Positions 1 to 64,000 of a stretch of 64,000 nucleotides of DNA are shown piece after piece (positions within the stretch are counted from its first letter, which is position 1; every line of letters begins with the position of its first letter). A program made the position numbers and the translations under genes. The notes beneath the pieces are model-generated. The model saw only the letters and a program-made list of their open reading frames with translations. It searched no databases and was not told where the DNA came from. The DNA lies in contig NZ_FPBM01000006.1 of NCBI RefSeq assembly GCF_900116715.1, positions 1 to 64,000 on the forward strand, given 5' to 3'. This DNA is from Polaromonas sp. YR568 (GTDB lineage: Bacteria; Pseudomonadota; Gammaproteobacteria; Burkholderiales; Burkholderiaceae_C).

Positions 1-100
1 AGCGCAGGGGACGCAGACAGTAGGGTCGCCTTTTCTTTGCTTACTTTCTTTTGGCGAAGCAAAAGAAAGTGAGTTGCATGCCGGGCAACCCCCGGCCAGC
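1..100 (-). repeat. Partial copy A of a ~300 bp dispersed intergenic repeat
   Basis: This stretch matches, in reverse orientation, the start of the repeats at 11354-11640, 21724-22021 and 21992-22324. It carries the same hairpin of facing ACTTTCTTTTG and CAAAAGAAAGT arms and the terminal CCCGGCCAGC. The window edge cuts it off. No gene is visible between it and 252. Confidence 0.75.
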
Positions 101-251
101 TGCTCCCAGCAAAAAGCGCAAAGGCCGAACAAGACCGGCCTAAACAAGCCCGATGTTGCGGCCCACAAAAGAAGTGGGCCGCAAGCGGCCCACCTTTGCT
201 TCTGCTTCATCCGGTGAATTCATCAAACCCCGGCGGAGCGAGTGGCAACTG

Positions 252-722
252 TTATTGCGGTGCGGGGATCACCACAATGTCTGACGAGGTCTGCGGCTGC
301 ACGCGCACCGTGGTGGCGCCTGGCGGCACAACAACTGTTTCTACCTGGCGGATCGCGCCGCCACCGGCAACGCTGCCTTCGGTCTTGCCATAACCCACGA
401 TGCGGGCCTGGCAGGCAACCTGTTCTTCGCCCTTGAAGACATCGCAACGCTTCAAGGCGTTGGCGGCGAATTCGCCATTGGCGTTGTCTACCTGGCCGGC
501 GCGTTTGGCGGCGTTGGCGTTTTTGACTTCGGTCATGCAGGTATCGCGGTCTTGCTGGGTGCGGCCTGTCAGGCAGGCATTCATTTCGCTTTTGGCATTG
601 CCGGTGGCGTCAATGCCGGTGGTGCCGGCGGCGATCTGGGCCGTGGCGGCTACAGACAGCAAGGCGGCAATACCGAAAAACGCTGCGCTTTTGGCAAGGC
701 GGAAATTGTGGGCTGAAATCAT
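252..722 (-). CDS. Small secreted protein of unknown function
   Basis: About 156 residues. The first ~30 residues form a signal peptide: a Lys/Arg start, then the hydrophobic run FFGIAALLSVAATAQ, with likely cleavage near ATA-Q. The mature part has four Cys (the NAC, DTC, RCD and ACQ contexts) that could form two disulfides, and it ends in a Val/Pro-rich tail. The ATG at 722 is preferred over the upstream TTG because AAGGAG lies 7 bases before it. I recognise no enzyme motif. It is monocistronic and follows ureD at a distance of about 210 bp on the same strand. Proteins of this kind are common in Comamonadaceae, but I cannot assign a role. Confidence 0.7.
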   Translation of the reverse strand: MISAHNFRLAKSAAFFGIAALLSVAATAQIAAGTTGIDATGNAKSEMNACLTGRTQQDRDTCMTEVKNANAAKRAGQVDNANGEFAANALKRCDVFKGEEQVACQARIVGYGKTEGSVAGGGAIRQVETVVVPPGATTVRVQPQTSSDIVVIPAPQ

Positions 723-932
723 GGTCAAACTCCTTGATCGAACTCGACGTATGTCGATGAATGGAGTCTGGCCCGGGGCTTAAGACCGACATGAAAGGAA
801 ATACTCCGGACGGGCCGTGCCCAATGCCCATTAGCCTGTAGGACAGGTCTTTCACGGGTATGGTCCCGCCTCAGGCTACGCTGGGGATAGAAGGCGTACT
901 GGATGAATATCCATTGCGTTCAGATCAGACAT

Positions 933-1763
933 TCATGTCGACCAGAGCCGCGGCGTGGAGGGCGCGAGCTGCCACAGCTCTTTGCGCCAGGCCTGCCAGA
1001 CCTGCCGCAGCAATGCCATGGCCGGCTCGACCACAGGCGACAGCACCCGCACGACGACGACCTGTGCATCCGGGCTGGTCGCGCCGGCCGTGGGGCTCAG
1101 GCTGTGGGCGCCCATCACTTCGCGTGCGCAGTCCAGCGCCAGTTGCCTGCGGTTGCGCTCGAGCTTGCTGCCCGTCACAAAAAACAGCGACGCGATGCAG
1201 CGGTGGCCCGCCATGCCCAGCGGGCTGTCCATCAGCAGGGTGTCGCCGGCGGCCAGCTGGGCGCGCTCCAGCCATACGCCGGGCATTTCTATGTGCTGGC
1301 GGAAACTGCCGCCCTTAAAAGGCTGGCCGGCGGCCGGCAAACCCAGCGCGGTGATGTCCCAGCCAATCAGCTCCGCGCCCGGCGCCAGCGTCATGGTGAG
1401 TCGGTTTTCGGCCAGGCAGCCGCTGTAGCAAATCGCTTCAAGCGGCAACCATTCCATGCGCGCGCCGGCTTCTAATGTGAGGCGGGTGTTTTGCAGGGCT
1501 GGCTCGCCGGTCGAGCGGTAAAAGCGAGTGGCGCCCGGCGTTGTGATCAGGCCGTGCGAGCCGGCGGCAGCGCTAAAGGCCAGCTCCAGCGTGTCGCCAC
1601 CGACCAGCCCGCCGGGCGGGTGCACGATGACGTTGTGGCAGATGGCGTCGCCTTCAGGGTAGAGGCTTTGCAGGATGCGCAGCGGCCCGCTATGGCGAAA
1701 GTGGGCAAGGGTCTTGCCGGCCTGGAGGGTGTAGTCGAGTGCGAGGGTCGCGGTCCAGGTCAT
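933..1763 (-). CDS. ureD: Urease accessory protein UreD
   Basis: UreD (UreH) works with UreF and UreG as a chaperone scaffold that delivers nickel to the urease active site. The 276 residues have the usual family length. Typical landmarks are HHPPGG-like VHPPGGLVGGD near residue 50, TTPGATRFYRS near residue 75, and the C-terminal WRKELWQLAPSTPRLWST. The gene is normally first in ureDABCEFG, but no ureA follows here; the next gene on this strand is an unrelated secreted protein. The rest of the urease genes, and any urea transporter, must lie elsewhere or have been separated. The open frame looks intact, with no frameshift. Confidence 0.92.
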   Translation of the reverse strand: MTWTATLALDYTLQAGKTLAHFRHSGPLRILQSLYPEGDAICHNVIVHPPGGLVGGDTLELAFSAAAGSHGLITTPGATRFYRSTGEPALQNTRLTLEAGARMEWLPLEAICYSGCLAENRLTMTLAPGAELIGWDITALGLPAAGQPFKGGSFRQHIEMPGVWLERAQLAAGDTLLMDSPLGMAGHRCIASLFFVTGSKLERNRRQLALDCAREVMGAHSLSPTAGATSPDAQVVVVRVLSPVVEPAMALLRQVWQAWRKELWQLAPSTPRLWST

Positions 1764-1872
1764 TCGGCGAGTTTAACGTGAGGTGCTAATGGGTGGTGTA
1801 GTCGTCGGAACATTGTCGCGCTGCATAGTGCTGTAGGGGCTGCGATTTTGTAAGTGTCCAAGCCCCTCCAAT

Positions 1873-2376
1873 ATGATCGCGGATCTTCAACGTTACCTTC
1901 TGATCATGGAACCGCTTCGCTCTATTACCGAACGCCTGGCCGCTAAAGCGGTGAGCAGGCTATCGCGCATGCCAACGGAATTTGGGCGGAGTAACTACGG
2001 CGTGCTGTACTTCAAGTGGCAATCACCGTGCCCCGAGATTGATGCGTTGTGGGTATCCGTTCAACCGACTGAGGTGACGTTGAGTTGCAGAATTTCGCAC
2101 ACTCATTTTTCGGCGACTCGCTACCACCATGAATCGCTCACTCGTCTGAAACTCAAGCGTCGTATCGTTCACGACGGTTTCAGAGAAGTCTCAAGATTTT
2201 TGGACGGAGAAGTCGCCGCGACGATCTCATATGATGCTCAAGGAAAAGTGCATAGCTACGGTTGGTGTGACAAAAGTCAGCTGCATTCATCGATGGAATA
2301 TCTCCGTAAGGTATTTGGAGCGGATATGTCAGAGCGTGCCTGGAACTGGGACGGGGAGGTAAATGTCTCTAGCTAG
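1873..2376 (+). CDS. Hypothetical protein
   Basis: 167 residues if it starts at 1873, or 156 from the ATG at 1906 (MEPLRSITERL). No Shine-Dalgarno sequence supports either start. The protein is soluble, with a basic N-terminal helix, several Trp/Tyr residues and no signal peptide or membrane segment. I do not recognise the family. Base composition is lower in GC than the neighbours, as it is for the two genes that follow. This may be a small block of acquired genes between ureD and the cyanophycin locus. Confidence 0.5.
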   Translation: MIADLQRYLLIMEPLRSITERLAAKAVSRLSRMPTEFGRSNYGVLYFKWQSPCPEIDALWVSVQPTEVTLSCRISHTHFSATRYHHESLTRLKLKRRIVHDGFREVSRFLDGEVAATISYDAQGKVHSYGWCDKSQLHSSMEYLRKVFGADMSERAWNWDGEVNVSS

Positions 2377-2441
2377 GCCTTTCCCGCGAACCAGGCTTGC
2401 GCGGCCATTCTGCGCAAACCCCGGGTGGCACAATCTTGAAG

Positions 2442-2789
2442 ATGAAGGAAACGATCACACTATTTCGTCCAACCGGCCCGGAAGAGCTTGAGCTTGTGAA
2501 GCGGAGTGGCTACAAGAAGTGGCCGCCGCGATTGCCGGAGCAGCCGATCTTCTACCCTGTGACAAACGAACAGTACGCGGTCGAGATCGCCAGAGACTGG
2601 AATGTTCCCGCCAGCGGCTACGGCTGTGTGACCCGGTTCGAGGTGCGGAGCGAGTTCATGGCGCGCTACAAGATCGAGAAAGTGGGCGGGGCGCACCATA
2701 CGGAGTGGTGGGTTCCTGCGGAGGAGCTTGAAGCGCTCAATGAGAACATTGTGGGTCTCATTGAGGTTGTACGAGAGTTTAAGGCATGA
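2442..2789 (+). CDS. Small protein of the type annotated 'ADP-ribosylation/crystallin J1'
   Basis: About 115 residues, starting MKETITLFRPTGPEELELV. The pattern RPTGPEELELV..SGYKKWPPRLPEQPIFYPV and the later WVPAEELEALNENIVG match small bacterial proteins that databases label ADP-ribosylation/crystallin J1. From memory that label is not backed by biochemistry, and I see no ADP-ribosylglycohydrolase metal motif. The protein is soluble and acidic. The ATG at 2442 fits the family start; an upstream in-frame ATG at 2397 would add 15 unconserved residues. It is followed after 60 bp by another small gene on the same strand. Confidence 0.65.
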   Translation: MKETITLFRPTGPEELELVKRSGYKKWPPRLPEQPIFYPVTNEQYAVEIARDWNVPASGYGCVTRFEVRSEFMARYKIEKVGGAHHTEWWVPAEELEALNENIVGLIEVVREFKA

Positions 2790-2849
2790 GCGTGGCGGGC
2801 AAGCCTGGGTTCCCGGCTCAGTCACCGATGAGCTTCTCGTTGGGTTGAT

Positions 2850-3257
2850 ATGGAAACGTATTCGATTTTTCTCATTGGCGGCACGGACGATGAGCGCGCA
2901 ACATTGGTTGAAGACGAGATTGGTGACAACTGCAACTTGAAGCTTGTTTGGCGAAATCGGGAGTCCACGGCCAGTGCCGAGGACTTCTTTGAAGCGCTTT
3001 GTGCGATCCGGCTTCAGCTTGAGGCGGAGGGCCTTTTGCTTTTTTGTTACGGCGCGAGCTTGAATGTCTATCCGTCAGGCATGGCCAGAAGCATGGCAGG
3101 CGGGAAGGTGGCTTACAAGATGCAAGCCGGAAAGCACGTCACAACCGCGGATCTGGTGGACATCTTTTCAGAAGGGCCGGATGTCATCCCCGCAACTGTC
3201 AAGCAGCAGCGGGAATACTTCGAGGAATGGGTGTCGAGTGACCGTGTAAAACCTTAA
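2850..3257 (+). CDS. Hypothetical protein
   Basis: 135 residues, soluble and acidic. The start METYSIFLIGGTDDERATLVEDEI and the middle LLLFCYGASLNVYPSGMARSMAGG suggest a compact alpha/beta protein. I do not recognise the family. Size and charge resemble immunity-type proteins, but there is no toxin gene beside it, so that remains a guess. It ends about 60 bp before the convergent cphA stop codon. Confidence 0.5.
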   Translation: METYSIFLIGGTDDERATLVEDEIGDNCNLKLVWRNRESTASAEDFFEALCAIRLQLEAEGLLLFCYGASLNVYPSGMARSMAGGKVAYKMQAGKHVTTADLVDIFSEGPDVIPATVKQQREYFEEWVSSDRVKP

Positions 3258-3320
3258 GGCGCGCTGAATTTGGTTTTCAACCGTAAGCTGGCGCAGGCTG
3301 AACTTGGTCCCGTCACCTGC

Positions 3321-5915
3321 TCAGTGCACAACCTTCTCTTTGGCGTCCTTCACCCGCGCCGCCAAATGATCCAGCGCCTCCTGCACCTGATCAACCAGGA
3401 TCAGGCAAAGATCACCAGGCGACAGGCGTGAGAGCGCGGTGTCGATGGCCAGGAATTCGCCGCGTATCTCGTCGATCTGTTTTGTGCGGCGGGCTTTGTC
3501 GAGGCCTTCGCGCAGCAGCGCCATCACTTCACCATCAGCACGGCCACGCTGGGCGGCGTCCTGGTAGAGGATGACGTCGTCGAATGCGCCGCCCAGGATG
3601 ATTGTCTGGTCGCGGATGTCGCTGTCGCGGCGGTCGCCGGCGCCGCTGATGACCACGCTGCGGCGCTGGCCGGGCGTGGCGGGCATGGCGTCCACGGCGG
3701 ACACCAAGGCGCGCATGGCGTCGGGGTTGTGGCCGTAGTCGGCGATCACGGTGGCGCCCTTGTAGTCCATGACGTTGAAGCGGCCGGGCGCGTTGTGCGC
3801 GTCGTTCACAAAGCTGGAGAGGCCGCGCTTGATGGTGTCCCAGTTGAGGCCTGCGCCCCAGGCGGCGGCCACGGCGGCCATGACGTTTTCAACCTGGAAG
3901 CTGATGGTGCCGCCGCGCGTGACAGGCACACCTTGCAGCGGAATGCGCTCGACCCACGCACCTTCGGCGGCGACCAGCATGGCGCCGTCGACATACACCG
4001 TGCGCTTGCCTTGCGCGCGGTGCGTGGCCATGAGCGGGTGGTGCCGGTCGGCAGCGAAATAGATCACCTTGCCGGGGCAGGTGGCGGCCATGTCGGCCAC
4101 GATGGGGTCGGCGGCATTGAGCACCGCGTAGCCGGTGGTCGAGACGTTCTGCACGATCACGCGCTTGAGCACGGCGAGGTCTTCCACCGTGGTGATGTAG
4201 TTCAGGCCCAGGTGATCGCCGCTGCCGATGTTGGTGACGACGGCGACTTCGCAGCGGTCAAAGCCCAGGCCTTCGCGTAGCACGCCGCCGCGGGCGATCT
4301 CGAACACGGCCGCGTCGACGTCGGGGTGCATCAGCACATTGCGCGCGCTCTTGGGGCCGCTGCAGTCGCCGCTGTCGGTTTGCCGGCCGTTGATGTAGAC
4401 GCCGTCGGTGTTGGTCATGCCGGTGCGCAGGCCGTCGGCGGCCATCAGGTGGGCGATCAGGCGGGTGGTGGTGGTTTTGCCGTTGGTGCCGGTCACGGCG
4501 ATCACCGGCACGCGGCCGTTGTCGCCGGGGGCGAAGAGCTCGTCGATCGTCGCCACGCCCACGGCACGGCCTTTGCCATACGAAGGTGACAGGTGCATGC
4601 GAAGGCCGGGCGCGGCGTTGACTTCAACGACGCCGCCGCTTTGCGACTCGAGCGGGCGCAGCATGCTCTCGCACACCACGTCGACGCCGCAGATATGCAG
4701 GCCGACCATTTGCGCGGCCGCCACGGCGCGCGCGGCCACGGCAGGGTGCACGTCGTCGGTCACGTCGGTGGCGGTGCCGCCGGTGCTGAGGTTGGCGTTG
4801 TTGCGCAGGATGACGCGGCGGCCCTTGGCGGGAATGGAGTCGGGCGTGAGCTCCTGCACTTCCAGCCGCGCCACGGCGATGTCGTCAAAGCGGATCTTGG
4901 TGAGCGAGGTGGCATGGCCTTCGCCGCGTTTGGGGTCCTGGTTGACGATGTCGACCAGCTCACGCACGGTGTGCAGGCCGTCGCCCACCACCTGCGGCGG
5001 CTCGCGCCGCGAGGCGGCCACCAGCTTGTTGCCCACCACCAGCAGGCGGAAGTCGCTGCCGGGCAGGAATTTTTCGACCATGACGTCGCCGTATTCGGCG
5101 GCGGCTTTGTAGGCGACGTTCAGGTGCTCGCGCGTCATGATGTTGACGGTGACGCCCTTGCCCTGGTTACCGTCCAGTGGTTTCACGACCGCTGGCAAAC
5201 CCACTTCCAGAGCTGCGGCCCAGCCATCGTCCGGGTCTGTCACCGGGCGGCCCAGCGGCACAGGCACGCCGGCGGCGCGCAGCAGCTTTTTGGTGAGATC
5301 TTTGTCTTGTGCGATGGACTCGGCCACGGCACTGGTGGCGTCGAGCTCGGCGGCCTGGATGCGGCGTTGTTTGGAGCCCCAACCGAACTGCACCATGCTG
5401 CCCTTGGTCAGGCGGCGGTAGGGAATGCCGCGCGCCACAGCGGCGTCGACAATCGCGCCGGTGCTAGGGCCCAGGCGCTCGTCTTCATCAAGGTCGCGCA
5501 GCTGCGCAATCGCGGCGTCCAGATCAAAAGCGGTGTCGCGCAGCGCGGCGTGGATCAGGGCCTGGGCCAGCTCGAAGGCCAGCCGGCCTACGGTTTCTTC
5601 GCTGTACTCGACCACTACCTGGTAGGTGCCTGCCTCGACGGTAGAGGCGGTGTGGCTGAAGGTGATGGGGCAACCGGCAGCAGTTTGCAGCGCCAGCGCG
5701 GCGGCTTCAAGCACATGGGCGAGTGAGACGGGGCCTGCGTGGCCGGTTTGCCGGAAGGCGCCCATCTCGGGGAACAGCGAGCGCACGCGCGGCTCGAAAC
5801 CGGGCAGGCCGGCGATGTTGCATTCGACCGGGGTGCAGGCCACGATGGCTTCAAGGGCCGTGTGGCGGCTCCAGAGATTGGGACCGCGCAGAGCACGGAT
5901 ACGGGACACTTCCAT
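3321..5915 (-). CDS. cphA: Cyanophycin synthetase (CphA1-type)
   Basis: Makes cyanophycin, a poly-aspartate chain carrying arginine on each side chain, as a cytoplasmic nitrogen store. 864 residues, full length. In order: the N-terminal domain (LRGPNLWSRHTALEAIV), an ATP-grasp domain that extends the Asp backbone (VVKPLDGNQGKGVTVN near residue 240), and a Mur-ligase-like domain that adds Arg, with an intact P-loop GTNGKTTTT near residue 476 and YGHNPDAMRAL and GAGDRRDSD downstream. Both active sites look complete. The gene is translationally coupled to the upstream synthetase-like gene: the upstream TAA and this ATG share one base (TAATG at 5915). Confidence 0.95.
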   Translation of the reverse strand: MEVSRIRALRGPNLWSRHTALEAIVACTPVECNIAGLPGFEPRVRSLFPEMGAFRQTGHAGPVSLAHVLEAAALALQTAAGCPITFSHTASTVEAGTYQVVVEYSEETVGRLAFELAQALIHAALRDTAFDLDAAIAQLRDLDEDERLGPSTGAIVDAAVARGIPYRRLTKGSMVQFGWGSKQRRIQAAELDATSAVAESIAQDKDLTKKLLRAAGVPVPLGRPVTDPDDGWAAALEVGLPAVVKPLDGNQGKGVTVNIMTREHLNVAYKAAAEYGDVMVEKFLPGSDFRLLVVGNKLVAASRREPPQVVGDGLHTVRELVDIVNQDPKRGEGHATSLTKIRFDDIAVARLEVQELTPDSIPAKGRRVILRNNANLSTGGTATDVTDDVHPAVAARAVAAAQMVGLHICGVDVVCESMLRPLESQSGGVVEVNAAPGLRMHLSPSYGKGRAVGVATIDELFAPGDNGRVPVIAVTGTNGKTTTTRLIAHLMAADGLRTGMTNTDGVYINGRQTDSGDCSGPKSARNVLMHPDVDAAVFEIARGGVLREGLGFDRCEVAVVTNIGSGDHLGLNYITTVEDLAVLKRVIVQNVSTTGYAVLNAADPIVADMAATCPGKVIYFAADRHHPLMATHRAQGKRTVYVDGAMLVAAEGAWVERIPLQGVPVTRGGTISFQVENVMAAVAAAWGAGLNWDTIKRGLSSFVNDAHNAPGRFNVMDYKGATVIADYGHNPDAMRALVSAVDAMPATPGQRRSVVISGAGDRRDSDIRDQTIILGGAFDDVILYQDAAQRGRADGEVMALLREGLDKARRTKQIDEIRGEFLAIDTALSRLSPGDLCLILVDQVQEALDHLAARVKDAKEKVVH

Positions 5916-8128
5916 TATTCGGCACTCCCGGCGTTCTTAGGGGTGGTTTCAAAGGCTTCCATGCCGGCGCCTATCAAGTTCAAAGGGATGCCCAGCGCCC
6001 AGGCGGCGCCCACGGCGGCCAGCAGCGCGCCTTCCGTCAGGCCGCGGCGTTCACGCCAGGCAGTGAGCTTGCCCAGGCCGGGCAAAAAGGCTTCGCTGGC
6101 GCCGGTGGCCAGCACCACCTGGTTTTGCCGGATGTAGAGCGCGCGGCCGCCCTTGGCGCAGTGCGCCGCGATGGCGGGGGTTTTGGGGTCTGTGCTGTAG
6201 AAGATGACTTCGCCGTCGCAGAGTTCTTCCATCTCCACAATGCGTGCGTCGCCGGCGTTGAGCACAGCCGCGCCGCTGGGCAGCACCACGTCGACCTGTG
6301 AGCGCATGACCTTGTACATCTGGTCGTCTTCGGTGATGTCGAATTCGGCCAGCTTGTCTGCGCCGTCCAGGTCGGTGACCACACCCACCTGGCATTTGTC
6401 GTAGGGCAGGCCGCTGCGCAGAATCGTGTCGGCGCTGTTTTCAAAAACGGCGGCCTGCACGGCGCGGTTGATGAGCAGGCGCTGGCCGGCTTCCCAGTTC
6501 GTGCAGTCGGCCGCGTCCACGCAGCGCTGGTCCAGAAAAAGGCCGGCCTGGCAGGCCAGGCCGGTGTGCCGGCCCGACAGGTGCAGCAGCCAGGCCACCA
6601 GCCGCGCCACGCGCTCGTTGCCGGTGGAGCCGGCGATTCCGACGATGGGGATGCGGCCATCCTGGGTGCGGCCGTCGTCGTTTGTTGCGGGAAAGAGGTG
6701 GTCGCAGATGGCGCGGCCCACGGGGCGTGGCGCGCCTTCGGCGGGCTTGAGGTGCATCAGCAGGCCCGGGCCGGCGTTGACTTCAACAATCGCGCCGCCT
6801 TGCTCGTGCAGCGGGCGCGAGATGTCTTGCGCTACCACGTCGACACCGGCGATATCGAGGCCCACCACGCGCGCGGCCAGCGACACGATGTGGTCGACCT
6901 CGGGGTGAACCTGGTCGGTGCAGTCAATGGCTACGTTGCCGTTGCGCTGGATCAGCACTTCGCGCCCGGCGGCCGGTACGGCGTCGGGGGTCAGGCCCTG
7001 GCGCTGCAGATCCAGCACCACGGCGCCGTCTTCGGCGGTTTCGATGCGGCCCAGCGGAAAGTCTTCGCCATTGCCGCGGCGTGGGTCGGTGTTGAGTTGG
7101 GCATCGACCAGCTGGGTGACGGTGGAGACACCATCGCCGGTGACGCAGGCGGTTTCGCCGCGTGCGGCGGCCACCACACGGCCGCCCACCACCAGCAGGC
7201 GGTGCTCGTGGCCGCGCACAAAGCGCTCGACCATGACCTCGCTGCCGTGCCGTGCCGCCATTTCAAACGCGGCATGCACTTCTTCGCGTGTTTTCAGGTC
7301 CAGCGAAACGCCGCGGCCGTGGTTGCCGTCAGAAGGCTTGACGACCACCGGCAGGCCGATATCTTCGGCCGCTTCCCAGGCTTCATCTGCCGTATTGGCG
7401 ATTTCGCCTTCGGGCACTGGCACGCCGCAGGTGGCCAGCAGGCTTTTGGTCAGGTCCTTGTCGTGGGCAATGCCTTCGGCAATCGCGCTGGTGAGGTCGG
7501 TTTCGGCCGTCCAGATGCGGCGCTGGCTGGCGCCGTAGCCCAGTTGCACCAGGTTGCCGTCGTTCAGGCGGATGTGGGGAATGCGGCGATCGGTCGCCGC
7601 GGCCACGATGGACGCCGTGCTGGGCCCGAGGTAGCAGTCGTCGATCTTGGCGCGGATTTTTTCAACCGAGGCCTGTACGTCGGCCTGACCGTAAGGCGTG
7701 CCGTTGATGGCGGCCATCAACAGCTGGTGGCCCTCGGCCAGCGCGGTGCGGGCGACCTGCTCGTCGCGCGCGCGGAACACCATGCGGTAGACGCCGCGCC
7801 TGGAGGTGCTGCGCGTCTGGCCGAAGCCGGTGGGCATGTCGGAGAGGTTGAGCAGCTCGATCACCACGTGCTCGAGCACGTGGCCCGACCAGGTGCCTTC
7901 CAGCAGGCGCTGGATGAAACCGCCGCGCTCGCCGACGCCGCAGTGGTGTTCGACCAGGGCGGGCAGCAGGGCGACCAGGCGGTCGTTGAAGCCGGGGAGC
8001 AGGTTGGAGGGAAAGTCTTCGAGCTTGCCGAGGTCCAGCCAGACCTCAAGCACGGCCCGGTACGTCCAGATGTTGGGTCCGCGCAGGTAGTTGATGCGCA
8101 GAAGCTTGATGTCGTCCTGTAGGCTCAT
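5915..8128 (-). CDS. Second cyanophycin synthetase-like protein (CphA2/CphA'-like)
   Basis: 737 residues from MSLQDDIKLLRINYLRG; in-frame ATGs at 8140 and 8176 would lengthen it without clear Shine-Dalgarno support. The N-terminal and ATP-grasp regions are conserved (VVKPSDGNHGRGVSLD, VEVNAGPGLLMHLKP). The Mur-ligase-like half is degenerate: the P-loop position reads GSTGNERVARL (near residue 500) instead of GTNGKTTTTRL, so the nucleotide-binding Lys is gone. The C-terminal ligase domain is also shortened by more than 100 residues relative to its partner. Cyanobacterial CphA2 enzymes have a similar loss and polymerise beta-aspartyl-arginine dipeptide. Paired genes occur in Cupriavidus and relatives (cphA, cphA'). 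First gene of the operon with cphA. Confidence 0.85.
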   Translation of the reverse strand: MSLQDDIKLLRINYLRGPNIWTYRAVLEVWLDLGKLEDFPSNLLPGFNDRLVALLPALVEHHCGVGERGGFIQRLLEGTWSGHVLEHVVIELLNLSDMPTGFGQTRSTSRRGVYRMVFRARDEQVARTALAEGHQLLMAAINGTPYGQADVQASVEKIRAKIDDCYLGPSTASIVAAATDRRIPHIRLNDGNLVQLGYGASQRRIWTAETDLTSAIAEGIAHDKDLTKSLLATCGVPVPEGEIANTADEAWEAAEDIGLPVVVKPSDGNHGRGVSLDLKTREEVHAAFEMAARHGSEVMVERFVRGHEHRLLVVGGRVVAAARGETACVTGDGVSTVTQLVDAQLNTDPRRGNGEDFPLGRIETAEDGAVVLDLQRQGLTPDAVPAAGREVLIQRNGNVAIDCTDQVHPEVDHIVSLAARVVGLDIAGVDVVAQDISRPLHEQGGAIVEVNAGPGLLMHLKPAEGAPRPVGRAICDHLFPATNDDGRTQDGRIPIVGIAGSTGNERVARLVAWLLHLSGRHTGLACQAGLFLDQRCVDAADCTNWEAGQRLLINRAVQAAVFENSADTILRSGLPYDKCQVGVVTDLDGADKLAEFDITEDDQMYKVMRSQVDVVLPSGAAVLNAGDARIVEMEELCDGEVIFYSTDPKTPAIAAHCAKGGRALYIRQNQVVLATGASEAFLPGLGKLTAWRERRGLTEGALLAAVGAAWALGIPLNLIGAGMEAFETTPKNAGSAE

Positions 8129-8456
8129 TGTTCGCAACATGGTCGGCTGGGCAGGCGGCCGCACCCGTCGGTGCAAGACCTGGCCGCCCGGCCGATGAAT
8201 TTCAGTGTGGGGCCTGTGAAGGCTCCGGTGGATCCCCGTTGTGTCTCGTTATGTATTTGTTCTTATTGCGAACGGGCCCGTCGCCCAAGGGGCCGATACC
8301 GCCGGTTTCGCCAATTTCAGGGGTCGAAAGGTCAAACTCTGTCGTTCCTGGCCGCATTCGGCGAAAATCCCCTGTTCGGGTTCCCCACGCGCGACGACCA
8401 AGACCTGCGAAAACCCAGCCGCGCCAGATGCGGGACGCCAAGAATTCACCAACACA
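8129..8456. promoter_or_regulatory. Divergent intergenic region of the cyanophycin locus
   Basis: About 330 bp separate the cphA2-like start from the ABC transporter start. They must hold both promoters. I see no convincing -35/-10 pair or operator by eye, and no conserved short gene. The open frame upstream of 8457 continues into this region but encodes unconserved sequence. Confidence 0.4.
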
Positions 8457-10814
8457 ATGCAACACAAACACCCGGCAGACGACTCCAGCCTTACCGACCC
8501 CGCTTTGGCGGGGCTTCGCTCACAACTTGCAACCGGAGAAAACGTTCTATGTACGCTTACGGTTGACCTGGACAGCCAACTTCGTTTTGCCCAGGGCCTG
8601 CTGGCCCTGACCGACCGCCAGCTGTTGGCCCGCGACCCGGCCGGCCAATGGACGCGCTGGCCCACAGTTGACCTGGCCGGCGCCCCGCTGGCGGGCCTGT
8701 CGCTGCGCCATTTCGACCATGCCGGCGTCGGTACGCTGGAGCTGCACGAGGCCGGCCGCCGGCTGGCCGGATGGCGGTTTACCCTGGGCGCCAATGTGCA
8801 GGCGCTGCGCCTGGTGCGCCTGTTTGCCCAGCACCAAATGCAGGGCCAAGCCCAGGGCGTGGCCGGGGCCGAGGCCCTGTTGCCCGACGACACGGCGCTG
8901 TGCCCCGACTGCGACCTGCCGCTGCCGCCCGACAGCGAGGAATGCCCGGCCTGCGCCCGCGAGCTGCACACCCCGCCTTCCACCTGGGTGCTGCTGCGGC
9001 TCTGGCGTTTTGCCCACCCCTACCGCCACCAGTTGCTGGCCGGGTTTCTACTGACTTTGGCCTCCACGGCGGCCACGCTGGTGCCGCCCTACCTCACCAT
9101 TCCGCTGATGGACGACATCCTGATTCCGTTCCAGAACGGCCAGCAGATTGAGCCCTGGAAGGTCGGCGCATTGCTGGGCGGCCTGCTGGGCGCGGCCTTG
9201 CTGGGCTGGGCGCTGAACTGGGCGCGCACCTATTTGCTGGCCCTGGTGTCCGAACGCATAGGCGCCGACCTGCGCACCGCCACCTTCGACCACCTGCTGG
9301 AGCTGTCGCTGGACTACTTCGGCGGCAAGCGCACCGGCGACCTGATGTCGCGCATCGGCTCTGAAACCGACCGCATCTGCGTGTTTTTGTCGCTGCATGC
9401 GCTGGACTTCGCCACCGATGTGCTGATGATCGTGATGACCGCGGTCATCCTGTTTTCCATCAACCCCTGGCTGGCGGTGGTGACCTTGCTGCCCCTGCCT
9501 TTTATCGCCTGGATGATCCACGTGGTGCGCGACAAGCTGCGCACCGGTTTTGAAAAGATAGACCGCGTCTGGTCGGACGTGACCAATGTGCTGGCCGACA
9601 CCATCCCCGGCATCCGCGTGGTGAAAGCCTTTGCCCAGGAAAAGCGCGAAGCCCAGCGTTTTCGCGAAGTCAACCAGTACAACCTGGTCGTCAACGACAA
9701 GCTCAACAAGACCTGGTCGCTGTTCACGCCCACCGTCTCGTTGCTGACGGAAGTGGGCCTGCTGGTGGTATGGGCATTCGGCATCTGGCTGGTCTCGCGC
9801 CAGCAGATCACCGTGGGCGTGCTGACGGCTTTTATTGCCTACATCGGCCGTTTTTATGGCCGGCTCGATTCCATGAGCCGCATCGTCTCGGTCACGCAAA
9901 AGGCCGCCGCCGGCGCCAAGCGCATCTTTGACATCCTGGACCACGTCTCCAACGTGCCCGAAACCGCCAACCCGGTGAAGATTGAAGCGCTCGAAGGCCG
10001 CATCGACATGAAGAACCTGGGTTTCCGTTATGGCAACCGCTCGGTGATACGCGGGCTGGACTTGCAGATACAGCCCGGCGAAATGATAGGCCTGGTGGGT
10101 CACAGCGGCTCGGGCAAGAGCACGCTGGTGAATCTGATCTGCCGCTTTTACGACGTGAGCGACGGCTCCATCAGCGTGGACGGCACCGACATCCGCCGCT
10201 TTGGCGTGGCCGATTACCGCCGCCACATCGGCCTGGTGTTGCAGGAACCTTTCCTCTTCTTCGGCACGATTGCCGAGAACATCGCCTACGGCAAGCCCGG
10301 CGCCACGCGCGCCGAGATCGTGGCGGCCGCGCGCGCCGCCCACGCGCATGAATTCATCCTGCGCCTGCCTCAGGGTTATGACTCGCTGGTGGGCGAGCGC
10401 GGCCAGGGCCTGTCGGGCGGCGAGCGCCAGCGCATCTCGATCGCACGCGCGCTGCTGATCGACCCGCGCATCCTGATCCTGGACGAAGCCACCTCGTCGG
10501 TGGACACCGAGACCGAAAAGGAAATCCAGCGCGCGCTCGACAATCTGGTGAAAGGCCGTACCACGATTGCGATTGCCCACCGCCTTTCCACCCTGCGCAA
10601 GGCCGATCGCCTGGTGGTGATGGACCGCGGCCAGGTGGTTGAAGTGGGCCCGCATGACGAGCTGATGGCCCAGCAGGGCGCGTATTGGCGGCTCTATGAA
10701 GCCCAGGCGCGCCAGGTCGACAACGAAGAGGGTGGCCAGGAAGCCGAGGAGCGCCGCATCGCGCTGGCCACCTCGCAACTGGCCCACACCGCCCAGCACG
10801 CGGGCAACGCGTGA
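8457..10814 (+). CDS. Cyanophycin-metabolism-associated ABC transporter (fused TM and ATPase)
   Basis: About 785 residues from MQHKHPADDSS. The first ~190 residues are cytosolic and include a zinc-ribbon-like CPDC...CPAC at about 148-168. An exporter-type six-helix domain follows (about 185-475), then an ATPase domain with Walker A GHSGSGKST near 547, signature LSGGERQRISIARAL near 651 and Walker B ILILDEATSS near 671. It is a half-transporter expected to dimerise. Its place divergent from two cyanophycin synthetases and ahead of a DUF1854 gene matches the family that databases name cyanophycin-metabolism-associated. The substrate is unknown. A frame extending upstream to 8241 is discounted because it encodes unconserved residues. 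Confidence 0.88.
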   Translation: MQHKHPADDSSLTDPALAGLRSQLATGENVLCTLTVDLDSQLRFAQGLLALTDRQLLARDPAGQWTRWPTVDLAGAPLAGLSLRHFDHAGVGTLELHEAGRRLAGWRFTLGANVQALRLVRLFAQHQMQGQAQGVAGAEALLPDDTALCPDCDLPLPPDSEECPACARELHTPPSTWVLLRLWRFAHPYRHQLLAGFLLTLASTAATLVPPYLTIPLMDDILIPFQNGQQIEPWKVGALLGGLLGAALLGWALNWARTYLLALVSERIGADLRTATFDHLLELSLDYFGGKRTGDLMSRIGSETDRICVFLSLHALDFATDVLMIVMTAVILFSINPWLAVVTLLPLPFIAWMIHVVRDKLRTGFEKIDRVWSDVTNVLADTIPGIRVVKAFAQEKREAQRFREVNQYNLVVNDKLNKTWSLFTPTVSLLTEVGLLVVWAFGIWLVSRQQITVGVLTAFIAYIGRFYGRLDSMSRIVSVTQKAAAGAKRIFDILDHVSNVPETANPVKIEALEGRIDMKNLGFRYGNRSVIRGLDLQIQPGEMIGLVGHSGSGKSTLVNLICRFYDVSDGSISVDGTDIRRFGVADYRRHIGLVLQEPFLFFGTIAENIAYGKPGATRAEIVAAARAAHAHEFILRLPQGYDSLVGERGQGLSGGERQRISIARALLIDPRILILDEATSSVDTETEKEIQRALDNLVKGRTTIAIAHRLSTLRKADRLVVMDRGQVVEVGPHDELMAQQGAYWRLYEAQARQVDNEEGGQEAEERRIALATSQLAHTAQHAGNA

Positions 10815-11311
10815 GCGCAGGACTTCAAATGACAGCTATTTCTTCTCTCTCAAGCATTGACCTGGCGCGCGACGCTTCGGGCCGCCTGGTGTTTACCGAT
10901 GCGGGTGGCCAGGTGCATGCCGGCGTGGTGCCGGTGCGGGCCTTTCCCATCGCCGCGCCCGACGAAGGCGTTTCACTGGTCAATACCGAAGGCCATGAAG
11001 TCGCCTGGATAGACCAGCTTCAGGCCGTGCCTGACGCGGCGCGGACCTTGCTGCAGGAAGAGCTTGCGCTGCGGGATTTTGTGCCTGAAGTTACGCGGCT
11101 CAAGAGTGTGTCCAGCTTCGGCACGCCCAGTGTGTGGACTGTGGAGACCGATCGTGGGGAGACTTCTTTCATCCTTCGCGGTGAGGAAGATATTCGCCGG
11201 CTTGGGCGGGTGGGGTTGCTGATTGCTGGTAGCCAGGGGGTGCAGTACAGCGTGCGGGATATGACTGCTTTGGATCGGGCTTCCCGGCGGTTGTTGGAGC
11301 GGTTTCTTTAG
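10811..11311 (+). CDS. Cyanophycin-metabolism-associated DUF1854 family protein
   Basis: About 166 residues from the GTG that overlaps the transporter stop by 4 bases (GTGA), or 160 from the ATG at 10829. The soluble, acidic protein has the DUF1854 pattern: DEGVSLVNTEGHEVAWIDQL near the middle, then a C-terminal FILRGEEDIRRL and VRDMTALDRASRRLLERFL. The family occurs next to this ABC transporter and cphA in betaproteobacteria. The tight overlap argues for translational coupling and perhaps a physical partnership with the transporter. Biochemical role unknown. Confidence 0.88.
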   Translation: MSAGLQMTAISSLSSIDLARDASGRLVFTDAGGQVHAGVVPVRAFPIAAPDEGVSLVNTEGHEVAWIDQLQAVPDAARTLLQEELALRDFVPEVTRLKSVSSFGTPSVWTVETDRGETSFILRGEEDIRRLGRVGLLIAGSQGVQYSVRDMTALDRASRRLLERFL

Positions 11312-11353
11312 GCCGGGTCTTGCTCCGGCCTGTGCGCTTTTTGTTGCGGGTGG

Positions 11354-11640
11354 CTGGCCGGGGTCGCCCGGCGGCGACTCACTTTCTTTTGCTTCGCCAA
11401 AAGAAAGTAAGCAAAGAAAAGGCGACCCTGCTGTCTGCGTCCCTTCGCTTCGCTACGGGCAGCCTGCGGTGCTCGGTCCAGACGGGGTCAAAAACAACTC
11501 GCTTTGCTCAAACAAGTTTTTGCCCTGATCCGTCTGGCCCTGTGCTCCTCGGCGCAGACAGAAGGGGCAATCGGGAGCGGGGATCGAAGACAAATACCAA
11601 ACCCCAATACAACAAGGACTCCTCTTGGCGAGTCCTTGTT
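11354..11640 (+). repeat. Copy B of the ~300 bp dispersed repeat
   Basis: Fills most of the gap between the DUF1854 gene and the convergent YiaA-like gene. It contains an 11-bp-stem hairpin at 11381-11408 (loop CTTCGC), a wider GGGTCGC/GCGACCC inverted pair, a conserved middle (CGGTCCAGACGGGGTC) and a terminal hairpin. Copies C and D share the same order of blocks. Apparent reading frames inside it are not conserved genes. Confidence 0.85.
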
Positions 11641-11644
11641 TTTT
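11611..11644 (+). terminator. Intrinsic terminator at the end of repeat B
   Basis: Arms AACAAGGACTC (11611-11621) and GAGTCCTTGTT (11630-11640) form an 11 bp stem with an 8-base loop, followed by a T run. It would end the transporter-DUF1854 transcript and, with the A run on the other side, may work in both directions. Confidence 0.75.
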
Positions 11645-11679
11645 CGGCAAATGCTGGGCTTGCCGGTTTGAGCCAGGTC

Positions 11680-12120
11680 TTACGAGTTGCCGGTCACTGT
11701 GTCGGGTGACGACGAGCGCCTGTCGAGGGCCTGGATGTCGCGCACATTTTTCTGGACGGCTACGGCACCAAAAAGGCTGAGCAGGAATGCCATTGCGTAG
11801 AAGCCTTTTTCTGTGTACGGCAGCGCCGCATTCCACAGACCGATCAACAGCAGCAGCAAGACGATGGATACGGAGACCCAGCAGAGGCCGTAGTAGATGG
11901 CGGTGACGGGGATGGATTCCATGCGGTCGCGGACGGACTTTTGCAGCGAGATGGCGGAAAAGAGGCCGTACATGAGCAGGATGAAGTAATAGCCTTTCTC
12001 GCTGGCCTGCATGTTCGCGTTCCACAGGCCGACGGAGAAGACCAGGCCGCCCAGCAGCAGGGCGATCCACGAGACGGCGATGAATGCCCCGGTGGGGCGT
12101 TGGGCGGTGATAGTGGACAC
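11680..12120 (-). CDS. YiaA/YiaB-type inner membrane protein
   Basis: About 146 residues from a GTG start at 12120, chosen because AAGGAGG lies about 8 bases upstream; a longer frame from 12177 has no such site. It contains four hydrophobic segments arranged as two repeats of a two-helix unit. Each repeat has the pattern LWNA...EKG(F/Y)Y followed by a short helix and Q(K)xVRD. This is the YiaAB two-helix domain. The role of the family is unknown; the protein lies in the inner membrane. Confidence 0.85.
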
Positions 12121-12220
12121 GTGGTTTCCCTCCTTGTGTTGTCTTGGTATCCGCACTGTAACAAAAGTGCTTTTCACCGCAATACCGGTCGATTTGCGGC
12201 GTTGTTACTGTCAATGGCGG

Positions 12221-12275
12221 CTGAACAATCGTTCAGAAAAAGTCGCTTGTGACGGGATGGGGGCAGGGCTGTAAT
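12221..12275 (+). promoter_or_regulatory. Operator and sigma70 promoter, first of a matched pair
   Basis: An inverted repeat CTGAAC-AATC-GTTCAG (12221-12236) is followed 10 bases later by -35 TTGTGA (12247-12252), a 17 bp spacer and -10 TGTAAT (12270-12275). AAAAGTCGC sits just before the -35. The same arrangement recurs at 13499-13553 before the aldolase operon, which argues that one regulator controls both. Confidence 0.65.
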
Positions 12276-12285
12276 CGGTTCTCCG

Positions 12286-13461
12286 ATGAACCCGAACCCA
12301 CCCGCCATGACTACTGCCGCACTCAAACCGCCGTCCCGCCGCCTTCTGGATTCTTTGCTTGCGATCGCCGTGCTGGCTTTGTGCATGCCGCTCTCGCAGG
12401 CGCAAACCAGGGCCGGCCAGCCCGATATCCTGCTGGGTCAATCCATCGATCTTTCGGGGCCTGAAGCCAAGCTCGGCCGGGAGGTGGTGCGCGGCATGAA
12501 CCTGTATTTCGACAGCGTCAATGCCGCAGGCGGCGTCAATGGCCGCAAGATCAAGCTGCAAACATTGGACGATGCCTACAACGTCGACAAGGCGGGGGCC
12601 AACGTTGCGCAGCTGCGCGACACACCCGGCTTGCTGGCCCTGATCACCCCTTTGGGTACAACCACCACCGTGCGCGTGGCCAAGGAGGCCGGTGATGTGC
12701 CGGTGCTGTTTCCCCTCACGGGCACGGCCGGCATACGCACCGCGGCCATGGCCAACACCTGGTTTCTGCGCGCAACCTATGCGGAGGAAGTCCAGCGCAT
12801 CGCCGACCACAGCCAGACCCTGGGCATGAAGCGCCTGGCCATCATCCATTCGGAAGACCCGTTCGGCAAACCCGGCATGGCGGCGTTTGAAAAAGCGCTG
12901 GCCACCCACCAGCTCAAGCCGCATGCGGTCGGCAAAGTGGCCGACTTTCGCACCAAGGACGTAGCCGCCGCGGTGAAGGCCGTGGCAGATTCCAAGCCGG
13001 ATGCCGTGCTCGTCTACTTGCCCGCCACCTTTCCCGACGTGGTGCTGGCGCTGCGTGAAGCCGGCATGCAGGCGCCGGTTTATGGCATCTCGGTGGCGCT
13101 GACGCCGGAAAACCTTGAAAGACTGGGCCCCCAGGGCCGGGGGCTGATGTTCACCCAGGTTGTGCCGCCTTACGGCAACCGGAAATTCCGCCTGGCGCGC
13201 GAATACATGGCGCAACTGGAGGCCCGAAAGATGGAGCCCAGCTTTGGCAGCATGGAGGGTTACCTCAATGCCAAAGTCGCCACCGAGGCGCTGCGCAGGG
13301 CCGGCGCCGACGTTGACCGTGTCAAGCTGCGCCGAGCGCTGGAGAGCCTGGCGCCCTACGACGCGGGCGACCTGCAGGTCCAGTTTGACGCCGCGACGCG
13401 TTCGGGCAGCAAATTTGTACAAATTGGCATCATTGACCGGGCAGGCCAGTTGTTGAACTGA
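12286..13461 (+). CDS. ABC transporter substrate-binding protein, LIV family
   Basis: 391 residues with a Sec signal peptide (hydrophobic LLDSLLAIAVLALCMPLSQAQ, likely cut after AQA). The mature part is a type I periplasmic receptor of the branched-chain amino acid/amide family (ILLGQSIDLSGPEAKLGREVVRGMNLYFDSVNAAGG). The start could also be the ATG at 12307. No permease genes follow directly; it may feed the LIV transporter at 17.4-20.8 kb, because its promoter matches that of the operon starting at 13648. Its ligand is probably related to the operon's substrate. Confidence 0.85.
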   Translation: MNPNPPAMTTAALKPPSRRLLDSLLAIAVLALCMPLSQAQTRAGQPDILLGQSIDLSGPEAKLGREVVRGMNLYFDSVNAAGGVNGRKIKLQTLDDAYNVDKAGANVAQLRDTPGLLALITPLGTTTTVRVAKEAGDVPVLFPLTGTAGIRTAAMANTWFLRATYAEEVQRIADHSQTLGMKRLAIIHSEDPFGKPGMAAFEKALATHQLKPHAVGKVADFRTKDVAAAVKAVADSKPDAVLVYLPATFPDVVLALREAGMQAPVYGISVALTPENLERLGPQGRGLMFTQVVPPYGNRKFRLAREYMAQLEARKMEPSFGSMEGYLNAKVATEALRRAGADVDRVKLRRALESLAPYDAGDLQVQFDAATRSGSKFVQIGIIDRAGQLLN

Positions 13462-13498
13462 CAGAGGCCTTCATCCAGCCGCGCACTCTCAAGCAGAG

Positions 13499-13553
13499 CT
13501 GAAGAATCCTTCAATAAAAGTCGCTTGTTGCCGGAGCGGGTGGCGGCTCTAAT
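13499..13553 (+). promoter_or_regulatory. Operator and sigma70 promoter, second of a matched pair
   Basis: Inverted repeat CTGAAG-AATC-CTTCAA (13499-13514), then -35 TTGTTG (13525-13530), a 17 bp spacer and -10 TCTAAT (13548-13553), with AAAAGTCGC between operator and -35. Spacing is identical to the element at 12221. It drives the aldolase-dehydrogenase-dioxygenase genes. Confidence 0.65.
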
Positions 13554-13647
13554 CCACCTGTTACATGCCTTGTGAAGAGCCCTGTCCATGAATTCCGCCG
13601 GTCGCCGGCGAGGCATACAGCCATTCTGATTTTTTTGAAAACAAACC

Positions 13648-14604
13648 ATGAAATACCGCAAATACGAAGCCAAAGACTACGCCCGCCAGAATTTCCGCGG
13701 CGTCTGGGCCGCCACGGCCACACCCTTCAAGGAAGACCTGTCGCTGGACGAAGACGGCTTTCGCAAGAACCTGCGGCATTGGGCGCAGACGCTCAAGCTG
13801 GGCGGCCTCTTTGTCAACGGCAAGCAGGGCGAGTTTTTCTCGATGTCGGTGCCCGAACGCAAGCGCACCTTCGAGCTGGCGGTGGAAGGCGCTTTCGGCC
13901 ATTGCGGCGTGGTGACGTCCTGCTCGGACACCAACCTTGACGTGGTGCTGGACCTGGCCCGGCATTCGCAAAACATAGGCGCCGACTACATCGTGGTGCA
14001 CAGCCCGGTGCTGCACTTTCATCACAATGCCGAAGCCACCGTGTACGAGTACTACCGCCACCTGAGCGAGCAGCTGGACATCGGCATCGCGCTGTGGAAC
14101 CACCCGGACTGCGGCTACATCATGAGCCCCGAGCTGTGCGCGCGCATCGCCGAGCTGCCCAACATCGTCGCGATGAAGTACAGCGTGGACCGCGCCATGT
14201 ACAAAAAACTCACCGAGCTGGCCGGCGACAAGATCCTCGTCAGCACCGCGTCTGAAGAAGAGTGGCTGGACAACATCATCGAGCTGGGCTGGCGCCTGTA
14301 CCTCTGCTCGACACCGCCTTTCCTCTTGCAAACCGCCGTGGACCAGCGCATCAATGAATACACCCGCCTGGCTTTTGAAGGCAAACACGCCGAGGCCCGC
14401 GCGGTGCGCGACAGCCTGGAGCCGGCCCGCGCGGCCTTTCGCTCGGCCCGGCCCAGCGGTACGCCGCAGGCCTACACCAAATACTGGATGGAGCTGCTCG
14501 GCCAGGTTGGCGGACCGGTGCGGCGCCCGCTGCTGAACCTAACCGAAGCCGAAAAGGCGGCCACGCGCGACGCGCTGGCCCGCAGCGGCCTGCGCCTTTC
14601 TTGA
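13648..14604 (+). CDS. Dihydrodipicolinate synthase (DapA/NAL) family aldolase
   Basis: 318 residues, a (beta/alpha)8 class I lyase. The Schiff-base Lys is in IVAMKYSV near residue 175; the N-terminal GVWAATATPFKEDLSLD matches the family entry strand. The usual substrate-binding signature after the fifth strand is altered (LWNHPDCG), so this is not a housekeeping DapA. Members of this family cleave or form pyruvate adducts. Here it opens an operon with an aspartate-dehydrogenase-like enzyme and an extradiol dioxygenase, so it may split pyruvate from a ring-cleavage product. The true substrate is unknown. Confidence 0.85.
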   Translation: MKYRKYEAKDYARQNFRGVWAATATPFKEDLSLDEDGFRKNLRHWAQTLKLGGLFVNGKQGEFFSMSVPERKRTFELAVEGAFGHCGVVTSCSDTNLDVVLDLARHSQNIGADYIVVHSPVLHFHHNAEATVYEYYRHLSEQLDIGIALWNHPDCGYIMSPELCARIAELPNIVAMKYSVDRAMYKKLTELAGDKILVSTASEEEWLDNIIELGWRLYLCSTPPFLLQTAVDQRINEYTRLAFEGKHAEARAVRDSLEPARAAFRSARPSGTPQAYTKYWMELLGQVGGPVRRPLLNLTEAEKAATRDALARSGLRLS

Positions 14605-15425
14605 CCGTACCGCGCGATATGACACAGGCAATTGCATTGATTGGCTACGGCGCGATCGGCCGGGCGGTTCACCGCCTGCTGCAGGCCCATGGCGAAGGGC
14701 AGGCCGTGGTGGTCGCCATCCTCGCGCGTGACCGGGAACGCGTGCTGGCGCAATCGCCGGAGGCTGAGCCCTTGCTGGTGAACAGCCACGCGGAACTGGT
14801 CGCGCGGCGCCCGGTGCTGGTGGTGGAGTGCGCCGGGCACCAGGCGGTGGACGACCATGCCGTTGCCACGCTCAAGGCCGGCCTTGATTTGCTGCTGGTG
14901 TCGGTTGGCGCACTGGCCGATGCGGCGCGCGAGCAATCGCTGGTGGCCGCTGCCCGCAGCGCCGGCAAACGCCTCATCCTGCCCAGCGGCGCGATAGGCG
15001 GTATTGACTGGCTGGCCGCTGCCCGCACTGCGGGCTTGAGCCGCGTCACCTACCGCTCGCGCAAGCCGCCACAGGCCTGGGCCGGCAGTGCGGCTGAGAA
15101 GCTGCTTGACCTGCCATCGCTCAAAGACGCGACCACGTTTTTCCGCGGCTCGGCGCGCGAAGCGGCCCTGATGTACCCGCGCAATGCCAATGTGGCGGCC
15201 ACGGTGGCGCTGGCCACGCTGGGCTTTGACCGCACGCAGGTGGAACTCATGGCCGACCCCGGCGCCGAAGGCAATGTGCATGAAATCGAGGCCGAAGGTG
15301 AAGGCGGCAGCATGGCTACGCGCCTGGTGGGCCGGCCCGACCCGGACAACCCGCGCACTTCTGTGATGACGGCGCACAGTGTGGTGCGCTGCATCCTCAA
15401 CCAGACCGCCACTGTGGTGATGTGA
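14601..15425 (+). CDS. L-aspartate dehydrogenase-like oxidoreductase
   Basis: 274 residues from a TTG that overlaps the aldolase stop (TTGA), or 268 from the ATG at 14619, which opens MTQAIALIGYGAIGRAV and fits the family start better. The Rossmann motif GYGAIG is followed by SGAIGGIDW and the conserved PRNANVAATVAL segment of the aspartate dehydrogenase (DUF108) family. Those enzymes interconvert L-aspartate and iminoaspartate/oxaloacetate with NAD(P). Position between an aldolase and 3-hydroxyanthranilate dioxygenase suggests a catabolic amino or imino acid substrate instead of NAD synthesis. Confidence 0.85.
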   Translation: MTVPRDMTQAIALIGYGAIGRAVHRLLQAHGEGQAVVVAILARDRERVLAQSPEAEPLLVNSHAELVARRPVLVVECAGHQAVDDHAVATLKAGLDLLLVSVGALADAAREQSLVAAARSAGKRLILPSGAIGGIDWLAAARTAGLSRVTYRSRKPPQAWAGSAAEKLLDLPSLKDATTFFRGSAREAALMYPRNANVAATVALATLGFDRTQVELMADPGAEGNVHEIEAEGEGGSMATRLVGRPDPDNPRTSVMTAHSVVRCILNQTATVVM

Positions 15426-16034
<609 letters not shown>

Positions 16035-16181
16035 CAGGGGTTTGAAGAGCGGGTTTTGGGGTATTGACGGAATTAAGTTTATATCTAAACTAATTAGGCA
16101 TGAATTATGCGTGCTGATTTTGCGTCCGGTTTGAATCCTGGTTTTTGGTGACGGGTCCATTTTTTAGCAAGGAAGGTGTTT

Positions 16182-17351
16182 ATGAAACTCAAGTTGAACA
16201 ACATGGTGGTGGTGCTCGGTCTGGCGGCGTGCAGCCTGGCGGCCCAGGCGCAATCAGTCAAGATCGGCTTTCTGGGAACCTTGTCGGGCCCCGCGGGCGC
16301 CCTGGGGCAAGACCAGTACGACGCCTTCATGCTGGGTGTGGAGCACCTGGGCGGCAAGCTCGGTGGCGCCACGGTGCAAGTCATCAAGGAAGACGACCAG
16401 CTCAAGCCCGACCTGGGCGTGCAGATGGCGCAAAAGCTGATTGAAAAAGACAAGGTCAACATCATCACCGGCGTGACCTTCTCCAACGTGATGATGGCCG
16501 TGCACAAACCCATCACCGACGCCGGCGTGCTGCTGGTCGGCTCCAATGCCGGCCCCACGCCGCTGACGGGCAAGGGCTGCAGCCCGCTGTTCTTCTCGAC
16601 TTCCTGGAACAACGACTCGCTGCATGAGTCCATGGGCCAGTACGCCAATGACGCCGGCTACAAAAAAGTCTACATGCTCGCGCCCAACTACCAGGCCGGC
16701 AAGGACGCCATCTCGGGTTTCAAGCGCTTCTTCAAGGGCCAGGTGCTCGACGAGGTCTACACCCAGGTCAACCAGCCCGACTATTCCGCCGAGATCGCCC
16801 AGCTGCAGGCCGCCAAACCTGACGCGGTGTATGTGTTCTACCCAGGCGGCATGGGCGTGAACTTCGTCAAGCAATACCAGCAGGCCGGCCTGCTGGGCAA
16901 GGTGCCGCTGCTCTCGACCTCAACGGTGGACGGCACGACGCTGCCGGCGCTCAAAGACATCGCGCTGGGCGTGGTGACGGGCTCGCCTTACAGCCCCGAC
17001 ATCGACAACCCGCAGAACAAGAAGTTTGTCGATGACTTCAAGAAGAAGTACAACCGCTCGCCGTCGCTCTATGCAGCGCAGAGCTACGACGCCGCCATGC
17101 TGATCAACGCTGCACTGGTGAAGACCGGTGGCAAGGCCGACAACAAGGACGCACTGCGCGCCGCGCTGAAGTCAGCCGAGTTCAAGTCGGTGGCCGGGCC
17201 CTTCAAGTTCAACACCAACCAGTTCCCTATCCGCAACTTCTACCGGGTGGACGTGGCCAAAGACGCTTCGGGCCAGGCGGCGTTTGTGAACAAGGGTGTG
17301 GTGCTGAAAGACCATGCCGATGCGTACTACAAAGAGTGCGCGCTGAAGTAA
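16182..17351 (+). CDS. LIV-family ABC transporter substrate-binding protein
   Basis: About 389 residues. The ATG at 16182 is chosen because AAGGAAGG precedes it closely. Signal peptide MKLKLNNMVVVLGLAACSLAAQA, then a type I periplasmic receptor (VKIGFLGTLSGPAGALGQDQYDAF). It heads the full transporter set that follows (two permeases, two ATPases). A strong terminator-like hairpin right after it probably lets the receptor be made in excess over the membrane parts. Receptors of this subgroup often bind aromatic or amide compounds, which fits the neighbouring dioxygenase. Confidence 0.9.
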   Translation: MKLKLNNMVVVLGLAACSLAAQAQSVKIGFLGTLSGPAGALGQDQYDAFMLGVEHLGGKLGGATVQVIKEDDQLKPDLGVQMAQKLIEKDKVNIITGVTFSNVMMAVHKPITDAGVLLVGSNAGPTPLTGKGCSPLFFSTSWNNDSLHESMGQYANDAGYKKVYMLAPNYQAGKDAISGFKRFFKGQVLDEVYTQVNQPDYSAEIAQLQAAKPDAVYVFYPGGMGVNFVKQYQQAGLLGKVPLLSTSTVDGTTLPALKDIALGVVTGSPYSPDIDNPQNKKFVDDFKKKYNRSPSLYAAQSYDAAMLINAALVKTGGKADNKDALRAALKSAEFKSVAGPFKFNTNQFPIRNFYRVDVAKDASGQAAFVNKGVVLKDHADAYYKECALK

Positions 17352-17367
17352 ACGGTTGAATGCACAC

Positions 17368-17401
17368 GGGCCTGGCCGGTTTGCCGTCCAGGCCCTTTTT
17401 T
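17368..17401 (+). terminator. Terminator/attenuator between receptor and permease genes
   Basis: GGGCCTGG (17368-17375) pairs with CCAGGCCC (17388-17395), followed by six T. It lies inside the apparent operon, so partial read-through would lower expression of the permease and ATPase genes relative to the receptor. Confidence 0.75.
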
Positions 17402-17442
17402 AAATCCATTCGAACCTCCTCTCTTCCCTTTTCTTCACCTTC

Positions 17443-18363
17443 ATGAGCCTTTCGCTTTTTCTCATCCAGATGCTCAACGGCCTGCAGCTGGGTGTGCTGC
17501 TGTTCATGCTGTCGGCGGGGCTCACGCTCGTCTTCGGCATCATGAACTTCGTCAACCTGGCGCACGGCAGCCTCTACATGATGGGCGCTTACTTTGCGGC
17601 AGCGGCTTACGCGCGCACCGATTCCTTCATCATCGCGGCGCTGGTCGGCATTGTGGGCAGCGCGGCGCTGGGCTTTGCGATTGAGCGCATCGTGGCCGCG
17701 CGGCTCTATGCACGCGACCACCTGGACCATGTGCTGGCCACCTTCGGCCTGATCCTGTTTTTCAACGAGCTGGCGCGCACCGTGTGGGGTGCATCGCCTT
17801 ATTACATGAACGTGCCCCAGGCGCTGTCGGGCACCATCAACCTGCTGGGCATTTCCTACTCGGCCTACCGCTTCGCCATCATCGTGGTCGGCCTGCTGGT
17901 GGCGCTGGGTTGCTACCTGCTGATCAACAAGACCCGCGTGGGCATGCTGATACGCGCGGGCTCCAGCAACCCCACCATCGTGGCCGCGCTGGGTGTCAAT
18001 ATCAAGCTGCTCAACGCTGCCATCTTTGCCCTGGGCGCCGCGCTGGCCGGCGTGGCGGGGCTGATGAGCGGGCCCATCCTGTCGGTGCAACCCGGCATGG
18101 GCGAGCCCATCCTGATCACCGCCATGATCGTCATCGTGATCGGCGGCATTGGCTCGGTGCGCGGTGCGTTTTATTCGGCGCTAATCGTCGGCGTCATCGA
18201 CACGGCGGGCCGCGCCTTTTTGCCCATGATCCTGCGGGAGTTTCTGGACCGCAGCACCGCGCAGGCCGCCGGCCCGGCGCTGGCCTCTATGCTGATCTGC
18301 ATCTTCATGGCCGCCGTGCTGGCCCTGAAGCCGCAAGGCCTTTTCCCGGTGAAGAACCAATGA
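17443..18363 (+). CDS. livH: Branched-chain amino acid-type ABC transporter permease, LivH
   Basis: 306 residues, about eight membrane segments. Landmarks include the N-terminal LFMLSAGLTLVFGIMNFVNLAHGSLYMMGAY and the C-terminal coupling segment IGGIGSVRGAFYSALIVG. One of two inner-membrane subunits of the transporter. The stop overlaps the next gene by 4 bases (ATGA). Confidence 0.92.
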   Translation: MSLSLFLIQMLNGLQLGVLLFMLSAGLTLVFGIMNFVNLAHGSLYMMGAYFAAAAYARTDSFIIAALVGIVGSAALGFAIERIVAARLYARDHLDHVLATFGLILFFNELARTVWGASPYYMNVPQALSGTINLLGISYSAYRFAIIVVGLLVALGCYLLINKTRVGMLIRAGSSNPTIVAALGVNIKLLNAAIFALGAALAGVAGLMSGPILSVQPGMGEPILITAMIVIVIGGIGSVRGAFYSALIVGVIDTAGRAFLPMILREFLDRSTAQAAGPALASMLICIFMAAVLALKPQGLFPVKNQ

Positions 18364-19355
18364 TGATGCGTAACAAGATTTCACTGGGCTTTGCCGCCGT
18401 GGTGGTGGCACTGCTGCTGCTGGTGCCGCTGTATGCCAGTTGGGCGGGTGAGCCGTTTGCGCTGACCTTTATGGCCCGTGTGCTGGTGTTTTCGCTGGCG
18501 GCCATCAGTCTCAATTTAATTCTGGGTTATGGCGGCATGGTGAGCTTTGGCCATGCGCTCTACATGGGGCTGGGTGCGTATGCGGTGGGATTGCTTGCGC
18601 AGCATGAAGTCACCAACGGCTGGGTGCAATTGGGCGTCACGCTGGCCGTGTGCGGCGCCGTTGGGTTGCTGACCGGCGTGATCTCCCTGCGAACCACCGG
18701 CATCGCCTTCATCATGATCACGCTGGCCTTTGCGCAGATGTTTTATTACCTCTTTGTGAGCCTGAAGCAATACGGCGGCGATGACGGTTTGTCGATCTCG
18801 GCGCGCAGCGACTTTGGCTTGTTCAGCCTGGGCTCACCGGTCACGCTGTATTACGTGGCGCTGGTGCTGGTGCTGGCGGCGCTGTTCTTTACGCACCGCC
18901 TGGTGGAGGCGCGCTTTGGCATGGTGCTGCGCGGCTGCCGCGTCAACGAGCGGCGCATGAAGGCCATGGGCTTTCACACGCTGCGTTACCGGTTGTCGGC
19001 TTATGTGCTGTCCAGCATGCTGTGCGGGCTGGCCGGGCTGCTGTATGCCAACCTCACCGGCTTTGCCTCACCCGCCTACCTGGCCTGGACAGTGTCCGGC
19101 GAGCTGATCGTCATGGTGGTGCTGGGCGGCATGGGCACGGTGTTTGGCCCGCTGGCCGGGGCACTGGTGCTGCTGATCAGCGAAGAGCTGCTCAAGGCGC
19201 TGACCGACCACTGGATGATGATCCTCGGCCCGCTTATCGTGCTGGTGGTGCTGACGGCGCGGCGCGGTGTCTACGGCTATTTGCTGGACTGGGATGCCTG
19301 GCGCGAACGCAAGCGCATGGCTGCCTTGCCCAAGGGCGTGGAGGGCCAGCCATGA
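18360..19355 (+). CDS. livM: Branched-chain amino acid-type ABC transporter permease, LivM
   Basis: About 331 residues from the ATG overlapping livH (two more ATGs follow directly). About nine hydrophobic segments. The LivM signature LNLILGYGGMVSFGHALYMGLGAY appears near residue 45 and the ATPase-coupling loop GGMGTVFGPLAGALV near 250. Overlaps the ATPase gene by ATGA. An in-frame upstream extension to 17784 lies wholly inside livH and is not real. Confidence 0.92.
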   Translation: MMMRNKISLGFAAVVVALLLLVPLYASWAGEPFALTFMARVLVFSLAAISLNLILGYGGMVSFGHALYMGLGAYAVGLLAQHEVTNGWVQLGVTLAVCGAVGLLTGVISLRTTGIAFIMITLAFAQMFYYLFVSLKQYGGDDGLSISARSDFGLFSLGSPVTLYYVALVLVLAALFFTHRLVEARFGMVLRGCRVNERRMKAMGFHTLRYRLSAYVLSSMLCGLAGLLYANLTGFASPAYLAWTVSGELIVMVVLGGMGTVFGPLAGALVLLISEELLKALTDHWMMILGPLIVLVVLTARRGVYGYLLDWDAWRERKRMAALPKGVEGQP

Positions 19356-20107
19356 GCGGCACCCTGCAAATCAACCAGCTCGTGAAGCGCTACGGCGGCT
19401 TGCTGGCCACCGACCATGTCTCGCTCTCGCTGGCTGCGGGCGAGCTGCACGCCATCATCGGCCCCAACGGCGCGGGAAAAACCACGCTGATCGGCCAACT
19501 GGGCGGCGAGTTTCCGGCCGACACCGGCAGCGTCACCTTTGATGGCGTTGATATCACCACGCTCAAGCCGGCACAGCGCGCGCTGCGCGGCCTGGCTCGG
19601 TCTTACCAGATCACCTCGGTCTTCCCCGAGTTCAGCGTGCTGGAAAACGTGGCGCTGGCCATGCAGGCGCACTGCGGCCACAGCTTCGGCTTCTGGAAAC
19701 CCATGCTGCGCCAGCCCGAACTGGTGGAGCCGGCCCTTCTGGCGATTGAGCAGGCCGGCCTCACGCATCGCGCACGCACACCGGTGTCCGAGCTGGCGCA
19801 TGGCGAGCGCCGCCAGCTGGAGCTGGCCATGGTGCTGGTCGCGCAACCCCGCTTGCTGCTGCTGGACGAGCCCATGGCCGGCATGAGCCACCAGGAGTCC
19901 GGCAAGGTGGTGCAACTGCTGCAAAGCCTCAAGGGGCGCTACACCATGCTGCTGGTGGAGCACGACATGGACGCGGTGTTTGCGCTGGCGGACCGCATCT
20001 CGGTGCTGGTCTATGGCCGCATCATCGCCAGCGGCACGCCTGAAGAAATTCGCGCCAACGAAGAAGTCCGCACCGCCTACCTGGGCGACGAGGTGCTGCC
20101 GGTATGA
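19352..20107 (+). CDS. livG: ABC transporter ATP-binding protein, LivG
   Basis: 251 residues. Walker A GPNGAGKTT near residue 38, signature ELAHGERRQLELAMVL, Walker B LLLLDEPMAGM, and a switch His in LVEHDMDAVF. This LivG carries the long insertion between Walker A and signature typical of the type. ATGA overlaps join it to livM and livF. Confidence 0.93.
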   Translation: MSGTLQINQLVKRYGGLLATDHVSLSLAAGELHAIIGPNGAGKTTLIGQLGGEFPADTGSVTFDGVDITTLKPAQRALRGLARSYQITSVFPEFSVLENVALAMQAHCGHSFGFWKPMLRQPELVEPALLAIEQAGLTHRARTPVSELAHGERRQLELAMVLVAQPRLLLLDEPMAGMSHQESGKVVQLLQSLKGRYTMLLVEHDMDAVFALADRISVLVYGRIIASGTPEEIRANEEVRTAYLGDEVLPV

Positions 20108-20817
20108 AAACCAATCTGCTTGAAATCAGCGACATCGAAGTCTGCTACGGCGACGCGCAAGCCCTGTTCGGCGCGGCGCTCAGCGTGGCCGAAGGCGAGT
20201 TCGTTACCCTGCTGGGGCGCAACGGCATGGGCAAAACCACCACGGTACGCACCGCCACCGGCATCATGAGCGCGCGCAGCGGCCGTGTGCAGTTTGCCGG
20301 GCAAGATGTCTCGCGCTGGCCCTCTTACAAGATCGCCCGGCTGGGCTTGGGCCTGGTGCCCGAGCAGCGCCAGGTGTTCCCTAACCTAACGGTCATGGAA
20401 AACCTGGTGGCCACCGCGCACAACCGCCTGCAGCACAAAGACCCGTGGACGCTGGAGCGCGTGTACAAGCTCTTCCCGCGCCTTAAAGAGCGCGCCGGCA
20501 ACCTGGGCCTGAACCTCTCGGGCGGTGAGCAGCAGATGCTGGCGATTGGCCGCGCGCTGATGACCAACCCGCGCCTGCTGGTGCTGGACGAAGCCACCGA
20601 AGGCCTGGCACCCATCGTGCGCGGCGAGATCTGGGACTGCCTGCAGACGCTCAAGAACACCGGCCTCTCGGTGCTGGTGATCGACAAAAACATTGGCCCG
20701 CTGCTGCGCATTGCCGATACCCATTTCATCCTTGAAAAAGGCCGCACCGTCTGGAGCGGCAGTTCGCCCAGCCTGCTGGCCAACCGCGACGTATTGCAGG
20801 AGACGCTAGGTGTCTGA
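20104..20817 (+). CDS. livF: ABC transporter ATP-binding protein, LivF
   Basis: 237 residues, the second ATPase. Walker A GRNGMGKTTT, signature NLSGGEQQMLAIGRAL, Walker B LLVLDEATEGLAP. Last transporter gene; it overlaps the hydrolase gene by 8 bases, so the hydrolase belongs to the same operon. The usual switch-region His (H-loop) reads IDKNIGPLL, a common LivF variant. Confidence 0.93.
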   Translation: MKTNLLEISDIEVCYGDAQALFGAALSVAEGEFVTLLGRNGMGKTTTVRTATGIMSARSGRVQFAGQDVSRWPSYKIARLGLGLVPEQRQVFPNLTVMENLVATAHNRLQHKDPWTLERVYKLFPRLKERAGNLGLNLSGGEQQMLAIGRALMTNPRLLVLDEATEGLAPIVRGEIWDCLQTLKNTGLSVLVIDKNIGPLLRIADTHFILEKGRTVWSGSSPSLLANRDVLQETLGV

Positions 20818-21691
20818 TTTTTTGACAACACGGGAAGACTGGCGCCGCATGGATGCCGCCGAACTGGCACGCCAGTACAGCGCACGCGGCACCGTGCCCG
20901 ATGCGGAGGTTTTCATCAAGGACTACCGCGACCTTTCAACGCCCCTGTATGCGCTGCCGCATGTGAAGGGCGCGCGCTATGGCGAGCATGCCGACGAGGT
21001 GCTGGATTTGTTCCCCGTGCCGGGCAAGAAGGATGCGCCGCTTTTTGTGTTTGTGCACGGCGGTTACTGGCGCTCGCTGGGCCGGGAAGACTCGGCTTTT
21101 ATGGCGAAGGCTTTCACGGAGCGTGGCATCGCGGTGGCGGTGATCAACTACACCCTGTCGCCTGAAGCCAGCCTGGGTGAAATCACTGCGCAATGCCGGC
21201 GCAGCGTGGCCTGGCTGTACCGCAATGGCGCGGCGCACGGTGTGGATGTGAACCGCATCGTCGTGGCCGGCAGCTCCGCTGGCGGGCACCTGGGCGGCAT
21301 GTTGATTTCACAAGGCTGGCAGGCTGAGTTGGGTTTGCCGCCTGATGTGGTGAAGGGTGCTGCGCTGGTAAGCGGGCTTTTTGACCTTGCGCCTGTGCAG
21401 CAGACCACACCCAACCAGTGGCTGGGGCTTAGTGAGGCTGAGGCTTTGGCGCTCAGCCCTATGGAATCGTTGCCATTGCCCAGTGTGAAGTTGTGTATTG
21501 CTGTGGCCGGGATTGATACGGATGAGTTCAAACGGCAGTCGTTGATGTATGCCGAGGCTTGCCGCCGGCTGGGGTGCGAGGTTAGTTATCTGGATGTGGC
21601 TGGGCGGAATCACTTTGATGTGATTACGGATTGGATGAATCCGGATTCGGCTTTGACCCGGGCTACCTGGGGTCTGTTCAAGCCGGTTTGA
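20810..21691 (+). CDS. Alpha/beta hydrolase, arylformamidase-like
   Basis: 293 residues with a GTG start inside the end of livF. The oxyanion motif HGGYWRS near residue 84 and nucleophile GSSAGGH near 150 are typical of kynurenine formamidase-like and HSL-type esterases; the acid and His are probably in AGIDTDEF and GRNHFDV near the end. In an operon with 3-hydroxyanthranilate dioxygenase, hydrolysis of an N-formyl or other N-acyl aryl amine is plausible. No kynureninase or kynurenine monooxygenase is nearby, so a complete kynurenine route is not shown here. Confidence 0.85.
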   Translation: MSDFLTTREDWRRMDAAELARQYSARGTVPDAEVFIKDYRDLSTPLYALPHVKGARYGEHADEVLDLFPVPGKKDAPLFVFVHGGYWRSLGREDSAFMAKAFTERGIAVAVINYTLSPEASLGEITAQCRRSVAWLYRNGAAHGVDVNRIVVAGSSAGGHLGGMLISQGWQAELGLPPDVVKGAALVSGLFDLAPVQQTTPNQWLGLSEAEALALSPMESLPLPSVKLCIAVAGIDTDEFKRQSLMYAEACRRLGCEVSYLDVAGRNHFDVITDWMNPDSALTRATWGLFKPV

Positions 21692-21723
21692 CGTTTGGGG
21701 TGAGATATCTCTGCTGAGAGCTG

Positions 21724-22021
21724 CTGGCCGGGGTCGCCCGGCATGCGACTCACTTTTCTTTGCTTCGCCAAAGAAAAGTAAGCAAAAGAAAGGCGACCCT
21801 ACTGTCTGCGTCCCTCCGCTGCGCTGCGGGCAACCTGCGGTGCTCGGTCCAGACGGGGTCAAAAACAACTCGCCTTCGGCTCAGACAAGTTTTTGCCCTG
21901 ATCCGTCTGGACCTCCGCTCCTCGGCGCATACAGAAGGGGTGGGGAGAGGAAATACCAAACAGCCGAATACCAATACCGAATACCAGAAGAAACAAGGAC
22001 TCGCCATGGCGAGTCCTTGTT
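21724..22021 (+). repeat. Copy C of the ~300 bp dispersed repeat
   Basis: Same block order as copy B: CTGGCCGGGGTCGCCCGG, the ACTTTTCTTTG/CAAAGAAAAGT hairpin, CGGTCCAGACGGGGTC, CTGATCCGTCTGG and the AACAAGGACTC end. It faces copy D; together they fill the 680 bp without genes between 21691 and 22373. Confidence 0.85.
21992..22021. terminator. 30 bp perfect palindrome at the C/D junction
   Basis: Each half reads AACAAGGACTCGCCA or its complement, with CCATGG at the centre. It is the shared end of repeats C and D and would form a strong hairpin on either strand, ending transcripts that arrive from the hydrolase gene or from lysR. Confidence 0.7.
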
Positions 22022-22324
22022 GGTATTTGTCTTTGTATTTGTCCCCGTTCCCGATTGCCCCGTCCTGGCTGGGCCGAGGAGCGCAGAGACAAGCGGATCA
22101 GGGCAAAAACTTGTTTGAGCGAAGCGAGTTGTTTTTGACCCCGCTTGGCTCGAGCACCGCAGGTTGCCCGTAGCGAAGCGTAGGGACCCAGACTGCGGGT
22201 CGCCTTTTGGTATTCGCGTAACTTCGCTTCGCGAAGTGAGCGAATCCCCACTACGTGACCTTTGGTGACTTTCTTTTGGCGAAGCAAAAGAAAGTTACTG
22301 GCCGCCGGGCCACTCCCGGCCAGC
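21992..22324 (-). repeat. Copy D of the ~300 bp dispersed repeat, inverted relative to C
   Basis: Read on the minus strand it repeats the order of copies B and C, including CGGGGTCAAAAACAACTCGC-type sequence, the ACTTTCTTTTG/CAAAAGAAAGT hairpin and the CCGGCCAG end. It has an extra ~45 bp segment near 22205-22260 with its own CGCTTCGCGAAG inverted repeat that copies B and C lack. Confidence 0.8.
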
Positions 22325-22372
22325 AGCCTAAGCAAAAATCACAAGCCCTGAGCAACACCCAGCTCAAATACT

Positions 22373-23341
22373 TCAACCCGCAGTTTTCCTCTTAACTTTC
22401 TTCACCACCCTGGCCGCAGCCAGCACCGTAACCTCACTCTTGAAGTGAGCCAAAAACGCTTCACAAGGCGCAGACAACTGCCGCTGCCCATCCGTCAACG
22501 CGACGATGTTGCGCTCCATCACAGGCGCCGTCAGCGGTACAGCAACCACCCCAGGCGACCGCGCACTCGACAGCGCATAAGAAGGCAGGATGGACAACGC
22601 CAACCCGGCCTCCACCAAACCCACAGCCGTCGTCACATGCGCTACCTCAAAGGCGGGCTGCACCGGCTCGCCCATGTCGGCAAAACCTTTTTCCACCAGC
22701 TTGCGCAGGCCGCTGCCGTGGCGCAGCACCGCCAGCGGCTCGCCTGCGAGTTCGGCCCAGCGTACTTCGCGCCGCTCGGCCAGCGGGTGGCTGAGCTGGC
22801 AGGCCAGCATCAGTCTGTCCTGGTAGAGCGTGGTGGCGACGAGGTCGGGGATGTCGGTGTCGGCCGTGCACACACCGAAATCCGCCTGGCCGCTGCGCAC
22901 CGCCTGGGCGATCTCGTCCACCGGCAAATCAAACAGGTCGACACGAATGCTGGGAAAGCGCGCACGAAAGCCCGCCAGCAACGGCGGCAGCAAGGTGGCG
23001 GCCAGCAGGGGTGAGGTCGCCACGGCAAAGCGGCCGCTGCGCCGGTCTGAAAGCTGGCGCAGCCCGTCAAAGGCCTGGTCGAGGTTGTCAAAGACCTTGC
23101 GGATAGACGGCAGCAGCTCCAGCCCGGCGTCGGTCAGCGAGATGCGCCGTGTGGTGCGCTCGAACAGCCGCACGGCCAGCTCGCCTTCCAGTGTGCTGAT
23201 CAGCATGGACAGCGCCGAGGGCGTGATGTGCAGGCGCTGCGCAGCGCGTGTGACGCTTTCGTCCTCTGCCACCGCCACAAAGGCGCGCAGCTGGCGAATG
23301 GTCACCCCTGCGGGGCGGGCGGCGTTTCGGGTGTCTGTCAT
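22373..23341 (-). CDS. LysR-family transcriptional regulator
   Basis: About 322 residues from MTDTRNAARPAG; the longer frame from 23428 would overlap the permease gene. The N-terminal winged helix is clear (TIRQLRAFVAVAEDESVTRAAQRLHITPSALSMLISTLE), followed by a LysR substrate-binding domain. The C-terminus is basic (RVVKKVKRK). It is the last gene of the NMT1-type transporter operon, 19 bp after the permease, so it likely controls that transporter. The effector is unknown; a purine or pyrimidine derivative would fit the wider context. Confidence 0.88.
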   Translation of the reverse strand: MTDTRNAARPAGVTIRQLRAFVAVAEDESVTRAAQRLHITPSALSMLISTLEGELAVRLFERTTRRISLTDAGLELLPSIRKVFDNLDQAFDGLRQLSDRRSGRFAVATSPLLAATLLPPLLAGFRARFPSIRVDLFDLPVDEIAQAVRSGQADFGVCTADTDIPDLVATTLYQDRLMLACQLSHPLAERREVRWAELAGEPLAVLRHGSGLRKLVEKGFADMGEPVQPAFEVAHVTTAVGLVEAGLALSILPSYALSSARSPGVVAVPLTAPVMERNIVALTDGQRQLSAPCEAFLAHFKSEVTVLAAARVVKKVKRKTAG

Positions 23342-23360
23342 GGGTTGATTGTGCGGCTTT

Positions 23361-24134
23361 TCAGCCGTTTTGCGAGCCGCGGTGCGCCCAGGCCGTGGTG
23401 TGCTTTTCGACATAGCTGAAGAGCTCATACATTGCCATGGCCATCGCGCCTATCACCACCAGCCCGGCAAAGGCCAGCGCCAGACGTTGCTGCGAGCCCG
23501 CGCTTTGCATGAGGTAGCCAATGCCGGAATCACCCGCCGTCATTTCGGCCAGCACCGTGCCCACAAAGGCCAGCGTGATCGCGACCTTGAGCGAGGCAAA
23601 GAAGTAAGGCATGGAGCGGGGCAGGCCGACCTTGACCAGCACGTCCCAGCGTTTGGCGCCCAGCACGCGCAGCACGTCTTCAAGCTCGGGCTCCAGCGTG
23701 GCCAGGCCGGTGGCCATGTTCACGGTGATGGGGAAAAACGAGATCAGGAAAGCGGTGAGGATGCCGGGGCCGACGCCGATGCCGAACCAGACGATGAGGA
23801 TGGGAACAATCGCTGCCTTGGGCACGGCGTTGAAAGCCACCAGCAGTGGGTAGACGGCCGCGTAGGCCAACCGTGATGAGCCGACCAAGAAGCCCAGCAG
23901 CACACCGACCACGATGGACAGGCCAAAACCAACCATGGTGACCCAGAAGGTTTTCCAGGCGGCTTCTGCAATCGGGCCTGCGAATTCGTGCATGGCCTGG
24001 GCAATCGCCAGCGGCGCCGGGAAGATGAACTCGGGCACCGAGAAGCCGGCGCACACCGCCTGCCACAGCGCCACCACGGCGGCCAGCAGCAGCCACGGCG
24101 CCCAGCGTTCGAGTTGTTTGCTCTGCAGGTTCAT
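23361..24134 (-). CDS. ABC transporter permease (SsuC/ThiX type)
   Basis: 257 residues with about six membrane segments. The BPD-transporter loop is ELEDVLRVLGAKRWDVLVKVGLPRSMPYFFASLKVA, typical of nitrate/sulfonate/pyrimidine-precursor importers. The start overlaps the ATPase gene by ATGA, and lysR follows after 19 bp. Confidence 0.9.
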   Translation of the reverse strand: MNLQSKQLERWAPWLLLAAVVALWQAVCAGFSVPEFIFPAPLAIAQAMHEFAGPIAEAAWKTFWVTMVGFGLSIVVGVLLGFLVGSSRLAYAAVYPLLVAFNAVPKAAIVPILIVWFGIGVGPGILTAFLISFFPITVNMATGLATLEPELEDVLRVLGAKRWDVLVKVGLPRSMPYFFASLKVAITLAFVGTVLAEMTAGDSGIGYLMQSAGSQQRLALAFAGLVVIGAMAMAMYELFSYVEKHTTAWAHRGSQNG

Positions 24135-24955
24135 GCGCTCGCTCCGCCGCGCACCGCGCCGATGTGGCCGCGCAGCTCGTGCACGATGTCGCTGAACTCA
24201 CGGGTGTAGGTCACTTCCAGGTCGCGCGGGCGGGGCAACTCGATCTCGCGCCGCACCACAAAGCGGCCCGGGCTTTTGCTCATCACATACACCGTGTCGG
24301 CCAGAAAGACCGATTCGCGCAAATCGTGCGTCACCAGAATCACGTTAAACCGCTGCTCGGTCCAGAGGTCGCGCAGGATGCACCAGAGCTCCTCGCGCGT
24401 GAAGGCGTCGAGCGCGCCGAAAGGCTCGTCCAGCAACAGCATCTTGGGCTCGTGGATGAGTGCGCGGCAGATGCTGGCACGCTGCTGCATGCCGCCTGAA
24501 AGCTGCCAGGGGAATTTGTCTTCATAACCCGCCAGGCCCACTTTTTGCAGCAGCCGGCGCGCGCGTTCTTCAAACTCCTTGCGCCTGGCCTTGAACTGGC
24601 TGCGGTAGGGCTCGACGATCTCCAGCGGCAACAGTACATTGCCCACCGTGGTGCGCCAGGGCAGCAGCGACGGCGCCTGGAAGGCCATGCCCGAGATCTT
24701 GAGCGGGCCGGTCACCGGTTTGCCGTCGATCAGGATGCGGCCGGCCGAGGGCATCTTCAGCCCGGTCGCCAGCTTCATGAAGGTGGACTTGCCGCAACCT
24801 GAGGGCCCGACGATGGCGATGAACTCGCCTTGCCGTACCTGCAGGTCAATGGCTTCGACCGAGAATTGTTTGCGCGCGAGCAGCTCGTCGTTATAGGCGA
24901 GCCAGACGTCCTTGAAATCGACGAAATGATGGTCGTTGGCGGTAGCCAGGGTCAT
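24131..24955 (-). CDS. ABC transporter ATP-binding protein (SsuB/ThiZ type)
   Basis: 274 residues. Walker A GPSGCGKST near residue 55, Q-loop MAFQAPSLLPWRT, signature LSGGMQQRASICRAL, Walker B MLLLDEPFGALD, switch His in VTHDLRES. Lies 2 bp after the receptor gene and overlaps the permease by 4 bp. Confidence 0.92.
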   Translation of the reverse strand: MTLATANDHHFVDFKDVWLAYNDELLARKQFSVEAIDLQVRQGEFIAIVGPSGCGKSTFMKLATGLKMPSAGRILIDGKPVTGPLKISGMAFQAPSLLPWRTTVGNVLLPLEIVEPYRSQFKARRKEFEERARRLLQKVGLAGYEDKFPWQLSGGMQQRASICRALIHEPKMLLLDEPFGALDAFTREELWCILRDLWTEQRFNVILVTHDLRESVFLADTVYVMSKSPGRFVVRREIELPRPRDLEVTYTREFSDIVHELRGHIGAVRGGASA

Positions 24956-24957
24956 GT

Positions 24958-25998
24958 TTATTTCTTGGGTGCTGGCAAGACGTTGAGTTCAGCCGCTGTC
25001 GGCAGGAAAGAGCCGTTCCACACCACGTCAGGGTTGACGCGGGTCTTGGTGCCGAAGGCGTCCGACACCTGCGAGGCCATCAGCGAAAGGCGCGGCGCCT
25101 TGACTTGGCCGAAACCTTCCGCGCGCGCGTCGGGGCTGTTGATGACGGTGTCTATGGCCAGGCGCAGGCGGCGTACTTCCAGCGGCACATTGATGATGCC
25201 GTCGCGCGCTTTCACAAACTCGATGGCGGCAGCCGGGTCGGCCACCACGTCCTTCACACCTTTGGAGAAGGCCTGCAAGAACGCCTTGATCGCCGCCGGG
25301 TTTTCCTTGATGAGTTTGGGCGAGGCGATGACGACGTTGCCATAGTGCTTCACGCCGAAGTCGGCATAAGGCAGCACCACCACGTCTTCGGCTTTCACGC
25401 CGCGCGCCTCCAGGTTGAGCAGCGAGGTGAAGGTGAAGCCGGTGATCGCGTCCACATCGCCGCGGGCCAGCATGGTTTCGCGCAGCGGTGGGTCCATGGC
25501 TGTCCATTGAAAGCCGGTGATGTTGTTGGCCTTGGCAAAAATCGGGAAGGCGCGGCGGCCGGCGTCAAACACCGGGGCGCCCATCTTTTTGCCGTTCAGG
25601 TCGGCCGGGGTTTTGATGCCCGACTTTTTAAGCGCCATGACGGAGGCGGGTGTGTTGTTGTAGACCATCATCACGGCCACGGGCTTGTTGGGCGCGTCGG
25701 GGTTGTTGGCGTGGAACTCCATCACCGAGGCCAGGTCGGCAAAGCCCATGTCGTAGGTGCCCGAGGCCACCCGCGTGACCGCGCCGCCGGAGCCGTTGCC
25801 GGCGTCCACCGTCACGTCCAGCTTGTTGGCCTTGAAGTAGCCCTTGGCCACCGGCGTCAAAAAGAGGGCGGAAGGGCCTTCAAAGCGCCAGTCGAGCTGG
25901 AACTTGATGGGCGTGTTTTGCGCATGGGCCAAAGTGAAGGCGGCCGTGGCAGCCAGCAGGCCGGTGGCTTTGAGGAGACGTGTGAAGTGGCGTGTCAT
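24958..25998 (-). CDS. ABC transporter substrate-binding protein, NMT1/ThiY-like
   Basis: About 346 residues from MTRHFTRLLKATG; a longer frame to 26172 has no support. Signal peptide ends near TLAHAQ. The mature part is a type II periplasmic receptor (IKFQLDWRFEGPSALFLTPVAKGYFKANKLDVTV) of the NMT1/ThiY family that binds pyrimidine precursors, taurine, nitrate and related compounds. It lies beside uric acid and allantoin genes, so a purine-derived ligand is likely but unproven. Confidence 0.9.
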   Translation of the reverse strand: MTRHFTRLLKATGLLAATAAFTLAHAQNTPIKFQLDWRFEGPSALFLTPVAKGYFKANKLDVTVDAGNGSGGAVTRVASGTYDMGFADLASVMEFHANNPDAPNKPVAVMMVYNNTPASVMALKKSGIKTPADLNGKKMGAPVFDAGRRAFPIFAKANNITGFQWTAMDPPLRETMLARGDVDAITGFTFTSLLNLEARGVKAEDVVVLPYADFGVKHYGNVVIASPKLIKENPAAIKAFLQAFSKGVKDVVADPAAAIEFVKARDGIINVPLEVRRLRLAIDTVINSPDARAEGFGQVKAPRLSLMASQVSDAFGTKTRVNPDVVWNGSFLPTAAELNVLPAPKK

Positions 25999-26256
25999 GG
26001 GAGATCCTGAAGGAAAAGAGGTCCGTCGCTTGCCGGCCCACCAGGCACGGGGCGAAGAGCGGTCTTGGGGAGTAGCAAAAACAGTGCCGCGCCTGTTATT
26101 CGGGATGGAGGGGTGAGAGTGGGGAGCCAACACCCTTTGCGCACGGCATGGGGTTATTTTCGGCGAAGTCACGCCGTGTTCGGCGCTATGGCCGGTTTTT
26201 TGCGTCCGTGATTACCACTAAGCCCAGGGGGCCGGGCGCCCTGCGAAGAGGGTGTT
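25999..26256 (-). promoter_or_regulatory. Leader region of the NMT1-type transporter operon
   Basis: About 260 bp between gntR and the receptor start. On the minus strand it contains a GGGTG/CACCC hairpin (about 26106-26135) with TTGG inside. Xanthine-sensing NMT1-motif riboswitches are known upstream of such transporters in Burkholderiales, but I cannot confirm the conserved core by eye. Confidence 0.3.
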
Positions 26257-26952
26257 TTAGCCGGCTTTACGCAGGGGCGCCAGCTGTGTCAGCGCCGCCC
26301 GCAGACGTTCGGCGCCGGGCGCGGCATCCGGCGCCGACGAGCCCAGTGCGTCTTCCACGCTGCCGATGTGGTCGAGCATGCGTTCACGGGCCAGATCCAG
26401 CTCACCGTTTTCGAGCGCGGTCACAATGCCCGCGTGTTCGGCGCAGGACTGTCCCGCGTCGTGTTTGGACTGGTAAAGCGAGGCGGCCAGGGTGGTGCGC
26501 GCGGTCAGGTCGCGCAGCACGTCGCACAGCAGCCGCTGGCCCAGGCATTCCGCCAGGCAGACGTGGAAGTCGGCCAGCAAAAAAGCCCGGGTGGCGGCGT
26601 CGGCTTCTTCAATGGCCTGCTCTTCCTGGGCAATGTGGTCGCGCAGCTTGCGCAGCACCGATTGCAATGGGCGGCCAGCTTCGCGGATGATGCCGCTTTC
26701 GATGATGCGCCGGGCCGAGAAGGCGTCGCGCGCCTCTTCAACCGAGGGCTCCACCACATACCAGCCCTTGCGGGTGCGCACCTCGACAAAACCGCGCGCC
26801 TGCAGCTGCATCAGCGCCTCACGCACCAGCGTGCGGCTGACGCCGAAGAGCTCGGCCAGTTCCTGCTCGCCCAGGCGCTCGCCGGGCGCGAGTTTTTGCG
26901 CGAGGATGGACTCGACGACCTGCTGGGCGATCTGGACCTGGCTGATGCTCAT
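26257..26952 (-). CDS. GntR-family (FCD) transcriptional regulator
   Basis: About 231 residues from MSISQVQIAQQVVESILAQKLAPGERL; the frame extends further upstream without conservation. The N-terminal winged helix (GEQELAELFGVSRTLVREALMQLQARGFVEV) is followed by an all-helical FCD ligand domain whose metal-binding residues are visible as Asp/His in FHVCLAE and the later EHAGIV and LDHI positions. It lies between the amino-acid-type receptor and the NMT1 transporter on the same strand. Second of two GntR regulators in the purine region. Confidence 0.88.
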   Translation of the reverse strand: MSISQVQIAQQVVESILAQKLAPGERLGEQELAELFGVSRTLVREALMQLQARGFVEVRTRKGWYVVEPSVEEARDAFSARRIIESGIIREAGRPLQSVLRKLRDHIAQEEQAIEEADAATRAFLLADFHVCLAECLGQRLLCDVLRDLTARTTLAASLYQSKHDAGQSCAEHAGIVTALENGELDLARERMLDHIGSVEDALGSSAPDAAPGAERLRAALTQLAPLRKAG

Positions 26953-26989
26953 GTGTGCTGACGAGTGTAGCGACCTGCTGAGGGCCGCT

Positions 26990-27852
26990 TCAGGAGCTGG
27001 GGCGCTTGAAGAAGTCCGCCGGCAGCGTCGCCTTGAACCAGACCATGGCGTTGATGGCCAGCGCCTGGGATTCGCTGGCTTCACGCAGGAACTTGTTGAC
27101 CCGTGCCAGCAGCCGCTCCTCGCCTTTGCGCACGCCGATGTAGCAGGGGCTTTCGTTGAGCATCAGCACAAAGCGGGTGCGGTCGCGTGCACCCACGTCC
27201 TTGATCGACTCGATCACCACGTTGGCGGCGGCGATGTATTCGATCTCGTGCTTGAGGTAGGCGTCGATGATGGCGGCCGAATTCTCGTAACGCACCACGG
27301 CGGCGCCGGGCAGGCGGCGCAGCAGCAGCTCTTCCTCCAGGCTGCCTTTGGTAACGCCTATGCGCCGCTCCTTGAAGTAGGAGGGTTCGGGAACGCCGCC
27401 GTAGGGCGGACCAAACACACCGTTGTACAAAGGCGCGTAGGCGATGGTGAAATCGATCTGCTTTTCGCGCTCGGCGTTTTTGCCCAGGCTGGCGATGATG
27501 AGGTCGACCTTGCCGTCACGCAGGTAGGGCAGGCGGTCCGAGCTTTGCACCGGCACGAGTTCGAGTTTGACCTTCAGGTCGATTGCCAGCATACGGGCGA
27601 TGGCGATGTCGTAGCCCTCGGGGCTGCCGTTTTTCAGTGAGCCGAAGGGCGGGAACTCTTTGGGCACGGCCACGCGCAGCAGGCGCTGGGCCTGGATGTT
27701 GTCCAGCGCGTCGCCGGCTTTGTTGGGGGTGGATTGCGCAAACGGGGTCTTTGCCAGCAGCAGGCCCAAGCCTGCCGCCGCGGCCGCAATGAGGTGGCGG
27801 CGGGTGCCGCCTGCAGTGTTTGGCGTCATGGTGTGTTTTTCCGGGTAAGGCA

Positions 27853-27853
<1 letters not shown>
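26990..27853 (-). CDS. Amino-acid-type ABC transporter substrate-binding protein
   Basis: 287 residues. Start at 27853 shares one base with the dctA stop (TGATG), which suggests coupling; an ATG at 27829 (MTPNTAGGTRRHL) is the alternative and begins a Tat-like signal (TRRHLIAAAAAGLGLLLA). The mature protein is a type II receptor (LLRVAVPKEFPPFGSLKNGSPEGYDIAIARML). No permease or ATPase accompanies it, so it may serve a transporter coded elsewhere or act as a sensor. Confidence 0.87.
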
Positions 27854-29172
<1,319 letters not shown>

Positions 29173-29406
29173 GTCAGTCTCCGAAAGAGTAGTTATAGGC
29201 AGCAAGCCGGTGGCAAATCGGTGGCGGCAGTCGCCGGCTTCTTTGCACGCAAATCTTGCATACAAGCAATGTAGACAAGTTGTTTCAGCCCTGTCACAGG
29301 GTTATCCCGGGGCCATTCATGCTGATTCGGTTAAAGCTGACGCACCTGAAGTGCCGGGAAGGCAGGGGGACGGCAGGGAAGGGGCAAGGGGAGGCGCCGC
29401 AAAGCA

Positions 29407-29430
29407 AAACTCCCGCCGTGGCGGGAGTTT
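29407..29430 (-). terminator. Intrinsic terminator after the M20 peptidase gene
   Basis: A 10 bp stem of AAACTCCCGC and GCGGGAGTTT with a four-base loop. On the minus strand it is followed by a T-rich TTTTGCTTTG. It separates the puuE-uraD/allC-M20 operon from dctA. Confidence 0.75.
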
Positions 29431-29455
29431 CAAGGGGGCTGGAGAGCGCGGTTTG

Positions 29456-30709
29456 TCAGGCCAGCAAGTCCCGCAGGGTGCGGGCGATCACCTTGGTGGC
29501 GCGGCGCAGGTCTTCCAGGTCCAGCCGCTCGTCGGCCCGCTTGGCGTGGGATTCCAGCACGGTGCGCGGCCCGGCGCCGTAGATCACGCCGGGGATGCCG
29601 GCTTCGGCATACAGCCGCACGTCGGTGTACAGCGGTGTGCCCATGGCTGGGATTTTTTGCCCGAACAGCGCTTCGCCGTGTTTCTGGATGGCGTCGACCA
29701 GGGGCTTGTTGCCCGGCAGCGGCCGCATCGAATTGGCCAGCAGCAGGCGTTTGATGTCGACGGTAATGCCCTTGCAGCCGGCGGCCGCGTCGGCGATTAC
29801 CTTGCGGATGTTGGCTTCAACCTCGGCCGGGTTCTCTTCAGGGATCATGCGGCGGTCCAGCTTGAACATCACCTTGCCGGGCACGACGTTGGTGTTGGTG
29901 CCGCCTTCAATGCGGCCTACGTTGAGGTAGGGGTGCTGGATGCCTTCGACCTTGGACGTCACTTGCTGATACAGCGCGTTCTGTGCATAAAGCGCATTGA
30001 GGATGTGCACCGCGCCTTGCAGCGCATCGATACCGGTGTCAGGAATGGCGGCGTGCGCCATCTTGCCGTGCACCGTGACTTCCATTTGCAGGCAGCCGTT
30101 GTGGGCGGTCACCACTTCGTATGAGAAGCCGGCCGCGATCAGCAGGTCGGGTTTGGTCAGGCCTTGCTTGAGCAGCCAGCCCGGGCCCATTTCGCCGCCG
30201 AATTCTTCGTCGTAGGTGAAGTGCAGCTCGACGCTGCCCTTGAGCGGCGCGCCCAGCGATTCGAGGGCGCGCACCGCAAAAGTGAAGCTGGCGAAATCGC
30301 ATTTGCTGACGGCCGAAGCGCGGCCGTAGATCTTGCCGTCTTCAATTTCGCCGCCGTAGGGGTCTTTGGTCCAGCCTTCGCCGGGCGGCACCACGTCGCC
30401 GTGGGCGTTGAGGGCGATGGTCCTGCCTTCGCCTTTTCCTTCGCCGCTATTGCCATAGTGGCGTCGCACGATCAGGTTGGTGATGGACTCCATGCCGTAG
30501 CCGCGCACCTCGGCTTCGGGCACCGGGTGCTTTTCGGCGTCAAAGCCAAAGGCCTTGATGAGTTCGGCGGTGCGCTCGGCATGCGGCGCGTTGTTGCCCG
30601 GCGGCGTGTCGGTGGGCACGCGGATGAGCTGCTGCAGGAAGGCCGTTTCTTCGTCGAAGTGGGCGTCGATCCAGCTGTCGAGCTGGGCGTAGTCAGTGGT
30701 GAGGGTCAT
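29456..30709 (-). CDS. M20-family metallopeptidase (ArgE/DapE-like)
   Basis: About 417 residues from MTLTTDYAQLDSW, whose ATG overlaps the stop of the upstream fusion gene (ATGA). Zinc-site motifs: ALNAHGDVVPPG (His, Asp), TYDEEFGGEMGP (catalytic Glu pair) and a C-terminal ESHAKRADE (His). A dimerisation domain lies in the middle (GKMAHAAIPDTGIDAL). It belongs to the deacylase/amidohydrolase branch. Coupling to allantoate amidohydrolase suggests hydrolysis of an amide in ureide breakdown, but the substrate is not known. Confidence 0.87.
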   Translation of the reverse strand: MTLTTDYAQLDSWIDAHFDEETAFLQQLIRVPTDTPPGNNAPHAERTAELIKAFGFDAEKHPVPEAEVRGYGMESITNLIVRRHYGNSGEGKGEGRTIALNAHGDVVPPGEGWTKDPYGGEIEDGKIYGRASAVSKCDFASFTFAVRALESLGAPLKGSVELHFTYDEEFGGEMGPGWLLKQGLTKPDLLIAAGFSYEVVTAHNGCLQMEVTVHGKMAHAAIPDTGIDALQGAVHILNALYAQNALYQQVTSKVEGIQHPYLNVGRIEGGTNTNVVPGKVMFKLDRRMIPEENPAEVEANIRKVIADAAAGCKGITVDIKRLLLANSMRPLPGNKPLVDAIQKHGEALFGQKIPAMGTPLYTDVRLYAEAGIPGVIYGAGPRTVLESHAKRADERLDLEDLRRATKVIARTLRDLLA

Positions 30710-32481
30710 TGTTGTTCGGGAGAAAGATGGTTGAGCAGATGCGCCAGGGCCTGGGTCGCCAGGTCGATGTCGTCGCTGGTGGTGCTTTCCAGCGGGTTGT
30801 GGCTGATGCCGGAGTTCTGGCCACGCACAAAGAGCATGGCCTGCGGCATCACCTTGTGCAGTTTCATCGCGTCGTGGCCTGCCCCGCTGGGCATGGCGTG
30901 AAGCGGCACGCCCAGGCTTTGCACCGCGGCTTCCCAGCGCTGTTGCCAGGCAGGCGCGCTGGGCGCGGCGGCGGCGCGCTCGGTCAGCTCGGTGGTGAAG
31001 TGCACGCCGCGGCGTTCGCAAATGCTTTTGAGTTCGGCCAGCACGTCGGCCACGAGTGCGTCCCGCTGTGCATCCACAGGCGCGCGCATGTCGAGCGAAA
31101 ACAGGCAGCGCCCCGGCACCACGTTGATGGAGCCGCTGGGCACTTGCAGCATGCCGACGGTGCCGACCGAGTCACCGTCTTGCGCGGCGCGCCGCTCGAC
31201 ATACAGCAGCAGCTCGGCTGCGGCTGCGGCTGCGTCGCGGCGGCGGTTCATGGGCGTGGTGCCGGCGTGGCTGGCCATGCCGGTGATCTCGCACAGGTAG
31301 CGCACATTGCCGTTGATGGAGGTAACGATGCCCAGCGGCAGGTCCAGCTCATTGAGCACCGGGCCCTGTTCGATATGCAGTTCGATAAAACCGAGGTAGT
31401 CCTTGGCATCGCGTTTGCTTTTGGCGATGTCTTCAGGCTTGTGGCCGGCATTGGCCATGGCCTCACGCATGGTGATGCCGTCGGCGTCTTTCTGGTCCAG
31501 CCACTCGGGCTTGAAGTCGCCGATCAGCGCGCCAGAGCCCAAAAAGGTGGCTTTGTAGCGCTGGCCTTCTTCTTCGGCAAAACCCACGACTTCAAAGTTA
31601 AAAGGCAGGCGCTTGCCCTGGCGGTGCAGCTCGCGCACGCAGGCCATGGGCACAAAGATGCCGAGCCGGCCGTCGTACTTGCCGCCATTGCGCACGGTGT
31701 CGTAGTGGCTGCCGGTCAGCAGGGTTCTGGCGTTGGGCGTGGCCGCCTTGTAAATACCGACCACGTTGCCGACCGCGTCTATCTTCACCTCGTCAAAGCC
31801 GCAGTCACGCATGGTGCTGCTGATGTAGGCGGCGCAGGCGCGATGCGCATCGGTGAGGTAGGTTACCGTGAGCTGGCCTTTTTCAAGGTAGCCCGGGTCG
31901 CTGTATTGCGAAAGGGTTTCGTGCCAGTCCCATACGTCGTTGCCCAGCACAGGCGTGGCGGCGAACTTGTCGTTGAGCCGAAGTTCTGCGATGCGGTGGA
32001 TGTTGCGCAGGTTTTCCTGCAGCTCGAAGTCGGGGTGGTTTTGCAGGCGCCGGGTGAAGGTCTCGATGATTTGTTGCTTGTTCAAGCCGTCACCGCGCGG
32101 GCCGCGCACCGCCAGGATGAAGGGGAAGCCGAACTTCGCGTTGTAGTCGGCGTTGAGTTTTTGCAGGGTGGCGAACTCTTCGGGCGTGCAGTCGGTGAGG
32201 CCGGCTTTGCCTTGCTCGTGCGTGGATTCGGCTGTCAGGGTTTTGCTGACCATGGCTTTGCCGGCCAGCTCGGGGTGGGCCTGGATGAGTTTGATCTGCG
32301 CGTCCCGGCCGCCCTCGCGCAGCACGCGCGCCAGCGTGTGCTTTAGCTGGGCAAGTGACTGGAAGGGCCGGGCGTCCAGCGCCTTGCCTGCAATCCAGGG
32401 GGAATGCTCGTAGAGGCCGTCCAGCAGTTGCAGCGCTTCTGCGTGCGGTGCGGTGTTGAGGTGGTCAAGTGTTGCGGCCAT
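30706..32481 (-). CDS. Fusion: OHCU decarboxylase and allantoate amidohydrolase
   Basis: 591 residues with two enzymes in one chain. Residues ~1-170 are 2-oxo-4-hydroxy-4-carboxy-5-ureidoimidazoline decarboxylase (UraD; HPELAGKAM, FGFPFILAVRGPRGD), which gives S-allantoin. Residues ~175-591 are an M20 allantoate amidohydrolase (AllC; GSHYDTVRNGGKYDGRLG, EEEGQRYKATFLGSG, ELHIEQGPVLN, HAGTTPMNRRRDA, PSGAGHDAMKL) that releases ammonia and CO2 to ureidoglycine. The intermediate step, allantoinase, is the adjacent puuE. No frameshift or internal stop is seen between the halves. Confidence 0.93.
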   Translation of the reverse strand: MAATLDHLNTAPHAEALQLLDGLYEHSPWIAGKALDARPFQSLAQLKHTLARVLREGGRDAQIKLIQAHPELAGKAMVSKTLTAESTHEQGKAGLTDCTPEEFATLQKLNADYNAKFGFPFILAVRGPRGDGLNKQQIIETFTRRLQNHPDFELQENLRNIHRIAELRLNDKFAATPVLGNDVWDWHETLSQYSDPGYLEKGQLTVTYLTDAHRACAAYISSTMRDCGFDEVKIDAVGNVVGIYKAATPNARTLLTGSHYDTVRNGGKYDGRLGIFVPMACVRELHRQGKRLPFNFEVVGFAEEEGQRYKATFLGSGALIGDFKPEWLDQKDADGITMREAMANAGHKPEDIAKSKRDAKDYLGFIELHIEQGPVLNELDLPLGIVTSINGNVRYLCEITGMASHAGTTPMNRRRDAAAAAAELLLYVERRAAQDGDSVGTVGMLQVPSGSINVVPGRCLFSLDMRAPVDAQRDALVADVLAELKSICERRGVHFTTELTERAAAAPSAPAWQQRWEAAVQSLGVPLHAMPSGAGHDAMKLHKVMPQAMLFVRGQNSGISHNPLESTTSDDIDLATQALAHLLNHLSPEQQ

Positions 32482-32483
32482 GG

Positions 32484-33419
32484 TCAGCTTTCTTGCCGGA
32501 GCATGTAAGGGTGGGTGGCCTGCCAGTGGCGCGCGATGTCGATGCGGCGGCAGACCCAGACGCGCTCGTGCTTTTGCACGTGGTCCAGGAAGCGCTGCAG
32601 CGCCACGATGCGCCCAGGGCGGCCCAGCAGGCGGCAGTGCATGCCGATGCTCAGCATCTTGGGCGAAGCATCGCCTTCGGCGTACAGCGCGTCAAAACTG
32701 TCGCGCAGGTAGATAAAGAAGTCTTCAGCCTGCGCAAAGCCTTGCGGCAAGGCAAAGCGCATGTCGTTGGTGTCCAGCGTGTAGGGCACTACCAGGCGCG
32801 GCACGACCTGGCCGTCGGTGCGTTTGACTTCAGTCCAGAAGGGCAGGTCGTCGCCGTAGTAGTCGCTGTCGTATTCGAGCCGGCCGTCGTCGGCCACCAG
32901 CCGGCGCGTGTTGGGGCTGTCGCGGCCGGTGTACCAGCCCAGCGGGCGTGTGCCGGTGAGCTTTTCAATTGCATCCAGGCCCAGACGCATGTGCTCGCGC
33001 TCGGTGGCTTCGTCGATTTGCTGGTAGTTGATCCAGCGCCAGCCGTGGCAGGCGATTTCGTGGCCGAGTTCGGTGAAGGCCTTGGCGACATCGGGGTGGC
33101 GCTGCAGCGCCATGCCTACGCCAAAGACGGTCAGCGGCAGTTTGCGCTTTTCAAACTCGCGCAGGATGCGCCACACGCCCACGCGCGAGCCGTATTCGTA
33201 AATGCCTTCCATGCTCAGGTGCCGGTCGGCAAAGCTGGGCGGGTTGGCCATTTCAGACAGGAATTGCTCGGAGCCGGCGTCGCCGTGCAGCACCGAGTTT
33301 TCGCCGCCTTCTTCGTAGTTGAGGACGAACTGCACCGCAATGCGGGCGCGGCCGGGCCAGTTGGCCTGGGGCGGGTTGCGGCCGTAGCCGACCAAGTCTC
33401 TGGGGTAGTTGGTGTTCAT
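32484..33419 (-). CDS. puuE: Allantoinase PuuE (polysaccharide-deacetylase type)
   Basis: Opens the allantoin ring to allantoate. 311 residues, the usual size, starting MNTNYPRDLVGYGRNPPQANWPG. Family marks are FVLNYEEGGENSVLHGD near residue 35, ACHGWRWINYQ near 140 and GWYTGRDSPNTRRLV near 165. Unlike classical amidohydrolase allantoinases it uses the deacetylase fold. It overlaps the upstream gntR by ATGA and is followed after 2 bp by the fusion gene, so it is part of one tight operon. Confidence 0.94.
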   Translation of the reverse strand: MNTNYPRDLVGYGRNPPQANWPGRARIAVQFVLNYEEGGENSVLHGDAGSEQFLSEMANPPSFADRHLSMEGIYEYGSRVGVWRILREFEKRKLPLTVFGVGMALQRHPDVAKAFTELGHEIACHGWRWINYQQIDEATEREHMRLGLDAIEKLTGTRPLGWYTGRDSPNTRRLVADDGRLEYDSDYYGDDLPFWTEVKRTDGQVVPRLVVPYTLDTNDMRFALPQGFAQAEDFFIYLRDSFDALYAEGDASPKMLSIGMHCRLLGRPGRIVALQRFLDHVQKHERVWVCRRIDIARHWQATHPYMLRQES

Positions 33420-34081
33420 GACAAGGCCATCGAAATATCGTTGGTCGGCACCTTGCGGTCGAAGGCAAGGCTTTCCTCGACGTGCAGCAGGTGTTCGTTC
33501 ATCAGGCGCACGGCCAGGGCTTCGTCCCTGGCGGCCAGCGCCTTGACGATGTCGGCATGCTCGTCGTTGGAGTGTTCGGCGGCGCTGGCCGTCTGGTACA
33601 TCAGCGTGATGACGGCGCAGCGCGAAATCAGCTCGCCCAGCATCTGCGCCAGCACCTCGTTGCCCATCAATTCGGCCATGCGCACGTGGAAGTCGCCCAG
33701 CAGCTCGGTGCGGCCGGACACATCGCCCAGGTCGACGGCGGACTTTTCACGCGCGACGTGCTCTTTCAGCGCCTTGATCTTGGCGGGGGTGACTTCGCGC
33801 ACAAAGGCGCGCGTCATTTCGGCTTCCAGCATGCGGCGCACGGCAAACACCTGCCGCGCTTCCATCACCGAGGGTGCGGCCACAAAAGCGCCGCGGGCCG
33901 GCTCCAGGCGGATCAGCCGGTTTTGCGACAGCTGGAACAGCGCCTGCCGCACCAGCGTGCGTGAAACGCCGAAGTGGTCGGCCAGTTTTTGCTCGGCCAG
34001 CTTGGTGCCAGGATGCAGCCTGTGCTCCACAATGGCCTTGGTCAGGGCTTCGACGATGGTGTGGGTGGTGGACGATTCCAT
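33416..34081 (-). CDS. GntR-family (FCD) regulator of purine genes
   Basis: About 221 residues from MESSTTHTIVEALTKAIVEHRLHPG. N-terminal winged helix (LAEQKLADHFGVSRTLVRQALFQLSQ) and an FCD domain with metal-binding residues in DFHVRMAEL and the following Glu/His-rich EHSNDEHADI. First gene of the puuE operon (4 bp overlap) and divergent from uraH, so it probably controls both directions through the shared 104 bp. The ligand is likely an intermediate such as allantoin or urate. Confidence 0.88.
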   Translation of the reverse strand: MESSTTHTIVEALTKAIVEHRLHPGTKLAEQKLADHFGVSRTLVRQALFQLSQNRLIRLEPARGAFVAAPSVMEARQVFAVRRMLEAEMTRAFVREVTPAKIKALKEHVAREKSAVDLGDVSGRTELLGDFHVRMAELMGNEVLAQMLGELISRCAVITLMYQTASAAEHSNDEHADIVKALAARDEALAVRLMNEHLLHVEESLAFDRKVPTNDISMALS

Positions 34082-34110
34082 CAGCAAATAATAGCCGGAA
34101 TGAACGAAAC

Positions 34111-34118
34111 TGTATACA
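34111..34118. promoter_or_regulatory. TGTATACA palindrome, probable GntR operator
   Basis: Perfect 8 bp palindrome in the 104 bp between gntR and uraH. Operators of this shape are common for FCD-type GntR proteins. An AT-rich stretch follows (34130-34152) that may hold the uraH promoter. Confidence 0.5.
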
Positions 34119-34185
34119 CTTTTGGTGGACAGATATTTATCCGGATATTTTTTGACTCCTTTTTCAACCCTTTTCAAGGACTGCC

Positions 34186-34539
34186 ATGGGCTTGAGCACA
34201 CATGTACTGGACACCATGCACGGCACGCCGGCCGGCGGCATGAAGGTGTCGCTCTACACCACGCGGGCGGGCGAGGCTTCGCTGGTGAAATCCTTCACCC
34301 TGAATGGCGACGGCCGAAACCCCGACGGGCCGCTGTACGACAACGTCACCCTGAAAGCGGGTACTTACCGCCTGGTGTTTGACGTCGCGGGCTACTTCAA
34401 GGCGCGCGGCGTGGCGCTGCCCGAGCCGGCCTTCCTCGACCAGGTCAGCCTGGACTTCGGCGTGGCCGACGTCACCGCGCATTACCATGTGCCCCTGCTG
34501 GTGAGCCCCTGGAGCTATTCGACCTACCGCGGTAGTTGA
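34186..34539 (+). CDS. uraH: 5-hydroxyisourate hydrolase
   Basis: Transthyretin-related enzyme that hydrolyses 5-hydroxyisourate, the urate oxidase product, to OHCU. 117 residues, typical size. All signature elements are present: STHVLDTMHGTPAGG at the N-terminus, an Arg in the middle (FTLNGDGRNPDGP), YHVPLLVSPWSYSTYRGS at the end, including the diagnostic YRGS tail. AAGGA precedes the ATG. Divergent from the gntR-puuE operon. Confidence 0.96.
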   Translation: MGLSTHVLDTMHGTPAGGMKVSLYTTRAGEASLVKSFTLNGDGRNPDGPLYDNVTLKAGTYRLVFDVAGYFKARGVALPEPAFLDQVSLDFGVADVTAHYHVPLLVSPWSYSTYRGS

Positions 34540-34619
34540 GCCCCGCTGGGGCCCATGTCATCGGGGCGTCATCTGGGCTGGGGAAAATCAGTCCTTTTTA
34601 CTACTGAGTCCCTTTTCTC

Positions 34620-35633
34620 ATGAACGTCAAGCCGATGGGCGCGCTGAGCCGCCGCCAAGCCCTGCTGATCTCCGCAGGCACCGCCGCCAGCCTGTTCGCC
34701 TCTGCCGCGCTCGCGCAAGGCCCCTCAACAACCGCTTCCTACCCCGACCGCCCCGTCAAAATCGTGGTGCCGTTTGCGCCCGGCGCCGGCACCGACGCCA
34801 TGGGGCGGCTGATCGCACAAAAACTTGGTGAAGTTTTGGGCGGCACGTTTGTGGTCGACAACCGCGCAGGCGCTTCGGGCGCCATCGGTACGCAGTTTGT
34901 GGCCCAGGCGCCGGCTGACGGCTACACGCTGCTGCTGGTGGCATCGCCCTTCACCACGGTGGCGGCTTCGCTGCCCAGCGCCAACTACGATCCGCTGCGC
35001 CAGTTCGCGCCGGTCGGTATGGTCGCCAGCGGCCCGCTGGTCTGGGCGGCCAATACCAAGCTGCCTGTGGGCAACATGAAAGAGCTGATCGCGCTGGCCA
35101 AGCAGAAACCCGGCGCGCTCAATTACGGCTCGGCCGGCTCGGGTGGCGTCAACCACCTGGTGCTGGAATCATTGAAGGCGCGTACCGGCACCTACATCAC
35201 GCACATCCCTTACCGCGGTGTGGCCCCCGCCACCATGGACATGATTGGCGGCCAGATCCAGCTCGTCACCGGCACCATCCCCGCGCTGCTGCCCTTTATC
35301 AAGAACGGCAGCGTCAAAGCCCTGGCGGTGACCAGCGCCAAACGTTCCAGTGCCTTGCCTGACGTGCCCAGCATGAGCGAGTCCGGCCTGGTCGGCTTTG
35401 ACGTGCTGAATTACTTTGCGATCTCCGCACCCGCCGGCACCCCGCCCGCCATCGTCAACACCCTGAACGCCGCCATCAACAAGATCGTGACCATGCCCGA
35501 CGTGCTGGCGCGCTTCAAGGTTGACGCTGTGGACCCGGCGCCTGGTACGCCCGCGCAGCTAGGCCAGTTCATTGAAGCTGATTACCGCGCGTGGGTGAAC
35601 GTCGTCAAGACGCAGAACCTCAAGATCGATTGA
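34620..35633 (+). CDS. Bug/TctC-family periplasmic solute receptor
   Basis: 337 residues. Tat-like signal (SRRQALLISAGTAASLFASAALAQ), then the Bug fold (YPDRPVKIVVPFAPGAGTDAMGRLIAQKL, and GASGAIGTQFVAQAPADGYTLLL). These receptors bind carboxylates and other small acids. No TctA/TctB membrane partners are adjacent. It lies 80 bp after uraH on the same strand, so it may be co-transcribed with it. Confidence 0.9.
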   Translation: MNVKPMGALSRRQALLISAGTAASLFASAALAQGPSTTASYPDRPVKIVVPFAPGAGTDAMGRLIAQKLGEVLGGTFVVDNRAGASGAIGTQFVAQAPADGYTLLLVASPFTTVAASLPSANYDPLRQFAPVGMVASGPLVWAANTKLPVGNMKELIALAKQKPGALNYGSAGSGGVNHLVLESLKARTGTYITHIPYRGVAPATMDMIGGQIQLVTGTIPALLPFIKNGSVKALAVTSAKRSSALPDVPSMSESGLVGFDVLNYFAISAPAGTPPAIVNTLNAAINKIVTMPDVLARFKVDAVDPAPGTPAQLGQFIEADYRAWVNVVKTQNLKID

Positions 35634-35640
35634 TGAATAA

Positions 35641-35850
35641 GGCCCCCACGGTCGCTCACTTCGTGTAGCTCCCGAGGCCTTGCAGGCCGCGGCTCGCGAG
35701 ACGCTTCGCCTCTGTCGCCCGTCCAAGCCTGCGCAGGCAGGCTTGGAGCCGCGGGCTCCAGCCCCTCGGGGGCCGCCCGCCCTGCGGCCCGGCAAAGCCG
35801 GTTCCGCGGCTCATGCTGGCCTGGCCGGCTCGCTTCGCATTGCCTCTAAT
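35641..35850. repeat. GC-rich dispersed intergenic repeat with strong hairpin
   Basis: Block starting CCCACGGTCGCTCACTTCGTG and continuing through CCCCTCGGGGGCCGCCCGCC, of a kind I recall from many Comamonadaceae intergenic regions. It includes a 10 bp stem CCAAGCCTGC/GCAGGCTTGG with loop GCAG (35723-35746) that can act as a bidirectional terminator between the convergent Bug receptor and lipoprotein genes. Confidence 0.6.
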
Positions 35851-36370
35851 CTTGTCCCTCGGTGAGGGTATCGAGCTGGAACTTCCCGCTCTTGTGCCAA
35901 AGCCAGGTGTCGGTATAGACCACCTTGCCCATGCGCGTGGGCGCCGGGAAGGGTGATGCCTCCCGGATGGTGCGTTCAATCTCCGCGACCACCTCGGGTG
36001 CATGGCGCGGCGCACGCATCCAGTCCAGGCGGGTGACGCGGCCGACCCGGTCGATCTCCACATTCATCACACCCACGGCATACAGCAGCGGCGGCATGCG
36101 GCCTTTGTAGATGCGGTCGGAATTGAGGCCGTAGATATGCGTGGCGCCGTCTTCCCGGTAGGCGCGCGGTGTGGTGGCGCCTGAGCTTCTGGCCGAACCT
36201 TGCGTGCCCACGATCGGCCCGATCACCGGAGAAGGGTCGGGCGCCTTGGGCGTGGGTGCCGGTTCGGGTGCGCTCTTGCAGGCACTCACCACGGCGGCCA
36301 CGGCAGCCGAAAGCAGGGCCGCCAGCCAGAAGCGGCGCGGTGTGGAGTCGGAGGTGTCTTCTTGTCTCAT
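35846..36370 (-). CDS. Putative lipoprotein with TonB-C-like domain
   Basis: About 174 residues from MRQEDTSDSTPRRFW; an upstream extension to 36445 is less likely. Membrane signal FWLAALLSAAVAAVVSAC with a lipobox-type VSAC, followed by a Pro/Ala-rich linker (APEPAPTPKAPDPSP). The last ~90 residues resemble the TonB C-terminal domain (LLYAVGVMNVEIDRVGRVTRLDWMRA...VVAEIERTIREASPFPAP). Role unknown; possibly an envelope-anchored binding protein. Divergent from xdhC. Confidence 0.75.
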   Translation of the reverse strand: MRQEDTSDSTPRRFWLAALLSAAVAAVVSACKSAPEPAPTPKAPDPSPVIGPIVGTQGSARSSGATTPRAYREDGATHIYGLNSDRIYKGRMPPLLYAVGVMNVEIDRVGRVTRLDWMRAPRHAPEVVAEIERTIREASPFPAPTRMGKVVYTDTWLWHKSGKFQLDTLTEGQD

Positions 36371-36537
36371 GAGGTCTGCCTTTGCCGGCTTTTGTAAAGC
36401 CCGGCTCATTGGATTCTTGATATACCTGCCATCATGCCTGAGCACTGCCGGGCGCCAGGGTGGTGCTAAGGTTGCTCAAGTGGCGTTCAAGCCATTTTGC
36501 CGAATATTTCAACCCGCCAGCCGCCAACTCGTCACCA

Positions 36538-37392
36538 ATGGTTTCCAGTGTCTTTAGCCTGCAACTAGATGATTTCCTCGCCCGCCTAGCTTCGGCGCCG
36601 GCCGTGCTGGTCGAGGTGGCAGACGCGCAGGGCTCGGTGCCACGCGAGGCAGGCACCTGGATGGCCGTCTTTGCCGATGCGCTGGTGGGCACCATTGGCG
36701 GCGGCCACCTCGAATACGACGCCATCGCCAGGGCACGTGGGTTGCTTGCGGATAAACAGCAGGATGGACACGAAGCCACAACGCTGCGCGTGGCGCTTGG
36801 CCCTTCATTGGGCCAGTGTTGCGGTGGTGTCGTCCAGCTGCGCTTTGAATGCGTTGGCGCTGACGATGCGGCGATGCTCATTTCGCGGCTGGGACAGGCC
36901 GCGCTGACGCCGGTGGCCCTGTTTGGCGGCGGCCACGTCGGCCACGCTTTGGTGCGGGTGCTGGCGCCCTTGCCGTTTTCTCTCACCTGGATAGACAGCC
37001 GCGACGGCGTGTTCCCGGCCACTTTGCCGCCGCGCGTTGAGGCCGAACATTCCGATCCGGTGCAAGCGGCCGTGCCGGGCCTGGCGCCGCAATCCCGTGT
37101 GCTCATCATGAGCTTCAGCCACGCCGAAGACCTCGACATCGTGGCCGCCTGCCTGCAACGCCAGCGCGAGAAATCCGATCTGCCCTACATCGGCCTGATC
37201 GGCAGCAAAACCAAATGGGCGGCCTTTCGCCACCGGCTGGAGGCCAGGGGTTTTACGCAGGCAGAACTGGCGCACGTCACCAGCCCCATCGGCGTGCCCG
37301 GCATTGCCGGCAAGGAACCTGAAGTGATTGCCGTCGCGGTTGCGGCCCAGTTGCTGCAGACCGCCGACTCGACCCGGGAGGACGTCACCTAG
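36538..37392 (+). CDS. xdhC: Xanthine dehydrogenase accessory protein XdhC
   Basis: Inserts sulfurated molybdenum cofactor into xanthine dehydrogenase, which makes urate. 284 residues from MVSSVFSLQLDDF. The N-terminal XdhC domain (LVEVADAQGSVPREAGTWMAV, GTIGGGHLEYDAI, GQCCGGVVQLRF) is followed by a Rossmann-like domain (VALFGGGHVGHALVRVL, IGLIGSKTKWAAFRHRL). The structural xdhA and xdhB genes are not in the window. The start is chosen because the upstream extension to 36460 is unconserved. Confidence 0.92.
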   Translation: MVSSVFSLQLDDFLARLASAPAVLVEVADAQGSVPREAGTWMAVFADALVGTIGGGHLEYDAIARARGLLADKQQDGHEATTLRVALGPSLGQCCGGVVQLRFECVGADDAAMLISRLGQAALTPVALFGGGHVGHALVRVLAPLPFSLTWIDSRDGVFPATLPPRVEAEHSDPVQAAVPGLAPQSRVLIMSFSHAEDLDIVAACLQRQREKSDLPYIGLIGSKTKWAAFRHRLEARGFTQAELAHVTSPIGVPGIAGKEPEVIAVAVAAQLLQTADSTREDVT

Positions 37393-37547
37393 GCTTTGCG
37401 CTAATCGTTAAAGCCGCTAAACTCGCATCACCAGGTCGCAGCGGAGCCGGGAAGGCAGGTGGCAAGCCCACAGCTTTCTTTAGTTCGTGACCCGTTTTCT
37501 GCTTACAGCGCCCGCAGTGGTGAGCAGCCTTGCACAAGTTGAGCGCT

Positions 37548-38804
37548 ATGGAAAACTACCTACTCGACTGGGCCAATCTGCTGCTGCGCTGGGTCCATGT
37601 CATCACCGCCATCGCCTGGGTTGGCTCCTCGTTTTATTTTGTCTTTCTCGACAGCAGCCTGACGCCGCCCGAGGATGAAGACCTCAAAAAGCAGGGCGTG
37701 AGCGGCGAGCTCTGGGCGGTGCACGGCGGCGGTTTTTACCACCCCGTCAAATTCGCCGTCAAGCCGCCGCAGCTGCCGGCCCACCTTCACTGGTTCTACT
37801 GGGAAAGCTATAGCACCTGGCTGTCGGGCTTTGCGCTTTTCACCATCTCTTATCTGTGGAACGCCGGCACCTACCTCGTCGATAAGTCGCTGATGAACTG
37901 GTCGCCCGGCGCGGCCGGCGCTGTGGCGCTGTCCTTCTTCGTCGTGTTCTGGATGCTGTACGACGGCATCTGCCAGCTCTTTGGGCGCAAGAAAAACGGC
38001 GACGCCATCGTCGGTGCACTCGTAGCGGTGCTGGTGTGCGTAGCCTCCTGGCTGGCCTGCCACTGGTTTGCCGGGCGTGCGGCCTTTTTGCTGGTGGGCG
38101 CGATGATGGCCACCGCCATGAGCGCCAATGTGTTCTTCTGGATCATCCCCGGCCAGCGCAAGGTGGTCGCCGCCATCAAGGCCGGCGAGCCGGTCGATGC
38201 GGTGCACGGCCAGCGCGGCAAGCAGCGCAGCGTGCACAACACTTACTTCACGCTGCCGGTGCTGTTTGCCATGCTCAGCAACCACTACAGCTTTACCTGG
38301 AGTCATCCGCAAAACTGGCTGGTGCTGATTCTGATGATGCTGGCCGGCGCGGCCATACGCCAGTTCTTTGTGCTGCGCCACGGCTACAAGCTGGGCCGCA
38401 ACCGGCATCCGCTGGCGTATGCGCTGGTAGGGGTCACGGTGATCCTGGGTGTGATCGTGTGGATGAAGCCGCCGCTTCAGGCTATTACGGCCGCCAAAGC
38501 CGAAATACCGGTTGCTATTAATTCAGGAGCTGCTAACGCCATTTCTTCGGGCGCTGCAAGCCAAAATGGCTATCAAAGCGTGCAGGCCATCATGGCCCAG
38601 CGCTGCTACCTTTGCCACGGCGAGCAGGTGCAGATGAAGAACGTGCGGCTTGACTCACCCGCCGCGCTGAAGAGCCATGCGCAGCAGGTCTACCAGCAGG
38701 TGGTGGTCAGCAAACTCATGCCCATGAACAACGCCACCGGTATCACCGACGCGGAGCGTCTGGCCATCAAGGGCTGGTTTGAGACGGGCGCCAAAACCGA
38801 CTGA
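37548..38804 (+). CDS. puuD: Membrane-bound, cytochrome c-linked urate oxidase PuuD
   Basis: Oxidises urate to 5-hydroxyisourate and passes electrons to its own cytochrome c domain instead of oxygen. About 418 residues from MENYLLDWANLLLRWVHVITAIAWVG. Roughly eight membrane helices occupy residues 1-310, with many conserved His/Trp. A linker follows, then a c-type heme site CYLCH near residue 355 and the axial Met probably in KLMPMNN. The linker (about residues 322-345) is built from a dispersed DNA repeat (see 38512). It completes the urate-to-ureidoglycine route with uraH, the uraD/allC fusion and puuE. Confidence 0.93.
   Translation: MENYLLDWANLLLRWVHVITAIAWVGSSFYFVFLDSSLTPPEDEDLKKQGVSGELWAVHGGGFYHPVKFAVKPPQLPAHLHWFYWESYSTWLSGFALFTISYLWNAGTYLVDKSLMNWSPGAAGAVALSFFVVFWMLYDGICQLFGRKKNGDAIVGALVAVLVCVASWLACHWFAGRAAFLLVGAMMATAMSANVFFWIIPGQRKVVAAIKAGEPVDAVHGQRGKQRSVHNTYFTLPVLFAMLSNHYSFTWSHPQNWLVLILMMLAGAAIRQFFVLRHGYKLGRNRHPLAYALVGVTVILGVIVWMKPPLQAITAAKAEIPVAINSGAANAISSGAASQNGYQSVQAIMAQRCYLCHGEQVQMKNVRLDSPAALKSHAQQVYQQVVVSKLMPMNNATGITDAERLAIKGWFETGAKTD
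38512..38575. repeat. Short dispersed repeat embedded in the puuD coding sequence
   Basis: GCTATTAATTCAGGAGCTG followed by a GCGCTGCAAGCCAAAATGGC-type block. The start matches the element at 44874 (GCTATTGATTTTGTAGC). It is inserted in frame and codes for the flexible Ala/Ser/Asn-rich linker between the membrane and cytochrome domains. Confidence 0.5.
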
Positions 38805-38822
38805 TGGCCGGTTCACCGGCAT

Positions 38823-39758
38823 CTACCAGTCCACCACCAGGCCCGCCGCGCGGGTCGATGATTTCTCGAAGTGCGCGGCAAGAAAGTCCACAAAGGCCCG
38901 CACCCGCGCTGAGCCCTGGTGGCGCTGCGGATATACCGCGTGGATGTCCGCCGGCGGCGTGCGGTAGTTTTCCAGCACGGGCTTGAGCCTGCCGCTGCGC
39001 AGGTAGCGGGCAATATCCCATTCGGCGCGCATCACGATGCCGTGGCCGGCCAGCGCCCAGTTCACCGCGATCTCGCCGTCATTGGTGCTGAGGTTGCCGC
39101 GCACCTTGACGGTTTCTGTCTTCTTGCCCAACGTTAGCCGCCAGTTGCCGTAGGCTTCGCCGCCCTGGCGTATGCCGATGCAGTCGAGGCGGGTGAGGTC
39201 GTGCGGCACCTTGGGTGTGCCGTGTCTGGCCAGGTAAGACGGCGCCGCGCACAGCAGGCGCCGGTTGGGTGCGATATGCCGGGCCATCACGCGCGCGTCG
39301 GGCGGCTCGCCAAAGCGCACGCAGACATCGAAGGCATCTTCGCTGAGCGGGGGCGGGTCTACCGACAGTTGCAGTTGCACCTGCACTTCAGGGTGCTGCT
39401 TCACAAAACTAGAGATCAGCGGCGCGATGTGGCTGCGCCCGAACCCCAGCGTAGCGTTGACCCTGAGCAGGCCTTTGGGTGACGCCATCGCGCTGGAGAC
39501 CAGTTGCTCCATGTCGTCGATCTCGGCCAGGATGCGGCGCGCATGCGCGAAATAGGTTTCGCCCTCGGGCGTCAGGCTCACGCGCCGGGTGGTGCGGCTC
39601 AAGAGCTGCACGCCCAGCCGGGCTTCCATTTGCGCCAGCCGTTTGCTGACGGCCGGGGTCGTTACGTCCAGCGCGCGCGCCGCTGCCGAGAAGCTGCCGC
39701 AGCGCGCCAGCACGGTGAAAAAGAGCATCTCGGAAGGGGCGGATGTAGGCGTGGACAT
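38823..39758 (-). CDS. LysR-family regulator, divergent from tartrate dehydrogenase
   Basis: 311 residues from 39758, or about 301 from the internal ATG at 39728 (MLFFTVLARCGSF). Winged helix MLFFTVLARCGSFSAAARALDVTTPAVSKRLAQMEARLGVQLL, then a substrate-binding domain of the common TtdR/DmlR-type subgroup. A LysR-type box overlaps the first ATG, which favours the shorter form or tight self-repression. Likely activator of ttuC and the genes behind it in response to tartrate or a related acid. Confidence 0.9.
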   Translation of the reverse strand: MSTPTSAPSEMLFFTVLARCGSFSAAARALDVTTPAVSKRLAQMEARLGVQLLSRTTRRVSLTPEGETYFAHARRILAEIDDMEQLVSSAMASPKGLLRVNATLGFGRSHIAPLISSFVKQHPEVQVQLQLSVDPPPLSEDAFDVCVRFGEPPDARVMARHIAPNRRLLCAAPSYLARHGTPKVPHDLTRLDCIGIRQGGEAYGNWRLTLGKKTETVKVRGNLSTNDGEIAVNWALAGHGIVMRAEWDIARYLRSGRLKPVLENYRTPPADIHAVYPQRHQGSARVRAFVDFLAAHFEKSSTRAAGLVVDW

Positions 39759-39779
39759 TGTTAATTCAAAGTAAACAAT
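39757..39779. promoter_or_regulatory. LysR-type box ATTGTT-N11-AACAAT
   Basis: Perfect 6 bp inverted arms (39757-39762 and 39774-39779) with an 11 bp spacer, fitting the T-N11-A rule. Lies between lysR and ttuC and overlaps the annotated lysR start codon. Confidence 0.65.
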
Positions 39780-39872
39780 GACATAACTTTACTGGCATCC
39801 GTTGAATCGGGCAATCCGTACAGTTCGCTTCCTGTCACCCCGTTTTTCACTTTCAGCATTCAAGGAAATTTC

Positions 39873-40967
39873 ATGAAAACCTACAAAATCGCCTGCATCC
39901 CCGGCGACGGCATCGGCAAGGAAGTCGTACCCGCGGGCCAGCAGGTGCTTGAGGCCCTGGCGGCCGCACAGAACAAGTTCAGGTTTGAATTCACCACCTT
40001 CGGCTGGGGCGGCGACTGGTTCCGCGCGCACGGCGTGATGATGCCGGACAAGGGGCTGGATGCGCTGCGCGACAAGGACGCCATCCTGTTCGGCTCGGCC
40101 GGCGACCCGCACATCCCCGACCACATCACGCTGTGGGGGCTGCGCCTCAAAATTTGCCAGGGTTTTGACCAATACGCCAATGTGCGGCCCACACGCATCC
40201 TGCCCGGCATCGACGCGCCGCTCAAGCGCTGCACGCCCGAGCAGCTCAACTGGGTGATCGTGCGCGAGAACTCCGAGGGTGAATATGCCGGTGTGGGCGG
40301 CCGCGCCCACCAGGGCCACCCGATAGAGGTGGCTACCGATGTGTCGATGATGACCCGCGCCGGTGTCGAACGCATCATGCGTTTTGCCTTCAGGCTGGCG
40401 CAGTCCCGGCCGCGCAAGCTGCTGACGGTGGTCACCAAATCCAACGCCCAGCGCCACGCCATGGTGATGTGGGACGAGATTGCGCTGCAAGTCAGCAAGG
40501 AGTTCCCTGACGTGACCTGGGACAAGGAACTGGTCGACGCCTGCACGGCGCGCATGGTCAACCGCCCGGCGTCGCTGGACACCGTGGTCGCCACCAACCT
40601 GCACGCCGACATCCTGAGCGACCTGGCCGCCGCGCTGGCCGGCAGCCTGGGCATCGCACCCACCGGCAACATCGACCCCGAGCGCCGCTACCCCAGCATG
40701 TTTGAGCCTATCCACGGCTCGGCCTTCGACATCATGGGCAAGGGCCTGGCCAACCCGATAGGCACTTTCTGGAGCTGTGTGATGCTGCTCGAGCATCTCG
40801 GCGAGCACGCCGCCGCCGCGCAATTGATGCAGGCGATTGAAGAGGTGACGGCCGATGCCGCCCTGCACACCCGCGACCTGGGCGGCAGCGCCAGCATGGC
40901 ACAGGTGACCGAGGCGGTTTGCAGCCGTTTTGCCGGCGCCGCCCGGTCAGTCGCAGCAGCGGCCTGA
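39873..40967 (+). CDS. ttuC: Tartrate dehydrogenase/decarboxylase
   Basis: NAD- and metal-dependent beta-decarboxylating dehydrogenase. It oxidises tartrate to oxaloglycolate and can yield D-glycerate; the family also acts on D-malate. 364 residues. Start MKTYKIACIPGDGIGKEVVPAG; metal and substrate region VRENSEGEYAGVGGR; TKSNAQRHAMVMWDE; Asp ligands in NLHADILSDLAAALAGSLG; and IHGSAFDIMGKGLANPIGTFWSCVMLLEHLG. An AAGGAA site precedes the ATG. Followed by a Bug receptor and, further on, glycerate kinase. Confidence 0.93.
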   Translation: MKTYKIACIPGDGIGKEVVPAGQQVLEALAAAQNKFRFEFTTFGWGGDWFRAHGVMMPDKGLDALRDKDAILFGSAGDPHIPDHITLWGLRLKICQGFDQYANVRPTRILPGIDAPLKRCTPEQLNWVIVRENSEGEYAGVGGRAHQGHPIEVATDVSMMTRAGVERIMRFAFRLAQSRPRKLLTVVTKSNAQRHAMVMWDEIALQVSKEFPDVTWDKELVDACTARMVNRPASLDTVVATNLHADILSDLAAALAGSLGIAPTGNIDPERRYPSMFEPIHGSAFDIMGKGLANPIGTFWSCVMLLEHLGEHAAAAQLMQAIEEVTADAALHTRDLGGSASMAQVTEAVCSRFAGAARSVAAAA

Positions 40968-40997
40968 TTCCCCAGAACCACAACAAGGAGACAAGAC

Positions 40998-42002
40998 ATG
41001 CAATCACAAGGACAACGGGGCAAAAATTTTTCAAAGCTGGTTCGTGCGGCGACTCTGGCAGCTGGGGCAGCGATGAGTCTGGCGGGCGGTGCGGTTTACG
41101 CTCAGGCCTGGCCGGCCCGGCCCATCAGCCTCATCGTGCCTTTTCCGGCAGGCGGCACGACAGACGTGCTGGCCCGCGCCGTCGGGCAGGAGCTGTCGAA
41201 AAGCCTGGGCCAGCCCGTGGTGGTTGAAAGCCGGCCCGGCGCCGGCGCCACACTGGGGGCGGATTTTGTGGCCAAGTCCAAGCCCGACGGCTACACCTTG
41301 CTGATGGGCGCCGTGCACCACACCATTGCCACCAGCGTGTACAAAAAGCTGCCCTACGACTTCCAGAAAGACTTCGCCCCGGTAAGCACCGTGGCGCTGG
41401 TGCCCAATGTGCTGGTCGTCAACCCGGCCCTGGCCGCGAAGGATGTGAAGCAGTTGCTGGCGCTCGCCAAGGCAGAGCCCGGCAAACTGACCTACGGCTC
41501 CAACGGCAACGGCACGGGCCAGCACCTGATAGGGGCGCAGTTTGAAGGCATGGGCGGCGTGCAGATGCTGCACGTGCCTTACAAGGGCAGCGGGCCGCTC
41601 ACCACCGATCTGTTGGGCGGGCAGATCACCATGTCTTTTGACACCATCACGCCGGTGTTGCCGCACATCAAGGCCGGCAAGCTGCGGGCGCTGGCGGTGA
41701 CCACCGGCAAACGCTCTGCGGCCTTGCCCGACGTGCCCACACTGGATGAAGCCGGCCTCAAGGGTTTCGACCTGGGCACCTGGTTTGGCATTCTGGCGCC
41801 GGCCGGCACGCCCAGAGACATCGTGACGCGCCTGAACACCGAGCTCGTCAAGATCATCCACTCGCCGGACTTCCGCAAGAAGATGGAGGACATAGGCGCA
41901 GAGCCCATCGGCAACACACCCGACCAGATGGCGCGGCAGATCAGGGACGACACGGAGCGTTTTGCCAAACTGGTGAAGGACGCCAAAGTCACGATTGACT
42001 GA
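40998..42002 (+). CDS. Bug/TctC-family periplasmic solute receptor
   Basis: 334 residues. Signal peptide with the hydrophobic run TLAAGAAMSLAGGAVYAQA, then PARPISLIVPFPAGGTTDVLARAVGQEL and GAGATLGADFVAKSKPDGYTLLM. It lies 30 bp after ttuC, with GGAGAC ahead of the start, so it is probably the tartrate (or similar hydroxy-acid) receptor of this operon. No TctAB partner is adjacent. Confidence 0.92.
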   Translation: MQSQGQRGKNFSKLVRAATLAAGAAMSLAGGAVYAQAWPARPISLIVPFPAGGTTDVLARAVGQELSKSLGQPVVVESRPGAGATLGADFVAKSKPDGYTLLMGAVHHTIATSVYKKLPYDFQKDFAPVSTVALVPNVLVVNPALAAKDVKQLLALAKAEPGKLTYGSNGNGTGQHLIGAQFEGMGGVQMLHVPYKGSGPLTTDLLGGQITMSFDTITPVLPHIKAGKLRALAVTTGKRSAALPDVPTLDEAGLKGFDLGTWFGILAPAGTPRDIVTRLNTELVKIIHSPDFRKKMEDIGAEPIGNTPDQMARQIRDDTERFAKLVKDAKVTID

Positions 42003-42022
42003 GGCGCCCGGGACTCGGGCGA

Positions 42023-42355
42023 CTACGCCATGGTCGAATTCGAGAACAGGTTGAGAATCACCACGCCCGCGATGATCAGCGCCATGCCGACCATGCCCCA
42101 GAGGTCGATCTTCTGGTTGTGCACAAAATAACTGGTGATGCTGATCAGCACGATGCCCAGGCCCGACCAGATCGCGTAGGTCACGCCGGTGGGGATGGAC
42201 TTCATCGTCACCGTGAGGAAGTAGAGCGCGGTGCCGTAGCCGGCGATGGTGATCAGTGAAGGCACCAGCCGCGTGAAGCTGTCGCTGGACTTCAGGGCCG
42301 TGGTGGCGATGACTTCGGCAACGATGGCGATGCCCAGGGCGAGGTAGGAGTTCAT
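42023..42355 (-). CDS. Small multidrug resistance (EmrE-type) transporter
   Basis: 110 residues with four membrane helices, very close in pattern to EmrE: membrane-embedded Glu14 in IVAEVIATTALK, IPTGVTYAIWSGLGIVLI in helix 3, and ILNLFSNST at the end. Proton-coupled export of quaternary or cationic drugs is the family role. It is convergent with the Bug receptor; a small GCCCG/CGGGC hairpin lies in the 20 bp between them. Confidence 0.93.
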   Translation of the reverse strand: MNSYLALGIAIVAEVIATTALKSSDSFTRLVPSLITIAGYGTALYFLTVTMKSIPTGVTYAIWSGLGIVLISITSYFVHNQKIDLWGMVGMALIIAGVVILNLFSNSTMA

Positions 42356-42483
42356 GCGGCTTTCTGCGTGGGTGGTGATGGGCCATTCTAGGAAGGTGCT
42401 TCAGTGCAAAGGCCCTTAAAACCTGCCATTGCGTCGGGTTACTGCCCGGTTACCACGGCACAATCCGGTCTGGAGACATTTCA

Positions 42484-43848
42484 ATGACCGCAGCCAAAAC
42501 CCCCGCCATCAACACCACACCTGACCCGGCAAAGCAGCCGCGCGAATTCCTGGAGCACCTCTACCAGGCCGCCGTCAGGCGCGCGTTGCCGCTGGAGAAC
42601 ACCGCGCGCTACCTGCCCCAACCGCCCACGCCGGCCAGCGGCGGCCGCACCATCGTGATTGGCGCGGGCAAGGCCGGCGGCTCCATGGCGCAGGCAGTTG
42701 AGGCCTTGTGGCCGGCAGATGCGCCGCTCGAAGGCCTGGTCGTTACGCGCTACCACCACATACCGCCGCGGCCTGAGGGCCTCAAGCAGCGCATCGAAAT
42801 TGTCGAAGCCTCGCACCCGGTACCCGATGCCGCCGGCCTAGAAGCCGCCCAGCGCATCCTGGCCATGGTGCAGGGCTTGACGGAAAACGACCTGGTGCTG
42901 TGCCTGATCTCGGGCGGCGGCTCCGCGCTGCTGACTTTGCCCGCTGAGGGTCTCACGCTGGAAGACAAGCAGCGCATCAACAAGGCGCTGCTCAACAGCG
43001 GCGCCAACATTTCCGAGATGAACTGCGTGCGCAAACACCTCTCGCGCATCAAGGGCGGGCGCCTGGCCGCGGCCTGCGCGCCGGCGCGCGTGGTGACGCT
43101 CACCATCAGCGACGTGCCGGGCGACGACCCGTCCATCATCGCCAGCGGCCCGACGGTGCCTGACGCGACGAGTTGCGCCGAGGCGGTGGCGATTTTGCAG
43201 CGCTATGGCATTGAAGTGCCCGGCGCCATCATGAGCCTGCTGGAACAAGGCGCGCTTGAGACGCCCAAGCCCGGTGACGCTGTCTTCAAGGGGCATGAAG
43301 TGCACATGATTGCCACGCCCCAGCAAAGCCTGGAGGCCGCCGCCGCCGTGGCGCGCGAAGCCGGCTTGCAGGCCTACATCCTCAGTGACGAGATGGAGGG
43401 CGAGTCGCGTGAAGTCGGCAAGGTGCATGCGGCACTGGCCCGCGCCGTGGCCTTGAAGGGCCAGCCCTTCAGCAAGCCCTGCGTGATTTTGAGCGGCGGT
43501 GAAACCACCGTGACCGTGCGCAAGCAACCCGAAGGTTCACCCCGCGAACAACGTGGAAGAGGCGGCCGCGCCGGAGAGTTCTGCATGGGCCTGGCGCTGG
43601 CCTTGCAAGGCCAGCCTGGCGTGTATGCGCTGGCGGCCGACACCGACGGCATTGACGGCGTGGAAGACAATGCCGGCGCTTTTGTGGCGCCCGACACACT
43701 CAAGCGTGCACTCGCCAAAGGCATGAAACTGGACCAGTACCTGGACCGCAACGACGCTTATGGCTACTTTGAGCCGCTGGGCGGCCTGGTGATCACCGGG
43801 CCCACGCATACAAATGTGAACGATTTCAGGGCATTGCTGGTGTTGTAG
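42484..43848 (+). CDS. ttuD: Glycerate 2-kinase / hydroxypyruvate reductase family protein (MOFRL)
   Basis: 454 residues. N-terminal GCKA/TtuD domain (IVIGAGKAGGSMAQAVEALW, VLCLISGGGSALLTLPAEGLTLEDK, NCVRKHLSRIKGGRLA) and C-terminal MOFRL domain (GRGGRAGEFCMGLALAL, ALAADTDGIDGVEDNAGAFV). The family was first called hydroxypyruvate reductase in tartrate use; many members are glycerate 2-kinases. It would take the D-glycerate formed by TtuC into glycolysis. It is separate from ttuC by the convergent SMR gene, so it has its own promoter. Confidence 0.93.
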   Translation: MTAAKTPAINTTPDPAKQPREFLEHLYQAAVRRALPLENTARYLPQPPTPASGGRTIVIGAGKAGGSMAQAVEALWPADAPLEGLVVTRYHHIPPRPEGLKQRIEIVEASHPVPDAAGLEAAQRILAMVQGLTENDLVLCLISGGGSALLTLPAEGLTLEDKQRINKALLNSGANISEMNCVRKHLSRIKGGRLAAACAPARVVTLTISDVPGDDPSIIASGPTVPDATSCAEAVAILQRYGIEVPGAIMSLLEQGALETPKPGDAVFKGHEVHMIATPQQSLEAAAAVAREAGLQAYILSDEMEGESREVGKVHAALARAVALKGQPFSKPCVILSGGETTVTVRKQPEGSPREQRGRGGRAGEFCMGLALALQGQPGVYALAADTDGIDGVEDNAGAFVAPDTLKRALAKGMKLDQYLDRNDAYGYFEPLGGLVITGPTHTNVNDFRALLVL

Positions 43849-43896
43849 TCCGCGCCGGTGGCGTTAGAGTATGGGTTGGTCGTACGAGGAACCTGC

Positions 43897-44865
43897 ATGT
43901 CCAACACAAAAAATACACTTGACCCCCGCGAAAAAGCCCTGATCGAGGGGGCGATTGAAAAGGTCAACCGGCAGCTCAAGATACTGCGGGCCTTCAAGAT
44001 ATCCGTGACGCAGACCGGTTGGGACTCGAGCGTGGAGTCCCTGCAAAAGAAAATCAATACCACCCTGGCCGACAGTTTCGGCACCGGCACACCCGACTAC
44101 CGGCAATTCGCCGTCGCCCTGCAGGATTTCATGCTGGACAAAACCTTCGGCGACCGCTTCACGGACGACGAACGCCAGCAAAAAGTCAAACAAGGCATCG
44201 ATCTGGCCACCATGCGCATGAATGCGGCAAAAAAGCTGCTGTCCGATCGCCTCGATGGCACAGCTCCCGTTGCACCCGTGGAAGCGCCGGTTGTGGAAGC
44301 GAAGCCTGCGTCACCGCCCCCACCACCACCACCACCTCCTCCTCCACCACCACCACCACCTCCGCCGCCTCCTCCTCCTCCTCCTCCAGCGGCACCGGCG
44401 CCGGCCTCTGCCCCCACGCCTTCACCTTCCACCACAAAGAGGACCCCCATGGCCAATACCGATCTCCCTTCTTCCTCTTCCGGCACTGGGCCGGTCGCCA
44501 TTCTGGGCCTGGGCGGCGATGCCGTGGGCGATGCGTGTGAGTTTGTCGAGCAGCTCGGCCTGGAGGCCGCAATACTCGACACCGTGTCCATCGATCAGCT
44601 CGAAGGGCTGCGCAATGTGGGGTTTTTGCTGCTCTTGCCGGGCGACAAATCCGATGGACCTGCGGCCATGCTGGCCATCGGGTTCATGCTGGCAGCGCTC
44701 GGCCGCGGCCGCATCGCCTGCCTGATGTCCGAAGACGACGCGCTGCCGGAAGTCCTGAAGGGCGCCACGGCCATTACGATCGACGAGACGGGCCTGTGGC
44801 GCTTGCTGCTGGCGCGCGAGATGAAGCGGGCGGGCCTGGATGTCGATTTGAATCGTGCCGTGTGA
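43897..44865 (+). CDS. Protein with polyproline linker and C-terminal TIR-like nucleotide-binding domain
   Basis: About 322 residues from MSNTKNTLDPREKAL (GAGGAA site ahead of the ATG at 43897). Residues 1-125 form a helical, charged domain that I do not recognise. Residues ~140-164 are 25 consecutive prolines. From ~190 on it resembles the TIR-like domain found in CBASS/Pycsar effectors (PF10137 type): VAILGLGGDAVGDACEFVEQLG, then FMLAALGRGRIACLMSEDD, and the strongly diagnostic LWRLLLAREMKRAGLDVDLNRAV at the end. The family's catalytic FELG is LAIG here, so NAD cleavage is doubtful. Convergent with rtcR, 94 bp apart. Could be a sensor, decoy or scaffold in an RNA-damage or defence response. 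Confidence 0.72.
   Translation: MSNTKNTLDPREKALIEGAIEKVNRQLKILRAFKISVTQTGWDSSVESLQKKINTTLADSFGTGTPDYRQFAVALQDFMLDKTFGDRFTDDERQQKVKQGIDLATMRMNAAKKLLSDRLDGTAPVAPVEAPVVEAKPASPPPPPPPPPPPPPPPPPPPPPPPPPAAPAPASAPTPSPSTTKRTPMANTDLPSSSSGTGPVAILGLGGDAVGDACEFVEQLGLEAAILDTVSIDQLEGLRNVGFLLLLPGDKSDGPAAMLAIGFMLAALGRGRIACLMSEDDALPEVLKGATAITIDETGLWRLLLAREMKRAGLDVDLNRAV
44314..44388 (+). repeat. Trinucleotide tract coding for 25 prolines
   Basis: Runs of CCA and CCT codons (with a few CCG/CCC). Such tracts vary in length by slipped-strand copying in steps of three bases, and their translation needs elongation factor P. Confidence 0.9.
44449..44451 (+). promoter_or_regulatory. Possible internal start codon for the TIR-like domain alone
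   Basis: AAAGAGGA lies 6 bases before an in-frame ATG (MANTDLPSSSS). Use of this start would give a ~139-residue TIR-like domain without the helical domain or proline tract. Confidence 0.35.
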
Positions 44866-44873
44866 TGGTGATG

Positions 44874-44905
44874 CGCTATTGATTTTGTAGCCGCTTGCGC
44901 CCGTT
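44874..44905. repeat. Short dispersed repeat, second copy
   Basis: GCTATTGATTTTGTAGC followed by CGCTTGCGC, resembling the element embedded in puuD at 38512. It sits in the 93 bp between the convergent TIR-like gene and rtcR and can fold as a hairpin. Confidence 0.45.
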
Positions 44906-44958
44906 CCACCTGGCTTTTCGGACTTTTTGACGTTTGGATGCCTTGGCCTGTCAGCTGA

Positions 44959-46563
44959 TCAGCTCGTCAGCTTTTCCCAGCTCAAGTCAAACTTCAGCAA
45001 ATACTTGCGCAACCTGTCCGCATCGTTCACTACGCTGCGCTGGGTGCGCGATACGTTGAACAGTTCGCGTCCGGCATCGCTCAGGGAATTGTGTTTGCGG
45101 CACACCGCCATGACGGCCAGCAATTGCAGGCGGTCGAAGCAGTCGAGCGTGGCTGCCGCCTCGCCCAGTAGTTCATCAAGCTGGGCTGCGGTGTCCCCGG
45201 TATCCCCTGTGCCTTCGGGTGTGGCTTGCCATTGCCAGCGCAGCCGCGCGATTTCGGCATCCACGAGGCCGGCGCCGATACGTCCGTTATCGGCAAGCGT
45301 GGCCAGCCGCGTCATCGACGCACTAAGGTCGCGGAAATTGCCGGCCCAGATAGCCTCGCCTGACTGTGCAAAACGCAAGTAAGCCGCCCTGGCTTCGGTG
45401 GTCATGCGGATCTTGCGGCCCAGGTCTTCCGACGCAAGCCCGAGCTGGTGCTCAATGTTCGGCTCGATGTCTTCACGCCTCTGGGCAAGCCCGGGCAGGG
45501 TGTAAGTCCACAGGTTGATACGCGCAAACAGATCTTCGCGAAAGCGCCCGCGCGCGACCTCCGAACGCAAGTCCTTGTTGGTGCCCGCAATCAGCTGGAA
45601 ACTGCTGTCGACCTCTTTGTCGGCGCCTACGGGCAGGAAGCGCTTTTCTTCGACGGCCTTGAGCAGCATGGCCTGTTCGTCCAGGCCCAGCTCGCCGATC
45701 TCATCAAGAAACAGCACGCCCTTGTCGGCGGTGCGCAGCAAGCCGGGGCGGTCACTGGCTGCACCGGTGAATGAACCCTTCTTGTGGCCGAACAATGTGG
45801 AGCCCGCGCCATCGCCGTGCAGGGTTGCGCAGTTCACATCCACAAAGTTGCCGCTGACCTGGTGGCGCGATTTTTTGAGCTCGTAGATGCGCCGCGCCAG
45901 CATCGACTTGCCCGCGCCGGTCGGCCCGGTCAGCAGGATAGGTGCCTTGCTTTGCACTGCAATGCGCTCAATCTCCTCGATCAGCGTGTTGAAGCGCGGG
46001 TTGCGTGTGGCGATGCCACTTTTGAGGAAGGACACGGCATCTTGATGCGCCACTGTCAGCCGGGCATTGATGGCGTCGTAGCGCGAGAGGTCGAGGTCGA
46101 TCAGCTCATAGCTGCCGGTCCCCTGGCCCTGCCGTCCTCTGGGCGGCGCCGTCTGCAGCAGCACGCCTGGAATAAAGCGTGCCTCAACCAGCAGGAAGAG
46201 GCAGATTTGCGCCACATGGGTGCCGGTGGTGATGTGGGCCCAGTATTCTTCGCGCTCGGTGTCGAAGGCATAGGCGCGCATCCAGTCATACAGTGCGCCA
46301 TAGACCTCGCCGAAATCCCAGGGGTTGGCCAGGTTCATCTCGACCAGCCGGACCTCGGTGCCAGGCGAGAGCTGAATCACGTCGCCCCGCACCCGTTCGG
46401 CCAACGCCTTGTTGCGCACGTCATGCATCAGCTCCAGCCGGTCGACGACCAGGTCTTCATGCTGCGCGATCGACACCGTCGGCCGCCACTTCTCCCAACG
46501 CGAAGCATTCAGGCCTGAATCCAACTGGGTGCCCAGGAAACCCATCACTACTTTCTTCTTCAT
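44959..46563 (-). CDS. rtcR: RtcR, sigma54-dependent activator of the RNA-repair operon
   Basis: 534 residues. The N-terminal ~180 residues are the RtcR CARF-like sensor (VVMGFLGTQLDSGLNASRWEKWRPTVSI), thought to bind RNA fragments with special ends. The AAA+ domain has Walker A TGPTGAGKS near residue 215, the sigma54 contact loop GSFTGA (canonical GAFTGA with one change), and Walker B VLFLDEIGEL. The C-terminal domain has a helix-turn-helix-like end (LSDAGRELFNVSRTQRSVVNDADRL). Divergent from the rtc operon, with a 374 bp spacer containing a sigma54 promoter. Confidence 0.95.
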   Translation of the reverse strand: MKKKVVMGFLGTQLDSGLNASRWEKWRPTVSIAQHEDLVVDRLELMHDVRNKALAERVRGDVIQLSPGTEVRLVEMNLANPWDFGEVYGALYDWMRAYAFDTEREEYWAHITTGTHVAQICLFLLVEARFIPGVLLQTAPPRGRQGQGTGSYELIDLDLSRYDAINARLTVAHQDAVSFLKSGIATRNPRFNTLIEEIERIAVQSKAPILLTGPTGAGKSMLARRIYELKKSRHQVSGNFVDVNCATLHGDGAGSTLFGHKKGSFTGAASDRPGLLRTADKGVLFLDEIGELGLDEQAMLLKAVEEKRFLPVGADKEVDSSFQLIAGTNKDLRSEVARGRFREDLFARINLWTYTLPGLAQRREDIEPNIEHQLGLASEDLGRKIRMTTEARAAYLRFAQSGEAIWAGNFRDLSASMTRLATLADNGRIGAGLVDAEIARLRWQWQATPEGTGDTGDTAAQLDELLGEAAATLDCFDRLQLLAVMAVCRKHNSLSDAGRELFNVSRTQRSVVNDADRLRKYLLKFDLSWEKLTS

Positions 46564-46576
46564 ATTTCTAATGTAC

Positions 46577-46590
46577 TAGCTTTAAAGCTA
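46577..46590. promoter_or_regulatory. 14 bp palindrome, candidate RtcR upstream activating site
   Basis: TAGCTTTAAAGCTA, perfect palindrome about 110 bp upstream of the sigma54 promoter, a usual enhancer distance, and just ahead of the rtcR start. Confidence 0.45.
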
Positions 46591-46687
46591 AATATCGAGA
46601 GATGTAAGAGTCATCAGTCGCGTGATTAGTTGGGTCCAATGAAGGAAATAATCAATGAAATCAAAGATCTTCAAAGATTTCCGAGTG

Positions 46688-46699
46688 AGTCACGTGACT
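46688..46699. promoter_or_regulatory. 12 bp palindrome abutting the -24 element
   Basis: AGTCACGTGACT, perfect palindrome directly next to the sigma54 -24 box. Could be a site for a repressor or a second RtcR site; no known consensus is matched with certainty. Confidence 0.35.
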
Positions 46700-46716
46700 T
46701 TGGCACGTTGCCTGCA
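46700..46716 (+). promoter_or_regulatory. Sigma54 promoter of the rtc operon
   Basis: TTGGCACGTTGCCTGCA fits the -24/-12 pattern TTGGCACG-N4-TTGCA with GG and GC spaced correctly and one change (CTGCA) in the -12 box. Placed between rtcR and the operon; transcription would start near 46727, just before the structured leader. Confidence 0.8.
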
Positions 46717-46726
46717 ATAAAGAAGG

Positions 46727-46920
46727 TGCCGGACGAGAAAGTTGTTCGCTCACAAGCAGGGATTTCCGGGAAACCGGGTCCCGCTGGTCAGGAAGCCCGG
46801 GGTTGTGTTGGGTCTCTTGTGTGCTGCGGCAATGGATGCGCTGGCGCCAAGGCATGTGGTCAAGGGGCGGCTCAGGTAGAGGAGCCGCCCCGTCAGGTTC
46901 GACTCCCGCCGCGTCCGTCA
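46727..46920 (+). ncRNA. tRNA-mimic structured RNA, Y-RNA (YrlA)-like
   Basis: About 190 nt starting at the predicted sigma54 start point. Ends pair as CGGACG (46730-46735) with CGTCCG (46912-46917), like an acceptor stem. A 10 bp hairpin GGGGCGGCTC/GAGCCGCCCC (46864-46873, 46882-46891) has loop AGGTAGAG, recalling a tRNA D-arm. GGTTCGACTCC (46896-46906) is a T-loop signature on an imperfect stem. No anticodon arm lies between them, so it is not a working tRNA. A large insert (46736-46863) holds a GAAA-tetraloop stem (CCGG pairs, 46766-46777). Salmonella rtc operons encode tRNA-mimicking Y RNAs; the partner Ro60/Rsr gene is absent here. Confidence 0.6.
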
Positions 46921-46937
46921 AATTCAAAGAATAAAAA

Positions 46938-47747
46938 ATGAAAAACACGTTGAAACGAGAGTTGCCGCCCGCATTAAAGCGTGCAGTCGATCGCCTCTAT
47001 GCCGTCTTCAGCAACTACCGGGCTCCGTCGCATTGTCTGAATGTGTGCTTGATGTGCTGCATGGACGAGGCCTTGGAAAAGGAAATGAGACAGTTGCCTT
47101 TGCGCCAGATCACTGCCAGACACTTTTATGAGTACAACTGCTCCGCAAAAGATGTCCCGCAGCCTCCCCGCGAAATCAAGTACCTGCTGCCGCGCATGCT
47201 GGAGCTCCTGGCCTTTGGCGCCGAGCTGCATCACTCCAGGGCAATCTATTTGAGCCGATTGGGGAACTGCGAAACCGGTGCGTTTTCATCGGAGGAACAC
47301 GAGGCAATTGCGGCTTTCGCACTAGCCTATTTCTCCGATCGTTTGGGTCAGCACCCGTGGCAGTCAGGGGAGGCAGAGGGCTATGGCAGTGACGAAATCT
47401 TCGAATGCCTCCTGATGCTCGAGATCGGTGGCGTCGATTTGCAGCCTTTGCTGGACTATTGGTTGAAAGACGAATCGACGGCCGCGACTTTGCACTATGT
47501 GAGCGCCGGGTTCTACGATTTCTGGCAGCAAGAACAGCGTATCGACAATGCATTCGGCAAAGATCGCCTCCAGTTTCAGGAACTGATGAAAACCTGGCTG
47601 ACCGACGATGGCCATCGCCGTACGTTCGCGCAAAGGATTCTGGACCTGGAGATGAATAACTTCGACCAGACGCCGACCTGCTACTACGGCAACCAGATCA
47701 CCCCGCAATATATGGCGGAAACCGTATTTGATTTGATAACTTATTAG
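46938..47747 (+). CDS. Unknown protein 1 of the rtc operon
   Basis: 269 residues, starting MKNTLKRELPPALKRAVDRLYAVF, 17 bp after the tRNA-mimic RNA. Soluble and mainly helical, with a Cys cluster near the N-terminus (CLNVCLMCCMD, about residues 34-44) and many Trp/Tyr/Glu residues afterwards. It has no signal peptide or membrane helix. I recognise no family. The start has no good Shine-Dalgarno sequence; only an A-rich leader precedes it. Position first in an RtcR-controlled operon suggests a part in RNA damage sensing or repair, or in handling the structured RNA. Confidence 0.75.
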   Translation: MKNTLKRELPPALKRAVDRLYAVFSNYRAPSHCLNVCLMCCMDEALEKEMRQLPLRQITARHFYEYNCSAKDVPQPPREIKYLLPRMLELLAFGAELHHSRAIYLSRLGNCETGAFSSEEHEAIAAFALAYFSDRLGQHPWQSGEAEGYGSDEIFECLLMLEIGGVDLQPLLDYWLKDESTAATLHYVSAGFYDFWQQEQRIDNAFGKDRLQFQELMKTWLTDDGHRRTFAQRILDLEMNNFDQTPTCYYGNQITPQYMAETVFDLITY

Positions 47748-47806
47748 GGAGAGCTGCAGCAGTGTCAGCATGATGCCGTTGCACCCATCCATTAAAACCA
47801 GAGATC

Positions 47807-48550
47807 ATGAAGAATCGAAAGTTGACTCCCAAAGAAAAGCGGCAGGCAAAGGAGCCTGCGATGCTGACCGCCCAGGCCATTGGCCTGGACCCCGCGCTGT
47901 ACGCAGCGGCTTTGCGCTATCTTTTTGACCGCCCCGTGCCTTTAAAAGACGGGCAGGAGTGGTACTGGGATATCGATGAACCGGAGTTTGTAGCCACGCC
48001 ACTGGAATGGACACGTATCCAGACTGTGCTGTTCGCCAATGCGGGAGCCGATCTGGCTCCGTATGACAACCAGCAGGTGGGTATGGGCCTCAACCACGTC
48101 ATGAGCAATAACGCAGGCAACATTCCACACATGGCCGTTGACGCTTCGGTGCCGCTGGCTGATGCGATGCAGATGATGCAGGCATTTCCTTCCTTGTGGC
48201 GCGACTGCATAGGGCCGCGGCTTGACCAGGCCGGGGCAGCGGGAGATGCCAGCAGCGTTACCCGCCTGGACTTTGTGTGCCATATGTGGTTTGACGTGTG
48301 GCCTACTTTCTGGAACGCGCGGCATATTTCCGAGTGGCGTGATGCGCAATGGCTGGTGTTGTCTGAAATGCTGGACATGCCTTGTCGTGAAGTGCAGAGG
48401 TCTGCGTTGCACGGCATTGGCCATTCGGTGCGTTACCTGCAGCGCGACGAAGTGGTCAGGCAACGTATCGCGCGCTTTGTCGATACGGTGAAAGGTGATA
48501 TCGAGCTGGTGAACTATGCCCTGGCCGCCGCGGACGGCATGGTGCAATAA
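47807..48550 (+). CDS. Unknown protein 2 of the rtc operon
   Basis: 247 residues. Basic N-terminus (MKNRKLTPKEKRQAKEPAMLTAQAIG) followed by a helical body rich in Trp (EWYWDIDEPEF, MWFDVWPTFWNARHISEWRDAQWL). The C-terminal part reads like helical repeats of the HEAT type (VQRSALHGIGHSVRYLQRDEVVRQRIARFV). No catalytic motif is recognised. Lies 60 bp after unknown protein 1 and 68 bp before rtcB, same strand, presumably one transcript. An RNA- or protein-binding scaffold is possible, which is a guess. Confidence 0.75.
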   Translation: MKNRKLTPKEKRQAKEPAMLTAQAIGLDPALYAAALRYLFDRPVPLKDGQEWYWDIDEPEFVATPLEWTRIQTVLFANAGADLAPYDNQQVGMGLNHVMSNNAGNIPHMAVDASVPLADAMQMMQAFPSLWRDCIGPRLDQAGAAGDASSVTRLDFVCHMWFDVWPTFWNARHISEWRDAQWLVLSEMLDMPCREVQRSALHGIGHSVRYLQRDEVVRQRIARFVDTVKGDIELVNYALAAADGMVQ

Positions 48551-48618
48551 ATTCAAAGAACAAACAACAAGCCGGCGACGAGCCGGTAACAAACGAAGAA
48601 ACAAGAAAGAAGAAAAAA
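48549..48618 (+). promoter_or_regulatory. A-rich leader of rtcB with small hairpin
   Basis: Begins with AAATTCAAAGAA, the same 12-mer found at 46920 after the tRNA-mimic RNA. A CCGGC/GCCGG hairpin with loop GACGA follows at 48572-48586, then a purine-rich run up to the rtcB ATG. Possibly a processing or translation-control element. Confidence 0.4.
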
Positions 48619-49851
48619 ATGAACTACCAACAACACGAAGTCACCGGCGGTGTACCGGTGAAGATGTGGACCAACGGCGTGCCGGTGGAGGCCCAGGCCC
48701 TGAAGCAGCTGGAAAACTCCGCACGCCTGCCCATCGTGTTCAAGCACGTAGCCGTGATGCCTGACGTGCACTACGGCCTGGGCGCGACCATCGGCAGCGT
48801 GATCCCGACCTTCAAGGCGATTATTCCGGCCGCCGTCGGTGTGGACATCGGCTGCGGCATGATGGCCTGCAAGACCACGCTATGCGCCGAAGACCTGCCC
48901 GACAACCTGGGCCCGCTACGCTCGGAAATCGAAAAGGCCGTGCCGTATGGCTCCGCACCCAAGACCTACCGCAGAAACGGCTCGGTACGCGAGGTGGGCG
49001 CCTGGACGAACCCGCCCAGTGCGGCTGATGCGGCCTGGGGGCAGCTTGTGGATGAATTCGAGGCAATCTGCCTGGACTATCCGCGCCTGAAGAACACCAA
49101 CAACCACCGCCACATGGGAACCCTGGGCGGCGGTAACCACTTTGTCGAGGTGTGCCTCGACGAAAGTGGTGGGGTGTGGATCATGCTGCACAGCGGTTCG
49201 CGCGGGGTGGGTAACGCCATCGGTACGCACTTCATTGAACTCGCGAAGAAGGATGCCGAGCTGCACCAGCGCAACCTGCCGGACAAGGACCTGGCCTACC
49301 TTGAAGAAGGTTCGCAGTACTTTGGCGACTACGTGCGTGGCGTGGGCTGGGCGCAAAAGTTCGCTCGCCTGAACCGCGAAGTGATGATGCAGGCTGCCAT
49401 CGGTGCGCTGCGCAAGGTGATCAGCAAGCCCTTCGAGACGCACCTGGAAGCGGTGAATTGCCACCACAACTATGTGCAGAAGGAAACGCACTTTGGGCAA
49501 GAAGTGTTTGTGACCCGCAAGGGCGCCGTGAGCGCCAAGGCGGGAGAGCTTGGGATCATTCCCGGCAGCATGGGCGCCAAGAGTTTCATCGTGCGCGGCA
49601 AGGGCAATCCTGACAGCTTTATGAGCTGCAGCCACGGTGCCGGCCGCACCATGAGCCGTACGCAGGCCAAGAAGCTGTTCACGGTGGACGACCAGATCAA
49701 GGCGACCGAAGGCGTGGAATGCCGCAAAGACGCCGAGGTGATCGACGAGATTCCGATGGCCTACAAGGACATCGATGCCGTGATGCTGGCGCAGAGCGAC
49801 CTGGTGGAGGTGGTTTACACGCTCAAGCAGGTGGTATGTGTCAAAGGATGA
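48619..49851 (+). CDS. rtcB: RNA-splicing ligase RtcB
   Basis: GTP- and Mn-dependent ligase that joins 2',3'-cyclic phosphate (or 3'-phosphate) and 5'-OH RNA ends. 410 residues, close to the E. coli enzyme in length. Metal site VGVDIGCGMMACKTTL near residue 75, HMGTLGGGNHFVEV near 165, HSGSRGVGNAIG, and the guanylated His in SCSHGAGRTMSR near residue 335. The C-terminus CVKG is conserved. Its stop overlaps the next gene by ATGA. Confidence 0.97.
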   Translation: MNYQQHEVTGGVPVKMWTNGVPVEAQALKQLENSARLPIVFKHVAVMPDVHYGLGATIGSVIPTFKAIIPAAVGVDIGCGMMACKTTLCAEDLPDNLGPLRSEIEKAVPYGSAPKTYRRNGSVREVGAWTNPPSAADAAWGQLVDEFEAICLDYPRLKNTNNHRHMGTLGGGNHFVEVCLDESGGVWIMLHSGSRGVGNAIGTHFIELAKKDAELHQRNLPDKDLAYLEEGSQYFGDYVRGVGWAQKFARLNREVMMQAAIGALRKVISKPFETHLEAVNCHHNYVQKETHFGQEVFVTRKGAVSAKAGELGIIPGSMGAKSFIVRGKGNPDSFMSCSHGAGRTMSRTQAKKLFTVDDQIKATEGVECRKDAEVIDEIPMAYKDIDAVMLAQSDLVEVVYTLKQVVCVKG

Positions 49852-50345
49852 AGATGAACCTTAAAGCCATTGAGTTGAATGGATATCTCAAGGGGTGGGC
49901 TGATGTGAACGAGAAGCCCGCGGACACGTCGTGCTTCTTCGAACTCATACCGCTGCCTGAATCGGATTTTCCGTGGCTGCATCATTGCGTGACCGGTCAG
50001 TTGGAGATTCCTAAAGGAATTTCACTCAAGGAGTCCGCTGAGCCAGAGCAATTGCTCGCTTCAGTGCTGGCGAAGTGGTGTTTCTTCGAAATACCTTTGG
50101 TGGAGCGCGACAAAGCAATGCTGCTGGTGCAGGAAGCGCAAGGGCGTGATTGGCGCGTCAAAAAAATAGTCGATGACTTTCGCCAGGCGTTTGGCTGGTT
50201 CCGTTTCATCGAGATCGAACAGACTGAATTTCCTCCGGATATCAAGACCGGACGCGCTCCTTTTGTAGCCCTTCACTGGCAGGAGTATGTGCTTGTGGCC
50301 GAAGATTTGACTCAGTGGTTTCTGCATTTCAGCGTGACAGATTGA
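49848..50345 (+). CDS. Unknown protein 3 of the rtc operon
   Basis: 165 residues from the ATG overlapping the rtcB stop (a second ATG is at 49854). Soluble, mixed alpha/beta, with no signal peptide (AIELNGYLKGWADVNEKPADTSCFFELIPLPESDFPWLHHCV). I recognise no family. Wedged between rtcB and rtcA with translational coupling, so it likely works with the ligase or cyclase, or is a local immunity-like or regulatory factor. Usual rtcBA operons have no gene at this point. Confidence 0.75.
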   Translation: MKMNLKAIELNGYLKGWADVNEKPADTSCFFELIPLPESDFPWLHHCVTGQLEIPKGISLKESAEPEQLLASVLAKWCFFEIPLVERDKAMLLVQEAQGRDWRVKKIVDDFRQAFGWFRFIEIEQTEFPPDIKTGRAPFVALHWQEYVLVAEDLTQWFLHFSVTD

Positions 50346-50369
50346 TAACTAAAAGAACAGAAGAACAAA

Positions 50370-51428
50370 ATGATTGAACTCGATGGCTCGCAAGGCGAAG
50401 GTGGCGGGCAGATTCTGCGTACGGCACTGGCGCTCAGCCTGGTGACGGGCAAGCCGTTTCGCATGGACAACATCCGCGCCAAGCGGCCCAAGCCCGGCCT
50501 GATGCGCCAGCACCTGGCCTGCGTAAACGCGGCTGTGGCTGTGGGCGGTGGTGTGGCGCATACGTCCGCCGTCAATGCGGCCGGCCAGGCTGTGCAGATT
50601 GGCGAAACCACGCTGCTGTTTACGCCCGGCGAAGTGCGCTCGGGCGACTACGAATTTGCGGTCGGCTCGGCGGGCAGCTGCATGCTGGTGCTGCAAACCG
50701 TGCTGTGGCCGCTGCTGCAGGCCAAGGCCGCGTCCACACTGCTGCTCAGCGGCGGGACGCACAACCCTATGGCGCCTTCCATTTCCTTCCTGACGTTGCT
50801 GGCGCCGTATTTTTCCGGCAACGGTGAGTCGCTGTTTGACATTGAGCTTCGCCGTCACGGTTTCTACCCGGCGGGTGGCGGAGAGGCGCGTGTGCGCCTG
50901 CATCCGCCTGCACAGGGGCTCTCAGCCATCCACCTGATGGAGCGCGGTGCGCTGCTCGAAGCGTATGCCGAGTGCCTGCACGCCGGCCTGCCCAAAGGCG
51001 TGGCTGAGCGTGAACTCGCTGTTTTGGGCAAGGGGCTGGGCTGGCAGGACGACTGCCTGCGCAACCGCGGGCTGCGCAGCAATGAAGGCCCGGGCAATGC
51101 GCTGCTGGCCGTGCTGCGCTATGAACACATCACCGAGGTGTTTGCCGCCTATGGTGAAAAGAGCGTGAGCGCCGAGCAGGTGGCGCGCCGCGTGCTGCAG
51201 GAGGTGAAGGACTACCAGGCCCACCGGGCGCCGGTAGGCCCACACCTGGCGGACCAGCTGATGATCCCCATGGCCCTGGCTGGCTTGAAGGGAAGAGTGG
51301 GGCGTTACTGGGCGACGGAGCTCACCGAGCACACCCGCACAAACGCCCGGACGATTGAGGCTTTTCTGCCGGTGAAGTTTTCACTCGAGCCGCTCGAGGG
51401 TGGCGTTGTGGTTTCGCTGCAGGCCTGA
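50370..51428 (+). CDS. rtcA: RNA 3'-terminal phosphate cyclase RtcA
   Basis: ATP-dependent conversion of RNA 3'-phosphate to 2',3'-cyclic phosphate via an RNA-adenylate; it also adenylates 5' ends. 352 residues. N-terminal MIELDGSQGEGGGQILRTALALS, insert domain in the middle, and the active-site His in the C-terminal GPHLADQLMIPMALAG. Last gene of the rtc operon; its 24 bp leader is purine-rich, like that of rtcB. Confidence 0.97.
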   Translation: MIELDGSQGEGGGQILRTALALSLVTGKPFRMDNIRAKRPKPGLMRQHLACVNAAVAVGGGVAHTSAVNAAGQAVQIGETTLLFTPGEVRSGDYEFAVGSAGSCMLVLQTVLWPLLQAKAASTLLLSGGTHNPMAPSISFLTLLAPYFSGNGESLFDIELRRHGFYPAGGGEARVRLHPPAQGLSAIHLMERGALLEAYAECLHAGLPKGVAERELAVLGKGLGWQDDCLRNRGLRSNEGPGNALLAVLRYEHITEVFAAYGEKSVSAEQVARRVLQEVKDYQAHRAPVGPHLADQLMIPMALAGLKGRVGRYWATELTEHTRTNARTIEAFLPVKFSLEPLEGGVVVSLQA

Positions 51429-51460
51429 TCAGCGGCGCCGCCACTGCGGCATGCAGGGTG

Positions 51461-52087
51461 TCACCGTAGCCCGGGTTTGCCGGCCATATCGCCAGGCAGC
51501 ATGGCGGCATCTCTTCGCATCAAGGCACGGACCAGCCAGGCAAACCACGCAGCGGCAATCGCCGCTGCGATCCACACCAGCATCTGGCCCAGCCGGGCCT
51601 GGTCATCCAGCAGGTAGGCATTGCACACACGCACCGGTGATGTTTCATACAGGTTGCCGGCGACGACCATCATCGGCAACACATTGCCCAGAAAGAAGCC
51701 TTGCACCAGCAGACCGGCCGCTTGCCATGAGAGGCGGATGGCGGCGCCGCAGGCCAGCAAGGCCAGGCATTTGAGGATTTCGATGCGCCAGTCCACCAGC
51801 GCCAGATCCAGCACGCGGGGAATCATCAGGATCGCGAGCATCACGGCGGTGGCGAACAGGCCGCTGATGCCGTGGGCGTTCCACGGGTTCAGGCGCGCCA
51901 GCCATCGGCCCGGCAGCGCCGTGGCGAGCAGGTAGCCGGCCAGCATCAGCAAGGGGTATTGGAGCAGCATGTGGCGCGTCATGCTCGCTTCCAGCCCATG
52001 CCGCACACCGGGCCAGGCCAGCAGGCACAGCAAGGCCGCGGCCATCGCGGCCAGCGCGCCGCGCGAAGGATGGGACGGCATCTTCAT
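51461..52087 (-). CDS. Integral membrane protein of the oxidase cluster
   Basis: 208 residues with five or six hydrophobic segments. Conserved-looking features are HMLLQYPLLMLAGYLLA and WNAHGISGLFATAVMLAILMIPRVLD in the first half and NVLPMMVVAGNLYETSPVRVCNAYLLDDQ in the second. The family is unknown to me by name. It overlaps the SCO gene by 4 bp at the end of the oxidase operon, so it may help assemble or supply copper to the oxidase. It resembles CtaG-like membrane proteins only in general shape. Confidence 0.7.
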   Translation of the reverse strand: MKMPSHPSRGALAAMAAALLCLLAWPGVRHGLEASMTRHMLLQYPLLMLAGYLLATALPGRWLARLNPWNAHGISGLFATAVMLAILMIPRVLDLALVDWRIEILKCLALLACGAAIRLSWQAAGLLVQGFFLGNVLPMMVVAGNLYETSPVRVCNAYLLDDQARLGQMLVWIAAAIAAAWFAWLVRALMRRDAAMLPGDMAGKPGLR

Positions 52088-52713
52088 GGGGACGGTACCC
52101 TGACGCCCGCGAGGTGCTGCGCGTAGTCAAGCACGAGCTGCTGCTCTGCATAGTCAAAGATGCGCACCAGCCGGCCTTTCTGGTCAATGACCAGGAAGGC
52201 CGCGTTGTGTTCAAAGTCGCCGCGCCCGTCGGGCACCACCACGACCTGGAAATCCGTGAGCAGGCGCCGAGTGCCCTGTGGCTCCTGCATGCGCACAAAG
52301 CGCCACAGCGCAGGGTCGGCGCTCAGTTTCGACGCATAGGCCTGCAGCACGCCCGGCGTGTCATGGCTGTCATCGAAGCTGATCGACAAGAGCTTCACTT
52401 TGGTGCCGCGTTCCTTCAGCACCTGCTGCATTTGCTGGAAACTGCTGCCCATCGCCAGGCAGACGCTCTGGCAGCGTGTGTAGACAAAATCCACCACGGT
52501 GACGGATTGCCCGTCGGCCAGGTAGTGCGACAGCGTTTGCGGGGCGATGCCGGCGCCGTCCATGGCGACGACGGGGCTGGGCACGGGTTGCAGGGCGACT
52601 TCAAGCCGGCGTGCGCCCTCGGCCGTCCAGACCTGGAAGCCGTGCGTCAGCCATGCGGCGGTGGCATAGCCCCCCAGGGCCAGCATGAGGCTCAGCAGGG
52701 CGGTGCGAAACAT
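52084..52713 (-). CDS. SCO1/SenC-family copper chaperone
   Basis: 209 residues, N-terminal membrane anchor, thioredoxin-like fold. Copper-binding CxxxC in TRCQSVC near residue 80 and the distal His in DFEHNAA near 165. SCO proteins deliver copper to heme-copper oxidases. Third to last in the order ccoN-ccoO-cytochrome c-SCO-membrane protein. Confidence 0.92.
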   Translation of the reverse strand: MFRTALLSLMLALGGYATAAWLTHGFQVWTAEGARRLEVALQPVPSPVVAMDGAGIAPQTLSHYLADGQSVTVVDFVYTRCQSVCLAMGSSFQQMQQVLKERGTKVKLLSISFDDSHDTPGVLQAYASKLSADPALWRFVRMQEPQGTRRLLTDFQVVVVPDGRGDFEHNAAFLVIDQKGRLVRIFDYAEQQLVLDYAQHLAGVRVPSP

Positions 52714-52730
52714 CGGCAGGGTCGGTAGGC

Positions 52731-53348
52731 CTAGGAGGCCTTGGCCGTCAGCGCCTTGAGCTCGGCGCCGCCGTTAAACGGCGTGGTGCGTGTGCCGGCC
52801 TTGCGTTCGGCTTCAAACAGCTCGGGTTTGATAGGGTCCGCCTTGTTCGACCACTCAGCGCGGACATAACTCGCCACTGCGGCCAGCTCGGCGTCGCTGA
52901 GTTGCGCGAAGGCCGGCATGGCGCCCTTGAAGTTTGTGCCCATAACCGTGATCTCCCCGGTCACGCCGTGCAGCAGGATGTTGGCAACGATGCGCTCGTC
53001 ACCGGCTACCCATTCAGAGCCGTCCAGCGGCGGAAACACCCCCGGCAGCCCTTTGCCGTTGGCCTGGTGGCAGGCCGCGCAATTGGCGGTGAACAGCTGC
53101 TTGCCGTTGGCGGATGCGCCCGGCGCTGGGGCTGCCGGGCCCGACAAGTCCGCAACGGTGCGCCTGTCGCCGAGGTCGGCGCGGCCGAAGGAGCCGGACA
53201 GCACGATATAGCCCGCGCCCCATAGCACCAGGGCCGCCGCCCCGGCCAGAAAGATCAGCGGAATGGGCTGACTTTTTTCGGAGGGTTCTGCTTGCTCCCG
53301 CTCCTGCGCCCGGCTCTCGGATGTCTTGTTGTCGTTGTCGTTCAACAT
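52731..53348 (-). CDS. Membrane-anchored c-type cytochrome
   Basis: 205 residues: a short charged cytoplasmic start, one membrane helix (IPLIFLAGAAALVLWGAGYIVLSG) and a single-heme cytochrome c domain with CAACH near residue 92 and a Met ligand probably in GAMPAF. In place of the usual diheme CcoP it could carry electrons to the oxidase or act as its third subunit. Confidence 0.9.
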   Translation of the reverse strand: MLNDNDNKTSESRAQEREQAEPSEKSQPIPLIFLAGAAALVLWGAGYIVLSGSFGRADLGDRRTVADLSGPAAPAPGASANGKQLFTANCAACHQANGKGLPGVFPPLDGSEWVAGDERIVANILLHGVTGEITVMGTNFKGAMPAFAQLSDAELAAVASYVRAEWSNKADPIKPELFEAERKAGTRTTPFNGGAELKALTAKAS

Positions 53349-53365
53349 GGGATCACCTCGTGTGC

Positions 53366-53968
53366 TCAGGGCTTGGGGGCGGGCGGCAGCACCGGGTAGG
53401 TGTGGTTCAGGCCTTGCAGGTACTTGACGAGGTCGAGCGCCTGCGGCGTGGGCACCACCACCTGGCCCACGTTGGGCCCGTAGGCGGGCGGCAGGGCCAG
53501 CGGCGTTTCGCCTTCGCTCTCGGCGTCTTTGGCGTCCTTGACGACGAAGAGGTAGGGGTAGGACGGCATGATGGAGCCGGGCACGTAGGCGCGCGGCTGG
53601 TACAGGTGGCCCAGGTGCCAGTCCTTGCTGGGCTGGCGCACCCCGATGTTGAAGAGGTCGGGCCCGGTGCGCATGCTGCCCAGCAGGTGCGGTTTGTCGT
53701 AGTAGTAATCGCCCGGCACCGAGGCCCGGCCCCAGCCGCGTTCAGCATCGGGGCCGAAGTTGCGGTCACGCGGCTGCTGGCTGTGGCAATAGACGCAGCC
53801 GTTGGCGATGTAGACCTCGCGCCCGCGCAACTGCGCGCTGGTGTAGGGCTTGAGCTGAGCGGGCGGCTTGATGTCGCGCACCTGCATATAGGGCATCACC
53901 ACCAGGGCTGCCGTGGCAACGCCCAGCGCCACCATGGCGCCCGAGGCCAGCTTGACTTCATTTTCCAT
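53366..53968 (-). CDS. ccoO: cbb3-type cytochrome c oxidase subunit II
   Basis: 200 residues: N-terminal membrane helix (LASGAMVALGVATAALVVMPYMQV) and a mono-heme cytochrome c domain (heme site NGCVYCHSQQ, then RDRNFGPDAERGWGRASVPGDYYYDKPHLLGSMRTGPDL and the Met region YVPGSIMPSYPYLF). Overlaps the end of ccoN by 11 bp. Confidence 0.94.
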   Translation of the reverse strand: MENEVKLASGAMVALGVATAALVVMPYMQVRDIKPPAQLKPYTSAQLRGREVYIANGCVYCHSQQPRDRNFGPDAERGWGRASVPGDYYYDKPHLLGSMRTGPDLFNIGVRQPSKDWHLGHLYQPRAYVPGSIMPSYPYLFVVKDAKDAESEGETPLALPPAYGPNVGQVVVPTPQALDLVKYLQGLNHTYPVLPPAPKP

Positions 53969-55625
53969 GTGAGGCCCCCAGTTCAGCGCTTCGTGTGTCG
54001 TTGGGCCAGAACAGGGCGGCGCCCGCCCGGCCAGGCCCGAAGCGCAGCGCCATGGCGAGGAAGTGGCCGACGAACACCAGATGGCTGAGCACCATCAGGC
54101 TGCCGCCTACGGATCGCCATTTGAGATAGGGCAGCGTCAACTCGACCGAGGCCATGAAGGGCTGCGCGGCGTCCAGCATGGCCAGCCCCTGCAGCCAGCC
54201 GCCTATGGTGAGGCCGACGAAATAAATCATCACGCCCACGGCCGCCAGCCAGAAATGCAGGGTGATCAGTTTCGGGTAGGGCCATTCCCAGTTCAGCACC
54301 CGGGGCATCATGAAGTAGATGGCGCCAAACAGCACCATGGTGACAAAGGCATAGGCGCCCAGGTGCGCGTGGGCCACCGTGAAATGGGTGAAGTGGGCGA
54401 CCTGGTTGACGCTGCGCAGCGCCTCGAGCGAGCCCTGTATTGAAGAGGCCAGGTACATCAGCCCGCCGAACATCATGAAGCGCAGCGTCGGTGAATAACG
54501 CGCCAGGTGCATGCGCCCCCGCATGGTGGTGGCCATGTTGATGGTGAATGCAATCACGGGGATCACCATCATGATGCTCTGCACGATGGACAGCGTGATC
54601 AGCCAGCCCGGCACCGGGCCGCCTATCAGGTGGTGGCCGCCGACCTGCCCGTAGAAAAACGCCAGCGTCCAGAAGCCCAGCAGCGACAGGTTGTAGGAGC
54701 GTATGGGCCGGCCTATGACCTTGGGCAGGAAGTAATAAATGGCGCCCACGCTGACCGGCGTGAACCACAGGCCCAGCACATTGTGGCCGTACCACCAGTT
54801 GGTGGTGGCCTGCTGCACACCGGTGTGCACGCCGGGCATCTTGGCGACCAGGAAGAGCAGGGCGATCCACAGCAGCGCGGCCGTCATGTACCAGACGCTG
54901 ACGTAGAGATGCGAGACCTTGCGGTTGACCAGCGTGTACAGCACCGGCAGGATCACCAGCGCAAAACCGGCAAACATGAAGATCGCGATCTGCCACGGAA
55001 TCTCCAGGTACTCCATGCCGTCGTTCCAGCCGGTGGCGATGGCGCCAATGCCGCCGGCAATGCCCATGTTGATGAGCGCGCCGCCCAGCATGACCCAGAT
55101 GGCGCCATACAGGCGAGTGCGCAAAAGGCGCGGCAGCAGCCACACCACCATGCCCAGCGCGGCATTGGTGATCCAGCCGTAGAGCACTCCAGTCAGGTGC
55201 ACGGTGCGGATGCGGCCGAAAGTCAGCCAGGCATAGTCGGTGAGCCAGTCGGGTTCATGCAGCTTGATGGATGAAATCAATCCGGCAACTGAGCCCACGA
55301 TCAGCCACATACACGCAAAGGTTATGAACATGAAGACTGGAAAGGCCGTGGAGCGGTCTGAGGTGATGCGGTCCAGCAGCTCGGCCGCGTCGGCCGCGTG
55401 GGTCTGGATGTCGCCTTCCTTGACCGCCTGTTGCATGGAGGCCTGCGCGGTGCCGTGCAAGGCCGGGTCGTCGACCTGGCCGACCTCGCCACGCGCGAAG
55501 ATCACCGAGGCGGCCGCCGGGTTCTCCACCAGCAGCCCTTTGCGCAGCGACCAGATAAAAACGAACAGGCCGATGATGGACAGCAGGAAGGCCCCGAGCA
55601 GGCTGATGACGGCGCTGTCCATCAT
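53958..55625 (-). CDS. ccoN: cbb3-type cytochrome c oxidase subunit I
   Basis: 555 residues with about 12-14 membrane helices. Heme and copper ligands: a His in RTVHLTGVLYGW, the metal-site HN of WWYGHNVLGLWF, the His pair in QVGGHHLIGGP, and HFTHFTVAHAHLGAY near residue 400. High-affinity terminal oxidase. ccoQ and ccoP are missing from the operon. AAGGAG precedes the ATG. The N-terminal ~100 residues include a charged stretch with AELLDRITSDRSTAFPV before the main core. Confidence 0.94.
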   Translation of the reverse strand: MMDSAVISLLGAFLLSIIGLFVFIWSLRKGLLVENPAAASVIFARGEVGQVDDPALHGTAQASMQQAVKEGDIQTHAADAAELLDRITSDRSTAFPVFMFITFACMWLIVGSVAGLISSIKLHEPDWLTDYAWLTFGRIRTVHLTGVLYGWITNAALGMVVWLLPRLLRTRLYGAIWVMLGGALINMGIAGGIGAIATGWNDGMEYLEIPWQIAIFMFAGFALVILPVLYTLVNRKVSHLYVSVWYMTAALLWIALLFLVAKMPGVHTGVQQATTNWWYGHNVLGLWFTPVSVGAIYYFLPKVIGRPIRSYNLSLLGFWTLAFFYGQVGGHHLIGGPVPGWLITLSIVQSIMMVIPVIAFTINMATTMRGRMHLARYSPTLRFMMFGGLMYLASSIQGSLEALRSVNQVAHFTHFTVAHAHLGAYAFVTMVLFGAIYFMMPRVLNWEWPYPKLITLHFWLAAVGVMIYFVGLTIGGWLQGLAMLDAAQPFMASVELTLPYLKWRSVGGSLMVLSHLVFVGHFLAMALRFGPGRAGAALFWPNDTRSAELGASHGK

Positions 55626-55690
55626 GCGGCTCCTTCAGGCCTTGCCGTGCGCGCTGCGGCATCGCCGCCGGTACGTGGTGCGACTGTCAT
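55622..55690 (-). CDS. Possible 22-residue leader peptide ahead of ccoN
   Basis: ATG at 55690 with a strong GGAGGAA site 7 bases upstream, and a stop that overlaps the ccoN ATG (ATGA). The peptide (MTVAPRTGGDAAARTARPEG then AA) has no known match. Translational coupling to ccoN is suggested by the overlap. It may be chance. Confidence 0.35.
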   Translation of the reverse strand: MTVAPRTGGDAAARTARPEGAA

Positions 55691-55964
55691 GGGGCATTCC
55701 TCCGGTCATTGGCGTGAAGTCCCCGCTCGCGCGAAGCTTCCTCTGGCTCGTTCCGTAGCAGCCTGTGGGTGCAGGCCACGTCAAAGGCATCCTACGCGCT
55801 TGGCCTTTTTCAGGCCAGCCCGCCTGCCGGGAATGCCGGGCCGGCGATGAAGTTTGTCGCTTTTCCGCGCTGGCCGGCGCCGGAATGGACGCTTTCGCGA
55901 GGTCTTTGTACGACTTAAGTTTGGCCTCAGTTTTGCCGCACCTGGCCGTGTTAGCCTCGCGGCC
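55691..55964. other. Intergenic region between ccoN and the NRAMP-like gene
   Basis: Divergent promoters must lie here. I see a GGCC-TTTTTCA-GGCC hairpin-like block near 55800 but no clear FNR box (TTGAT-N4-ATCAA) and no other gene. A frame running across it antisense to the transporter is not conserved. Confidence 0.4.
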
Positions 55965-57227
55965 ATGTTGAACCGCATCCCCTCCTTCCTGCGCCATGTC
56001 GGCCCAGGCGTTGTCACCGGCGCTGCCGATGACGACCCATCGGGCATCGCCACCTACACGCAGGCGGGGGCGCAGTTCGGCACCGGCCTGCTCTGGACGG
56101 TGTTTTTGTCGCTGCCTTTCATGATCGCCATCCAACTGGTCAGCGCCCGCATTGGGCGCGTCACCGGCAAAGGTGTGGCGGCCAATCTGCGTGAGCACAC
56201 GCCGCGCGCTTTTTTGATGGCCATGGTGTTTTTGCTGGTGATTGCCAACACCATCAACATCGCCGCAGACATTGCCGCCATGGGTGAGGCGCTGCAACTG
56301 GCGGTGGGTGGTGGCGAGCACTTCCATGCGGTGGCCTTCGGCGTCATTACCGTGCTGCTGCAGGTGTTTGTGCCTTACCGCAAGCTGGCGCCCATTTTGA
56401 AGTGGCTCACGCTCTTTCTTTTTGCCTATGTCATTGCCGTGTTTCTGGTGCAGGTGCAGTGGGCCCAGGTGCTGCATGATCTGGTGATCCCCAAGCTGCA
56501 ATGGACCTCGGGCTACTGGATGATGATCGTTGCGCTGCTGGGCACCACGATTTCGCCTTACCTCTTCTTCTGGCAGGCCTCGCAGGAAGTCGAAGAGCTG
56601 CGCCTGAAGGGCGCCGGGCATGGGTCAGAGAAAGAAGTGCGGCACGACCTGCGCCGCGTCAGGCGCGACACTTTCATTGGCATGTTTTTCTCCAATGCCG
56701 TCGCCTTCTTCATCATGGTGCTGGCCGGCGCGGTGCTGTATGCGGCGGGCATCCATGATGTGACCTCGGCCGCGCAGGCGGCAGAAGCCCTGCGGCCGCT
56801 GGCTGGCGACTTTGCGTTTGCGCTGTTTGCCGGCGGCATCATCGCCACCGGTTTGCTGGCGGTGCCGGTGCTGGCTTCATCGGCCGCCTATGCGGTGGCC
56901 GAAGCCTTTGGCTGGCCCGAGGGCCTTGAGCGCCGCTGGTACGAGGCCAAGCGCTTCTACGCCATCATCGTCATCGCCACCGTGGTGGGCACCGGTATGG
57001 ATTTCACTTCCATCGACCCGATGAAAGCGCTCTACTGGAGCGCCGTGATCAACGGTGTGGTGGCCGTGCCCATCATGGCGGGCCTGATGCTGCTGGCCGG
57101 CCGCAAGTCGGTCATGGGCAATTTCACCTCGGGCCTGAAGACCACCTGGTTTGGCTGGGGCGGTGTGGTGGTGATGGGTTTTGCGGTGCTGATGATGTTG
57201 CTGGATCTATTCCACCCGCTTGTTTAA
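55965..57227 (+). CDS. NRAMP-family divalent metal transporter-like protein
   Basis: About 420 residues from MLNRIPSFLRHVGPGVVTGAADDDPSG, roughly 11 membrane helices. NRAMP fold features are clear, but the first metal-binding motif is DDDPSG where canonical MntH has DPGN. Related subgroups with changed motifs transport other ions such as magnesium, so the substrate is uncertain. The second metal-site region (helix 6) is FAGGIIATGLLAVPVLASSAAYAVAEAFG. The start was set by the conserved N-terminal; an upstream extension is not conserved. Confidence 0.87.
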   Translation: MLNRIPSFLRHVGPGVVTGAADDDPSGIATYTQAGAQFGTGLLWTVFLSLPFMIAIQLVSARIGRVTGKGVAANLREHTPRAFLMAMVFLLVIANTINIAADIAAMGEALQLAVGGGEHFHAVAFGVITVLLQVFVPYRKLAPILKWLTLFLFAYVIAVFLVQVQWAQVLHDLVIPKLQWTSGYWMMIVALLGTTISPYLFFWQASQEVEELRLKGAGHGSEKEVRHDLRRVRRDTFIGMFFSNAVAFFIMVLAGAVLYAAGIHDVTSAAQAAEALRPLAGDFAFALFAGGIIATGLLAVPVLASSAAYAVAEAFGWPEGLERRWYEAKRFYAIIVIATVVGTGMDFTSIDPMKALYWSAVINGVVAVPIMAGLMLLAGRKSVMGNFTSGLKTTWFGWGGVVVMGFAVLMMLLDLFHPLV

Positions 57228-57251
57228 GGGCGGTTTGATAAGGCGACCGAT

Positions 57252-57728
57252 TCAGTCAGCCATGCCCTTGATCCACAGCCGCTGCGGCCCCGCGCCCTTG
57301 TCGCCCAGCTTGTCCAAGGGATTGCGCAGCCGGCATTTGTCAATCGACAGGCAGCCGCAGCCTATGCAGTCGTCCAGCGTGTCGCGCAGCTTTTTGAGCT
57401 GCGCCATGCGCTCGTCCAGGTCTTTGCGCCAGGCGGCTGACAGGCGCGCCCAGTCCTCGCGGCTGGGCGCGGCCCGGGCGGGCAGGGTGGCCAATGCGGC
57501 CTCAATGTCGGCCAGCGCAATACCTACACGCTGCGCCACGCGCACAAACGCGACGCGCCGCAGCATCTCGCGCGCATAGCGGCGCTGGTTGCCGTCGGTG
57601 CGGGTGCTGCTGATCAAGCCTTTGGTTTCGTAGAAGTGCAGCGTGGACACCGCCACGCCGCTGCGGCGCGCCATGTCGCCGACCGAGAGTGTGGGGAAGA
57701 GGCCGGCTTCTTCCAGCGGAGAGGTCAT
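57252..57728 (-). CDS. soxR: Redox-sensitive regulator SoxR
   Basis: 158 residues from MTSPLEEAGLFPTLSVGDMARRSGVAVSTLHFYE; an AAGGAG site sits ahead of that ATG, so the 12-residue-longer frame is unlikely. MerR-family winged helix, dimer helix, then the [2Fe-2S] ligands in DDCIGCGCLSIDKCRLRNP. Activates targets when its cluster is oxidised by redox-cycling drugs or nitric oxide. Divergent from a small monooxygenase gene, with a SoxR box between them. Confidence 0.96.
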   Translation of the reverse strand: MTSPLEEAGLFPTLSVGDMARRSGVAVSTLHFYETKGLISSTRTDGNQRRYAREMLRRVAFVRVAQRVGIALADIEAALATLPARAAPSREDWARLSAAWRKDLDERMAQLKKLRDTLDDCIGCGCLSIDKCRLRNPLDKLGDKGAGPQRLWIKGMAD

Positions 57729-57773
57729 GAGGGGCTCCTTGCAAGCAATGCGCAAACAGTGCACAAATAGTGC

Positions 57774-57804
57774 TTGACCTCAACTTTACTTGAGGTTCTA
57801 AGCT
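57774..57804 (+). promoter_or_regulatory. SoxR-controlled promoter with SoxR box
   Basis: -35 TTGACC (57774-57779), a 19 bp spacer and -10 TAAGCT (57799-57804), the long spacing typical of MerR-family promoters. The spacer holds the near-perfect palindrome CCTCAACTTTACTTGAGG (57778-57795), matching the known SoxR site. Confidence 0.9.
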
Positions 57805-57855
57805 CCTGTCTACGAGCTGAACCCGGCCCGTATCTTTTCAAGGAGATTTTTCAAA

Positions 57856-58194
57856 ATGCCCCATGAAGCCCAGAACGACGCGTCCGCAGCCGTGTTTCGC
57901 GTCGACAAATTTGTCGTGCCGTCAGAGTCGCTGCCAGAGTTCATTGCGCAAATGCGCCGCGCCCACCAGACCCTGGCCACCTTGCCGGGCTGCCAGCAAA
58001 AGCATGTGCTCACCCAGACGGGTGGAGACGGCGAGTTCAACGTGGTGACGGTGGTCGAATGGGCCAACGCCCAGGCAGTGGCCTCCGCCCAGGCCGTGAT
58101 GCAGCGCGTGTTTGAAGAAGAGGGGTTTGACCCGGCCACCTTCCGCAGAAAGCTGGGCGTGCGGGGCGACTCAGGGTTTTACAGCCGGGTTTGA
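57856..58194 (+). CDS. Antibiotic biosynthesis monooxygenase (ABM)-domain protein
   Basis: 112 residues with the dimeric ferredoxin-like ABM pattern (VFRVDKFVVPSESLPEFIAQMRRAHQTLATLPGCQQKHVL, VVTVVEWANAQAVASAQAVM). A strong AAGGAGA precedes the ATG. Members oxidise quinones or aromatic metabolites without cofactors, or are stress proteins. Being the direct SoxR-box target suggests a role in detoxifying redox-active compounds. Confidence 0.88.
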   Translation: MPHEAQNDASAAVFRVDKFVVPSESLPEFIAQMRRAHQTLATLPGCQQKHVLTQTGGDGEFNVVTVVEWANAQAVASAQAVMQRVFEEEGFDPATFRRKLGVRGDSGFYSRV

Positions 58195-58210
58195 TACCCG
58201 GCGCGCCGGC

Positions 58211-58978
58211 TCAGACGCCGAAGCGCTGGCGCAGCTGTGAGGTTGAGCGGGCCAGCAGGCCCACATCCACGCCCACGGCGGTAAAGGTGGTGCCCAGTGA
58301 CATGCAGCGCTGCGCAAAAGCCTCATCCCCCGTCAGGATGCCGGCGGGTTTGCCGCATTTCTTGAGGCGCTGTATGGCGTCCTCTATCTTCGCGACCACG
58401 GCCGGGTTGCCCGGCTCGCCCAAGTGGCCCATGCTGGCGGCCAGGTCGCCGGGGCCGATGAAGATGCCGTCCACGCCCTCCACCGCTGCAATCGCTTCCA
58501 GGTTGTCCAGCGCTTCCAGGGTTTCAATTTGCACCAACAGGCACAGTTCGTCCTGGCAGGTCTTGGCGTAGTTCGACACGCGGCCAAAGCGCGAAGCCCG
58601 CGTCAACGCGGAAACGCCGCGCACGCCGCCGGTGCTGGGGTAGTTGATGCTGCGCACCGCCTGCCGGGCTTCCTCGGCGTTTTGCACGTACGGAATCAGC
58701 AGCGTCTGCGCGCCGATGTCGAGGTAACGCTTGATCAGCACCGGGTCGTTCCAGGCGGGCCGCACGATGGCCGAGACCGGGTAGGGCGCGACAGCCTGCA
58801 ACTGGGCCAGCACATTGGTTACGTCGCTGGGCGAGTGCTCGGTGTCCAGCAGCAGCCATTCATAGCCGGAGCCCGCCAGCAATTCGATGCCGTAGGGGCT
58901 GGACAGCGTGCACCACAGACCGATTTGCTGCTGCCCGGCGCGCAGCATTTTTCTGAAGTTGTTGACTGGCAATTCCAT
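58211..58978 (-). CDS. HpaI/HpcH-family class II aldolase
   Basis: 255 residues, probably 4-hydroxy-2-oxoheptanedioate-type aldolase cleaving to pyruvate plus an aldehyde. Landmarks: GLWCTLSSPYGIELLAGSGYEWLLLDTEHSPSD, Arg in AIVRPAWND, metal Glu in VQIETLEALDN and metal Asp in IFIGPGDLAASMG, GKPAGILT near the end. Follows the hydratase by ~40 bp; together they fit the last two steps of a meta-cleavage pathway. Confidence 0.92.
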   Translation of the reverse strand: MELPVNNFRKMLRAGQQQIGLWCTLSSPYGIELLAGSGYEWLLLDTEHSPSDVTNVLAQLQAVAPYPVSAIVRPAWNDPVLIKRYLDIGAQTLLIPYVQNAEEARQAVRSINYPSTGGVRGVSALTRASRFGRVSNYAKTCQDELCLLVQIETLEALDNLEAIAAVEGVDGIFIGPGDLAASMGHLGEPGNPAVVAKIEDAIQRLKKCGKPAGILTGDEAFAQRCMSLGTTFTAVGVDVGLLARSTSQLRQRFGV

Positions 58979-59021
58979 GGTTGGACCTTATAGCTTGATG
59001 AGTGCGCAGTTTAGAGCGCTC

Positions 59022-59804
59022 TTAGCTGAAGGACACGCCGATAGAACCCAAGGGCCCGAAGTCCGCATGAATCGTGTCGCCCGCCGAGACCGCCGTAGGC
59101 CGCGTGAACGAACCCGCCAGCAGGATATGCCCCGCCTGCATGGTGATGCCATGCAGCGCCAGCTTGTTGGCCAGCCAGACAATGCCCATGGCCGGGTGGC
59201 CCATGATGGCGGCGGACACGCCCGACTCTTCGATGACGCCGTTTTTGGACAGCGTGGCGCTGACCCAGCGCAGGTCGATGTCCATGGGCCTGACGACACG
59301 GCCGCCCGTCACCATGGCGGCAGCCGCCGCGTTGTCGGCAATGGTGTCGACGATGGCGCGCGGCACCTCGGTGCGGTAGTCAATGATTTCCAGCGCGGGC
59401 GTCACATACGCCGTCGCGTCCAGCACGTCATAAATCGTCACGTGTTTGCCGCCCAGCGGTTTGCCCAGCACAAAGGCTAGCTCCACCTCCAGACGCGGTG
59501 CGTGAAAGTTTGCCGCCGGGATGCGTGCGCCATCCACGTACAGCATGTCGTCCATGAGCATGCCGTAGTCGGGCTCGGTCATCTTCGAGGCCATTTGCAT
59601 CGCGCGTGAGGTCAGGCCGATCTTGTGGCCGACGATGCGCGCGCCTTGCGTCACCTTGCTGTCGGCCCAGAGTTTTTGCACCGCATAGGCGTCTTCAATT
59701 TCCATCGCGGGCCAGGTGTGGCTGACCTGGCGTATCGGCTGGCGTGTGCGGCCCGCTTCCAGCAGTGCGTCCGCCGCTTGCCGGCGTTCAGTCTCGGTGA
59801 TCAT
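59022..59804 (-). CDS. hpaH: 2-oxo-hept-4-ene-1,7-dioate hydratase-type enzyme
   Basis: About 260 residues from MITETERRQAADALLEAG. FAH/MhpD-like hydratase: GHKIGLTSRAMQMASKMTEPDYGML, metal residues in RLEVELAFVLGKPL, ALEIIDYR and the C-terminal SFTRPTAVSAGDTIHADFGPLGSIGVSF. Hydrates 2-oxo-hepta-dienedioate or a similar keto-diene before aldolase cleavage. The rest of the homoprotocatechuate genes (hpaB-G) are absent here. Confidence 0.9.
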   Translation of the reverse strand: MITETERRQAADALLEAGRTRQPIRQVSHTWPAMEIEDAYAVQKLWADSKVTQGARIVGHKIGLTSRAMQMASKMTEPDYGMLMDDMLYVDGARIPAANFHAPRLEVELAFVLGKPLGGKHVTIYDVLDATAYVTPALEIIDYRTEVPRAIVDTIADNAAAAAMVTGGRVVRPMDIDLRWVSATLSKNGVIEESGVSAAIMGHPAMGIVWLANKLALHGITMQAGHILLAGSFTRPTAVSAGDTIHADFGPLGSIGVSFS

Positions 59805-59842
59805 GTCTCGGGGGTCCTGTGGTCGGTATGTGTAAAAGCAGC

Positions 59843-60706
59843 TCAAGCAGCGAAGCGCTGCGTGAAAGGCGTTTCCTGCACGCTGTGTTTGTTGACCCAG
59901 TTGGCCAACTCGTCATGCCGGGGCATCCAGACTTCGTCATGAGCCCGGATATAGGTGAGCAGCTTGTCCAGTTGCGCCGCCATCAAGGGGCGGCCGCCAA
60001 AGTTGCCGTGCATCGTGATGTTGATCAGCGAGCCCGGTTCCTTGCGGTAGAGGTAGTCGAACATGTCCTTGTAGCAGTTGAACCAGTCGTCCGGCGCACC
60101 GCGCAGCACGCGGTTGTCGGCATAGTCGCTGTGCGGAATCGCCACGATGCTGCCCGAGCGTGTCTTGACCTGGTGCGGCTGGTCGATGTCGTTGTAGTCG
60201 CCGTGCCAAAGGAGGCCTTCTTCGGCCAGCAGGTCGGCGGTCTTGTCGGTTGTGGCGATCACCGAGCTCAGCCAGCCTGTGGGGCGCTGCCCCGAGATTT
60301 CGGTGAGGATGCGCAGGCTCTTCTGGATCAAGGCGCGCTCTTCAGGCTCGCTCAGGCCCGACAGCACTTCGTCCTGCATGTAGTTGTGGCCGCCGATTTC
60401 AAAACCCGACGCCACGATGTGTTTGACCGTCTGCGGAAACAGCTCCGCCGAGCGCGCGTTGATGCACACCGTGCCCGACACGCCGTGTTGTCCGGCGATG
60501 CGCATGAGCCGCGCAATACCCGATTGGCCGCCGTAGTTGGCCCACAAAATGCCCGCTCGGTCTACCGCGCCAGGCTTGGGCGGGCTGGTCATGGGCGAGT
60601 AGGGTGGCGCCTTGCCTTCAGACCAGTTCTCCATCAGGAAAGTCAGCACGACGGTGGTGCGGGGGAAAGCGGCGGTCTGCGGGCCGGCGGCGGTGGGGCG
60701 AGTCAT
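59843..60706 (-). CDS. Polysaccharide-deacetylase-family hydrolase
   Basis: About 287 residues from MTRPTAAGPQTAAFPRTTVVLTFLMENWSEGKAPPYSPM. The NodB-like fold resembles PuuE allantoinase and cyclic-imide hydrolases more than cell-wall deacetylases: GFEIGGHNYMQDEVL near residue 120, ERALIQKSLRILTEISGQRPTGWLSS, and an acyl-site ITMHGNFGGRPLM near 240. No signal peptide. Upstream of hpaH with ~40 bp between. Probably opens a cyclic amide or imide, or an ester-like precursor, for the pathway. Confidence 0.8.
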   Translation of the reverse strand: MTRPTAAGPQTAAFPRTTVVLTFLMENWSEGKAPPYSPMTSPPKPGAVDRAGILWANYGGQSGIARLMRIAGQHGVSGTVCINARSAELFPQTVKHIVASGFEIGGHNYMQDEVLSGLSEPEERALIQKSLRILTEISGQRPTGWLSSVIATTDKTADLLAEEGLLWHGDYNDIDQPHQVKTRSGSIVAIPHSDYADNRVLRGAPDDWFNCYKDMFDYLYRKEPGSLINITMHGNFGGRPLMAAQLDKLLTYIRAHDEVWMPRHDELANWVNKHSVQETPFTQRFAA

Positions 60707-60743
60707 GAAAAGAGTCTTTCTGGCCATGTGGCCGGGGTTGCTT

Positions 60744-60786
60744 ATTCGGGTTTTATTCGGGAGTTATTCGGGAGTTATTCGGGGGT
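60744..60786. repeat. Four near-identical 11 bp tandem units
   Basis: Units of the form TTATTCGGGAG follow one another. The last one contains the TAA stop of the Bug receptor gene; each unit read in that frame supplies GAA-TAA. Slippage here would not change the receptor by more than a few residues. Confidence 0.7.
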
Positions 60787-61788
60787 GATGCCGGAGTTGT
60801 TGACGATGGAGCGGTAAATCTCGGTGCTGTCGGCTAGCTGCTTGCCGAACTGCGCGGGTGTCGCCTCCGCCACGTCATAGCCCGCTTGCTGCAGCTGCGC
60901 CAGCACGTCCGGGTTGCGCAGGGTCTTGCTGATGTCGGCATGCAGGCGTTGCACGATGGCCGGCGGCAGGCCCTTGGGCCCCATCACGCCAACCCAGGTA
61001 TCGGGCACCGAAAAGCCCGTCAGCCCGCTTTCTGCCAGAGTCGGAATGCTGGGCGCCGATTTGCTGCGGTGGTTCTCGACCAGGCCCAATGCCCTGAGCT
61101 TGCCCGACTGGATATAGGGCAACACATTCGACAGCACCAGGATGCCGGCGTCGGTCTGCGCGCCCAGCACATCGGTCAGCGCCGGTGCGCCGCCGCGGTA
61201 GCCGACATGGGTCAGGCTGAGCTTGTACTTGTGGGCCATCAGCAAGCCGGCCAGGTGCTGTGAGCTGCCTGAGCCGGAGGTTGCGTAGGCCAGGGCCTTG
61301 GGCGTCTTGGCGGCCGCCGTGAAATCAGCCACCGACTTGAACGGTGACGAAGCCGGCACCACCATCACCTGCGGCGCCGTGGCCACCTGCGCGATTGGCG
61401 TGAAGTCTTTCACCGGGTCGTACTTCACGCCCTTGGTAAAAAACTGCACCGTCTGGTGCGGTGGGCCCAGGTTGATCAGCAGGGTATAGCCGTCCGCCGG
61501 AGCTGCGGCCACAAAGGCAGAGCCAATGGCGCCGCTCGCGCCCGCGCGGTTGTCAATGATGATGGGCTGGCCCAGCGCCTCAGAGAGTTTGGGCACCAGG
61601 ATGCGTGCCACCGTGTCGGCCGCGCCGCCCGCGGCAAACGGCGCGATCAGCTTGATGGGTTTGTTCGGGTAGGTCTGGGCCGTCGCGGGCTGGACCCAGG
61701 CGGTCGACAAAGCCAGCGCCAGCGTGGCGAATTTCAGGCTGTGCGACAGCAGGCGGCGCCGGCCTGCGGCGTGAAGGGAAAGGGTCAT
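60775..61788 (-). CDS. Bug/TctC-family periplasmic solute receptor
   Basis: About 337 residues from MTLSLHAAGRRRLLSHSLKFATLALALSTAWVQPATAQ (signal peptide). Mature Bug fold: YPNKPIKLIAPFAAGGAADTVARILVPKL, GASGAIGSAFVAAAPADGYTLLI. First gene of the HpaI/HpaH block and divergent from a LysR gene, which together suggest uptake of the pathway's starting acid. No TctA/TctB partners are adjacent. Confidence 0.92.
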   Translation of the reverse strand: MTLSLHAAGRRRLLSHSLKFATLALALSTAWVQPATAQTYPNKPIKLIAPFAAGGAADTVARILVPKLSEALGQPIIIDNRAGASGAIGSAFVAAAPADGYTLLINLGPPHQTVQFFTKGVKYDPVKDFTPIAQVATAPQVMVVPASSPFKSVADFTAAAKTPKALAYATSGSGSSQHLAGLLMAHKYKLSLTHVGYRGGAPALTDVLGAQTDAGILVLSNVLPYIQSGKLRALGLVENHRSKSAPSIPTLAESGLTGFSVPDTWVGVMGPKGLPPAIVQRLHADISKTLRNPDVLAQLQQAGYDVAEATPAQFGKQLADSTEIYRSIVNNSGITPE

Positions 61789-61871
61789 GTTTGTCTCCAG
61801 AAGCATTCGTTATGAGACGGATGCTAGGCCCCGATATTCATGCTGTCCAATGCATAATGAAGTCATTGGCT

Positions 61872-61886
61872 ATACCTGAAAGGTAT
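61872..61886. promoter_or_regulatory. LysR-type operator ATACCT-GAA-AGGTAT
   Basis: Perfect inverted repeat with T-N11-A spacing, 13 bp ahead of the lysR ATG and about 85 bp from the divergent Bug receptor start. Likely recognised by the LysR protein next to it. Confidence 0.65.
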
Positions 61887-61899
61887 TCAAAGGATTCTC

Positions 61900-62772
61900 A
61901 TGGATTTGCGCCAGCTGTCTTATTTCGTCGCTGTGGCCGAAGAGCTGAGCTTTAGCCGCGCCGCGGTGCGCGTGCACATCTCGCAGCCGCCGCTGAGCCG
62001 GCAGATCGCCAAGCTGGAAGAGGAATTGGGCGCCGTGCTGCTGGCCCGTTCATCGCACGAGGTAACGCTGACGCCAGCCGGCCATGCGCTGCTCGACGAG
62101 GCACGCCGCCTGCTGGCCCAGGCCGGCGGCATCAAGGACGTGGTGGCCCGCGCCCAGCGCGGAGAAACCGGCTCGCTGCGCATCGGCTTTGTCGGCTCCA
62201 CGCTCTACACCTCGGTGCCTGCCTTGCTCAGCCGCTATCGCCAGCTCTACCCTCAAGTGGCCGTGTCGGTGCAGCAGGCCACGGTGGCCAAACAAACCGT
62301 CATGCTCAAGAACGGCGACATTGATATCGGCATCATTCGTCAGCCCATTACCGACGCGAAGCTTGTCACACGCAGCCTGTTCAAAGAAGACTTCATGGTG
62401 GCGCTGCCGGCCCACCACCGGCTTGCGGGCCAGCAAGCCGTCGCCCTGAAGGCATTGGCCGATGAAGACTTTGTGTTCTTCAGCCGCAGCGAAGCACCCG
62501 CCATTCACGAGCAGTTGCGACGCATGTGCGAAGCCGCCGGCTTTTCACCACGCATCGTGCAAGAGGTGTATCCCATGTCCACCGTCGTCGGCCTGGTCGC
62601 CGCAGGCGTCGGCATCGCCATCGTCCCCGAGTCCATGCAGCGCCTGCGCATGCAGCATGTGCTTTACCGCGACTTGCTGGGTACCAAGGCCAAGACTGAG
62701 TTTTTCCTGGCCTGGCGTGCGGATAACGATTCGCAGACGCTGAAGGGGTTTCTAGAAATGAAGGCAGCGTGA
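61900..62772 (+). CDS. LysR-family regulator of the Bug/HpaI block
   Basis: 290 residues. Winged helix MDLRQLSYFVAVAEELSFSRAAVRVHISQPPLSRQIAKLEEELGAVLLARS, then the CbnR/CatR-like ligand domain (LRIGFVGSTLYTSVPALLSRYRQLYP). This group usually senses aromatic or muconate-type acids. Divergent from the Bug receptor and the aldolase genes, which it most likely activates. Confidence 0.92.
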   Translation: MDLRQLSYFVAVAEELSFSRAAVRVHISQPPLSRQIAKLEEELGAVLLARSSHEVTLTPAGHALLDEARRLLAQAGGIKDVVARAQRGETGSLRIGFVGSTLYTSVPALLSRYRQLYPQVAVSVQQATVAKQTVMLKNGDIDIGIIRQPITDAKLVTRSLFKEDFMVALPAHHRLAGQQAVALKALADEDFVFFSRSEAPAIHEQLRRMCEAAGFSPRIVQEVYPMSTVVGLVAAGVGIAIVPESMQRLRMQHVLYRDLLGTKAKTEFFLAWRADNDSQTLKGFLEMKAA

Positions 62773-63031
62773 GGTGCTGATGAGGTGTACGGGTAGCTAT
62801 CGATAGCCATCGCGCAATGCTTTAAAGCGGAAGCCCCCCGTTTGGAGGATGGACAGGCCTACTCGATGGCGGCTACATTTGCCAGAAGTTCGTTTCGCAG
62901 CGAAAGCCGATTCCTTGCGAGAGCCCTTAAATTGGGAAAGTTCGTTGCCGGTCAAGTTGCTCGCATTCAAGCAAGCCGGTAGGTTCCTTCCGACTATCCG
63001 CTAGTGGTTCAGAGCACGGAGGAGTGCCGGG
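62773..63031. other. Intergenic region before jetA
   Basis: About 260 bp with no gene that I can support. It contains a 12 bp palindrome GCTATCGATAGC (62796-62807). The composition shifts toward lower GC ahead of the next gene, which fits a junction between core and acquired DNA. A GGAGGA site lies 9 bases ahead of the jetA start. Confidence 0.5.
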
Positions 63032-64000
63032 ATGGCTATTGATGACCTGACCGACCAAATTCGCCAGGAGAAGGCTGCCGAGCGCTATCCGCCGCTCTTC
63101 AAGCGCCTGCCTGATCGGCTGTTCACACCACTGGCCTCAGCCAATCGCTTCCAATACTGGTCACTGCTGTGCGCGTTGCATGCCAAGCGCTTCGGGCCAG
63201 AGGCGCCGTTGCCACCAAGCATCGGCTTCCTGATGCGAGAGATCACAGCCGACATCGCCGAGGAACTTCAATACCAGGATTGGGCCCCAGAAGGCGACGA
63301 CGTGACGCCGGCCACCCCACTGGCGATTCGGGCCATCACGGTCTTTAACCGTTTACGCGACGCGGGATGGATTCGAGTGGACCGGGTAGGCGTGCGCGAG
63401 ATGGTAACCATGGCACCGGCCGTCGCTCATTTTATGAACCGCTTGGTCGAGTTCGCCCACACTGGTCCGGAATTCGTCTCCGGAAAAATCCGCAGCATCG
63501 AGGCCAATCTGAAGCTGCTGCTCGACGAGAACACGGACGGCGCATCGCTACAGGAGGCGGCTCGGCAGTCTCGGGCCCTGCTCGAACACGTCCGCATAGC
63601 CGGCACCAATGTGCGCGATCTGATGCTGGAGATCGGCCGTGTCGATGCCACCGGCGAGTTCGTGCGGCGTTTTTTTGACGACTACGTCGAGCGCATGTTC
63701 ATCGGCGACTACAAGGAACTACGCACACGCGAACACCCGCTGGCCCGGCGCCAGGAAATCCTGCGCCTGGCGGCTCACGTCCAGCAGACGCCAGACCTAC
63801 GGGCCCGGCTGATCCAGTGGTACCTCGAGAAGCAGGCAGGCCGCGAGCCCACCCGTGCTGAAGCCATGTTCGAACGCGACATTCAGAGGGTGGAAGACCT
63901 CCGCCGTATCGACGAGTACTTAGACCGCCTGGACGACGAAATTCGGCGTGCCAACAAGCTGGCTCTAGCCTATTTGGATTACCGTCTGCGGGCTGCCCGG
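63032..64000 (+). CDS. jetA: Wadjet defence protein JetA-like (3' end outside the window)
   Basis: Open for 323 codons to the window edge without a stop. Starts MAIDDLTDQIRQEKAAERYP; GGAGGA precedes it. The MukF-like kleisin pattern of the Wadjet JetA/DUF5716 family is visible: LFKRLPDRLFTPLASANRFQYWSLL, LAIRAITVFNRLRDAGWIRVDR (winged helix), helical middle (KIRSIEANLKLLLDEN) and FDDYVERMFIGDYKELRTREHPLARRQEIL near residue 215. JetABCD is an SMC-like complex that cleaves circular plasmids. jetB, jetC and jetD should follow. Codon use (CTA, TTA, GTA, CGG) differs from the surrounding genes, fitting horizontal transfer. Confidence 0.82.
   Translation, partial: MAIDDLTDQIRQEKAAERYPPLFKRLPDRLFTPLASANRFQYWSLLCALHAKRFGPEAPLPPSIGFLMREITADIAEELQYQDWAPEGDDVTPATPLAIRAITVFNRLRDAGWIRVDRVGVREMVTMAPAVAHFMNRLVEFAHTGPEFVSGKIRSIEANLKLLLDENTDGASLQEAARQSRALLEHVRIAGTNVRDLMLEIGRVDATGEFVRRFFDDYVERMFIGDYKELRTREHPLARRQEILRLAAHVQQTPDLRARLIQWYLEKQAGREPTRAEAMFERDIQRVEDLRRIDEYLDRLDDEIRRANKLALAYLDYRLRAAR

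Follow-up and report, generated by a model that had tools for sequence, protein, structure and literature searches.

In the rsr-yrlBA-rtcBA operon of Salmonella, RtcR is activated by damaged tRNA ends (PMC7790460). The window analysed here is a stretch of 64,000 nt from Polaromonas sp. YR568 (NZ_FPBM01000006.1, positions 1 to 64,000; one draft genome, n=1), and its rtc operon resembles that of Salmonella (PMC7790460) in its divergent RtcR, in its sigma54 control, and in combining non-coding RNA genes with both rtcB and rtcA in one operon. It is unlike it in lacking Rsr/Ro60 and a match to YrlA, and in having three further proteins, P1, P2 and P3, and a fused leader of two tRNA-like RNAs. In a second kind of locus, an SPFH gene lies beside RtcR, RtcB and RtcA, as in P. 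aeruginosa PaFlo8 (PMC13086221) and in L047. The operons of the three closest congeners are of this kind, whereas in the window the SPFH gene is gone, as are the larger parts of two RNAs. The window operon is very probably an RtcR/sigma54-type RNA-repair operon whose scaffold was lost by a deletion between T-arms, with P1 and P2 as accessory proteins and P3 as a private one.

The gene order is divergent RtcR, sigma54-type site, leader RNA, P1, P2, RtcB, P3 and RtcA. The rtcR gene (44959..46563, minus strand) encodes a sigma54 activator with an RtcR/CARF sensor domain as well as the AAA+ domain (NF038308, 803 bits against a cut-off of 650; PF06956; Sigma54_activat). On the plus strand, rtcB (48619..49851; PF01139, 427 bits) encodes the RNA ligase and is the only RtcB copy in the genome, and rtcA (50370..51428; PF01137, with NF003246 over its cut-off) encodes the RNA 3'-terminal phosphate cyclase. 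Both are co-directional downstream of the sigma54-type site TGGCACGTTGCCTGCA (46701..46716, plus strand; TGGCAC-N6-TGCA), which has the GG-N10-GC spacing, and this is the layout of an RtcR-controlled rtc operon. The spacing rule for sigma54 sites places the start at about 46727 here. A strict sigma54 pattern is present in 8 of the 17 RtcR-to-first-gene spacers scanned, the window counted, and the other nine have no site of this strict form. The profile matches and the layout bear out the initial annotation on several points: the operon is of the RtcR type for RNA repair and includes a leader RNA as well as genes of unfamiliar kinds, a sigma54-type site lies where the promoter was placed, and the three open reading frames are at the coordinates given. 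By analogy with Salmonella, damaged tRNA ends would activate RtcR, a single transcript would then be made from the sigma54 promoter, and RNA ends would be re-formed and sealed by RtcA and RtcB.

Three congeners (L201, L202 and L209) have orthologous operons in which RtcR is followed by RNA-A, the tRNA-like RNA-B, an SPFH scaffold, RNA-C, RtcB and RtcA. Their synteny with the window reaches 84.6% over 1862 nt on the right flank in L201 and 79% over 1036 nt on the left flank in L209, but two of the three congeners are syntenic at just one of the flanks tested, and G043 at neither of them. SPFH-type rtc loci, as Burroughs and Aravind reportedly noted in 2016, have a cognate tRNA-like RNA. In Burkholderiales, this kind of operon consists of the regulator and, divergent from it, tRNA-like RNAs, a scaffold (SPFH or TROVE), RNA-C, accessory genes, RtcB, in some cases a nucleotidyltransferase, and RtcA.

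The leader RNA of the window joins parts of two of these RNAs. Its 5' part (46725..46895, plus strand) comes from RNA-A, which in the congeners is the first of the RNAs ahead of the SPFH gene; the identity to L201, L202 and L209 is 86-89% across 176-183 nt. The 3' end (46896..46916, plus strand) goes back to RNA-C, where it corresponds to the T-arm and the acceptor strand, and 20 of the 21 nt agree with the end of RNA-C in L063, L201, L202 and L209. The joint lies at the T-arm heptamer GGTTCGA (46896..46902, plus strand), which is common to both partners, though short. The 40 nt upstream of the heptamer have 38, 38 and 39 matches to RNA-A of L209, L201 and L202, respectively, versus 10, 8 and 8 to RNA-C; in the 16 nt downstream the relation is reversed, with 13 matches to each RNA-C and 9, 9 and 8 to RNA-A. 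A putative deletion of about 1.76 kb, running from the T-arm of RNA-A to that of RNA-C, explains both the lost scaffold and a broken T-stem. RNA-B, the SPFH scaffold gene and all of RNA-C but its end would have gone with it, leaving a fused leader RNA that now directly precedes P1. Directly after RNA-C in L202 there is a P1 remnant, in which the start of P1 is joined by the final 53 nt of the gene (83%, E 4e-12), so P1 once stood behind RNA-C in this genus.

Other identities for the leader were considered and set aside. An intact tRNA or YrlA is ruled out by ARAGORN, which finds no tRNA in the window at default settings and three poor candidates under relaxed ones, and by Rfam, which has no match in the window at gathering thresholds and three chance-level matches in the leader (E 2-4); the leader matches neither YrlA (RF02553) nor tmRNA (RF00023). 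A simply shortened RNA-C would account for the matched 3' end, but the congeners show that the remainder is RNA-A. RNA-C is defined by a 7-bp acceptor together with a T-arm, CCA and a long internal domain, and the window, which keeps only its last 21 nt, lacks this full set. The 5' match GGNNGCGCTGGC is weak as proof of descent from RNA-C: the window holds 5 matches where 1.34 would be expected, and 2 of 100 shuffles reach 5. Nor is the 3' motif specific to RNA-C, as it is also present on 31 viral contigs, perhaps in ordinary tRNAs.

The leader had been described as a tRNA mimic in which the RNA is kept. The mimicry is incomplete, and what is kept is a fusion of two RNAs, not an intact one. 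Set against shuffles, the fold of the leader at 46727-46918 has only a modest advantage (z -1.65, equalled by 13 of 200); that of the 3' part (46831-46919) is more clearly ahead (z -2.63, 3/200), and that of the 5' part is no better than theirs (z -0.69, 53/200). A hairpin of 10 bp with an 8-nt loop lies within the RNA-A part (46864..46891, plus strand), and a similar one with base changes is found in the scaffold-less operon L152. The fused leader is probably mainly a relic. It could also be a new working tRNA-like RNA, composed of the RNA-A 5' domain and the RNA-C T-arm and acceptor strand and kept by selection after the deletion, which we consider unlikely. Consistent with such a role, GGATGCG and CGCGTCC are able to form a 7-bp stem, and the window differs from the congeners at two bases there, toward better pairing; a base change in the window strengthens the pairing of the fused 3' end with an upstream strand, so the fused RNA may be more than a relic; the fold of the 3' part, better than in 197 of 200 shuffles, points the same way. 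Against it, the T-stem is paired at 3 of 5 positions and no CCA follows it, the 5' part and the ARAGORN and Rfam searches give the results above, and the joint is present in one genome only.

Ro60 is absent, as the initial annotation claimed: TROVE has no match in the whole genome, and the operon is not of the Ro60/TROVE type. An SPFH gene beside rtcB is also absent, though there is one at the equivalent place in the three congeners. The four Band_7 matches in the genome are all on other contigs, and for the one viewed in context no rtc part was matched. The further proposal, that P1, P2 and P3 take the place of Ro60, is argued against by the joint of an SPFH deletion in the window, by the SPFH scaffold of its closest three congeners, and by the other RtcB loci with P1 or P2 (n=24), where SPFH is present in 18, TROVE in 4 and neither in 2, so that a scaffold is kept in 22 of 24. 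This count leaves out presumed duplicates (L057, L119, L120 and L121, whose contigs are as long as those of L072, L069, L073 and L071, respectively), L058 and L122 (distant P2, no rtc gene seen), the 34 distant loci L075-L108, the 15 class loci L035-L049, and the congener loci L203-L208, L210 and L211. Two RtcB operons with P1 directly behind RtcR (L150 and L152) have no scaffold, and they show that P1 operons can do without one, as would be expected if the three proteins formed a new RNA-damage module that functionally replaces Ro60 or SPFH and works with the leader RNA. However, the L150 leader has no similarity to that of the window (430 of 500 shuffles score as high), and the L152 leader has the hairpin in common (0/500 shuffles) but no T-arm. 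P3 has no relatives where searched. Such a replacement module is quite improbable.

P1 and P2 belong to such operons as accessory members and do not replace the scaffold. P1 (269 aa; 46938..47747, plus strand) is predicted to be all-helical (AlphaFold2 mean pLDDT 84), and its residues C37, C40 and C41 are conserved in the alignment of operon members. P2 (247 aa; 47807..48550, plus strand) is also predicted to be all-helical (AlphaFold2 mean pLDDT 92) and may have a HEAT-like arrangement. No Pfam or NCBIfam model matched P1, P2 or P3 at E<=1, and no PADLOC or PHROG family matched P1 or P2. Both recur with RtcB across genera, which was the check named for the unfamiliar proteins and one that P3, as far as searched, does not pass. 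Their distribution is patchy: P1 is found in 11 of 141 genera and 13 of 299 family genomes, and P2 in 7 and 8, respectively, the window's own genome counted, and a sample of 15 further RtcR loci from the class contains none of the three. P1 relatives also occur on three Deinococcus plasmids, where RtcB is not among the neighbours listed. In 34 of 50 loci, distant relatives of P2 have no rtc genes near them, and a P2 relative at 59% on an Eleftheria plasmid also stands apart, so the repair role is one by association only. P1 and P2 may be helical adaptors that aid RtcB or bind its RNA substrates, possibly tRNA.

P2, and perhaps P1, could also be an immunity or antitoxin-like protein against RNA-cutting toxins, carried as cargo of the repair operon. 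In one case the arrangement is as this would predict: a distant P2 relative (G674, L058) follows directly on an RHS-like fragment, as judged by eye. It appears doubtful, since a crude RHS motif tag is present in 5 of the 19 distant P2 loci viewed (of 34), none of which has a toxin-like gene adjoining P2 by eye, and PADLOC gave no match.

P3 (165 aa; 49848..50345, plus strand) is an orphan gene between rtcB and rtcA that overlaps the rtcB stop. Among 299 family genomes and 21 chosen genomes or records it is present in this genome only, and no relative was found among plasmids. Its proposed place as a recurrent module member thus fails as far as searched, and the gene would be a private one that occupies a variable slot.

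RNA-C of the related operons is a tRNA-like RNA of roughly 233 nt that has its CCA encoded, contains a G3:U70 pair and is supported by covariation. The structure behind the pair counts came from 7 of the 14 sequences, and one of five measures, that of further pair types, is not above shuffles (497/500 reach it). G3:U70 and A73, both of which RNA-C has, are alanine identity elements of tRNA-Ala and tmRNA. The ends of RNA-C score below threshold for tmRNA (RF00023; 14.5 and 24.4 of 47 bits), and a tag-peptide frame was rejected by eye because of substitutions and indels there. The stretch before SPFH in L061 is likewise below threshold for YrlA (RF02553; 38.5 of 69 bits). Tentatively, and at rather low probability, RNA-C may represent a new class of aminoacylatable tRNA-like RNA that forms an RNA-damage ribonucleoprotein with RtcB and P1/P2 in Burkholderiales rtc operons, where T-arm repeats would drive scaffold loss and remodelling, with the window as an example caught in the act. 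Whether a repair operon produces an alanylated tRNA mimic is a question that RNA-C allows to be put clearly to the test, and the conserved, unassigned parts P1, P2 and RNA-C lend themselves to direct assays of binding to RtcB and broken tRNA. The window operon, having lost the scaffold and most of the RNAs, and the congeners that retain them form a matched pair for testing the roles of these parts.

In the TrcR regulon of Anabaena, a tRNA (trn) array, RtcB and a slipin (SPFH) are co-controlled under translational stress (PMC10272220). It differs in having TrcR as a repressor and its genes at separate places, and the window has no tRNA array. The regulon recalls three SPFH-P1/P2-RtcB loci (L065, L144 and L151) in which tRNA arrays occur.

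The divergent rtcR gene of the window (44959-46563, minus strand), the sigma54 activator gene, is followed by a sigma54-type site (46701-46716), a leader RNA, P1 (46938-47747), P2 (47807-48550), rtcB, P3 (49848-50345) and rtcA, and all the parts of the RNA-repair operon proposed in the initial annotation (divergent rtcR, sigma54-type site, leader, rtcB and rtcA) are thereby located. For the unfamiliar proteins P1, P2 and P3, searches of Pfam and NCBIfam (E<=1), PADLOC and PHROGs give no match, and all three genes have a lower G+C (0.54, 0.58 and 0.51) than the window (0.63). The genome encodes one RtcB and has no TROVE (Ro60/Rsr) match anywhere. Its four Band_7 (SPFH) matches all lie on contigs other than that of the operon, and the one viewed in context, on contig 12, has no rtc part matched there. 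An ORF at 43858-44865 of the window contains a long proline run (44300-44400).

A search of the genus with the window's RtcB gives a match in 16 of 87 genomes, itself counted, and in G1124, G043 and G1129 the protein is at least 97% identical. The operon order in these three is RtcR, then RNA-A, RNA-B, SPFH, RNA-C, a variable segment, RtcB and RtcA, with the G1129 operon split over two contigs. Aligned over 176-183 nt, the window leader is 86-89% identical to RNA-A of the three congeners; at its 3' end, 20 of the final 21 nt agree with RNA-C. When the sequences are compared jointly around a shared heptamer, GGTTCGA (values for L209, L201 and L202, the loci of G1129, G1124 and G043, in that order), 38, 38 and 39 of the 40 preceding nt agree with RNA-A and 10, 8 and 8 with RNA-C; of the 16 following nt, 13, 13 and 13 agree with RNA-C and 9, 9 and 8 with RNA-A. 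The leader had been taken as a kept RNA; it is instead an RNA-A part joined to an RNA-C end, with a T-stem of 3/5 pairs. In the congeners, 1758 to 1765 nt separate the two T-arms. One deletion between them is the simplest account of the missing scaffold. It would have removed SPFH from the window's operon, and it would also explain why a second RNA is absent and why the T-stem halves fit badly. G043 has a P1 remnant (the start and last 53 nt) between RNA-C and RtcB, and therefore the position of P1 behind RNA-C, which the window shows too, already existed in this genus. The flanking DNA of the window matches on the right side in G1124 and on the left side in G1129; neither tested flank matches in G043.

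Among the other congeners with a match, G024 has RtcR, RtcB and RtcA in direct succession, one contig of G1134 carries RtcR and RtcB and a second one RtcB and RtcA, and RtcR and RtcB are seen in G003. G1137 has RtcB only, G1130 has RtcR only as fragments, and the RtcB of G1123 (61% identity) has no partners seen; the other six RtcB matches, viewed at the match only, are 35-36% identical. The congener locus L205 (8717-9095) has RtcB-RtcA, with RtcR only as fragments. L201 has a 167-aa gene between RNA-C and RtcB, and L073 (12241-13221) has a gene between P1 and RtcB that looks ADP-ribosylglycohydrolase-like by eye. These two genes are mutually unrelated and suggest a variable cargo slot in the operon.

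RtcB occurs together with P1 or P2 in 25 of 36 tabulated rows, the window counted, and with both in 8 of the 25. The scaffold in these rows is SPFH in 18 and TROVE in 4, one of which (L153) has a weak (29%), oppositely directed P1 match; L150, L152 and the window have neither. P1 and P2 thus normally lie beside a scaffold, and they are members of a wider operon type, not scaffold substitutes. The proposal that the new proteins replaced the scaffold beside a kept RNA gives way to the deletion, which explains the operon better. L152 (396-500) is another scaffold-less operon, with RtcR followed by P1-RtcB-RtcA; its short leader retains a hairpin resembling the window's, and no T-arm is seen in it.

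P1 is found by a single-query search in 1 of 101 relatives, the window's own genome, and by an 8-row profile in 13 of 299 family genomes, the window's own counted. RtcB is present in the fetched stretch of 10 of the 12 others, lying at most about 1.3 kb downstream of P1 and co-directional with it in nine, and on the opposite strand in L153. P1 adjoins TROVE in L147, and in L149 it has no known partner in the stretch. For P2 the counts are 3 of 399 genomes of the order and 8 of 299 of the family, the window's own counted in both, and a species-genome scan gives 50 P2 loci, 16 of at least 47% identity (L059-L074) and 34 distant. RtcB is in the stretch of 12 of the 16. The stretches of L067 and L070 stop within about 1.1 kb past P2, L074 has SPFH and no RtcB match, and L071 has neither in its stretch. 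The stretches available for the 34 distant loci contain no listed rtc part, and a plasmid of Eleftheria carries a 59% P2 without RtcB alongside. P1, P2 and P3 are all absent from 15 other RtcR loci of the class. The predicted co-occurrence of three proteins with RtcB holds for P1 and P2, which are recurring families, and fails for P3, for which the window's own genome is the sole match both among 299 family genomes and among 21 chosen genomes or records, and plasmids give none.

The window resembles published RtcR systems in its regulator, promoter type and enzymes, and because these are the same, the same circuit would operate here. RtcR of Salmonella is activated by damaged tRNA ends (PMC7790460). 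In E. coli, according to PMC9650030, the CARF domain of RtcR is bound by RtcA and RtcB, and tmRNA is an RtcB target. P1 and P2 could hypothetically be added to this circuit as helical adaptors, serving either RtcB or its substrates. Scaffold replacement is a less valuable headline than the recurring P1/P2 families, RNA-C and the loci with tRNA arrays.

RNA-B, which like RNA-A precedes SPFH, has an Rfam tRNA match above threshold in L209 (36.6 vs 29 bits). The stretch before SPFH in L061 also scores above the tRNA threshold (35.2 vs 29) and below that for YrlA (38.5 of 69 bits); YrlA exceeds its threshold in TROVE operons (92.3 bits in L039, 74 bits in L059). Three adjoining tRNA calls precede SPFH at L047:8669-8883, their anticodons being AGA, undetermined and AGT. 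A34 is uncommon in bacterial tRNAs of these kinds.

RNA-C, the tRNA-like RNA after SPFH, is about 233 nt long (for example L061:7734-7966) and is followed by P2, P1 or RtcB, and in L201 by a different gene; a plasmid of Eleftheria terrae has RtcB immediately after it. Matches of at least 200 nt occur in 15 of the 36 tabulated rows, all 15 with RtcB, and L143 has a 42-nt remnant. In a 14-sequence alignment 97.3% of cells are paired, and 16 pairs are changed on both sides against a shuffled mean of 9.9 (0 of 500 shuffles reach 16), numbers that are not probabilities since the sequences share ancestry and 7 of the 14 supplied the structure. The structure slid along the alignment gives at most 3 pairs changed on both sides, and the number of further pair types does not exceed that in shuffles. 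The acceptor stem has G3:U70 in 13 of 13 countable rows, and the RNA ends in A73 and an encoded CCA, except that L202 reads CAA and L118 is disrupted at that end. G3:U70 with A73 is the mark of alanine tRNAs and tmRNA. RNA-C has no Rfam match above threshold in sensitive searches (L061, L209) or at gathering (L059, L065, L068). A similar GC-rich insert interrupts RNA-C inside the T-loop in L118 (about 8285) and L060 (about 7880).

ARAGORN calls tRNA arrays in L065 (3175-6317, 20 calls), L144 (4683-6694, 10 calls) and L151 (10789-12891, 7 calls). The arrays precede SPFH, P1 or P2, and RtcB, and RtcR is absent from the stretch. In the Anabaena TrcR regulon (PMC10272220) one repressor controls a tRNA array together with rtcB and a slipin gene, and the three loci resemble it in tRNA array, RtcB and slipin/SPFH. 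They possibly combine tRNA replacement with a repair operon. L148 is left out of the arrays, as the one call placed among 16 in its stretch falls past the operon. Smaller tRNA sets are called in L069, where a call inside the P2 gene is probably false, and in L074.
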